Origin: a virus
Strand: one strand, 5' to 3'
IMG/VR virus record: IMGVR_UViG_3300047356_000021
Coordinates: 1 to 37,128 of that record
DNA: 37,128 nt
The number at the start of each line of letters is the position of its first letter. Within the stretch, counting starts at the first letter, position 1. The position numbers were made by a program, and so were the translations under genes. The notes under the pieces are model-generated. The model did not search any database. It worked only from the letters and a program-made list of their open reading frames with translations, and had not been told where the DNA came from. Positions 1 to 37,128 of the stretch are shown here, piece after piece.

Positions 1-141
1 AGCTCTTAATTGGTTACGATTGTACTCGATGTCTGACATCATCATGGACACAGTCCAAACTATGGCACCGCCCTGGACAATGAGACCTACGATGAGGCCG
101 AGAGGTACAGACTTTGAGAGGTGCCAACTATCCTCGCTCAT
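1..141 (-). CDS. Small membrane protein, holin-like, truncated by window edge
   Basis: Forty-seven codons run from an ATG at 141 off the left edge without a stop. The start overlaps the stop of the upstream gene (ATGA), as is usual for translational coupling in this genome. The visible protein begins MSEDSWHLSKSVPLG and has one strongly hydrophobic stretch at about residues 12 to 36, followed by a polar segment. That is the layout of a small single-span phage membrane protein. Its place after the tail fibre genes, where many podoviruses keep lysis genes, makes a holin or other lysis accessory plausible, but no motif proves this. The C-terminus is not visible. Confidence 0.7.
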   Translation of the reverse strand, partial: MSEDSWHLSKSVPLGLIVGLIVQGGAIVWTVSMMMSDIEYNRNQLRA

Positions 142-404
142 TCAGTAGGGCCACTTGCCGCTAAGTGTTCAGCATAGGCTGTCTTCATTGCGTCTGTGAA
201 TACTGGTGTGCAAACCGCAGCCACATCGTCGTCTTCTGCTGATAGGTCAGCATCTGGCGCAACTACATGTCGGTGGAATGAACGGCTTATCTCTTCGTCG
301 TCTCGCTTGATTACCGTTGCGGTCCGTACTTGTACGACTGAGAATGTTCCGTTGTTAACGACCTCGATTTTGTCGTTTATTTGTTCTTCTGTTAATGTTG
401 CCAT
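138..404 (-). CDS. Hypothetical 88-aa protein
   Basis: The protein is short and acidic, with an N-terminal helix-like start (MATLTEEQIND), a central segment rich in Val, Thr and Arg (residues 20 to 45), and an Asp/Glu-rich middle (DADLSAEDDD). The ATG at 404 has a good ribosome binding site (GGAGATAAACA). The gene lies between the tail fibres and a small membrane protein, so it may belong to the late adhesion or lysis set. I recognise no domain. Proteins of this general look accompany tail genes in other marine podoviruses, but a function cannot be assigned. Confidence 0.75.
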   Translation of the reverse strand: MATLTEEQINDKIEVVNNGTFSVVQVRTATVIKRDDEEISRSFHRHVVAPDADLSAEDDDVAAVCTPVFTDAMKTAYAEHLAASGPTE

Positions 405-457
405 TGTTTATCTCCTATATGGCTGTGGACTGACTACCCTGCTGTCCAACAGGGGTG

Positions 458-1891
458 TTATTCTGCTGTATAATAAACGCCTTGAAAAGCTACCTCGATA
501 GTATTTGCTCCTAAATTATTATAACGCCAAAAAGCTGTATTGCCTGAGCCGTTTATATAAACACCGTTTAGAGTTGAATTTTCTGTTCTAAAATGAGCAT
601 AGTATGCAAGAGAACCCAAACCTACACAGTCTCCACCAATCTGCATCAAAGCTCTTTGCTGTGTATCATTAGCTTCTGTAACTGTAAAAGGAAGTGTTCC
701 TATTGCAAAAACACTTGTATCACCTGTTATCGAACCTGTTGCAGTAATTTTTCCATATAAATGAACAATTCTTCCTATTTTTGTATAACGTCCATATTCG
801 GTCTGTGAACTAAGCGATACGTTTAACAAGTTGGGAGTCCAAGTTCCCTCTTCGTAATCTTCCAACTTATTAGCCGAAGTAGTGCCGCCAAGGTAAGCAC
901 CGCCAGACAGGTAGAGGTTGTTGAAACGATAAGATGCAGTACCGATATCATGGGTATCATCTACAATAGTTCCGTCTGTAGCAGGGTAAATTTGAGAACC
1001 GCCAAATACAAAACCTGCTCCAACAGCAGAACCTAACCGCAATCTAGTTCCGTAGTTACCAATACTCCCCACAGTGGTGCCGTCTTTGCGGAACTGCACA
1101 AGATCACCATCATTGCCGATACGGTTGAAAAAACCTGCTGTGTTTTGATAACGAGCCGCTGCAACATAGTTGCTTGCATCAAGTGAAACACCAGCATGAG
1201 CAGATGTTGTTCCACTTTCAGGTAGCGTTCCACCAGTAGTACCCACAAACAAGTTACCGCCGCTGATACGCATACGTTCTGCATCATCAGTTTCAAACCG
1301 CATACTGTTGTCACCATGAACATATCTAATTGACCCTGCATCATCATTCGCAGCATCACCAAAGTAAATACGACCTGTTGAAGTAGATAGGATAGATAAA
1401 CCAGTATCGCCTGTCTTTTCTATAACAAGATCATCTGCATCAGTACTTGCAGTGACAACAGAACTTCCTGCAACTTTTAAAGCACCAGTAACATCTACAC
1501 CTGTGGCGGTGGTAGCAATTTTAGTTGAGCCGTTGTGAGATAAAGTTACAGCCCCATCCGTTGTGGCTACAAGTTTGTTTTCTGTTCCAGCAGCGTTTTG
1601 TACAATAAACTCGTCTGCTCCTATAACCAAACTTCCAGTGCCTAAATCTTTAATTCGGCTATGATTACCATCGTGATAAATCTGTAGGTCATCACCATCG
1701 CCAAGCCTAATCTTGTCGTTATCGCCTAGATCAACCGTCTGTGCGTTGGCACTGTCAATTGTTACTGTGGTTCCAGAGACACTCAAGTTCCCTGCTACAG
1801 ACACATCACCACTAGCCGTTATGTCATCGACGGTAAGTGTTCCTGTGATGTCCTTGTCAGCACTGTCTGCTAAGTCTCTTGCTCTAGTCAT
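458..1891 (-). CDS. Tail fibre / receptor-binding appendage protein
   Basis: This 477-aa protein starts MTRARDLADSADKDITGT and continues with beta-rich, Gly/Asp/Thr-rich repeats (for example VDLGDNDKIRLGDGDDLQIYH). That pattern is typical of trimeric phage fibre shafts. Around residues 250 to 340 is a block (RKDGTTVGSIG, then DDTHDIGTASYRFNNLYL) that is clearly related to a block in the neighbouring fibre. After LEDYEEGTWTP comes a different C-terminal domain of about 130 residues, which could be the receptor-binding tip. There is no S74 chaperone domain. The start ATG overlaps the stop of the upstream fibre gene (TAATG) and follows GGAGG. Role as adhesin is inferred from composition and context. 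Confidence 0.85.
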   Translation of the reverse strand: MTRARDLADSADKDITGTLTVDDITASGDVSVAGNLSVSGTTVTIDSANAQTVDLGDNDKIRLGDGDDLQIYHDGNHSRIKDLGTGSLVIGADEFIVQNAAGTENKLVATTDGAVTLSHNGSTKIATTATGVDVTGALKVAGSSVVTASTDADDLVIEKTGDTGLSILSTSTGRIYFGDAANDDAGSIRYVHGDNSMRFETDDAERMRISGGNLFVGTTGGTLPESGTTSAHAGVSLDASNYVAAARYQNTAGFFNRIGNDGDLVQFRKDGTTVGSIGNYGTRLRLGSAVGAGFVFGGSQIYPATDGTIVDDTHDIGTASYRFNNLYLSGGAYLGGTTSANKLEDYEEGTWTPNLLNVSLSSQTEYGRYTKIGRIVHLYGKITATGSITGDTSVFAIGTLPFTVTEANDTQQRALMQIGGDCVGLGSLAYYAHFRTENSTLNGVYINGSGNTAFWRYNNLGANTIEVAFQGVYYTAE

Positions 1892-4464
1892 TAGTTAGCC
1901 TCCAATGCTTCTAATCGTGTTTCTATGTTGGTTAGACGTTGTTCAGTTGCTGCACCAATGAATGATAGTAACTCGTTGTAACGAATACCTCTTGATGTTA
2001 CTTCCGTTGCGCCTTCTGGTGCTTCTTCTTGTGTGTCGTATTTGTCAGTGCGTGTGTAAGCGTCTTTGGCTTCTATGCCGTTTTCTTCGTCTGCCTCAAC
2101 AGCAGCAACCTCTACATCTTTTTCCCACCATGTGTTTGAAATAAACAATGAGTAATTACCAGAATCTAAACCTTCTGCTGTAAAAGCCGCCTGTACGTCT
2201 TGGGCTATAACACCTGTATGAGTACGAGCATTGTCACCTTTTTCTAAAACTTTGGTTTTCCATCTAAATGTCTTAAACAGTGCTGAGATACGTTTAGCTA
2301 CTAGCATTTCTGTTGCTGTAAGTAAGGCTATGTCTTGTTTTTCATTAGCATCAGATGTGCTGATAGTGCCGTTGGTTGCGTAGATATCTTGCCATCGAAA
2401 ACCTGCTTTACCTATATCAACTACGTCATTTGCTAACGCACCATTGGTAGTTGCAGGTAACATTCCTTGATTATTAAAATATATACCTCTTGTATCACCT
2501 GTACTGCCCCCTATATAAAAATTATCAGCAGAGGCAACTCCTATAACGCCTATAGCAGTACCGTCTTTGCGTAATTCAATAATGTCACCATCTGAGGTTT
2601 TGCGATTAAACAAAGCACTAGTGCCACCGTCAGAAGTAAATACACCTTGACCACTACTCTTTAGTGCAATCCCTTGTGTTGATGAACTAGTGACAGTCTT
2701 ACCCACCAACACATTACCTCCGCCAATTGGGTTTAAACAAAGAGGATATGCAGCATTTCCACCAGAGTTAGAAACATCTATAAAGTACGCTCCGCTTGCA
2801 CACATTGGACCCATACGAAGTACATCAGAACCCTGCCCAGAATTACCGTTAATACTTAAAGTTGAGTTAGCTATTAAGGTAGCACCATCTGTTACAGCAG
2901 TACTATGTGTATCTGATACGAATAACCTAGAGTTAGCAGAAGAAGTCGTTCCAATGCTAACGTCACCAGTGCTTCCATCGATACGCATACGCTCTGAGCC
3001 ATCTACAGCAAACCTAATATTCGATGATGACGCTTCATTGTTTAAGTCTGCATTTAAAATAAGACTTCCTGCATTGTCCATAGACACAACACCTTCAGTA
3101 TTGTTTGTGGTGTCAGTCATATAAAATGAAGGAGCAGAATTGCTTATATGGAGTGAACCTGTTGGATTTGTTAGCCCGATTCCAACATTACCTGACGCAT
3201 CGATACGCATACGTTCTGCTGCTGATGTACTAAAGTGCATATCGTTACCAGTAACACCAATAAGCATAGCCGTGTTTGAAGTTGTTGTGTTATCAGCAAG
3301 CGTAATATACACATCAGCATCGCCACTTTCAAAAGTGCCTACAACATTAGTTGTTGCGTCATACGCATGGATACTTGCAGTAGGCGAACTCGTCCCCACG
3401 CCCAAGCGATCATTCGTAGCATCGAGCGTAACCCCTGCAGTCAACAAGTGTGCATCGACGTCACTGTCAGTATATCCTGCAGCTACAGTATCCCACGCAT
3501 AGTCCGACCCATTCCACTTGAGGTATTGACCGCTAGTAGCACTGGATTGGTTGAGGTGCGTATCTACACTGCTATCTCCGTAGCCACTACCGCCGATAGG
3601 CTCAAATCGAGCGTCTGCGTCTGTCTTTGTGTAGTGGGTGGATAGGGAAAAAGTACCAAAGGCAATGATGTCAACTATGTCGTTTACTGCAGCGCCAGAA
3701 GCCAACACAATGTTAGTCCCAGAAGTCGCGGTGAAATCTGTACCGACTAAAAGTTTAACTCCATTGAGCCACACGTCTACAAATCCTGCATCGTAAGTCA
3801 CTGCAAAGGTCGTTTGCCCTGCAGTTGCCGTATACGTCTGTCTCTCACTAGTACCGTTGACTGATGATCCTGCGTTCACCCAACCACCTGACGCATACAC
3901 TTTTAGAGTATCTGAGGCAGTGTCAAACCAAAGATCTCCTAGATCTAAGGCCGAACCGTCTGGGTCTACAGTTGGAGCCGTTGCTGATGCACCGAGGTAC
4001 TGGTTTTGGAAAGTTTCTAAAGTGGATGCCGCTGCAGTAGCTGAGGTAGCCGCATCGGTAACTGAGGTGCCTATAGACGCCACGTCGGCAGCCGCTGAAG
4101 CCGCTGATGCAGCCGCATTTGTCTCACTGGTAGCCGCATTTGTAGCGGCAAGTTCGCTTGCAGTTTTTGCAGTTTCAGATGCAGTCTGTGCAGTCACTGC
4201 GGCTGCAGAACTAGTCGCACTTTGAGCCGCAGAAGACGCTGCATTTGTCTCGGAAGCGGCTGCAGCATTCTTAGATTGAGTCGCTGAAACATCTGCAGCA
4301 TTTGCTGATGTAGCAGATGCAGCCGAGGCAGATGCTGATGATGCACTATTAGTTGCTGAAGTTGCCGCATTTGTTGCTGCAGCTTCGGAATTGGCAACAT
4401 TAGATTCGATTGCGGTTGAGTTGGCGCTAGGGATACCTATTTGGGAATAGAAAGATGATGACAT
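1891..4464 (-). CDS. Long tail fibre with C-terminal S74 intramolecular chaperone
   Basis: This is an 857-aa fibre protein. Residues 15 to 160 are an Ala/Ser/Thr-rich heptad-like coiled coil, common in fibre stalks. The middle is beta-rich and has repeated sugar-fibre style motifs (ERMRIDGS, GDVSIGT). The C-terminus has the features of a peptidase S74 chaperone: a Ser-Asp at about residue 704 (SDANEKQDI), then FRWK and GVIAQDVQ, ending in a short coiled coil (TNIETRLEALEAN). In this family the domain helps the trimer fold and then cuts itself off before Ser704. The start ATG follows GGAGACTAACAG. It is translationally coupled to the downstream fibre gene. Confidence 0.92.
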   Translation of the reverse strand: MSSSFYSQIGIPSANSTAIESNVANSEAAATNAATSATNSASSASASAASATSANAADVSATQSKNAAAASETNAASSAAQSATSSAAAVTAQTASETAKTASELAATNAATSETNAAASAASAAADVASIGTSVTDAATSATAAASTLETFQNQYLGASATAPTVDPDGSALDLGDLWFDTASDTLKVYASGGWVNAGSSVNGTSERQTYTATAGQTTFAVTYDAGFVDVWLNGVKLLVGTDFTATSGTNIVLASGAAVNDIVDIIAFGTFSLSTHYTKTDADARFEPIGGSGYGDSSVDTHLNQSSATSGQYLKWNGSDYAWDTVAAGYTDSDVDAHLLTAGVTLDATNDRLGVGTSSPTASIHAYDATTNVVGTFESGDADVYITLADNTTTSNTAMLIGVTGNDMHFSTSAAERMRIDASGNVGIGLTNPTGSLHISNSAPSFYMTDTTNNTEGVVSMDNAGSLILNADLNNEASSSNIRFAVDGSERMRIDGSTGDVSIGTTSSANSRLFVSDTHSTAVTDGATLIANSTLSINGNSGQGSDVLRMGPMCASGAYFIDVSNSGGNAAYPLCLNPIGGGNVLVGKTVTSSSTQGIALKSSGQGVFTSDGGTSALFNRKTSDGDIIELRKDGTAIGVIGVASADNFYIGGSTGDTRGIYFNNQGMLPATTNGALANDVVDIGKAGFRWQDIYATNGTISTSDANEKQDIALLTATEMLVAKRISALFKTFRWKTKVLEKGDNARTHTGVIAQDVQAAFTAEGLDSGNYSLFISNTWWEKDVEVAAVEADEENGIEAKDAYTRTDKYDTQEEAPEGATEVTSRGIRYNELLSFIGAATEQRLTNIETRLEALEAN

Positions 4465-4469
4465 GTCTG

Positions 4470-5078
4470 TTAGTCTCCAAAGACTGCGGTTGGTCGCATT
4501 ACTTGATTAATACCTGACTGCTCTGCGGAGTGACTGTGACCTTGAATTTCAGATACGAATTGTCCTGCCCTCTGTTCGAAGAGGTTAGTTCGATCATCCA
4601 TAAAATAGTCCCCAGCATATGATAATGCAGTGTATGTTAGTAAATCCGATGCGATTTCGGTAAGTTCGTTGCTATCAGAGTCTGTAGCGAGGGCAGGAAA
4701 CTCACGATAATAATCTAAGAATAATGTCCCTGATGTTGGTTGTGGGTGTAGTAAGATCTGAACACTTTGACGACACATCTGTCTAGGGTTTCCCTGCTGC
4801 CCTGTCTTTTGTGCCTGGAGCATTTCATGAATTGGTATTCGCGTAAGAGAAACCCCGTCCATGTATACATTTATGATTTCAAGTAGGTTCACAGGTAAAG
4901 TAATCTGTGAGGTCTGACTGGTTATCGTATACGTCTGCTGGGCCTCTTGTGCAGGGGTTCTCAACAATCTTTGTATTCTAGTGGTGGCCTGATCGATAAA
5001 AGTGTCGGCCAAAGCATTACTGCAGTCACTACGGTTTAATAGCTCTTTAAAATGTGTTCTGATTTGGCCTTTATTCAT
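4470..5078 (-). CDS. Head-tail adaptor-like protein
   Basis: This 202-aa protein has a helical N-terminus (residues 1 to 40, IRTHFKELLNRSDCSNALADTF in part), a short beta segment (YTITSQTSQITLPVNLLEI) and a helical C-terminal half with LLTYTALSYAGDYFMDD. That helix-beta-helix layout matches small phage adaptor or tail-tubular proteins that sit under the portal. Genes of this type often lie a few genes after the major capsid gene, as here. The next gene (fibre) starts only 5 nt after its stop. The assignment rests on architecture and position; I see no catalytic motif. Other possibilities are a minor head protein or a fibre-attachment protein. Confidence 0.6.
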   Translation of the reverse strand: MNKGQIRTHFKELLNRSDCSNALADTFIDQATTRIQRLLRTPAQEAQQTYTITSQTSQITLPVNLLEIINVYMDGVSLTRIPIHEMLQAQKTGQQGNPRQMCRQSVQILLHPQPTSGTLFLDYYREFPALATDSDSNELTEIASDLLTYTALSYAGDYFMDDRTNLFEQRAGQFVSEIQGHSHSAEQSGINQVMRPTAVFGD

Positions 5079-5083
5079 AATGT

Positions 5084-5236
5084 TTACCTTTTCTTGGCAG
5101 TCTTCTTACTGTCTCGGAACGCTTTTGCGGTTGGAGCGCCCTTGCTTTTTGGTGAGCGCATCGTTTCTCCTGAGCCAGCTTTTATTCTTTTACGTTTTGC
5201 ATGGATGTTTGCGTATAAACCTGGGCGCTTTGCCAT
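5084..5236 (-). CDS. Small basic protein, 50 aa
   Basis: This short gene starts ATG at 5236 and ends TAA at 5084. It encodes a very basic peptide beginning MAKRPGLYANIHAKRKRIKA, followed by GSGETMRSPKSKGAPTAK. The MAKRPGLYANIHAKRKRIKAG type of start is a recurring small protein near capsid genes of phages with DUF5309-type capsids, which makes this a real gene despite its length. It is coupled head-to-tail with the upstream basic protein. Its charge suggests that it binds DNA or a capsid surface, but this is inference. Automatic gene calling could miss it because of its size. Confidence 0.82.
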   Translation of the reverse strand: MAKRPGLYANIHAKRKRIKAGSGETMRSPKSKGAPTAKAFRDSKKTAKKR

Positions 5237-5494
5237 TTAAGCTGTCCTTCTTGATTTAGTGCCGGAGCATTTCCAGCGTTTTCTAGATAGATTTAGTGGG
5301 CTGTTTGGATCTTTAGCTGACTTTGGAAACTTCTTCTTTTGTGCAGCTGATCTAGCGCAATAAGCATCACCTTTCTTGGTGCCAGCTTGGACTCGAGACT
5401 TACCATCCTTAGCTTTACCAGCCTGTCCATAACTGACCTTTCTGCCAGTACTGGTGACCTTTACTTTAGCCTTGCCTTTGCGTGGAGTTGCCAT
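5237..5494 (-). CDS. Small basic protein, DUF6321-like
   Basis: The product is 85 aa, strongly basic and rich in Lys, Gly and Ser. It starts MATPRKGKAKVKVTSTGRK and has KKGDAYCARSAAQ and DPNSPLNLSRKRWKCSG, which match my memory of the DUF6321 family found near capsid genes of many tailed phages. The two Cys residues flank the Arg/Lys-rich C-terminal part. The function of the family is not known. The stop is adjacent to the start of the 50-aa basic gene, and the upstream gene ends 2 nt before it, so the three are probably co-translated. Confidence 0.82.
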   Translation of the reverse strand: MATPRKGKAKVKVTSTGRKVSYGQAGKAKDGKSRVQAGTKKGDAYCARSAAQKKKFPKSAKDPNSPLNLSRKRWKCSGTKSRRTA

Positions 5495-5496
5495 CG

Positions 5497-5814
5497 TTAG
5501 ATCCTCTTATCGGTTGCCATGAATGCTTCTAAGTTCTGATCTTTTAGACGCTTCACAATTTCGACAGGGGTAGCTTCGTAGATGTTGAAGCCCTCGCGCT
5601 GCCATTGCTCGACAACTGCTACTGGTATTGCAGCGACACGCATGTAATCACCTTCGTTCTGGTCTTTAGATGCGTTTCGGCTGTCTTTGAGGTCGTCTAA
5701 GAATGCCTGGCTAATGTGTTGCGTATGTTTGCGGAAAACGTCGTCGCCTGTTTGCAAATACTGAGTGTTAACACCAAGCAAGTTGATGTCATTAGTTTTA
5801 CTGTTGTTTGACAT
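5497..5814 (-). CDS. Hypothetical 105-aa protein after the capsid gene
   Basis: The chosen ATG at 5814 has a strong ribosome binding site (AAAAGGAGACATT). An in-frame extension upstream to 5871 would run through the terminator hairpin and is rejected. The protein begins MSNNSKTNDINLLGVNT and has a helical middle (HTQHISQAFLDDLKDSR) and a compact C-terminal part (IYEATPVEIVKRLKDQNLE). It resembles small soluble proteins encoded next to DUF5309 capsid genes, but I cannot name a family. It is the first gene after the post-capsid terminator, so its expression probably depends on read-through. Confidence 0.8.
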   Translation of the reverse strand: MSNNSKTNDINLLGVNTQYLQTGDDVFRKHTQHISQAFLDDLKDSRNASKDQNEGDYMRVAAIPVAVVEQWQREGFNIYEATPVEIVKRLKDQNLEAFMATDKRI

Positions 5815-5840
5815 AATGTCTCCTTTTGGAAGTAAAAGAA

Positions 5841-5897
5841 GACCACCCGACGCCCAGGTAAAGGAGAGCATAAAACCTGGGGTGAGGTCGGGTGACC
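5841..5897 (-). terminator. Terminator after the major capsid gene
   Basis: Arms 5887-5897 and 5841-5851 pair with two G-U wobbles. A perfect inner 7-bp stem (CCCAGGT at 5881-5875, ACCTGGG at 5859-5853) extends the hairpin. On the minus strand the hairpin is followed by TTCTTTTACTT. It lies 19 nt after the capsid stop codon, the same relative place as T-phi after gene 10 in T7. Its likely job is to keep capsid transcript levels above those of the downstream genes. Confidence 0.8.
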
Positions 5898-5915
5898 TTC
5901 AATGCTTTTTAGAAC

Positions 5916-7053
5916 TTATGACAGTCCTGTAATCATCCCATCGGCACCAAAATTCATGTGCTTCAATGAGTATTCGCCGACTACAAAGTGCTTCTCTGAG
6001 TCACCAGTTGCACTTAGAAGTGTACGTGAGAATGGACGTAACACTGCAGATCGCCACATTGCTGGGTCAATCAGTAATGCATGTGTAGAAAGCTGGTGAC
6101 GGTTCAAAACAACTTTGTAAGAACCGAATGGCGTAACGAGAAGTTCCACCACATTGACGAGTGTTTTACTGTCGCCAATTTCACGGTTTCTACCAGCAGC
6201 TGATGTAAAGCCAGCGACAATAGTTGAGTCGGCTGGTTTAATCATAAGTACTGTTGGATCTGAGCCATTGTTGAAACAGCTCTGTCCTAGTTCTAGGATC
6301 TTCGCTTCAGTTAGTGCATCCGTTGCGTTTGCACCAGCGTCAACAGCTGTTGAAATCTGCTGAGTAGCAGAGTCCATTTCCCTGGCTACGGAAGTCGATC
6401 CACCGACTGCTGCGTTGTCCACGCCTACCATAGCACGTTCGAGGTCTCTTTTGATCTCTTTAAGTGCTTTACCTAGTTGGTACGCAGTTTCTTTCGCTCT
6501 ACCATAAGTAGCTATGGAATCGCTGGTAGCACTGACCTGAAAAGCCTTAGTCAGGATCTGGGTTGTACCCGTTCTTTCAGTTGCATTTGACAAAGTTGCC
6601 ATTGATGCATCTGCTCCCTCGACGGCCTTATTATCCGCTGCTGCTGCTAACGAATCCTCGAGCCAGGAGAATGTACGGGCTGAAACCTTCTCTGAGCGTA
6701 TCATGCTGAAGAAGGGTGTATCGGTTGGTGTAATGTCGGAGATACAAATGTTCATCTAAGGTCGTTAATCTTAGACCGTCTTTCGACTGCTATATGTTAT
6801 GCCATATAGATCAGACCATATTATCACCCTGTTGCCAGGGGCTATGCGCTTCGGGCTACTTAGCCCTACTCCATTTCTGGATGGTCGTTGCACCTTCCTT
6901 GATTTCTCAAGGCTTGGCTCAGGATTGTCCCATAGGATGTTCCCTGAGTTCACATAGTTTATTTTGACAGCTTACGCTGAAAGGACACCATCATTTAATG
7001 TCCGAGACATCTTCTTTCTTCCCAACCTGGTCGTATGTAGTATAAGTAGTCAT
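5916..7053 (-). CDS. Major capsid protein (DUF5309 type), split by a group I intron
   Basis: The gene is join(complement(6998..7053), complement(5916..6744)), 885 nt, 294 aa. Exon 1 starts at ATG 7053 behind AGAAGGTAATAAACCTA and codes for MTTYTTYDQVGKKEDVSD plus two bases of an Ile codon. It then meets an in-frame TGA inside the intron. Exon 2 continues ISDITPTDTPFFSMIRSEKV. The joined stretch KKEDVSDIISDITPTDTPFF has the spacing expected of the N-terminus of DUF5309 (phage SU10-type) capsid proteins, in which a Glu-Asp motif precedes SPTDTPF. A 279-aa reading starting at 6755 lacks this N-terminus, and its ATG lies in the last bases of the intron, so it is probably an annotation artefact. 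The scaffold gene is upstream and a strong terminator downstream. The family assignment is from memory of the motif. Confidence 0.93.
6745..6997 (-). ncRNA. Group I intron, 253 nt, in the capsid gene
   Basis: The minus strand shows a full core. P1 is exon GGACAU (7003-6998) with GUGUCC (6988-6983), ending in the required U-G pair. The four bases before it, GAUG (6992-6989), pair with exon 2 UAUC to give P10. P3 pairs 6957-6951 with 6848-6842; P4 CTCAGG with CCTGAG (6948-6943, 6923-6918); P6 is CCTTGA-GAAA-TCAAGG; P7 GACCAT with ATGGTC (6886-6881, 6819-6814); P8 CCCTG with CAGGG; P9 CTATATG with CATATAG. Two small hairpins (6880-6871 and 6866-6853) between P7 and P3' fit subgroup IA, typical of phages. 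The core string AATCCTGAGCCAAGCC is also seen in cyanobacterial tRNA-Leu introns. The last base is G (6745). No endonuclease gene fits inside. Confidence 0.95.
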
Positions 7054-7087
7054 TAGGTTTATTACCTTCTGTTAAAATGGTTGAACT

Positions 7088-8158
7088 TTATCGCTCCCAT
7101 CTGCTTAACAGAGCATCAGCAATATCATCTAAATCACCTGATCTACTGGCGTTGGTCTGAAGCTTCTTGACAGCTTTCTTCTGACGCTGGATCTTTAGAT
7201 CGGTGTCATTAGATGGTGCCTTTTTAGTCTTCAGTACTTTACCAGAGCTATTCTTTGTTTTGATCACTTTAGCTTTCGCTTTCTTAACTTGGGCGCTAGC
7301 CTTGGTTTGATCGTAAAGTCTAGCTTTGTTGAGGATCATGATGACCTGGGGGTCAACATATTGATCTACTTGTTCTTGAGGCAAACCCTGGGAAACTGCA
7401 TACGAACGGATGTCGTTGTACATCTCGTTGCTCCAGCCCTCTAGGTTGTTCTCGAGTACCTTGACACACTCGGTAGCGGCTTTCTGCACTTGCTCTTGGC
7501 GTTGTGCATTGGCCTCTTTATAGAATACGTCAGCTTCCTCTTTTAAGAACTTCAGATCATCCTCAGCCGCTTTAGCTTCCTTCCGAAATGCAGCAAAATC
7601 TTCAGTGGACATCTGTCGGCTAGCGACAAGCATGTCTACCTCTTGATAAGGCTTTATTCGGCTCTCAGCTCTTTCAAGTAACTTTCGATAACTGATGTCT
7701 GCCTTGCTCAAAGCTTCATCAGCTTCTTTGCGTCTGGCAGCGACTTCTTGAGACTTTCTAGTTAAAGATGCTTCCTGACCGTGAAGCCGTTTAAGAGATT
7801 TTAAAGATACCTGTTGTGCTTCGCCATCGACTTGGATTTCGACCAAAGTATCTTCAGACAATGTAACTTCCGTTTCATCATCTTCTTGATCTGCCTCTGG
7901 TTCATCCTCGTCTTCAGCTGTTTCATTTGATACAGGGTCTTCGTCATCCTCTTCTACTTCTTCATACTCTTGTTCATCTTCAGTTATGTCTGACTGATCC
8001 TCGATAGTCTCTTCTTCGAGAGTTTCGTCAGTTGCCTCTTGTTCAACACTTTCTGATGGCTGTTCAGCGTCTTCCCAGCGTTTCAAGATTGCATCAGAAG
8101 CATCCATGATGTCATGAAACGCTTCCTTCTGAGTGGCAGTATCTTGGACGTTACTCAT
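7088..8158 (-). CDS. Capsid scaffolding protein
   Basis: The 356-aa protein (ATG at 8158, MSNVQDTATQKEAFHD) is extremely acidic from about residue 35 to 125 (many Glu/Asp runs) and then forms long charged helices with coiled-coil character to about residue 270. It ends in a basic, Lys-rich tail. That charge layout, the length and the position between portal and major capsid genes are typical of phage scaffolds, which guide procapsid assembly and are then removed. No protease domain is seen. An upstream in-frame extension to 8215 overlaps the preceding gene and was not used. Confidence 0.85.
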   Translation of the reverse strand: MSNVQDTATQKEAFHDIMDASDAILKRWEDAEQPSESVEQEATDETLEEETIEDQSDITEDEQEYEEVEEDDEDPVSNETAEDEDEPEADQEDDETEVTLSEDTLVEIQVDGEAQQVSLKSLKRLHGQEASLTRKSQEVAARRKEADEALSKADISYRKLLERAESRIKPYQEVDMLVASRQMSTEDFAAFRKEAKAAEDDLKFLKEEADVFYKEANAQRQEQVQKAATECVKVLENNLEGWSNEMYNDIRSYAVSQGLPQEQVDQYVDPQVIMILNKARLYDQTKASAQVKKAKAKVIKTKNSSGKVLKTKKAPSNDTDLKIQRQKKAVKKLQTNASRSGDLDDIADALLSRWER

Positions 8159-8162
8159 AGTC

Positions 8163-8438
8163 CTATTGCTCCTCTTGACTGTTGTCGTCTTCTTGCGATT
8201 TAGCAATGATTTCATCTCTTACAGCTACTTGCTGCTTAAGAGTACTCACCACGTCGACAAGGGCTCGATAGTGGTAATATGTGTTTTCACGTTCTTCCTT
8301 ATTCTCGGGTTTGCTATTTACAAACCTTTGAAATGAATTCTCGGTTAGTCCGTTAATCACACGGGTGAACGGTTCAGACTTGAGAAGTGCCTCACAGTCG
8401 TCACCGACTTTAATTAGTTCATCTTGTTGGTTTTCCAT
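8163..8438 (-). CDS. Hypothetical 91-aa helical protein
   Basis: The ATG at 8438 follows AGGAGAGCATATTTT. The protein starts MENQQDELIKVGDDCEALL and is mostly helical, with an acidic Gln/Glu-rich end (SQEDDNSQEEQ). It contains no Cys pairs, membrane segment or known motif. It ends 4 nt before the scaffold start, so the two are probably co-translated. Small helical proteins between portal and scaffold occur in several podoviruses. A role in head assembly is a guess from position. Confidence 0.72.
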   Translation of the reverse strand: MENQQDELIKVGDDCEALLKSEPFTRVINGLTENSFQRFVNSKPENKEERENTYYHYRALVDVVSTLKQQVAVRDEIIAKSQEDDNSQEEQ

Positions 8439-8466
8439 AAAATATGCTCTCCTATTACTATGGTTA

Positions 8467-8523
8467 TTATTTCTTTGGTGGACGGCCTTTTTTAGACCCA
8501 TATGTTCCTTTACCTGATGGCAT
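8467..8523 (-). CDS. 18-aa Gly/Lys-rich micro-protein
   Basis: ATG at 8523, TAA at 8467, with GGAG six bases before the start. The product reads MPSGKGTYGSKKGRPPKK. Near-identical tiny proteins of the type MPxGKGTYGSKxGRPPKK recur beside portal genes of related phages as I remember them, which supports a real gene despite the length. It lies alone between the portal gene and the 91-aa gene. The AT-hook-like GRP motif with flanking Lys suggests contact with DNA, but this is only inference. Confidence 0.7.
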   Translation of the reverse strand: MPSGKGTYGSKKGRPPKK

Positions 8524-8548
8524 TAGAAACTCCTTTGGTTAATGACCG

Positions 8549-10585
8549 TTAACCGGTCGGTGATGCGATAGCTCTGACATCGTCAGCTGTTCTCGCTATT
8601 TCAAGCTCGGCATTGTCTACCATCTGCTTGTGTTCTAGTTGTGCTTCTTTCAGATCCATATTGTCGGACTGAATTGCGAAGCTCTGTTGTGCTTTCATTT
8701 GCTCGAGCTGTACTTTCATCTGAGCAATCTGAGCGTCCATCTGGCCTTTCATCTCAGCTAGAGCTGTTTGACGTTCCTGGATCTCAAGCTGCTTCTGTTG
8801 CATCTGCATTTGCATCTCAGCTGCTGGGTCTGGCTGCTCTGGTGGTAACTGCTGAGGATCTGTTAAGTAGTCCTTCACGTTCTTAATGCCGTTCTGCTCC
8901 ATAACGTGTGTCATCAGTGCGTACTGATTTGGTGCCTGGTACATTTTAGACAATGTAGGATCTTGAGACATTAACCCGTGCAGCGCTAGGTACTTCTGAG
9001 CTTCTTGCTCTTGCTCTCCGTATCCCAGGTGCATCTCTACAGTTACATCTCGCTTAGAACTCCATTCGCTTGGGCGTATAGGTACGTAGTCGCCAGCAAT
9101 CTCTACAATTCTTTCTTCCTGCTCATTCTCGACGACCAGCTGGTAAATCATCTGGTACAGTGGTTTGAGGAATGAGTTTGCAAAGTTACGTGCAATGATC
9201 TTCTGCCTTTGTTGACTCATCGTGGCTAGCTGTTCGACCATCGCAGCCGAGTTCTGCTTACTAATAGCGTCTTTATTTAGACCCTGACTTAGACGTGAGA
9301 CACCAGTGTTGTCCTCTTTGTCCTCATCGAGCATCTGTATTGTTTGGAATACAAATGGGTTCAACGGTGCCTGGGGCATAGGAGCTATTGCATCGGGTCT
9401 ACTTACGTTAACTATACCACCGACCCTATTGTCGATGAGTTCGCGTGGGTTCGTAAGACCACCCTTGACCACTTGGTAACGTGGGTTGTTTGTAATCATC
9501 GAATGGTCGAGGATCGACCTGGTTAACACTGTTCTAGCTGTCTGCGTTGGTACAACTTTAGATCCAAAGTTAGATCCAAAGAAACTGTGTGGAATCGGGA
9601 GTGGAACAAATGTGCAGAATGGTTTCCGTGTTGCCTTTTCCTTATGAAGGATGACGTTACCGGCTTTTATGACTTTGTATAACTCAGCCACTCCCGAATT
9701 ATCGTCTCCAAGATCTATCTCGAGATAAAGCTCATACACCGTGACAGAGCGTACTTGATCTTGGAAACCCTTAGCATTGAAACCACGGTCGCTCCCAATT
9801 TCTTCATGCCGTGCCAACACTTCTGGATCAGTTTCCATATCCACGTCTTCGTGGTCACCAATATTTGCAATAAGTTCTTCATCATAACCAGCCTCTCTAA
9901 GCTCTGAGATTGTCATTTCAGTGCGGTGTCCACAAAATCCAACCGAATCTAAAGAAACGGCTTGCGGTTCAACTACAAACTGCTCAGGGGCAATAGCCTC
10001 AATAACTACCTGGCTGGCGTCCTGAGAAACTCTGATGTCGCCTGAGTATAACCCTAGCTCATCTTGTTCGACTTCTTCGATCTCGACGTTTGGCTGCGCG
10101 ATTACCTGGTCAAACTCTTCTTCAGTAAGATCCTGGATTGGCTCCAGGTGACTATCTTCTCTTTCTGCCCAGTAAACTTTACAGATACCAGCCCGGGCTA
10201 CCAACCCATCGTGAATCACGGTCTGCATAGTTTCAAAAAGATTGTTTTGTCTGTTGGCAACATAATCCGTATATGCGGTACATATCTCAGCCGTTCTAGT
10301 GTCCTCTCCAGTCTGTGCAGCGAAGCGTACTGTTTTGTAGCCAGTTGAGAAGGTCTCCAGTAGCGCAGCTTTCATGCTTTCGACAGCATCATACACATCC
10401 ATCGATACGTACTTTGAGTTACCATCATGCGCTGGTCTAGGAAGCTTTGCGTTGTAGTAATCTATAACACGCTTACGTTCTCTACTTATTTGGCTGTCGT
10501 AGTAGCCTATAGATCTACGGATGTTATCATCTAAGATCGTAACTAACTTTTCGTCATCGACCTTTTTGTAATCTTTTTTATCCAT
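8549..10585 (-). CDS. Portal (head-tail connector) protein
   Basis: The 678-aa product has the size and layout of a podovirus portal. It has an N-terminal region with SIGYYDSQISRERKRVIDYYN and NSKYVSMDVYDAVESMKAALLETF, a central wing/stem with TVLTRSILDHSMITNNPRYQ in part, and then GVSRLSQGLN, a motif seen in such portals. The last 130 residues are a Gln/Met-rich coiled coil (QMQMQQKQLEIQERQ), probably the barrel that projects into the head. Twelve copies would form the ring through which DNA passes. It directly follows the large terminase gene (stop TGA at 10591). The start at 10585 has no clear Shine-Dalgarno, so translation may be coupled to terminase. Confidence 0.9.
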   Translation of the reverse strand: MDKKDYKKVDDEKLVTILDDNIRRSIGYYDSQISRERKRVIDYYNAKLPRPAHDGNSKYVSMDVYDAVESMKAALLETFSTGYKTVRFAAQTGEDTRTAEICTAYTDYVANRQNNLFETMQTVIHDGLVARAGICKVYWAEREDSHLEPIQDLTEEEFDQVIAQPNVEIEEVEQDELGLYSGDIRVSQDASQVVIEAIAPEQFVVEPQAVSLDSVGFCGHRTEMTISELREAGYDEELIANIGDHEDVDMETDPEVLARHEEIGSDRGFNAKGFQDQVRSVTVYELYLEIDLGDDNSGVAELYKVIKAGNVILHKEKATRKPFCTFVPLPIPHSFFGSNFGSKVVPTQTARTVLTRSILDHSMITNNPRYQVVKGGLTNPRELIDNRVGGIVNVSRPDAIAPMPQAPLNPFVFQTIQMLDEDKEDNTGVSRLSQGLNKDAISKQNSAAMVEQLATMSQQRQKIIARNFANSFLKPLYQMIYQLVVENEQEERIVEIAGDYVPIRPSEWSSKRDVTVEMHLGYGEQEQEAQKYLALHGLMSQDPTLSKMYQAPNQYALMTHVMEQNGIKNVKDYLTDPQQLPPEQPDPAAEMQMQMQQKQLEIQERQTALAEMKGQMDAQIAQMKVQLEQMKAQQSFAIQSDNMDLKEAQLEHKQMVDNAELEIARTADDVRAIASPTG

Positions 10586-10590
10586 AATAG

Positions 10591-12171
10591 TCAGACCATT
10601 TCAATATAGTGATCATTTGTAACCTCGATTGGTTCCCATGCGCCCTCATGGACGTGATTGGCGAGTGCCAGGCTCATGACACAGTCGTCATGGCACCCAG
10701 GCTCCGCTTCCATGCTGCCACTTTCTGTGACGACGTAAGTCAGCATTTCTCTGATAGTAACTTTATCGTTTAGTTCGATTTCGTTCTCTCGTACTGCTGC
10801 TCTTAGTTCATCGATAATCAAAGGCTTTGTCTTTGCAGTTGTGCTGAAGCCTAACTTGATTGTCTCCCTATCGGTCAGCTTGTCTACCTGGACTTCCGTA
10901 AAGAAGTTTGAGTAGGCCATGTCTTTTGCCAGCCTTGTGCATGTCAGTAGACCGTGACCGTTGTTTTCTACAATGATGTATGCCGTATTAAAGAAGTTAC
11001 CTAAGTGAAATAAGACCTGGGCATAGTAGTCGGGATGCACATGTCCACGCCAGGTAGCTACTTGTCGTTTCTTACTGTCGAGTACTTGGGCAACACTATA
11101 GTCACCACCTCGAACACCCATAGCGACGTCAGCTCCAATGACATACTGTTCGCCTGGGTCGTGGCGACGGTACATCGTAAGCTCACCTCGAGAATTGTTG
11201 AGCCACTCTTCACCTTCCAGGGCTAGACGTTCTTTAGGATCTCTAGCGTCTGGTAGCATCTTTTGTAGCTGCTCAGGATTAAACACTGGGCGCCCAGTTG
11301 TCAGAAAGGCTTCCTCGGGTTCTGAGGGGTACTCTTGTCTAAACAAGTCGATACCATTTTGTGCAACCTTTCTGCGTCTAAACATAAGCTGACCGTCGTC
11401 TAGGCCATACTCTTCAGCTAGCTCTATTTCTTCTGGTGTACGCTCAAAGTTGTCAGGGACATCCTCGATGTATTCCGGATCGACGTACCAGGGAATAAAC
11501 ACTGGGACGTATCCATTGGTACCTTCGACGGCACCCTTCCATAGGTCATAGAAAATACCAGCAATACCATTAGCAGTACTCTCGACAAATATAGCAGTAC
11601 CCTTTGTATTAGGTACCGCCTGGGTCAAAGAGTTCCAGTTGTCGGCTGCTGTTGTCTTACTCCAGAATGCAAGCTCTGATGCATGGACGTGTGTAAGCGT
11701 CTCGCCTCGACCAATAGCCTCACCACCAGCTGTCGCAACAATGTACGAACTATCGAGGATGTCAAAAGACAGCTCTCGACGTGATGAGTACTTCGTGTGT
11801 GGCTTTAGTATTTCTGGGCAGTTCTCATGATATCTCTTTGTCATATCAAAGAGCGCCCTGGTACTGTCAGAGTGGTGAGTAACAACTAATGACTTCGCAG
11901 CTTTGCGCTGGGATACACTGAAGTAAAGGTAGCCACCAACGTAAGTCGATAGACCCTGCTGTCGAGCCTTAAGAATAATCACACGTACCTTGCCGTCAGT
12001 CTTCAGCTGCTTAGTGACAGCATCGTTTAGGATCTCTTGTGCAGGGTTTAACTTGAGTGGCGCAATGTCGCCTGTCTTGGTTCGTATCTTTAGTGCAGCT
12101 TTTGAGTAAAACTCAAAGTCGTCATACAGTCTCTTCCGTACTGCTTTCAGTTTCTTCTGTTGGGTTTTCAT
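10591..12171 (-). CDS. Terminase large subunit
   Basis: The 526-aa protein starts at ATG 12171 behind GGAGAGCAAG; an in-frame ATG at 12186 is less well placed. It is the ATPase/nuclease motor that packages DNA. The ATPase half shows a Walker A-like loop near residues 68 to 76 (KARQQGLST) and a Walker B-type acid near residue 166 (THVHASELAFW). The nuclease half shows the RNase-H-like acidic residues: GADVAMG (Asp about 348), VENNGHG (Glu about 402) and CHDDCVM near residue 505. The N-terminus overlaps the small subunit gene by 50 nt and the C-terminus abuts the portal gene. Confidence 0.95.
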   Translation of the reverse strand: MKTQQKKLKAVRKRLYDDFEFYSKAALKIRTKTGDIAPLKLNPAQEILNDAVTKQLKTDGKVRVIILKARQQGLSTYVGGYLYFSVSQRKAAKSLVVTHHSDSTRALFDMTKRYHENCPEILKPHTKYSSRRELSFDILDSSYIVATAGGEAIGRGETLTHVHASELAFWSKTTAADNWNSLTQAVPNTKGTAIFVESTANGIAGIFYDLWKGAVEGTNGYVPVFIPWYVDPEYIEDVPDNFERTPEEIELAEEYGLDDGQLMFRRRKVAQNGIDLFRQEYPSEPEEAFLTTGRPVFNPEQLQKMLPDARDPKERLALEGEEWLNNSRGELTMYRRHDPGEQYVIGADVAMGVRGGDYSVAQVLDSKKRQVATWRGHVHPDYYAQVLFHLGNFFNTAYIIVENNGHGLLTCTRLAKDMAYSNFFTEVQVDKLTDRETIKLGFSTTAKTKPLIIDELRAAVRENEIELNDKVTIREMLTYVVTESGSMEAEPGCHDDCVMSLALANHVHEGAWEPIEVTNDHYIEMV

Positions 12172-12631
12172 CTTGCTCTCCGTCATCGTCCAAAAGTGAA
12201 CTTAAGAAAGCCTCAGCGTTATTTAGCGTAACCTCTTGTTTGGCTACAGGTTTCACCTTCGTGAAATCTAAGATTAGCTTTGCAGCTTGCAGACGATCAC
12301 GATTGTGTACTGGTGTTCTCATGATCTCGACTGCTGTCTCTAATGCTTCTTCTGCTCGAGCATTCATTTCGTGATCTTGTTTCATAATGCTAACTACTTT
12401 CTTTGCGTCTTTCTGTGCTTGTTCGACGATTGGAACCATACGACCTTTTCCATAGCCGTCAGGTACTCCAAGTGGTCGCCCACTGTTCTTCCTAGTTTTA
12501 ATCATTGCTTTGAACTTAGCTCGACCCTCTGGTGTCTTGTGTTGTAACGCCAGGGGGTTTTTGTGAGGTGGTCGAGCCATGTTGGGGTTTTTACGTGGAG
12601 TTTTGCGTCTGGGGTTCTTAGGTGCGCCCAT
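12122..12631 (-). CDS. Terminase small subunit (probable)
   Basis: The 169-aa protein starts behind AGGAGAGATCG at 12631. It has a basic N-terminal 60 residues (RRKTPRKN, KTRKNSGRPLG), then a helical core (residues 65 to 130) and an acidic C-terminal tail rich in Glu, Asp and Thr. A basic DNA-binding part followed by helices and an acidic tail suits a small terminase, which recognises phage DNA and activates the motor. Its overlap with the large terminase supports this. I do not see a classic helix-turn-helix, so the assignment is contextual. Confidence 0.75.
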   Translation of the reverse strand: MGAPKNPRRKTPRKNPNMARPPHKNPLALQHKTPEGRAKFKAMIKTRKNSGRPLGVPDGYGKGRMVPIVEQAQKDAKKVVSIMKQDHEMNARAEEALETAVEIMRTPVHNRDRLQAAKLILDFTKVKPVAKQEVTLNNAEAFLSSLLDDDGEQDENPTEETESSTEETV

Positions 12632-12640
12632 CGATCTCTC

Positions 12641-15600
12641 CTATGCTGTTAATGCTCCTGGTGCCATCATTTGTTGTTGTGGCGATAGAGCGCCTGGTGG
12701 CATCATCTGTTGCTGCTTCTCACGCTCTTCATCTTCCTGGCCTTGTGCCAGCATGGCTGCTACGACAGCTGCTACGACTGCAAATGGATGATTGAAGAAC
12801 TGGATCTTAGGGTTCTTAGCCTTGTCAAACTCAGCTCTAATTAATGCTGTTGTCTTTGGCATAAGCTTTTTAGCTAACTTAGGATTTAATAAGTATACCC
12901 ATACTGGATCAGCAGATGTTTCTCTTATATTACGAGTGTACTGTAGGTATTCTAGTGCTTGCTCTTCCATCGCAACTATAGTGTCTCTATTAGCACCAAC
13001 ACTTTCGTAATCATTTATTCTGCGAAACATACTCCGTATATGCCGAACCGCTATTCTTTCTTTTGGGTTATTTGTTGTGTAGACGTCTAAATTCTCTTGT
13101 AAGTCCTGTATTTCTTTTAGAACACCTTTAGAAACATCTGGTGAAGACTCCATAATAAAAGGTAATATAGCTGATCGAGCAAATGAACCTACTGGAGCAT
13201 GATCAAAATCATGGTTGTAAGGATTAAAAAACTCTTGATTAGGGTTTTGAAGCTCTGAAAGCTGCATATTACCTAAAGTCATCCCATGACTCATTTCATG
13301 TAGAATGGTTGTTAGGGCGTCTAATTCAGTAATAGGTTCTCCATTAACAACAGCACCAGGGTTTAAAGCAAATACTGTACCTTCAAAGCCCTTTGCTTTT
13401 GAGTCTACTTTGTAAACCCCACCAGTATTAAAATTGCTTATACCTCTGTAAAAAGTACCAGCTGAGTTTGCAGCTACAGGTAACCCACCTTCGCGTCTAG
13501 CGTCGTTCATTTCGTCTATTGAATTAAACAGTCTAACTGTCATCCCAAGACTATTAGCAACCTCAAGAGCAGCTTCTATATCTTGTATACCATCTTCAAG
13601 TTTACCGCCTTTTAAACCAACTTGGTAAGCTGGCCTGGATTTAACAATATACTCTTTTATCTTTCTAAGATTGGTTTTTGATAAGGGGTTTGCATAAACT
13701 CCGGTAGCTGAGGATCTTCCTCTATTAGTGTTGGATCTATCGGTAAGGACTGGAACTCTTTGTTCGTCTGTTCTTCCGACAGCGGCATCAGTGTTGCGTC
13801 CATCGGGAACTGCTTGACCTTGCCGTATTCCCTCATCAGTTGTTGAAACTTGCTTCCCATATTGTTTAGCCTTTTCTGCTAGTGCATCTAGGTCAACACC
13901 TTCTCTGGTGTACCAAGGTGCGTTTCCACTTTTTTGCACACTAAAACCGAAAGGTATTACCTTGTTACTCTTTGCTTTACGTTTGATGTCGTTTAAAAAC
14001 GACTGAAACTGAGGCACAGTAAACTTGTAGGTACCACGGTCAGGTACATCATATGTAAACATTGGTACGCCATTTTCAAGACCGTACTTAGCACCATATG
14101 CATATGCGCCATATTCACCTTCTTTTGCAGTTACACCCTCTAGTGGGTTAGGGTCTCCTTTAGCTCTAGCCAGGATAGCATCAATAGTGCCGTGAGAAGC
14201 CTCTTGTTGTGAGGATGCTACCCATGTTTCCCAGTGGTATCTACCTACGGATGCAGCGTCTGGACGTCCTACGTCACTATAAATCTTATTTAGTCGGTTT
14301 TGTAGAGACCGTTCCATAGCTTCATAGACTAAGAGACCTCTAGCTCCAGTCGATGTTAATGCCATACCGGAACCATTAACAGCGTCACCGTTGTGCTTAT
14401 ACCCATCATAAAGATTTAAACCTGTAAAACGCCCATCATTCCACATTTGGCGCATTTGAACTCGGTCTAAGACCATGACGTCAGGGTAGCCAGCAACAAG
14501 TAAGGTAAAAGATACAACTTTGTTGTCTATACCAACGCCCTCACCCAAACGCATAAACTCTCGTCGTATTTCTTTACCTGTTGTATCTGGGTCTGACATC
14601 ATATCGTGAATAACTTGTAATCTTGAACGTCCATCGCCTTTTCCAGCGTCCTGGGACATTTTAAGCAGGAAATCTTTACCAAAAGCATTTAAATTATGCA
14701 TGGCTCCAGCGCCTGGTTGTCCAGAGCCTTTAGGTGCAGTGGTAGAAGCCCACTTTTTATAGCCATCCATGTTATCTTTTAAGCTTCCATCAGCAGCCAT
14801 TTTTATCCAAGGGTCAATTCCATTGAAACTGTCCATAAATAAGCCTTCTTGAGCATAGGGGCTTACTCCTTTTGACAGGAATGACCAAAGAAACAAACGT
14901 CCAGTATCTTCAACACCAATTTCACCATTTGTGTAAGCCCTACGAAACTCTTCAGCATTTCTAAAACCATGATCCGCATCAGCAATCTGCCCTGGAGTCA
15001 AGGAAGACAACAGTTCTTGTGCGCCACCATTATTAAGATCTTCAATAAAACCATTCGGTTGTACTGGTATATCTTTTGAAGCAAAGGCATCACCAAGCAT
15101 GGCACCCCAAGCTTCTGAAGAACTTGCTGGGTCTGGATGACGGCTTAATACTTCATCGATAGCTTTTATCTGAGGTTCAGCATTTTGATTTGTTGTCTTT
15201 AGGGTAAACAAAGGTTTACCTTCTCTAAAGCTTTTAGTCTCAGTACGTAAGTGTGGGAGTAATCCGTATGCTGTTTTTCCTGATGGATCTTTTATTTGCT
15301 GGTGAACAACAGGCGTCTTGGGGGATAATGCAGCAGTTTTCTCAAACTTAGGTAGTGGGATGTTTGGGTTAATAGCATTATCTATCAGACTGCTATTCTT
15401 TGAGACAATTGAAACCTTGTCGTATACTGGGTGTTCTTTACCTCTGACACTAATATTACCGATTACGTTACCTAGTTTAACCTCACCCTGCGTAGTTGGT
15501 CGTAAACGTGGCTCACTAGGCTGGTTAGGGTACGTCTGTAAGGTTACTGGTGTCTGGAAATCAGAAGATAGTGCGTAGTGATGCTTACCACCTACTTCAG

Positions 15601-18265
15601 TAGAAACTATAGTGTTAGGCCCATCATAGTCTAACCACTTCCAGCCAGCTTTTTGCTTAAATAAGTTAACTTTGACCTTACGCCCATCTGCTTTTGTTGC
15701 TGGAGCTGAATTACTGTCATTAGTTTCTAAGATAGGCTTACCGTCTACTATAGAAACTGTACCACCACTGTAAGTATTACCTGTTAGGTCTTGCTTAGTG
15801 TCCAGGTCAATGTAGTTACCGCCAGGTGTTGGATTATTGACACCAAAGATACCTTGCATATCTGCTCTATTGAAAGGAACAGGAACTATCCTAGCATCGT
15901 CTGCGTTAGGTACGTCATCTGCTTTCATCGCTCTTTGAACTACGCTTAGTAAGTCAGTATCTGTGTCTGTCTCAGGAGCAACACCAGGTTCAGCTGATGC
16001 TTGAACTGGATTAGATCTCTGCTGTCGCATCACTCGATCGACGTAAGGCTTGATGTACTTTGCAGCTACGTCTTGGTTTACGTTTTCAGTAGCTTGATCA
16101 AAGATAGCCTGGGCAGCAATAGTAGGCTGAGAACCTAAGTTAAACTGTAGCTGGTCTAGTGCAGAAACAACAACAGCTTTGTCCTTTAAGTCTAACTCTG
16201 GGTCGTTCTGAGCTTGTAACGACAAAGTTTCAGCGGCTACTCTGTTGGCTTCGATGCCTCTGTTATAGTTTTCTTGGGTTGTGAACTGGGGAGTTCCAAA
16301 CTGTGGTGAGGTATCAGTGTTAGTACCACCGCTGCCCATATTGGGCATATCTGTTTGTACATCAGGTTCATTGTTTCTTACCGGCTCCCTTACTCTTTCG
16401 ACGTAGTCTGGGTTCTCTTTAATCTTTTGATTAACCATACGAATCAAAGGTGACAGCATTTTGCCATCAATCTTACGTCCAACAGCTATAGAGTCTCTGT
16501 AGTCTTGAATAGCTTTTAGTGTGGCTTGGTTTTCTGTAGTTGCCTCTATCAAACGTAGAACTCTAGCAACACCACTACGATCAAGACCTGTTGCCATCTG
16601 CATGATGTCTTGTGGGCTTTCGGGTGTGGGATCAGCTCCAGCCTTTACAAGATCTAGGTTGGCCTCACGTCTAGCCATTTTCATGGCTTCTTTACGCTGG
16701 TCTGCATCTAGTTGTGCTTGTTCGTCTGCTGCTAATTGAGCTGCTTGTGCATCTCTGAGGGATGGAGCGTTGGGTGGCTGTAGTCCTGGGTTATCTTGGT
16801 TTTGGCGAACAAACTTGTCTACTTGGGAATAATTACCTCTAAGCTTATCTATTGCTCTACCGGTGCTAGAAACTCCTACTTGAAGTGGTAAAGAGGCACC
16901 ACCTGTACTAAAAGCTGCACCACCGGATAGCATAGGTCTGGCTATTCTTTCGAAAGCTACTGCACCTTTGTCGTAGCCAACTTTAGATCCAAGGATAGAG
17001 AACTGGTCAGTAAAAGCTGACAGACTGCCTTGGTATCCTTCGTTATGTAATTCTGTAAGTTGGTTAAGCTGTCTTAGTAGGTTTAGAGATTCCTGACCTT
17101 CTCTTGTGTTACCAGCAAGACGTACCAATGCGTCTATCTCTTGTTGACCTACAGTGCTTTTGGTCTTGTTGCGTCCTTCCCTATATGCTGCCTGGACAAG
17201 TATCTTATCTCGAACGCTTTCAAAAGTATCTGCGTCGTTAGGCTTAATGACTGATCTCATGTCGTTAAAGCGTTGCCTTAAATCCTCAGTCAGCTGGACG
17301 TGTACCATATCGACTGTAGCCCTGGCACCTTTTGTGTCAGTCTTATTAATATTCTTAAGATTAAATTTGTTTGCTTCAGATGTATCCTTAAAGCGTCTAG
17401 CTAGGTCTCCAGCTGCTTGCTTCTCAACGTCATTTAAATCGCCTGGGTTTACGACAGTGCCATCTTTAGAAAACGCACTTTTAAACCTAACAGCAGCTGA
17501 GGTTGGGACATCAACAGCTGCAACACTGCCTGAGCCAATAATGCCCTCACCTATGGCTTGCTTAGGACTTACCTCTAGTCCTTTGTCAGTTGCTGCTGTT
17601 TCACTAACTTGCTGTATAATTGATTGTATAGCTTCCGTGCCACCTTCAACAGCTGCACGTCTTAGAAAACCAGATAAACCTGGAGCAATAGCGTTTAATA
17701 CACCAGTACCCGAAGCACCCGTGATAGCACCAATCCAGTCCTCTCTGTTTGGTTCTTCCCTTCCATTATTCCTAGCTCTTTCATTGGCTATTCCACCGAG
17801 CTGCTGTAGACCTTCGAATAAAGCTGGTGCAGCGACACCACCTACGACAGCTCCAATTGGGCCACCTATGGCACCACCAGCTGCAACACCTCCAGCTCTA
17901 GAAGCTATAGATCCAGCAAACTGACCAGCTTGTTCTACAGCTGCTCTTGGAAGTTCGCTGAACTTATAACCAGATCCACCTTCGTTAATGAATGCTGCTG
18001 AAGCTGGGTCATAGTTCTCCGGTGCCTCTGTAAGATTGCTTAAGAAGTCACCAGTTTTCTTATAGCCAATAGCCTGGGCTGTTTCAGCTAAGTTTTCTAA
18101 TGGTGCATCTAAGCCATAACGAAGAGCGCCTAAGAAAGATCTGTCTTTTTCTTGCGCTGGCTGCTGCTGTAATCTTCTGATCTCTTGAGCAAGCCTGGTT
18201 GCAGCTGCGGTGTCACCAGCAGCATGAGCCGCCTTAAGTGCCTGACTTAAGCGTTGCATATCCAT
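12641..18265 (-). CDS. Giant internal / ejected virion protein with HExxH motif
   Basis: At 1874 aa this is the largest gene. The N-terminus is helical (MDMQRLSQALKAAHAAGD). Residues 121 to 150 are a Gly/Ala-rich hydrophobic stretch (GGVAAGGAIGGPIGAVVG) that could insert into membranes. The middle is low-complexity and helical. Near the C-terminus is HEMSHG at 1656 to 1660, a match to the zinc metallopeptidase HExxH motif, followed by a hydrophobic AVVAAVVAAML segment and a Met/Pro/Gln-rich tail with a repeated QQQMMxPGAL. Size, position beside other glycine-rich virion proteins and membrane-active stretches suggest a protein packed in the head and ejected with the DNA, like T7 gp15/gp16 in role though not evidently in sequence. 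Confidence 0.72.
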   Translation of the reverse strand: MDMQRLSQALKAAHAAGDTAAATRLAQEIRRLQQQPAQEKDRSFLGALRYGLDAPLENLAETAQAIGYKKTGDFLSNLTEAPENYDPASAAFINEGGSGYKFSELPRAAVEQAGQFAGSIASRAGGVAAGGAIGGPIGAVVGGVAAPALFEGLQQLGGIANERARNNGREEPNREDWIGAITGASGTGVLNAIAPGLSGFLRRAAVEGGTEAIQSIIQQVSETAATDKGLEVSPKQAIGEGIIGSGSVAAVDVPTSAAVRFKSAFSKDGTVVNPGDLNDVEKQAAGDLARRFKDTSEANKFNLKNINKTDTKGARATVDMVHVQLTEDLRQRFNDMRSVIKPNDADTFESVRDKILVQAAYREGRNKTKSTVGQQEIDALVRLAGNTREGQESLNLLRQLNQLTELHNEGYQGSLSAFTDQFSILGSKVGYDKGAVAFERIARPMLSGGAAFSTGGASLPLQVGVSSTGRAIDKLRGNYSQVDKFVRQNQDNPGLQPPNAPSLRDAQAAQLAADEQAQLDADQRKEAMKMARREANLDLVKAGADPTPESPQDIMQMATGLDRSGVARVLRLIEATTENQATLKAIQDYRDSIAVGRKIDGKMLSPLIRMVNQKIKENPDYVERVREPVRNNEPDVQTDMPNMGSGGTNTDTSPQFGTPQFTTQENYNRGIEANRVAAETLSLQAQNDPELDLKDKAVVVSALDQLQFNLGSQPTIAAQAIFDQATENVNQDVAAKYIKPYVDRVMRQQRSNPVQASAEPGVAPETDTDTDLLSVVQRAMKADDVPNADDARIVPVPFNRADMQGIFGVNNPTPGGNYIDLDTKQDLTGNTYSGGTVSIVDGKPILETNDSNSAPATKADGRKVKVNLFKQKAGWKWLDYDGPNTIVSTEVGGKHHYALSSDFQTPVTLQTYPNQPSEPRLRPTTQGEVKLGNVIGNISVRGKEHPVYDKVSIVSKNSSLIDNAINPNIPLPKFEKTAALSPKTPVVHQQIKDPSGKTAYGLLPHLRTETKSFREGKPLFTLKTTNQNAEPQIKAIDEVLSRHPDPASSSEAWGAMLGDAFASKDIPVQPNGFIEDLNNGGAQELLSSLTPGQIADADHGFRNAEEFRRAYTNGEIGVEDTGRLFLWSFLSKGVSPYAQEGLFMDSFNGIDPWIKMAADGSLKDNMDGYKKWASTTAPKGSGQPGAGAMHNLNAFGKDFLLKMSQDAGKGDGRSRLQVIHDMMSDPDTTGKEIRREFMRLGEGVGIDNKVVSFTLLVAGYPDVMVLDRVQMRQMWNDGRFTGLNLYDGYKHNGDAVNGSGMALTSTGARGLLVYEAMERSLQNRLNKIYSDVGRPDAASVGRYHWETWVASSQQEASHGTIDAILARAKGDPNPLEGVTAKEGEYGAYAYGAKYGLENGVPMFTYDVPDRGTYKFTVPQFQSFLNDIKRKAKSNKVIPFGFSVQKSGNAPWYTREGVDLDALAEKAKQYGKQVSTTDEGIRQGQAVPDGRNTDAAVGRTDEQRVPVLTDRSNTNRGRSSATGVYANPLSKTNLRKIKEYIVKSRPAYQVGLKGGKLEDGIQDIEAALEVANSLGMTVRLFNSIDEMNDARREGGLPVAANSAGTFYRGISNFNTGGVYKVDSKAKGFEGTVFALNPGAVVNGEPITELDALTTILHEMSHGMTLGNMQLSELQNPNQEFFNPYNHDFDHAPVGSFARSAILPFIMESSPDVSKGVLKEIQDLQENLDVYTTNNPKERIAVRHIRSMFRRINDYESVGANRDTIVAMEEQALEYLQYTRNIRETSADPVWVYLLNPKLAKKLMPKTTALIRAEFDKAKNPKIQFFNHPFAVVAAVVAAMLAQGQEDEEREKQQQMMPPGALSPQQQMMAPGALTA

Positions 18266-18276
18266 ATGAGGTCTAC

Positions 18277-19182
18277 CTACTCAGTGTATTGGTTTACGAT
18301 GTTTTCAATCTCAGGGTCTACTTCAAAACTAGAACTGCCTGAGCTAGGCATTGTGTTAGCTACAGATGGCATGGTCTCTGATAGCGGAGCATTCTCATCT
18401 ACTCGTTTACCAGTTGCTAGACGATCCATCATAATTTGCTGCATAGACATCTGCCTGTTTATCCAGTCAATCCAAACGGTTTCTTGAGCATTTACGTCAG
18501 GAGCTTGAGAACCAAACAAAGCCATCTCAGCATTAGATATAGCACCCTTAGTCTTTGAGACTTGTCTTAGGATGCTGTCTAGACGTATCTCTTTTAGAAA
18601 TAGCCTTATAGCCTCTTGTTTATTACCAACTGCCCTACCTACAACTCTATTCCAAAGATCCTTGGGAGATATACCGGTTAAGTTTTCTACATTTTGTAAA
18701 GCGTCTTTAGCTTGCTGTAGTTTAGCCATACCAACACGTAGCTCACCTAATGCTTCTGGGTCAGCCTCTTTGTTTGCAGCCTTAGCAGCATCCTGCTGCA
18801 TCTTAAGAGCTAGCTGTCGTCTCGTTTCTTCTTCGTTGGCTCTCATGACTTCCTGCTGGTATGCTTCCATTTCTGCAGCTCGGTTGTAGTCCTGGATGTC
18901 ACCATATTGTCCTAACATGGCACTATAAGTAGCCAAGGCTCCCTGGTTGTTAGCACCTAGACCAGCGCCACCAATACGCATAAGACCTTCAGATCCCATA
19001 GGTATACGGTTGTTTGGCATTTGAGGCATTCGGTTAGACATGCGCCTGTTGCCTGTAGCACTTTGTAAAACGGGAGCCGATGTAGTTGACTGCGTTGGGT
19101 TGGCTAAGACTGGTGTACCCTGCGATATGGGTAACTGGTTGTTCATCATAGTTGGTATTCTAGATTGTAACATAGGATTCAT
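18277..19182 (-). CDS. Internal virion protein candidate, 301 aa
   Basis: The protein starts MNPMLQSRIPTMMNNQLPIS and has a Met/Asn/Pro-rich, low-complexity N-terminal 70 residues. A long helical, Gln/Glu-rich coil spans about residues 95 to 190 (QEVMRANEEETRRQLALK). The C-terminal 60 residues are acidic. The start overlaps the stop of the previous gene (TAATG), and the giant protein begins 11 nt after its stop, so three proteins of this block are made in series. No enzymatic motif is visible. A role as a minor virion or ejection component is inferred from the neighbourhood only. Confidence 0.65.
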   Translation of the reverse strand: MNPMLQSRIPTMMNNQLPISQGTPVLANPTQSTTSAPVLQSATGNRRMSNRMPQMPNNRIPMGSEGLMRIGGAGLGANNQGALATYSAMLGQYGDIQDYNRAAEMEAYQQEVMRANEEETRRQLALKMQQDAAKAANKEADPEALGELRVGMAKLQQAKDALQNVENLTGISPKDLWNRVVGRAVGNKQEAIRLFLKEIRLDSILRQVSKTKGAISNAEMALFGSQAPDVNAQETVWIDWINRQMSMQQIMMDRLATGKRVDENAPLSETMPSVANTMPSSGSSSFEVDPEIENIVNQYTE

Positions 19183-20168
19183 TAGACAAATCCCCCTGTA
19201 AGACCGCCCTGACCGCCAAATAAAGAATTAAAGTGTTGGGCATTAGGGTTCATAAAACCATAGCCAGCCATAGCACCACTCATTGCGGCAGTAGTTGGAT
19301 TAAACATGTTAGCTTCATAATTACCTTGTACGTTGTTGCCTGTAAGAAACCCCTGGAAGTCTTTACCTAAGTTGTAATTATAGTTGTTAAGGTAATCGAA
19401 TTGCTGTCTGTTAGCATCTAGCTGTCCCTGGTCAAACTGGTTTTGTCTATTACCAGCCCCTATAGCTGCGTTGGAGCCAACACCAAAGTTGCTAGCCATT
19501 TGATTATTCATGTTGCCAGCGTTATTCAGTGCGGTCATGCCCTGGTTAAACTCTGTGTTACCTTGTGCAAGACGTGCGTCTCTTAGACTGTTGTAGACGT
19601 CGCTAGACACGTCAGCCAGGCGATCATTGTACCCACGTTCTGCTATCGCTGATGCTACACCAGCTCGGCTAGCGTTTGTGTTGCCACTACCTGATGCATT
19701 CATGTTAATGCCTGGTAGCGTTTGTTCTTCTAAAGTACGTGTATCGTCTCTCATCATGGCCTTGACGATTGGAGACATGTTAGATTGAGCATACTGGTCT
19801 GCGTTAGCCATCATATCTGGGCGGTTAGACATATTAGTAAAACGACTATACAAATCACCGGTGTTATTTGCGAAGCCACGGGAAGCATTCATAATGTCTG
19901 TGCCTGAGCCATACATGGAGTTAATCATGTCGGTCTGCATATTGTTTGGGCCAGCAAAGAAATCACCTTGGTATGGGCCTTTGCTAATCATGTCATCATA
20001 GAAACCAGAGACGTCACTCATGTTATCTTTGATGTACGGCATAGCTGCATTCAGATACTGGTTGTTTTGAGCGTTGGCACGTTCCATAGCGGCACGGTCG
20101 TCTTTTGCGCCTTTGTTACCTAGTACACCACCAATGACGGCTCCTGCTATCTGACCCCAAACGGACAT
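19182..20168 (-). CDS. Internal virion protein candidate, 328 aa
   Basis: The protein begins MSVWGQIAGAVIGGVLGNKG, a Gly-rich hydrophobic N-terminus that could interact with membranes. The remainder is unusually rich in Asn, Met and Gly (NNMQTDMINSMYGSG, NNYNYNLGKDFQ), without Cys. Such composition is common in podovirus proteins that are packed in the head or the tail and ejected. The ATG at 20168 has GGAG upstream. It is coupled to the next gene by TAATG. I do not recognise a specific family. Confidence 0.65.
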   Translation of the reverse strand: MSVWGQIAGAVIGGVLGNKGAKDDRAAMERANAQNNQYLNAAMPYIKDNMSDVSGFYDDMISKGPYQGDFFAGPNNMQTDMINSMYGSGTDIMNASRGFANNTGDLYSRFTNMSNRPDMMANADQYAQSNMSPIVKAMMRDDTRTLEEQTLPGINMNASGSGNTNASRAGVASAIAERGYNDRLADVSSDVYNSLRDARLAQGNTEFNQGMTALNNAGNMNNQMASNFGVGSNAAIGAGNRQNQFDQGQLDANRQQFDYLNNYNYNLGKDFQGFLTGNNVQGNYEANMFNPTTAAMSGAMAGYGFMNPNAQHFNSLFGGQGGLTGGFV

Positions 20169-20215
20169 AGCTTAACTCCAATTCTAATCTTTTGTTGTGT
20201 TTTTGTGCTTATTAG

Positions 20216-20494
20216 TTACACGGCTACCCAGGCATTGCCGTTGTATAAAACTAGTCCTTGAGAACCGTTGCCTAGAGGGTTCCAGGGCGCCACATTAAAT
20301 CTGACCATGCCCTTCTTAGGGCTGGCTGGCTCGGCATCAATGACTTGTATTGCACTTTCTTCTAGTGACTTTAGTGTCTTCTCGATTGCCTGTAATTCGA
20401 GAGACAAATATAACTTTATAGCTTGATCGGTAGTCGGTGACGGCCTCTTGTTATAGCCAGAAACAACGACGTCGGTTTGTTCGTTAGTAGACAT
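20216..20494 (-). CDS. Hypothetical 92-aa tail-associated protein
   Basis: An N-terminal helix (residues 20 to 50, TTDQAIKLYLSLELQAIEKT) leads to a beta-rich C-terminal half with PASPKKGMVRFNVAPWNP and QGLVLYNGNAWVAV. This last block resembles the short head-binding modules seen in phage tail or fibre proteins where a small beta domain is shown on a helical stalk. It sits between a tail protein and internal virion proteins. The function is not known. Confidence 0.68.
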   Translation of the reverse strand: MSTNEQTDVVVSGYNKRPSPTTDQAIKLYLSLELQAIEKTLKSLEESAIQVIDAEPASPKKGMVRFNVAPWNPLGNGSQGLVLYNGNAWVAV

Positions 20495-20499
20495 TATGA

Positions 20500-22119
20500 C
20501 TATCTCCCACCGGTTGCCACGACATCGAAGTCAAACCCAGAGACTACAAAGTCCTTGTTTGTTGGTGTCTCAACTTTGTAGCTAAGGTATCTACCAGCAG
20601 CCCTACTATCGATCTTGTGATCAACAGATGTATCTAGTGTGACAGCAGTTTCATAAGCAGGAACCTCGTTAGGCAAATTAGCTGCACCTAAAGAAACATT
20701 AAATGTCTTATCTATTGCGACAGTAGAAAACTGGGGAACCATCTTTTTGACGTTCTTGTACCCAGCTAACGGGAGCTGGGCCTCTTGATCTAAGTCAATC
20801 CCAACACGCTCTAGTTTGATAGGCTTATTGGCAGCTGCATTAATTGTATTAGACAACGAAGTATTCTCATCGATACCGTCTAAGGCAAATATGTTGTTTG
20901 ACGTAAGACCATCATTTGTCGAGGTGTTAGACAACATAAGAACGTGCCTGTCTAAGCCACCTATTTGAGAAGCAAAGCTACCACCAGCTGTCGCGTAAGT
21001 TAGACTAGGCGCTACGGTTGCATAGGTAGCTACTGTATCTACGTTTGATATTGTCCCAGAAAACACATTTGGTAAGTCCATAAACGACCAGGTGTTAGTC
21101 TGTGGATTAAAGACAGCAGCCCTATTACATCCGCTACCGTCCGTGAACTCTACCATGTCGTCAGATGACTTATAGCAGAAATAGATGTCCTGGCGTACTG
21201 GGTCGTACTGAACGAAGCATCTCTCAAGAGATCCAGTGTCGATACCTGAGTATATGTAGTCCCTGATGCGACCATCAACTATAGACTGATCTGATAAACC
21301 GTCGTGTACATAGATGTCGTCAGCATCAAAGACGTAATGTTTGCCTGATACCTCTACTACACAATTCTGATTGATTATGCCCCTGTCCTGGAAAAGCTTA
21401 CGAAAGTTAAAGATAAAGGTACCACCAACGAATTCCATCTGCCAAACCTGGTCGGTAGAGTAGACAATAAAGTTGGAACCTAAAGTCTCACCATCGATGA
21501 TAGGTGTTACCATCTGAGCTAGATCGTTGAAGCCAGCTGACTTAGTAGTATCTGTTTCATCCCAACTGTCGGGGGCATTGTTAGCTAAAACTATGTTACT
21601 AAAGCGTACCCTCTGTGGAAAGTTGACGCCACCCTCTGTGGTATTTAGTGCAATCAAAAAGTCACCAAAGGATCTTAAAGAATTACATCTGAACCCAGAG
21701 GGCCAGTTTACCAGGGATGCAAAGTTAGACATAGCCTTGGTCTTATAATGTGGTGCCAGGTCACTTCTGTTGATGTAGGTGACGTTAGCCAAGCTAGTGC
21801 TCGTTATTGGTATCGATTGAACAGTTGCACCTGGGTTATGATCCAAAGTGACGTTACCGTTGGCATAGCTGTAAATGCTGAAGTCGTCTGCAACGACAAC
21901 GACAGTATCAAAGGTACCAGGGTCTGGGACACCACTGATAAACATTGGATTAAAACCGGAGATAGTAGAGACGTCCCTAAAGCAGGGAGATCTCACGACG
22001 TCGCCCTGGTCAAACCTCACATTCTTAGCCCTGGTAAATGCGTTGATGGGTAAGTTGAACGGGTCGGGGTCAGTCATTACACCTACGGCACCTAGGTTTC
22101 TGATAGGTAAATTAGGCAT
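20500..22119 (-). CDS. Tail tube / stabilisation protein (probable)
   Basis: This 539-aa protein begins MPNLPIRNLGAVGVMTDPDPFNLP and has a long beta-rich body with repeated short strands and loops (VVVVADDFSIYSYANGN, KHYVFDADDIYVHDG). That layout fits a beta-propeller or beta-sandwich tail protein of podoviruses. I recall similarly organised proteins annotated as tail stabilisation proteins in marine podoviruses. Its neighbours are a tail collar fibre and a small tail-associated protein. There are no obvious catalytic residues. The start is behind a weak Shine-Dalgarno. Confidence 0.68.
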   Translation of the reverse strand: MPNLPIRNLGAVGVMTDPDPFNLPINAFTRAKNVRFDQGDVVRSPCFRDVSTISGFNPMFISGVPDPGTFDTVVVVADDFSIYSYANGNVTLDHNPGATVQSIPITSTSLANVTYINRSDLAPHYKTKAMSNFASLVNWPSGFRCNSLRSFGDFLIALNTTEGGVNFPQRVRFSNIVLANNAPDSWDETDTTKSAGFNDLAQMVTPIIDGETLGSNFIVYSTDQVWQMEFVGGTFIFNFRKLFQDRGIINQNCVVEVSGKHYVFDADDIYVHDGLSDQSIVDGRIRDYIYSGIDTGSLERCFVQYDPVRQDIYFCYKSSDDMVEFTDGSGCNRAAVFNPQTNTWSFMDLPNVFSGTISNVDTVATYATVAPSLTYATAGGSFASQIGGLDRHVLMLSNTSTNDGLTSNNIFALDGIDENTSLSNTINAAANKPIKLERVGIDLDQEAQLPLAGYKNVKKMVPQFSTVAIDKTFNVSLGAANLPNEVPAYETAVTLDTSVDHKIDSRAAGRYLSYKVETPTNKDFVVSGFDFDVVATGGR

Positions 22120-22137
22120 AATCGTTAGTTATCCACT

Positions 22138-22863
22138 TTAAGTCTTCATGACGTAGCATAGGGCATAGTACGGGGGTCTGTTTTCGTGAGCAGATCCGCT
22201 GCCTGTAGACGTTGTAGCAAGAGTTCTAGTACCATTAGGGTCCCAGGTTGTTGCGTTGAAATCGATGTCGATCCCTGGCGACAATGCTTGCTGAAGTACG
22301 TACAGGTCGGTGTAGTTGTGCGTGTGCGCTGGCATCTCTGAGACAGACAAACTGACAGTAGATGCACCACCGGTGTTACCTACAGAGTAGCTGTTACCAG
22401 CGCCTACCACGAACCTATCTCGTAGGTCGGGGGTGCTATTGCTACCATCGCATAGCACATAGCCGCTGGGGATGGCATTAGCTGCACCAGACCACATCAT
22501 GACCATACCGGTAGGTACAGCAGATGCTAGGTTGTTATTCGTGTTAGTTATGCTCGTAGACAGGTTGTTCAACTGTGTCTGGATGTTACTTGAGACACCA
22601 TTTAAGTGACTGACGTGGGTACTTGTGACACCAGCTGCTGCATTACCACTGAGTAGGTTGTGATCTGCTGTTGTGCCGGTGAAGCCATCTAGGGTGTTCA
22701 GCTCGTCTTCGTTAGCTGTCATAGCTGCGTCGATAGATGGGAAGGTCGCTAAGACGGTGCTCTTGATGAGACGAATGTGATCGTCAGCTTGACCTAGGCC
22801 ATCGGTGCTAGCTGGGTTACTTGAGCTTAAACTGTTGATGTAGGTTCCGGACTCTAAGGCCAT
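22138..22863 (-). CDS. Short tail fibre with phage tail collar domain
   Basis: Residues 1 to 105 are helical and Asn/Thr-rich (HLNGVSSNIQTQLNNLSTS). From about residue 117 the protein carries a classic phage tail collar domain: PTGMVMMWSG, IPSGYVLCDGS, TPDLRDRFVVGAG, then EMPAHTHNY and ENRPPYYALCYVMK at the end. The collar motif organises trimeric short fibres. The ATG at 22863 sits behind AAGAAGGAACCCCCGAC and is the first gene after the 1-kb control region, so it leads the late block. Receptor binding is inferred from the family. Confidence 0.9.
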   Translation of the reverse strand: MALESGTYINSLSSSNPASTDGLGQADDHIRLIKSTVLATFPSIDAAMTANEDELNTLDGFTGTTADHNLLSGNAAAGVTSTHVSHLNGVSSNIQTQLNNLSTSITNTNNNLASAVPTGMVMMWSGAANAIPSGYVLCDGSNSTPDLRDRFVVGAGNSYSVGNTGGASTVSLSVSEMPAHTHNYTDLYVLQQALSPGIDIDFNATTWDPNGTRTLATTSTGSGSAHENRPPYYALCYVMKT

Positions 22864-23190
22864 GTCGGGGGTTCCTTCTTGGGGGTTCTTTTTGTGGGGC
22901 TGGAGTTGTGCTGAAGAACGTCTAACAACAACAACAACGACAACCCTTTAACGGTCTTTTGAAATCGATTGATTAGATTAGACCACGGGGGGTCAAATGG
23001 ATGACTATGGTACCAAATCTAGGTCATTGATTAGACATTGATAGGTCATATCCAATAGTATCAATCACTTATGAGAACACCGGATATATTATCTGTTGTT
23101 CTCTTTGGGGTAATCGATAGACATTAGTTTGACATTAGTGATTTTTATCTGGATGGACCCTATTTCTTTAAAGACAGAATGGGGTCGTCA

Positions 23191-23290
23191 CACCTAAGTC
23201 AACCAGAGCCAACCTAAGTCAACCAGAGCCAACCTAAGTCAACCAAGGTCATCTTTAGTCAACCTAAGTCAACCAAGGTCATCCTTAGAT
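23191..23290. repeat. Ten phased 10-bp repeats (iteron-like)
   Basis: Reading from 23191 in steps of ten, the units are cacctaagtc, aaccagagcc, aacctaagtc, aaccagagcc, aacctaagtc, aaccaaggtc, atctttagtc, aacctaagtc, aaccaaggtc, atccttagat. The period is exactly one helical turn, so a bound protein would contact the same DNA face ten times. A 20-bp higher-order unit (aacctaagtc plus aaccaRRgYc) is also visible. Confidence 0.92.
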
Positions 23291-23443
23291 GTCTTGTGTT
23301 TATCCTTGTCGTTGTCCTGGGTTGTCTTGGGATTACCTAAGATGTCTTCGGTATCTAACCAGTAGCCAGCTTGAGACAGCTCAAGTAATGAAACTACAGT
23401 TGTCTTAGGCATGTGTCTTATGTCCACTTGGGTTGAGTATCTA

Positions 23444-23533
23444 TAGTGTCACAACAACAGACATCATTGGTTGACCTGAGACAGGGAGAGGGAAACCCAA
23501 GACAACATAAGAGGGCTGTTCGTTGTGACACTA
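23444..23533. repeat. Long inverted repeat, 17/18-bp arms
   Basis: Left arm TAGTGTCACAACAACAG (23444-23460) is complementary to right arm CTGTTCGTTGTGACACTA (23516-23533), with one extra base in the right arm. The 55-nt loop is not symmetrical. There is no U-rich tail, so a simple terminator is unlikely; a cruciform, a protein-binding site or an origin structure are alternatives. Confidence 0.88.
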
Positions 23534-23606
23534 AGAGAGAAAATACAATGAATGTACGATAGTAGTAGTAACGATGGTGGTGACACCGTGGTTACATACA
23601 TACGTA

Positions 23607-23619
23607 AGGGGGTACACCG
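23607..23619 (-). promoter_or_regulatory. Shared 13-bp word, copy 1
   Basis: CGGTGTACCCCCT on the minus strand. An identical 13-mer lies at 36159-36171 between integrase and RNA polymerase. Both sites are gene-free and in the same orientation as transcription. A shorter relative (TATACCCCCTTTT) is found after the RNA polymerase gene near 33653. It may be part of a phage promoter or operator. Confidence 0.5.
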
Positions 23620-23667
23620 ACCTTCTAAGGTAAAAAAAACACAGATCGATAACCAATGAGAACCGTT

Positions 23668-23741
23668 GTGTACCTAAGTAGAACACGTAGGGAACAGCTA
23701 TATTTAGCTATTGATTCAGACGTATTCATGCTTAGGTACAC
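23668..23741. repeat. Inverted repeat, perfect 11-bp arms
   Basis: GTGTACCTAAG (23668-23678) and CTTAGGTACAC (23731-23741) are exact reverse complements, separated by 52 nt. The right arm runs into ACTTAAGT (23740-23747), an 8-bp palindrome that also forms the core of the 14-bp palindrome at 24412. The pair may be two opposed half-sites of a regulator. Confidence 0.75.
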
Positions 23742-23870
23742 TTAAGTACTGTTTAGCGATGGTACATTGGTCGTGGGTAGTAGACCTCATTTGTATAAAG
23801 AGTGTCTCACCCATGACCTACTTCAGTGTCATTAGTTTAACAAAAGAAAATCAGTAAACAACAGGCAGTA

Positions 23871-23883
23871 GTTTGGTACCCAA
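23871..23883 (-). promoter_or_regulatory. Second shared 13-bp word, copy 1
   Basis: TTGGGTACCAAAC on the minus strand, right after the stop of the winged-helix gene. The same 13 bases occur at 36218-36230 right after the integrase terminator. In both places it precedes the CGGTGTACCCCCT word in the direction of transcription. Confidence 0.45.
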
Positions 23884-23886
23884 TGT

Positions 23887-24378
23887 TTACTTATTAGGCA
23901 GTTGATTAATCATGTTACTAATCTGACCAATCTTAGAGCTAAGGTCTCTAAGACCACTAGTGTGTACTTGTTGCCATAGCCAGTAGCTGTAGTTTTCGTA
24001 ACAGTTCAATAGGTTATCACATGCAGTTAAATGTTTATGTTTCTTAGAGCATCTGTGGACACTTACCCAACCAGCTTCACTGCATTGTTTGACCATAGTC
24101 TCTACGGAGTTTCTAGTTATACCTAGTAACTTGGTAAGCCTAGTGACCGTGATAGCGTCGTTTTCATAAGTAGATCGTATGATATGCATAAAGAATTTAC
24201 GTCTGTTACTAGAAGATAAACTATATTGTACTATCTTTCGTTCGTCGGGATCATGCATGACCCTAGAACCTTCAGTTATAGCTATTTCTATACTAATGTT
24301 TTTCTTTGCCCAATCTTTCAGTAAAAGCTGTTTTGTTTCTTCTAATGTGTACTGTTGTGTATCATTTAGTTTGTTCAT
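23887..24378 (-). CDS. Winged-helix DNA-binding regulator (probable)
   Basis: The 163-aa protein has a central helix-turn-helix at about residues 75 to 106 (ITVTRLTKLLGITRNSVETM, then VKQCSEAGWVSV), which reads like a MarR-type winged helix: recognition helix followed by a beta wing. The N-terminus is helical and the C-terminus ends in a Trp/Gln-rich helix (YSYWLWQQVH) that could make the dimer. It is the last gene of the replication block, directly facing the 1-kb control region downstream and a palindrome upstream, so it is a good candidate for a regulator of late transcription or of its own promoter. It is the only visible candidate for a lysogeny regulator. Confidence 0.7.
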   Translation of the reverse strand: MNKLNDTQQYTLEETKQLLLKDWAKKNISIEIAITEGSRVMHDPDERKIVQYSLSSSNRRKFFMHIIRSTYENDAITVTRLTKLLGITRNSVETMVKQCSEAGWVSVHRCSKKHKHLTACDNLLNCYENYSYWLWQQVHTSGLRDLSSKIGQISNMINQLPNK

Positions 24379-24411
24379 CTTATAATATCCCCTCTAACCT
24401 TGTATCAAATA

Positions 24412-24425
24412 GATACTTAAGTATC
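24412..24425. promoter_or_regulatory. 14-bp palindrome upstream of the winged-helix gene
   Basis: GATACTTAAGTATC is a perfect palindrome, 34 nt before the ATG at 24378. The flanks TGTATCAAATA and ACAATGG add a further TATC/GATA half-site. It sits in the only gap between this gene and its upstream neighbour, so an autoregulatory operator is the simplest reading. No T-run follows, so it is not a terminator. Confidence 0.6.
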
Positions 24426-24454
24426 ACAATGGTAATTACAAGTTTTACGTAGTG

Positions 24455-24685
24455 TTAGAAGGGTCTTATCTTAGGTCTGGCAACGGCACTGCTAGCCCAC
24501 TCAGTAGGCTCACAGTACATCAGTTGGTCGTATCCTGACACGTTGTCACCAATAAAATTATAGAGGTCATTGGTAGCCTCTAGGGTCTGCTGGCATTGCT
24601 CCATGCTCTTGAGCAGCATGGTGACAGTTACTTCCCGACTATCCAGGTAGTAACTGAAGACCAGCGCAGTGTAGTAGGTAATCAT
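24455..24685 (-). CDS. Hypothetical 76-aa protein
   Basis: The start ATG overlaps the TAA of the ribonucleotide reductase gene (TAATG), so the two are co-translated. The protein starts MITYYTALVFSYYLDSREVT and ends VARPKIRPF. It has helical stretches (LLKSMEQCQQTLEATNDLYN) but no membrane span or catalytic motif. It may be a small partner of the reductase or a filler gene; nothing in the sequence decides. Confidence 0.7.
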   Translation of the reverse strand: MITYYTALVFSYYLDSREVTVTMLLKSMEQCQQTLEATNDLYNFIGDNVSGYDQLMYCEPTEWASSAVARPKIRPF

Positions 24686-26709
24686 TAAGCAGCTGCTTCG
24701 ATGTCTACGATCTCGCAGACCTCACCAGTGCAAGCCAGTGTCTGTGTACCTCGGGTTGTATCCTCAGACTTCTCAAAGTTAGATAGCTCGTCCCAGTCGA
24801 TAAACGCTGGCATCGTTAGGAACATCTGATTGTATTCTTCTTCTGTACAATCTTGGTATGGCGCTTGTTGATACGTGTGTTCAAACTTTGGTAGGAACGA
24901 CACGCCTGACATCTCATCGAAGTGCTTGTACACCCAGGCACCAACCTCGGGCCACTCTTCGTCACTTACAGACACCGTGATCGATGGCTTGTGTGAGCAG
25001 AAGTCGCGCTGGTAGATCAACCAAAGCTCGAGCTGGTCAATAGCTGTCATGTCGTGCCTAGTAATCGCATTGTCAGGAGCTTTTTGTGGGAAACTAAAGA
25101 CGACAGTTGACTCCGGTTTCATGACGCATGGCTCATGTGGTATGCCCTGGTCGATCATAAAGTTTGTGATGGGGTCTTTGACGTCAGCTCTCACGGTTCT
25201 GATGTAATACTCTGAGTGCCTCGGGTGAATCCCACTTGCGCTGTTTGTAAGTTGGCTGGAAGTTCCTTCGGGCTTGACGCAAGTTACAGCAGCAGCTGGG
25301 TTGATACCTAATTTGTAGGCCCACTCTTTGTTGGTCTCTTCGGCTTCCTTGCGTAGCTCTCGCAGTGTGTTTGATAGCATCGATAGTGAGTGACCGCCGG
25401 ACGTCAATAAGTTGTCCATTATGCCAGTCATTGAGACGCCCAGGAGAGCTTCCTCAGCAGTGTTTCTCTGCCAGTTTGACCTAAGATAAGGAAAGTTAGT
25501 TAAGGTAGCTTGCAGGGTGCCTAGGATGGCTGCTAGGCGTATCTTGCGACGTAGATCTTTGGCTGTATCTTGCGCCCTCACAACGACGGTACTTAGGTTG
25601 CAGAACTGACCACCAGTGCCTGGGATAATCTCTGTGTCCCATTGCTCGTTTGTTAGGTTGTAGACTTGCTTGGTTTGCGCCCCTCTAAGTACTATTTCCG
25701 AACATGGGTTGGTACCAAACTCCCAGTCAGGATCTCGGGTACCTTCAGCTTCACACTTGGATCGAGCTGCTTCTCTATTAAAGATCCCACGTTCACCTGA
25801 TCCGCTAGCTGCCAAGCTTATCCACTCGCCCATAAAGTCTACGGCTGTAGGCTTGGTCTCATAGGCGACACTGTTGTTTGCCAGGGCGTAGTGTGGGTTG
25901 TCTTGCCACCACTCGCCAGCCTTAGCATCACGCATCTCCTGGTCGTCCAGGTCGCTTAGGCTGATCATGGCTGACCTACGTACACCACCGACGACAACCA
26001 CCTCACCGATCTTACACATGATTGAGTGAACCTCAACCGGCTTGAGCTGTCGTCCAGTAGCATCGTGAAAGATTTCAATTGTATGCCCAAACAGATCGAC
26101 CAATGGTTGTGCGCCTGATGCACGTCCACCAAATGTCTTTAACCTAGCACCAGCTGGTCTAACTTTGGACACATCATAATGAGGTATAGAGCCAGTGTAT
26201 AACTCTTCGATCAGCTGGCGGTATGCATCAGCCCACCCTTCCTTGCTGTCCTCGACACCTATCGTAAGATCTTTCTCCATCAACATATCTGGAACCTTTG
26301 GTAAGCAGCTAGTGTACTTCTTTTCGACACTGTAGCCGACACCGGTACCACACATTAAGATATACAAGACTTCATCGAAGACACGCTTATCGTCCACTGG
26401 CGTATAACTACAATTGTAGCCAGCTGTATTGTCTCGGTCGAGAGCTGGGCCAGCTGTCATGAGGCAACGCATCGAAGGTAACACGTCGTGTAATAAGATT
26501 GCCTCTCTAAGTTCGTTCTGTATGCCGACTAGGTTTTCATAAGGCACGTTAGCCTTGTGCAGCGCTGGTGCAACGACGTTACCGATGTATCGATCGACGG
26601 TCTCGTTCCAGGTCTCACGACGGCCTAGCTCAGGCTTCCACCTGGCGTATCTGCTGGCGTGAATAAATGATTGGTAGTTAGTAGGGAGAGCAACATTATT
26701 ATATATCAT
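24685..26709 (-). CDS. nrdJ: Ribonucleotide reductase, class II (adenosylcobalamin-dependent)
   Basis: This 674-aa enzyme reduces ribonucleotides to deoxyribonucleotides for phage DNA synthesis, using a cobalamin-generated radical. It shows the active-site set: Cys100 (TAGYNCSY), NPCSE at 334 to 338 with the radical Cys336 and Glu338, Cys370 (QFCNLSTV, the redox partner of Cys100), and a C-terminal CTGEVC pair (660/665) that re-reduces the active site. FGGRASGAQPL near 193 to 202 matches the monomeric class II type, and no oxygen-dependent R2 subunit gene is present. Length is a little below the well-known Lactobacillus enzyme. The start at 26709 lies behind AAGGAAAAGATCCAA and overlaps the DUF3310 gene. 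Confidence 0.95.
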   Translation of the reverse strand: MIYNNVALPTNYQSFIHASRYARWKPELGRRETWNETVDRYIGNVVAPALHKANVPYENLVGIQNELREAILLHDVLPSMRCLMTAGPALDRDNTAGYNCSYTPVDDKRVFDEVLYILMCGTGVGYSVEKKYTSCLPKVPDMLMEKDLTIGVEDSKEGWADAYRQLIEELYTGSIPHYDVSKVRPAGARLKTFGGRASGAQPLVDLFGHTIEIFHDATGRQLKPVEVHSIMCKIGEVVVVGGVRRSAMISLSDLDDQEMRDAKAGEWWQDNPHYALANNSVAYETKPTAVDFMGEWISLAASGSGERGIFNREAARSKCEAEGTRDPDWEFGTNPCSEIVLRGAQTKQVYNLTNEQWDTEIIPGTGGQFCNLSTVVVRAQDTAKDLRRKIRLAAILGTLQATLTNFPYLRSNWQRNTAEEALLGVSMTGIMDNLLTSGGHSLSMLSNTLRELRKEAEETNKEWAYKLGINPAAAVTCVKPEGTSSQLTNSASGIHPRHSEYYIRTVRADVKDPITNFMIDQGIPHEPCVMKPESTVVFSFPQKAPDNAITRHDMTAIDQLELWLIYQRDFCSHKPSITVSVSDEEWPEVGAWVYKHFDEMSGVSFLPKFEHTYQQAPYQDCTEEEYNQMFLTMPAFIDWDELSNFEKSEDTTRGTQTLACTGEVCEIVDIEAAA

Positions 26710-26965
26710 TTGGATCTTTTCCTTGAAGTAAGTTGATACGCATCTCGCAGTAGCGGATGGCTTTCTTTAGGTCGGTTATCTCCGACTCAATTGACGTTTG
26801 ATTTTCATAGATCTTTGAGCCAGCTCTCATCACGTATTTAACTATGTTACCAATGTGAAAAGGCAGGTGGTTTTGCATAATGAAAACGATGGGTTCGATG
26901 GTGTACTGGGCGTAATGGTCGGGACGGTACACTTCGTCTTTAGTCTCTTCTTTATCCTTGGGCAT
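26699..26965 (-). CDS. DUF3310 protein
   Basis: The 88-aa protein shows the DUF3310 signature: YRPDHYAQYTIEPIVFIMQ, then FHIGNIVKYVMRAG and ITDLKKAIRYCEM. Small proteins of this family are common in phages; the domain also forms part of T7 gp1.7, a nucleotide kinase. Its place directly before ribonucleotide reductase suggests a role in nucleotide metabolism, but the short form lacks an obvious P-loop, so kinase activity is not shown. It overlaps the neighbouring genes by 11 and 14 nt. Confidence 0.88.
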   Translation of the reverse strand: MPKDKEETKDEVYRPDHYAQYTIEPIVFIMQNHLPFHIGNIVKYVMRAGSKIYENQTSIESEITDLKKAIRYCEMRINLLQGKDPNDI

Positions 26966-27272
26966 TTGGTGTATACCCTCTTTGTTTTAAGATCCGAGAG
27001 ACGTTCTGTATTCGATAGCCAACTATCTCACCTATCTTGTTCCACTCGATACCTTCGTTATGCAGATCAACGATACGCTGACACCTGTTTTCCATTGCAA
27101 TATCTCTAGGGTACTCACGGGCCTTAGTTGGTTTGCCGTAGTAGCAATTTCGTTCGTGTGTCCAGCTGTTGCGCTTGTGACCGGTGTGTCTCGCCATGCG
27201 TTTGTCTTCAACTGCACACATGCGTTTGTAATCATCCCAGTTATCTAGGATATACTTTTCCATAGCTGTCAT
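26952..27272 (-). CDS. Small HTH-containing protein
   Basis: ATG at 27272 overlaps the TGA of the exonuclease gene. The 106-aa product (MTAMEKYILDNWDDYKRM) has a basic middle with His/Arg/Cys residues (RHTGHKRNSWTHERNCYYG) and a C-terminal helix-turn-helix-like segment (IVDLHNEGIEWNKIGEIV, then NVSRILKQRGY), similar to Trp-repressor or resolvase-type HTH. It could be a DNA-binding accessory of replication or a remnant of an HNH-type endonuclease. No complete nuclease motif is seen. It overlaps the DUF3310 gene. Confidence 0.68.
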   Translation of the reverse strand: MTAMEKYILDNWDDYKRMCAVEDKRMARHTGHKRNSWTHERNCYYGKPTKAREYPRDIAMENRCQRIVDLHNEGIEWNKIGEIVGYRIQNVSRILKQRGYTPNAQG

Positions 27273-28036
27273 CGCTTTGGCTCCCATAGTTTGATTAATT
27301 GTTTCTTTTCGTCCCAATCGTCCCACCGAAGTATCCTGGCTAGACGTGCTTGGACTAAAGCGTGATCGTGAGACAGCGCCTTGGCTGCATAAGCCTTAAC
27401 AACGAGTGACCAGTCAGGACGGCTACCTAGGATCTTTTCAGCTGTCTTTTCTCCAACACCTGGACATCCAGAGTAACCGTCCGTGACATCACCCATTAAC
27501 GCTTGTTTAAGGAAAAACCTGTCAGCCTCAGCCACCGAAGTCTCCAGGAACTCCTGGGACATGGGTCTGTAGAGCTTACCTGGTACCGACTTAAGATCCT
27601 TGTCGTCGCTGACCATTATCACATTGTGACCTGGTGCAGACCCACATATGCCCAGAACATCGTCAGCTTCGAGCATTGGTGTTTGTACCCAACGGTAGGT
27701 GTTCTTGATCCAGTCCTTCATAGCCTTGTAACCGACAGGCTTTCTGACCTTCTTGCGACCACCTTTGTACGTGGGTTCGATCTCATGTCTGAAGTTTGAT
27801 TTGTCAGATAGAGCAATGATAAAGTTACCAGTGTCTAGCTCATCGCAGATCTGATCAATGAACGTCTGGAAGATCTTCTTAGCTTCCTTTAGATCAGTCA
27901 TCAGTGACCAAACATCGTCACCCCAATCGATCTCTTCTTCGGCTGCTGCACAAGCTCGATACAAGTACAGGTCACCATCAATTAGGGCGACCGCCTGGGG
28001 GCTTGGTGCCTGACCCAATAATTTCTTTAAGTGCAT
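27269..28036 (-). CDS. 5'-3' exonuclease (T7 gp6-like)
   Basis: The 255-aa protein starts MHLKKLLGQAPSPQ at ATG 28036. It belongs to the flap/5'-nuclease family: early acidic pair LIDGDLYLYR (Asp20, Asp22), EADDVLGI and MVSDDKDLKSV (metal-binding acids), and a helix-hairpin-helix at CPGVGEKTAEKIL that grips duplex DNA. In T7 this activity removes RNA primers and degrades host DNA for reuse. The place after DNA polymerase is as in T7-like phages. The reading frame extends upstream to 28108 but that part overlaps the preceding gene and is not used. Confidence 0.92.
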   Translation of the reverse strand: MHLKKLLGQAPSPQAVALIDGDLYLYRACAAAEEEIDWGDDVWSLMTDLKEAKKIFQTFIDQICDELDTGNFIIALSDKSNFRHEIEPTYKGGRKKVRKPVGYKAMKDWIKNTYRWVQTPMLEADDVLGICGSAPGHNVIMVSDDKDLKSVPGKLYRPMSQEFLETSVAEADRFFLKQALMGDVTDGYSGCPGVGEKTAEKILGSRPDWSLVVKAYAAKALSHDHALVQARLARILRWDDWDEKKQLIKLWEPKR

Positions 28037-28373
28037 AATCCAACTCTCTCTTTGCTTCCATGCCAATCTCAGTGATGGCCCATCGGTCACCCCAGGTATC
28101 CTCGGCAATGTTTGTGGTTATGAAACTTTCGCTGGCGCATAATGCGACGTAGAAAGCCCCCTCTCGAGCGAACTTAGATTTGACCTTAAAAGGGTTTCTC
28201 CAGGCTCGATCGAGTGTGATGTAAGTAGACATAAAACTCTCGAGCTGCTCAGTGACTTCAGTGGGTAGAAGCCCAAGTTCTTCCCAGGGAATACTCTGCT
28301 CCGATGGGGATTTTAACTTTGAGAGTTTCTCCTGCTTCTCTCGCCATTCTTGTAGCGATATTACCGACGCCAT
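27978..28373 (-). CDS. Hypothetical protein overlapping the DNA polymerase 3' end
   Basis: The longer form (131 aa, MASVISLQEWREKQEKL) overlaps the polymerase gene by 116 nt. A shorter form from ATG 28235 (MSTYITLDRAWRNPF) starts just after the polymerase stop behind GAGAG. I cannot decide between them. The common part contains FKVKSKFAREGAFYVALCASE and WAITEIGMEAKREL, and looks like a compact helical protein. It also overlaps the start of the exonuclease. There is no known motif. Confidence 0.65.
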   Translation of the reverse strand: MASVISLQEWREKQEKLSKLKSPSEQSIPWEELGLLPTEVTEQLESFMSTYITLDRAWRNPFKVKSKFAREGAFYVALCASESFITTNIAEDTWGDRWAITEIGMEAKRELDYALKEIIGSGTKPPGGRPN

Positions 28374-30027
28374 TTCCAATGTCCTCACTTTTGCAAGCAA
28401 CTTGGATCTCGTCGTGTATCCAGCCTACGATGTATGCCTGATCTGATCCGTACTGCTCGTTGATTTGCTGGTCACACAAGGCGACCCATTGTTTGCATAT
28501 GATGGCACCGGCTGACTGAAGCAGCTGCGAGAGCAACTTATGCTCCGACCTGACGTACAACTTACGTCCATCAAGGCCGACCAGGTAACCACGCTCATGC
28601 GCTTTCTTTAGTTTCTCTTGAAGTTGACCAAAGGCTGGAATGTTTTTGTTAAAGTCAGCCTTAAGCTGTTTGCCTAGCTTGGCACCGCCTCCAGCAATCT
28701 TACCAATCAGCTGGTCACCACCGCCATACATGAGGCTATAAATAAACCTCTTGCTTTCGTCACGCGAAGACAAACCAGCAGCTTTCTGATTGTATGTATG
28801 GATGTCACCATCGAGTATCTGCTCGGCATACTCACCACCATCATTAAGATAATGTGCAAGACATCGAAGCTCGAGTCCACTTAAGTCAGCTCCTACAAGA
28901 CACCAGCCCTCTGGAACCGTGAACAACTCACGGCACTCTTTGCCAAACTCAAGACCAACTTTTGGAATCTGGGATAAATTAGGATTTCGGTGGCTCGCAC
29001 GTCCTGAGACAGTACCACCAGGCACAATCGTATGCCTAATGCGTCCATCGCTATCGACCTTCTTTAGCCACCCCTGAGCACCTTCTGACAGCTGACCGAT
29101 ACGCTTCTGTAACATAAAGTATCTAGCCAGGTGTTGGGCTTCTGGGTAGTCCAGCTTTGATAAGACACTTTCGTCTATCTGAGCGTGACCGCCATCTGTA
29201 AACTTCTTAGGTTTCCAGTTGTATTTGTTCCTGAGACAATGCTCAATGTGGCGTCGGCTGCTGGGGTTAAAGTGTACCGTCTTCTTTTTCTCAAAGGGTT
29301 CATCTTTGACGTACCCGAGCGTCTTATTGTTACGCTTGGGTATAAAGACCTCAGTTACTTCCCAGGGTTCAAACAGTTCCTCGAGCCCATGCTCAATCTC
29401 AGCTCTCTCCTGGGCTAACTTACCGTATAAAACCTGAGCCTTGTACTTGTCGAACGTCCATCCATTGTTACCTATCCGGTCACATATGACAGCCATGAGA
29501 TGCTCGAGGTCGATCGATTGCTGACTGAAGTTAGCCGACATAAGCTTGTGATAAAGATCGTATGTCACACCGGTGTCCTGGATACAGTAATCCATCATTT
29601 CCTGGGAGTACTCTGCCCAGCCACCTTCGTAGTCATCTTTGAGGTTCTTAAGTCTAAGACCCCAGGCTTTCAGACTGTGGGAGCCCACCAGTCGTCTAGG
29701 AAAGCTCTCTCTATCTTTGTGGTATCTAATGGTGTCCTTCTCAGCCAACGTAGTTGCGATTAGCCTGGACATAATAAGTGTGTCTGTAACTCGACCGAAT
29801 ATCTCGAAGTCGGGGTACAGCTTTTGGATTGCTGGTATATCAAAAGAAATAATATTGTGACCGATAGCTTCCTCAGCATATCTCAGTAGGAACAATCCGT
29901 CCCTAATGTCTTTACCGTGATATGCTCGTACTTCATTGGTATCTGCATCTCTTAAAACTAAGCAGTGTATCTTTGATAATGTGGGTAGTAGTCCGTCGCT
30001 CTCCAGATCAAAAACCCAGCGTGTCAC
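28258..30027 (-). CDS. DNA polymerase, T7 gp5-like (family A)
   Basis: This 589-aa replicative polymerase has an intact proofreading domain: DLE at 7 to 9, GHNIISFD (Asn58, Asp63) and YCIQD (Tyr147, Asp151). The polymerase domain has motif A VGADLSGLELR (Asp381), motif B RDESKRFIY (Arg422, Lys426, Tyr430) and motif C IHDE (538 to 540). It is shorter than T7 gp5 (704 aa), mainly where T7 has its thioredoxin-binding loop (before FNPSSRRH), so the processivity factor may differ. The start is a GTG that overlaps the previous stop (GTGA). An ATG cannot replace it without losing the first catalytic acid. Confidence 0.96.
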   Translation of the reverse strand: MTRWVFDLESDGLLPTLSKIHCLVLRDADTNEVRAYHGKDIRDGLFLLRYAEEAIGHNIISFDIPAIQKLYPDFEIFGRVTDTLIMSRLIATTLAEKDTIRYHKDRESFPRRLVGSHSLKAWGLRLKNLKDDYEGGWAEYSQEMMDYCIQDTGVTYDLYHKLMSANFSQQSIDLEHLMAVICDRIGNNGWTFDKYKAQVLYGKLAQERAEIEHGLEELFEPWEVTEVFIPKRNNKTLGYVKDEPFEKKKTVHFNPSSRRHIEHCLRNKYNWKPKKFTDGGHAQIDESVLSKLDYPEAQHLARYFMLQKRIGQLSEGAQGWLKKVDSDGRIRHTIVPGGTVSGRASHRNPNLSQIPKVGLEFGKECRELFTVPEGWCLVGADLSGLELRCLAHYLNDGGEYAEQILDGDIHTYNQKAAGLSSRDESKRFIYSLMYGGGDQLIGKIAGGGAKLGKQLKADFNKNIPAFGQLQEKLKKAHERGYLVGLDGRKLYVRSEHKLLSQLLQSAGAIICKQWVALCDQQINEQYGSDQAYIVGWIHDEIQVACKSEDIGNGVGNIATRMAREAGETLKVKIPIGAEYSLGRTWASTH

Positions 30028-30257
30028 GGCTGTATTTCTTTAACTCTTGCAGCCAACCTCGTCAGCTGTTTCCACATGTCTTTTGGCACGATACCTGTAA
30101 ACAAGGGTTTTCTGTCTTTAGCAGTGACAGCTTCTCCAGCAATCAGTGCAAATGTTTTGTTTTTAGCAGAAAGCTCAAAGGTAATATGAGCGACCTCAAA
30201 CTGTTCCCTAGGGGCGTCTGGATGACGACCTTTGGATTTACCACCATGAACGCTCAT
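30024..30257 (-). CDS. Hypothetical 77-aa basic protein
   Basis: The start ATG overlaps the TGA of the MazG-like gene (ATGA), and the stop overlaps the GTG of DNA polymerase (GTGA), so it is a coupling gene between the two. The protein begins MSVHGGKSKGRHPDAPREQF and has a beta-like middle (VAHITFELSAKNKTFALIAG) and a helical end. It is moderately basic and has no catalytic motif. It may be a polymerase accessory. Confidence 0.72.
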   Translation of the reverse strand: MSVHGGKSKGRHPDAPREQFEVAHITFELSAKNKTFALIAGEAVTAKDRKPLFTGIVPKDMWKQLTRLAARVKEIQP

Positions 30258-30688
30258 CGATTATCACCAGAGCCTGACAAAGTGTTACGCTCCTGGCGCA
30301 TCTTCAGCTTCTCTATGTTCATGTGTGCCAGCTCGTTGAGGCTGACACCCAGGTCTCTCGAGAGCGCAGCCACATACCAAAGCACGTCACCTAGCTCAAA
30401 TATAATGTCAGCTCTCTGTGTATCTGTTAGTTTCTCGGAGCCATCAAACTTTATGTCCTGGTCGCGTATCATCTTCTTAATCTTATCGCAGACCTCACCG
30501 GCTTCACTGGCTAGTCCAAGAGCTGGATAGATGACCTTCCACTTGTAAATCATAGTAGAAGCAACGTCGGCTTGGTAGTCGTTCATCGTTAAGGGCCAAG
30601 GGTAATTCTCTGGTTTAGGTGTCATGTTTGCTATCCTTCTCTCTGTTGCTCTATTTCGTTCAGACTGGGTCATTGGACGTATTGGCAT
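30254..30688 (-). CDS. MazG-like nucleotide pyrophosphohydrolase
   Basis: The 144-aa protein starts at ATG 30688 behind GGAGTTCTGAC, four bases after the helicase stop. It carries the all-alpha NTP pyrophosphohydrolase signature: EAGEVCDKIKK (metal-binding Glu pair) and, further on, ELGDVLWYVAALS (Glu/Asp pair). Enzymes of this fold hydrolyse non-standard or regulatory nucleotides. In phage genomes they are thought to adjust nucleotide pools or stress signals. The first 40 residues are a basic extension without a known role. Neighbours are replication genes. Confidence 0.9.
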   Translation of the reverse strand: MPIRPMTQSERNRATERRIANMTPKPENYPWPLTMNDYQADVASTMIYKWKVIYPALGLASEAGEVCDKIKKMIRDQDIKFDGSEKLTDTQRADIIFELGDVLWYVAALSRDLGVSLNELAHMNIEKLKMRQERNTLSGSGDNR

Positions 30689-30689
30689 G

Positions 30690-32297
30690 TCAGAACTCCA
30701 AGTCTTCAAAGTCCTCATCGACTTCATGTAAACGACCGGCTTTTCGATCGTACTTAAGGACACCAGCTGCGCCTACTTCGCCCGTGTGTCGATTCTTGAG
30801 AATGTGTAAATATCGCTTTCCACTGGTGGGATCTTCGGGATCTACTTGCATGGAAATACACAGATCTGACAACTGTGGTAGCGCATGTGAGCCGCGGATT
30901 TGAGAAAGCGAAACGGACGCACCTGACTCATGTCCTTTGTCGCCTTGTGGTCTTTTAAGATGAGAGACAACAATCAGACATATGTTTAGCTCTTGAACAA
31001 GTGTTCTGAGAGTAGTGCAGATGTCATCTATATAACGTCGCTCATCAGCTACCCCCTGAGACAGAGATCCACTCGCCAGCATCGATATGTGATCCAACAT
31101 TATAACCTGACAGCCCATCGCCTTGTTCATATATCGAATGCGACTGACTATCGTTTCCATGTCTGTTGAACCAAAGTGATCAAACAGATAGAACTGGTTG
31201 TCTTTCGTTAAATCATCTAAGCCCTCAACGATTTCATCCCTGTTGGTTACGTCAGGATCAACCGTGATGTTTTTGTTTAAATGAATTCCTATGAGACCTT
31301 CAGTAGATCTCTTCACGGTTTCCTCAAGCATCAGCATACCAATTTTAAATCCATCGATGTGACAACGGTATGCAATCTCACGAACGAAGGTAGACTTACC
31401 GACCCCAGATCCAGCGCAAATGGCGACCAAGCTACCGAGCCTAAGTCCCTTCGTTATGTTGTTGAGCTTAGTGTATGGGTAGGTAATCGCAGAGACAGCT
31501 TCCGCGACGCCAATCTGACCTCTGAGGTCGGCTGCTGTCACTATTCCATCAGGCCGATATTCTTTGGCTTGAAAGATAGCATTTATGACAGTTTGTGCAT
31601 CACCAGCTACCAATGCTTCACTAGCATCTTTGTAGGGGGCGCAGCTCGCTATTAATACACGCCCAATTGGCAGCAATTCAGCGCAATCCAGCGCTGCATT
31701 ACGACCGGCTGTATCATCATCGAAGAACAAAATGATTTCTTGGAAGTTGATCAGGTAGTCATAATTTTTAATGATTGCTTTCTTGGCTGCTGCTGCTCCA
31801 TTCGGGAGACTGACGACAGGCGACCTATAAACTTCAGCTATTGAAAGAGCGTCTATTTCTCCTTCGCAAACCACTATCCTTTTACCGTTGGAATTCAGAT
31901 GTGATCCAAACAGCGTCATGGCCTTAGCATCACCGACGATTGAGAACTTCTTATCTTTGGTTCTCACCTTCTGTGCTACTGGGTGACCTTTATCATTTCT
32001 GTATGTTGCAATCTGTACCTGTTCGCCATTCTGTATGCCGACCTGGTAACCAAACTTTCTGCATGTTTTCTCTGTAATCTTGCGTGACGATAAGTGCTTG
32101 TATGCTCCACTGATAAGCTTTGTGTTTAGTGTCGCTGACTTAACCTCGACGCTACCCTCTTCTTGACCGTATGCAGCGCAGCCGAAGCAATACGTATGTC
32201 CGTCTGTATATACACCGGCATTGTCACGGCTCCCACATACTATACACGGTATGTGAGTGACAAATTCACTCTCTAGTAATTCTACATTAGCAGCCAT
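30690..32297 (-). CDS. Primase-helicase, T7 gp4-like
   Basis: This 535-aa protein (ATG at 32297, overlapping the previous TGA) has the T7 gp4 order. A zinc finger with CIVC (18/21) and CFGC (37/40) recognises the priming site. A TOPRIM primase core follows (VVCEGEIDALS with Glu145, then FFDDDTAG near 191 to 198). The RecA-like hexameric helicase has Walker A AGSGVGKS (295 to 302), Walker B IMLDHIS (Asp402) and VVSHLKRP with the sensor His446. It unwinds DNA ahead of the family A polymerase and makes primers. An alternative TTG at 32300 is one codon upstream. Confidence 0.96.
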   Translation of the reverse strand: MAANVELLESEFVTHIPCIVCGSRDNAGVYTDGHTYCFGCAAYGQEEGSVEVKSATLNTKLISGAYKHLSSRKITEKTCRKFGYQVGIQNGEQVQIATYRNDKGHPVAQKVRTKDKKFSIVGDAKAMTLFGSHLNSNGKRIVVCEGEIDALSIAEVYRSPVVSLPNGAAAAKKAIIKNYDYLINFQEIILFFDDDTAGRNAALDCAELLPIGRVLIASCAPYKDASEALVAGDAQTVINAIFQAKEYRPDGIVTAADLRGQIGVAEAVSAITYPYTKLNNITKGLRLGSLVAICAGSGVGKSTFVREIAYRCHIDGFKIGMLMLEETVKRSTEGLIGIHLNKNITVDPDVTNRDEIVEGLDDLTKDNQFYLFDHFGSTDMETIVSRIRYMNKAMGCQVIMLDHISMLASGSLSQGVADERRYIDDICTTLRTLVQELNICLIVVSHLKRPQGDKGHESGASVSLSQIRGSHALPQLSDLCISMQVDPEDPTSGKRYLHILKNRHTGEVGAAGVLKYDRKAGRLHEVDEDFEDLEF

Positions 32298-32476
32298 CAA
32301 CCAAAGTCCTCATCACCTAAACCAGTCTTGATGAATTCTCGTTCTGAGGCTGTAAGGGTGGGCATTGCATCTTGAATAAGTGCGCCCTTTTCCCAGGCAA
32401 TAAGTTGCTCTTGGGTAACAGGTATCTCTTTAATATTAACAACCCCACTAAATGGGTGCTTTCGTTCTATAAGCAT
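32297..32476 (-). CDS. Conserved 59-aa phage protein
   Basis: ATG at 32476 (behind AGGGACATACAAA) to TGA 32297, which overlaps the helicase start. The product MLIERKHPFSGVVNIKEI continues with TQEQLIAWEKGALIQDAMP and ends SEREFIKTGLGDEDFG. The pattern HPFxGxxN, then IQxAMPxLxxxEREFIxTG, recurs in many marine phages as I remember it; the function is unknown. It is the first gene after a terminator, so it may have its own promoter or depend on read-through. Its size makes it easy to miss. Confidence 0.85.
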   Translation of the reverse strand: MLIERKHPFSGVVNIKEIPVTQEQLIAWEKGALIQDAMPTLTASEREFIKTGLGDEDFG

Positions 32477-32494
32477 TTTGTATGTCCCTGATTG

Positions 32495-32521
32495 TAAAAA
32501 AGGGGAGACCTAAGCCTCCCC
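32495..32521 (-). terminator. Terminator at the end of the endonuclease gene
   Basis: On the minus strand GGGGAG (32521-32516), an 8-nt loop GCTTAGGT, then CTCCCC (32507-32502) and TTTTTTA form a simple intrinsic terminator. The stem overlaps the stop region of the endonuclease gene (stop TAG at 32510-32512). Confidence 0.85.
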
Positions 32522-32962
32522 AGTTGCTCTCCTGGCTTCTTCAAGCCAAGCTTCCGGTATAACCTTGTGTGCGTACCGAAAGTTTTGCTTCTCACAGTAA
32601 GCAGAATACGAGGTGGGAGATCCTTTATACAGCTTGCTGTTTTGGTTTGAGAAGACAAATCTAATGTCGAGATCAGGGTGTTGCTTTTGGATTAGCAAAT
32701 GCTTGGCTCTGTCCTGGACAGTCCATATTCCCTTAGTCTCGATATAAAAAAAGCCACCTGGTTTAGGCAGCTTAAAGTCTGGTGTATATTTGGCATTCCG
32801 AGATGGTACTACATAGCCGACCTTGTCAGTCTCGTACAGCAGCTCGATGCCAGCTTGGGTAATCTGTTGGGAAACTCGATCTTCGAGGCCCGATCGAAAA
32901 CCTAGACGGTATCCTACTGACCTAGAAGTCGTAGTCTTCGTCGTCTTCCTCTTTCGAGCCAT
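32510..32962 (-). CDS. Endonuclease I (T7 gp3-like, junction-resolving)
   Basis: The 150-aa protein (ATG at 32962, behind AAGGAAGCACCA) shows the catalytic set of T7 endonuclease I: SGLED (Glu27), TPDF (Asp62) and IETKG (Glu75, Lys77). The first interval (35 residues) equals that of T7 (Glu20 to Asp55). This enzyme cuts branched DNA and degrades host DNA so that nucleotides can be recycled. The N-terminus is very basic. The gene overlaps the SSB gene by 41 nt, and its stop lies in a terminator stem. Confidence 0.93.
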   Translation of the reverse strand: MARKRKTTKTTTSRSVGYRLGFRSGLEDRVSQQITQAGIELLYETDKVGYVVPSRNAKYTPDFKLPKPGGFFYIETKGIWTVQDRAKHLLIQKQHPDLDIRFVFSNQNSKLYKGSPTSYSAYCEKQNFRYAHKVIPEAWLEEARRATGEA

Positions 32963-33455
32963 TGGTGCTTCCTTGGTTAACTGTGTATCCACCATCGACA
33001 GCATCAAAGTTTCCATCGTCGCCATCGCCAGCTACAGGGTTAATTACCTGGACAGCTGATAGGCGCATCGAGATACCTTTACTCGAGCCACTGTAAGGAT
33101 CTAGCATTCCTTTGGCTTTAAGTTCGGAGCCACCAAACATAAGTGGAACCTTGTCTTCTGGGATTGGAGACCCAGAGCTATCGACGTACTTAGGTTGGTA
33201 CTTGGATTGCACTTTGAAGATAATATCACCGGTTTCCTCATCGCGCTCATAAGGCAGCTTCACTTTATCTTTTGCAGCAAAGTTATCTCTTTTAGATTCA
33301 TCGATCAGATCCATAATTGGTTTAGCTAATGCCTCACTCATCTTAAGTTGAACCTTGTATTTACCCTCTGTGTCGAAAGCAGTGTCAGGTCGCCCGGGTT
33401 GCAACCAAACGTATCTTGCTACGCCAGTTGGTGTGGTAAATTTAGTCTTGCTCAT
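32922..33455 (-). CDS. Single-stranded DNA-binding protein (T7 gp2.5-like)
   Basis: The 177-aa protein (ATG at 33455, behind AAAGGACGAGCGAAA) has an OB-fold-like N-terminal part (TPTGVARYVWLQPGRPDT, then EGKYKVQLKMSE) and an acidic C-terminal tail KEEDDEDYDF that ends in Phe. In T7 gp2.5 the acidic tail with a terminal aromatic residue contacts polymerase and helicase. It would coat single strands during replication and recombination. It overlaps both neighbours. Confidence 0.92.
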   Translation of the reverse strand: MSKTKFTTPTGVARYVWLQPGRPDTAFDTEGKYKVQLKMSEALAKPIMDLIDESKRDNFAAKDKVKLPYERDEETGDIIFKVQSKYQPKYVDSSGSPIPEDKVPLMFGGSELKAKGMLDPYSGSSKGISMRLSAVQVINPVAGDGDDGNFDAVDGGYTVNQGSTNGSKEEDDEDYDF

Positions 33456-33624
33456 TTTCGCTCGTCCTTTCGTTTTTTGTAAGCTTGTAGTTTGCAAGTT
33501 GTTTGTCCCTCCTAGGTATCTCAATGCGCCATCTGTGCGCCTCTCTTAAAACCTGTTTGGGAATCTCTTTGTTGTGATCCTGGTAATACTTGATGTATCC
33601 CAAGATCCTCTCTCGAGGATGCAT
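33442..33624 (-). CDS. Hypothetical 60-aa basic protein
   Basis: ATG at 33624 follows AAAGGAACACCAA. The product begins MHPRERILGYIKYYQDHNKE and is rich in Arg, Lys and Tyr, mostly helical. It overlaps the SSB start by 14 nt. It lies just after the RNA polymerase gene. In T7 small proteins in this area inhibit host RNA polymerase or kinases, but nothing here shows that role. Confidence 0.72.
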   Translation of the reverse strand: MHPRERILGYIKYYQDHNKEIPKQVLREAHRWRIEIPRRDKQLANYKLTKNERTSENEQD

Positions 33625-33666
33625 TTGGTGTTCCTTTCGAAAGTATATCAAAAGGGGGTATAGTGA

Positions 33667-36126
33667 TCAGCTAAAGCAATACTCACTGTCTAGGATGCCA
33701 TCGATGTCTAGATCTCCCTTTGGTGGGATCTCTGGTAAGACTTCGTTTGGGTTATCCAGCTGCTGACGTACCTCGGACTCGAAGTTCTGAAAGACACACT
33801 GATCTTTGTACATATCGACAAAAGCTTTTCGGACACAGTGGTAAAACTTCCAAGTGTCAGCTGCACAAGTTGCAAAGCTGTCGTGTATCAAGAAGAAGTC
33901 CTCGATACCATTGTCCTTTGCTAGCAGTACTGTCAGCTGCATGTGAGCAGCATCCAAAGAATGCACAAAGTTAGGAGCTACACCATTTGCAGATTTCTTA
34001 GTGTCATACGCAAACTCATCTTCTTCGATGAGATTAAACCTGGTTCTCTTACGTATCTTGGCCTCTCGGTCGTAGAGAAAGATCTGCACACGTTTACCAG
34101 TGAACTTAGTGTACTTTTGAACCACCGGAAAGCCACTAGGAGACGTCCAGCTGATGGGCTTATTCTCCTTGGCAACCTTGTGGGCATAAGCACACAAATA
34201 GTCCATTCCCTGGGACGCTGAGGTGATGACAGACTGCACTGCTGAGTAGTTAACTTTAGCTAACCATCGAGCCATTCTCTCCTGTTCTCTTTTGTCTCCA
34301 AATGGGTGCTCTGGGATCTGTCCGTAGGCTACAGCTTTCCTTAGTGGCTGCATGAGATCCTCTATAAGCTGGTCACCAAAGCCTCGTTCCTTGGAACTGT
34401 AGCTGCTAGTCATCACGTTACGTTTTACCGTAGACCTACCAACGCCAAACTTTAGCCACTGTTGTGCTTCCTCAGATCCATCTTTCATGAGGCGTTTGTT
34501 TACTTCGTCGGCTACTACTTTGTAGACGTCCTGGCATTCATTAGACGGTACGAGATTAACCATACGCCCATCTTCAGATGACCTAAGAGCTGCTGAGTAA
34601 TGCTGTACGCCACTGTTGGTACCATCCAGGGAGATAGGCATGTGACAGACATAGTCTTGGATACCTTCGTCTTGGAGACGCTTGTACTCTAGACAAGCTG
34701 CAAGATACTGAAAGGGTTTGTCAGCTGTAGACCAGTGGTCGTAGGTAGACTTATAGTCGTTAGCTACTGCCATGATTTGGTCGTGGTTGTCTTCAACCCA
34801 AGTGATGCGCTGGTCTAGGGACTTCTTAGAGATCTTACCAAAGTCACCTACGTTGGCTAGATGTATGTACAGCCAACCGACGCTTTCCTCATCTAGCTTC
34901 TTACCTCGAGCCAGTAGAAAGAGAGCTTTGACATGGTCATCTCTGTGATAATTAAAGTGACTAACTGGGTACATTCGACCTCTAAAGTCAAAAGACCAAC
35001 CAATCCAGAACTGCTCAAACTTAGACATCTCTTTAGCTGTCCTAAGATCACTATCGATGACAGCCAGATTAGCGACACATTCACGACGCTTGATATGCCA
35101 AGCTTTACGGTCAGATCTTATCTGTCGTTTATACTCTTCAGACAACTCTGGTATCGCAGGTGGCTTAAGTTCTGGGAACTTAGCAAAGACCTGACCAGTA
35201 TCGATACACCACTCGACAGCTTCAAGCACACCTTGGTTTATCTTTAGTGGTGTTGCCTGGACTGCGTTCAAAGCTTCGACATAAGCTGGGATACCTTTAG
35301 TAAACTGATGTTTGATCTCTCGAGCCTGGGTGTTCGAGTGTCGTCTCACTAGTTTAACATTAGCTGACACCATCGGATCTAGGTAGACACCAGTATCGAA
35401 AGACGTCCAGGGAGCTGGTGGGACAACCATAGGTGCATACATAGGACTAGCCCAAGCCTCATCGAGTACTCTGTCGTTAATGAGATCTTCAGCTGTCTTA
35501 GTTAGACCTAGGTATCTTATGGTCTTAGTGTTCTTAAAGCTTTCGTATATGTCGAACATCTCCGACACTTCTAAGACAGCATTAAGAACTGGAGCTGCTA
35601 CAGCCAACCTAAGTGGTTTATCAAAGGTGTCTCCATAGTAGCCCTCTTTGTTGGCTATTATCCGCAAAGCTTTGACTCGGTATCGTTCACTAGAGTGGTC
35701 TTTGGTTACCTGTCTAACAACTCTCTTATAGAGATCCTTATCGTGTTCCTTGAGACCCTGCGCCCAGACTTCCTGGTTAATCTTAGATCCTATCTTTAGC
35801 ATAGCCTGGGTAAGTGTCTCATGACGTACTACAGCATCATACATAGCGTTAAGACCCAAGTAGGCTAAGATGTCTGCATCAAGTTTGCTAATGATCTCAT
35901 GCCAAGCTGCTGGTGTACCACCGGCTGTCTTTAGTCTATTTTCTTCTGTGTAGACGTAGTTGGTTAAGCACTTAGACACTTTAGGTAAAACCTCGGTGAT
36001 ACTCCTATGTGCTACTTCTTGTTGTGACCCCTGTATGCTGATGTTTCTTTTGTTGTAACGCTCTTGTCCTCGTTCGAGCATCTCTTGTTCCAGTTGACGC
36101 TGGATCTTCGTGGTGCCTGTCGTCAT
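33667..36126 (-). CDS. Single-subunit RNA polymerase (T7-like)
   Basis: The 819-aa enzyme transcribes phage genes from phage-specific promoters. Motif A SLDGTNSGVQHYSA carries catalytic Asp501. Motif B RSTVKRNVMTSSY carries Lys568 and Tyr576, matching T7 Lys631 and Tyr639. Motif C IHDSFA carries Asp749. After Tyr576 the T7 Gly640 position is Ser, as in YSSKERGFG. The N-terminal 300 residues are divergent, as expected of the promoter-recognition part. The end EYCFS is near the usual aromatic C-terminus. The gene starts behind AGGAGAGAAA, 118 nt after the integrase stop. Confidence 0.96.
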   Translation of the reverse strand: MTTGTTKIQRQLEQEMLERGQERYNKRNISIQGSQQEVAHRSITEVLPKVSKCLTNYVYTEENRLKTAGGTPAAWHEIISKLDADILAYLGLNAMYDAVVRHETLTQAMLKIGSKINQEVWAQGLKEHDKDLYKRVVRQVTKDHSSERYRVKALRIIANKEGYYGDTFDKPLRLAVAAPVLNAVLEVSEMFDIYESFKNTKTIRYLGLTKTAEDLINDRVLDEAWASPMYAPMVVPPAPWTSFDTGVYLDPMVSANVKLVRRHSNTQAREIKHQFTKGIPAYVEALNAVQATPLKINQGVLEAVEWCIDTGQVFAKFPELKPPAIPELSEEYKRQIRSDRKAWHIKRRECVANLAVIDSDLRTAKEMSKFEQFWIGWSFDFRGRMYPVSHFNYHRDDHVKALFLLARGKKLDEESVGWLYIHLANVGDFGKISKKSLDQRITWVEDNHDQIMAVANDYKSTYDHWSTADKPFQYLAACLEYKRLQDEGIQDYVCHMPISLDGTNSGVQHYSAALRSSEDGRMVNLVPSNECQDVYKVVADEVNKRLMKDGSEEAQQWLKFGVGRSTVKRNVMTSSYSSKERGFGDQLIEDLMQPLRKAVAYGQIPEHPFGDKREQERMARWLAKVNYSAVQSVITSASQGMDYLCAYAHKVAKENKPISWTSPSGFPVVQKYTKFTGKRVQIFLYDREAKIRKRTRFNLIEEDEFAYDTKKSANGVAPNFVHSLDAAHMQLTVLLAKDNGIEDFFLIHDSFATCAADTWKFYHCVRKAFVDMYKDQCVFQNFESEVRQQLDNPNEVLPEIPPKGDLDIDGILDSEYCFS

Positions 36127-36158
36127 TTTCTCTCCTGTAACTCGTGTGTTATTCTATT

Positions 36159-36171
36159 AGGGGGTACACCG
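36159..36171 (-). promoter_or_regulatory. Shared 13-bp word, copy 2
   Basis: CGGTGTACCCCCT on the minus strand, 33 nt before the RNA polymerase start, identical to 23607-23619. It may be a phage promoter element or a regulator site. The flanks differ (AAATC before it here, AAGGT there), so the shared core is only these 13 bases. Confidence 0.5.
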
Positions 36172-36178
36172 GATTTTG

Positions 36179-36208
36179 ACCTTATTTTCTGCTCTATGTT
36201 GTGGTCAA
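36179..36208 (-). promoter_or_regulatory. Possible host-type promoter before RNA polymerase
   Basis: TTGACC (36208-36203) and TAAGGT (36184-36179), 18 nt apart, resemble a sigma70 -35 and a weak -10. The polymerase gene must be read first by host enzyme, and the integrase terminator just upstream would otherwise isolate it. The -10 is poor. Confidence 0.3.
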
Positions 36209-36217
36209 TGCCCAGCC

Positions 36218-36230
36218 GTTTGGTACCCAA
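36218..36230 (-). promoter_or_regulatory. Second shared 13-bp word, copy 2
   Basis: TTGGGTACCAAAC on the minus strand, directly after the integrase terminator, identical to 23871-23883. Confidence 0.45.
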
Positions 36231-36256
36231 AAAGTAAGGGAGCCTAAGCGGCTCCC
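36228..36256 (-). terminator. Terminator overlapping the integrase stop codon
   Basis: GGGAGCC (36256-36250), loop GCTTA, GGCTCCC (36244-36238), then TTACTTTTT. The stem begins within the last integrase codons (Gly-Ala-Ala) and the TAG stop lies in the loop and arm. It should separate integrase transcription from the polymerase gene. Confidence 0.85.
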
Positions 36257-37101
36257 CTTGGTTTCCATAGTTGTGAGACGTAATCGTGTTGTGTCTCTTG
36301 ATTAAGGTGGACATACCTTGATGTTGTCTCAAGTGATTTATGTCCCATAATACTTTGTATGACTAAAGCATTTCTGTTTTGCTCAGTGGCTAGCTTAGTT
36401 GCTACCGTGTGTCTGATTGCGTGAAAGACAAAGTAACTATCGTTGGGGGCAATCTTACGTCTTGCTTTATCCCATTGTCTGTAAAAGGTAGTCCTGACGT
36501 GGTGTCGGCTAGGCTGAAAGCTGAGAGCCTTAAGTGCCTTACAAGCTTCGTCGCTCATTGCTACTCGCCTAACAGTGCCATTCTTAGTATGATCTAAGTC
36601 AACATACTCCCTACCATTTTCACGTCTTAACATGTGAGGTTTTATGCTTAGGATCTCACCACGTCTCATACCGGTGTGCATTGCAATAATGATCATATGT
36701 TCCATCCACCATGCGTGGGTATCCCACTTGTATGACAAAAGCTGCTCCATCTCGTCATTCGACATGTACCTGGGACGACCAGTTGTAACGTGGCGGTTTG
36801 GAATTGTCGGTTTATCAGGAATAATCTTTAGAATGTCTTTGGCGTACTTAAAGATTGATGACACATTTGAGTTATAGTGGTTCAACGTGTTGTCGCCTAT
36901 ACCCTGATCCTCAAGGTATTCAATGTAGTCAAAAAGATCTGGCGCACCAAAAGAGGTAATATCCCTATCGCCAAAGCCATTGAAGTCACAAAAGCGTAGT
37001 GCCTTGGCGTGGCTCTCTTTTACATGCTGTTCACTTTTGTTGTACCAAATTCGTCTGTAGTCTCCATCTACAAGCTCTCTAAGTGTTATTCTCTTTTCCA
37101 T
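36244..37101 (-). CDS. int: Tyrosine-recombinase integrase
   Basis: The 285-aa protein has the catalytic set of phage integrases: Arg146 (HTGMRRGEI), Lys173 (HTKNG), HAIRHT with His227 and Arg230, His254 (MGHKS) and Tyr263 (SRYVHL). The N-terminal 100 residues form a SAM-like core-binding domain. The enzyme would integrate the phage DNA at a host site and help to remove it. The start is ATG 37101 behind GGGAGAGATAAAC; an in-frame TTG at 37116 overlaps that Shine-Dalgarno. Integrase genes at the front of the early region are known from some marine T7-like phages. No attachment site could be identified. Confidence 0.95.
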   Translation of the reverse strand: MEKRITLRELVDGDYRRIWYNKSEQHVKESHAKALRFCDFNGFGDRDITSFGAPDLFDYIEYLEDQGIGDNTLNHYNSNVSSIFKYAKDILKIIPDKPTIPNRHVTTGRPRYMSNDEMEQLLSYKWDTHAWWMEHMIIIAMHTGMRRGEILSIKPHMLRRENGREYVDLDHTKNGTVRRVAMSDEACKALKALSFQPSRHHVRTTFYRQWDKARRKIAPNDSYFVFHAIRHTVATKLATEQNRNALVIQSIMGHKSLETTSRYVHLNQETQHDYVSQLWKPRGAA

Positions 37102-37128
37102 GTTTATCTCTCCCAAAATAAAATGTTG

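Follow-up and report, generated by a model that had tools for sequence, protein, structure and literature searches.

Gene content and layout of the locus

The window analysed here, a virus record of 37,128 bases taken at full length, represents an uncultured T7-like, integrase-encoding podovirus of bacteria, and carries essentially all of its genes on the minus strand. Its metabolic side encodes an integrase, a single-subunit RNA polymerase (RNAP), a gp2.5-like SSB, endonuclease I, a primase-helicase, MazG, a DNA polymerase, an exonuclease and a ribonucleotide reductase (RNR). After these come a winged-helix gene, a gap, and then the tail, ejection, TerS, TerL, portal, scaffold, capsid and fibre genes. 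The late structural operon opens with a gene of the tail collar-fibre type (22138–22863, minus strand; PHROGs tail families, E ~1e-28). A group I intron (6790–7007, minus strand; Rfam, 73 bits) interrupts the major capsid gene after ~20 codons; a similar intron-like sequence sits at the matching place in the related genome G008 and is absent from G010 and G013.

Nowhere but in the gap does the coding strand of the window run for 250 bp or more with no ORF of 60 codons, and the corresponding gap is among the longest in several relatives. A preliminary description had called it the only large gene-free region. It is the sole large non-coding region, but it holds a promoter motif and a 47-codon ORF that is conserved among relatives, and so is not gene-free. 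Transcription of the gap would pass, in order, the promoter motif, the small ORF, an array of short repeats, a conserved box (box A), a dyad and further conserved boxes before entering the late structural operon.

The array (23191–23290) consists of ten contiguous units of exactly 10 bp with zero offset, which read, in order, CACCTAAGTC, AACCAGAGCC, AACCTAAGTC, AACCAGAGCC, AACCTAAGTC, AACCAAGGTC, ATCTTTAGTC, AACCTAAGTC, AACCAAGGTC and ATCCTTAGAT. All ten have C at position 3 and G at position 8. Units 7 and 10 fit neither of the two unit types given in the preliminary description, and unit 1 begins with C. Both Tandem Repeats Finder (TRF) and shuffling bear out the ten offset-free units: the array has the strongest TRF score in the window (91–111), and at lag 10 its best identity reaches 59 of 90, whereas 100 dinucleotide shuffles of the full window gave no more than 44 and the real window with the array removed gave 42. 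The array is thus far beyond chance. Weaker, decayed units extend it to ~23340 (TRF 23311–23331), and the helically phased feature as a whole spans 23187–23340, with a minus-strand unit of GACTTAGGTT.

The small ORF (23269–23412, minus strand; MPKTTVVSLLELSQAGYW...) overlaps the upstream end of the array. Relatives of 48–86 residues occupy the same place in many lineages and share a QAGxxWxW-type stretch. Upstream of the small ORF, the array and the late operon lies a candidate phage-RNA-polymerase promoter, GGTGTACCCCCTTA (23605–23618, minus strand). A search of non-coding DNA for repeated motifs returned one that takes the form ACTAANNGACCCCCT in several relatives; its form in the window is GTACCCCCT or close to it. 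In the window, the gap motif recurs before the RNAP gene and, as a variant, before the SSB gene, on the sense strand only (mean of 0.1 in shuffles). The window and G008, G009, G010 and G013 each carry the motif three times on the sense strand, no more and no fewer: ahead of RNAP, ahead of SSB, and within the gap, where it lies 254–618 bp before box A. With the patterns used, two copies were found in G002, G012 and G014, one in G003 and none in G001. We regard these motifs as candidate phage-polymerase promoters. A perfect 11-bp inverted repeat, GTGTACCTAAG / CTTAGGTACAC (23668–23678 and 23731–23741), lies upstream of the gap promoter.

Conservation of the control region among relatives

No close isolate of this virus was present in the collection searched, and the nearest were distant (~30% identity for a structural protein, at most 40% for TerL). 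These nearest isolates, CRP-7, tf, Limnohabitans phage YIMV22061 and Manatee Spring podovirus, are laid out differently from the window, so their physical ends are not transferable to its family. A profile search of IMG/VR returned 170 related stretches, of which 80 were kept. Gene maps show the two-module layout of the window in ten related records, and all ten relatives searched encode an integrase, as does the window. In G009, a complete tRNA-Phe gene (oriented 18802–18874) adjoins the integrase gene and may be an attachment site or cargo. A protein search of bacterial genomes found no prophage copies, and three box A matches in bacterial records were judged to be chance.

In an alignment of ~30 relatives, the elements follow one another in a constant order: the array comes first, then box A (AGGTCCCGATTTGTCTTTAAAAGAAA), CTAATGTCT, the dyad, AATGATATCAATGACTTAG, GACCCCC, ATTTCAAAA..CCGTTAAAG, (TTG)n and the start of the late operon. 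In the window, box A reads CCCCATTCTGTCTTTAAAGAAATAG (23160–23184, minus strand) and is followed by the CTAATGTCT box (23119–23127, minus strand), the dyad (23073–23103), the AATCAATCGATTTCAAAAGACCGTTAAAGG box (22943–22974, minus strand) and the (TTG)n box (22922–22944, minus strand), which in most relatives keeps a nearly fixed distance of ~245–270 bp from box A. The 3′ block of the gap is the non-coding DNA most widely common to the lineages, and no non-coding block is more widely conserved among relatives than the single-copy AATCAATCGATTTCAAAAGACCGTTAAAGG box. Box A and the TTTCAAAA box are single-copy wherever they are recognisable; the boxes are missing from G011, whose record is broken at the control region, and box A is not recognisable in G012 or G014.

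The dyad, GAGAACACCGGATA and TATCTGTTGTTCTC separated by 3 nt, has arms that are 86% complementary. Across 25 distinct sequences with a dyad at the expected place, 87.6% of cells are paired, a figure biased upward because the set was picked for having the dyad there; in about a third of all distinct relatives, the best inverted repeat was not a dyad at this place. Among the 25 sequences, 8 of 11 pairs are changed in both arms, a count that none of 500 shuffles reached. The covariation would be compatible with a hairpin and with a symmetric protein site alike, and does not tell the two apart.

An array precedes box A in ~16 of 21 lineages, and ~5 lack a clear one. When we pooled the 200 bp before box A across the 21 lineages and compared them with mononucleotide shuffles, identity peaked at lags 10 (z 15.0), 11 (z 10.6), 20, 22, 30 and 33; no lag peaks were found in the neighbouring conserved element. 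The period is 10 bp in the window, L005, L021, L022, L078 and L093, and 11 bp in L020, L065, L074 and L105. The exact helical register of the preliminary description holds for the window; two other lineages depart from 10 or 11 bp, with periods of 12 (L056) and 13 bp (L060). Unit letters differ between the window and L005 although the neighbouring structural protein is 93% identical, and copy number varies among the near-identical records L009, L010 and L019. The core motif of the arrays is GACTKAGGT; when this motif was trained on relatives with the window and L005 left out, the window array proved to be the densest 200 bp of its genome (12 matches, against a mean of 1.0).

As proposed in the preliminary description, the array was compared with its counterparts in relatives: it keeps its place and helical period but differs in unit number and sequence, a pattern suggestive of protein binding or of some other function that depends on register. 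Place, period (mostly 10 or 11 bp) and core are conserved, whereas unit letters and number change rapidly, also among near relatives. Helical register is a trait of the family; the function assigned to it here is an inference. A DNA site contacted once per helical turn fits the array best, since a period kept while letters change is expected if a multimeric protein contacts one face of the DNA at each turn.

In L014/G003 the metabolic module (integrase through RNR) has the opposite orientation with respect to the structural module, and in G003 the promoter motif, weak repeats and the conserved element remain beside the structural operon despite this inversion. The control region is real and conserved, and new to the literature that we searched, in which we found no description of either the array or the region around it. 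Tentatively, we take the array to belong to a single-copy, cis-acting control region that would travel with the late structural operon in uncultured, integrase-encoding T7-like podoviruses.

Several further observations were set aside. An exact-unit search of IMG/VR matched 10 contigs once apiece, with no strong period-10 array in the stretches fetched, and these matches were judged to be chance. Contig ends cluster within the array, for which the repeats alone account. Predicted intrinsic curvature ranged from the 59th to the 99th percentile across seven genomes and was inconsistent between arrays, so intrinsic bending is not supported.

A possible genome-processing site and its alternatives

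We tentatively favour a reading in which the control region is a genome-processing site, either a concatemer junction or a pac-like site, though our confidence falls short of even. In this scheme, transcripts begun at the gap promoter would cross the control region, and each helical turn of the array would offer one contact, always on the same face, to a multimeric phage protein. Cutting by the terminase would take place close by, and the dyad would serve as the cut site or as a hairpin. The leading candidate for the protein that would bind the array is a putative ring of small terminase subunits. We favour this reading because the region is single-copy, a promoter would transcribe through it, and its order matches the T7 right end. 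The T7 right end comprises phiOR (39229), gene 19.5 (39389–39538), CCTAAAG repeats and a terminal repeat with a GTCAACC/GGTTGAC palindrome. Like the T7 concatemer junction (phiOR, gene 19.5, SRR, terminal repeat, SRL), the window has a candidate promoter, a small ORF, short CT-A-AG-type repeats and a palindrome-bearing conserved element in the same order. Support also comes from lags 10 and 11, which stand out in 21 lineages and are absent from the neighbouring element, from the turnover of letters and copy number while place, period and core persist, and from G003, where the inversion leaves the promoter motif, the weak repeats and the element next to the structural operon.

Other observations count against the processing site. 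The T7 repeats are CCTAAAG at ~12–13 bp, unlike those of the window family, and the GACTKAGGT motif is not enriched at T7 SRL or SRR. In the window family, for which no terminal repeat is known, late genes follow the array. The window’s TerL has phrog_2 rather than phrog_38 as its best family and is not T7-type. A genome end at the control region would not place RNAP beside an end. A clear array is missing from roughly one lineage in four, and the two with 12- or 13-bp periods also depart from the pattern. The model of TerS (pLDDT 76, predicted to be all-helical) had no match in the PDB.

Small terminases offer a second comparison. In published small terminases, the helix-turn-helix (HTH) motifs are arranged around a ring with neighbours about one B-DNA turn apart, and the repeats near a promoter in SPP1/SF6 pac sites have been taken as small-terminase sites (PMC4737164). 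This spacing would fit ~10 array units, and repeats near a promoter are common to both systems; unlike those of SPP1/SF6, the window repeats are many, contiguous, phased and far from the terminase genes, and the TerS fold is unmatched. More specifically, the array could be a nucleosome-like wrapping site, with ~10 boxes, one per turn, around a small-terminase ring, so that boxes would change quickly with the protein while their spacing stayed fixed; we consider this version distinctly unlikely. The putative small terminase itself (12122–12631, minus strand) has an invariant GRP and an AT-hook-like stretch.

The preliminary description had likened the array to iteron origins or cooperative regulator arrays. 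The window resembles iteron origins and ParR-type centromeres in having tandem and, putatively, protein-bound sites, and ParR-type sites can be ~10–11 bp; it differs from both in that unit sequence varies within the family, and no initiator or partition gene was recognised among the proteins scanned. With T7-type replication genes, a Rep-type iteron origin is not supported. Nor is the suggested winged-helix binder supported: the 163-aa protein concerned (23887–24378, minus strand; weak MarR-like match) was detected in 3 of 11 mapped genomes, the window included, and lies elsewhere in one of them. That homologue, in G014, sits between int and RNAP, and a separate search of viral contigs found no relatives. 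The lack of a recognised initiator and the T7-type genes accord with a transcription-primed origin. In such an origin, RNAP would initiate from the promoter, an RNA–DNA hybrid would be favoured because the array has a G-rich non-template strand, and the transcript would prime DNA synthesis, as at T7 origins. The promoter motif upstream of the array and a single-copy non-coding region with AT-rich boxes are in its favour. A GC-skew check, a weak test, gave no flip and no sign of a bidirectional origin at the array; skew is unchanged at the control region and the kept period is left unexplained, and we rate such an origin as somewhat unlikely.

The promoter motif and the dyad covariation would also suit an RNA-level leader of the late mRNA, with array and dyad forming hairpins for processing, stability or pausing. 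The array RNA of the window folds to −46.7 kcal/mol (z −6.0), and in 17 of 19 lineages the transcribed strand folds more readily than the opposite one. This strand difference is largely due to G/T-rich composition, and folding that is strong against dinucleotide shuffles shows a small excess against permuted unit columns (mean z −1.1). Hairpins would also have no need of direct repeats at fixed helical spacing, and a leader function is in our view unlikely.

A neutral minisatellite produced by replication slippage would account for the differing copy numbers of L009, L010 and L019, but the arrays are independent of one another and yet share a location, a core and, in most lineages, a period of 10 or 11 bp, which makes this improbable. 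Least probable by far is an integrase attachment site with the array as arm-type sites and the dyad as core: the window and all ten relatives searched encode an integrase, but tRNA-like attP candidates adjoin int in most mapped genomes, one module away from the array, and the letters of the dyad change freely.

Significance for terminase recognition and T7-like phages

Strong experimental support for the nucleosome model of small-terminase recognition is said to be missing (PMC7672466). How small terminases recognise start sites is unsettled, and a family of arrays whose spacing hardly varies while their letters change is a ready-made test set for this question. The control region bears on the role of the short repeats at T7 ends, which to our knowledge is unsettled. 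It also supplies candidate promoters for an uncultured phage group.
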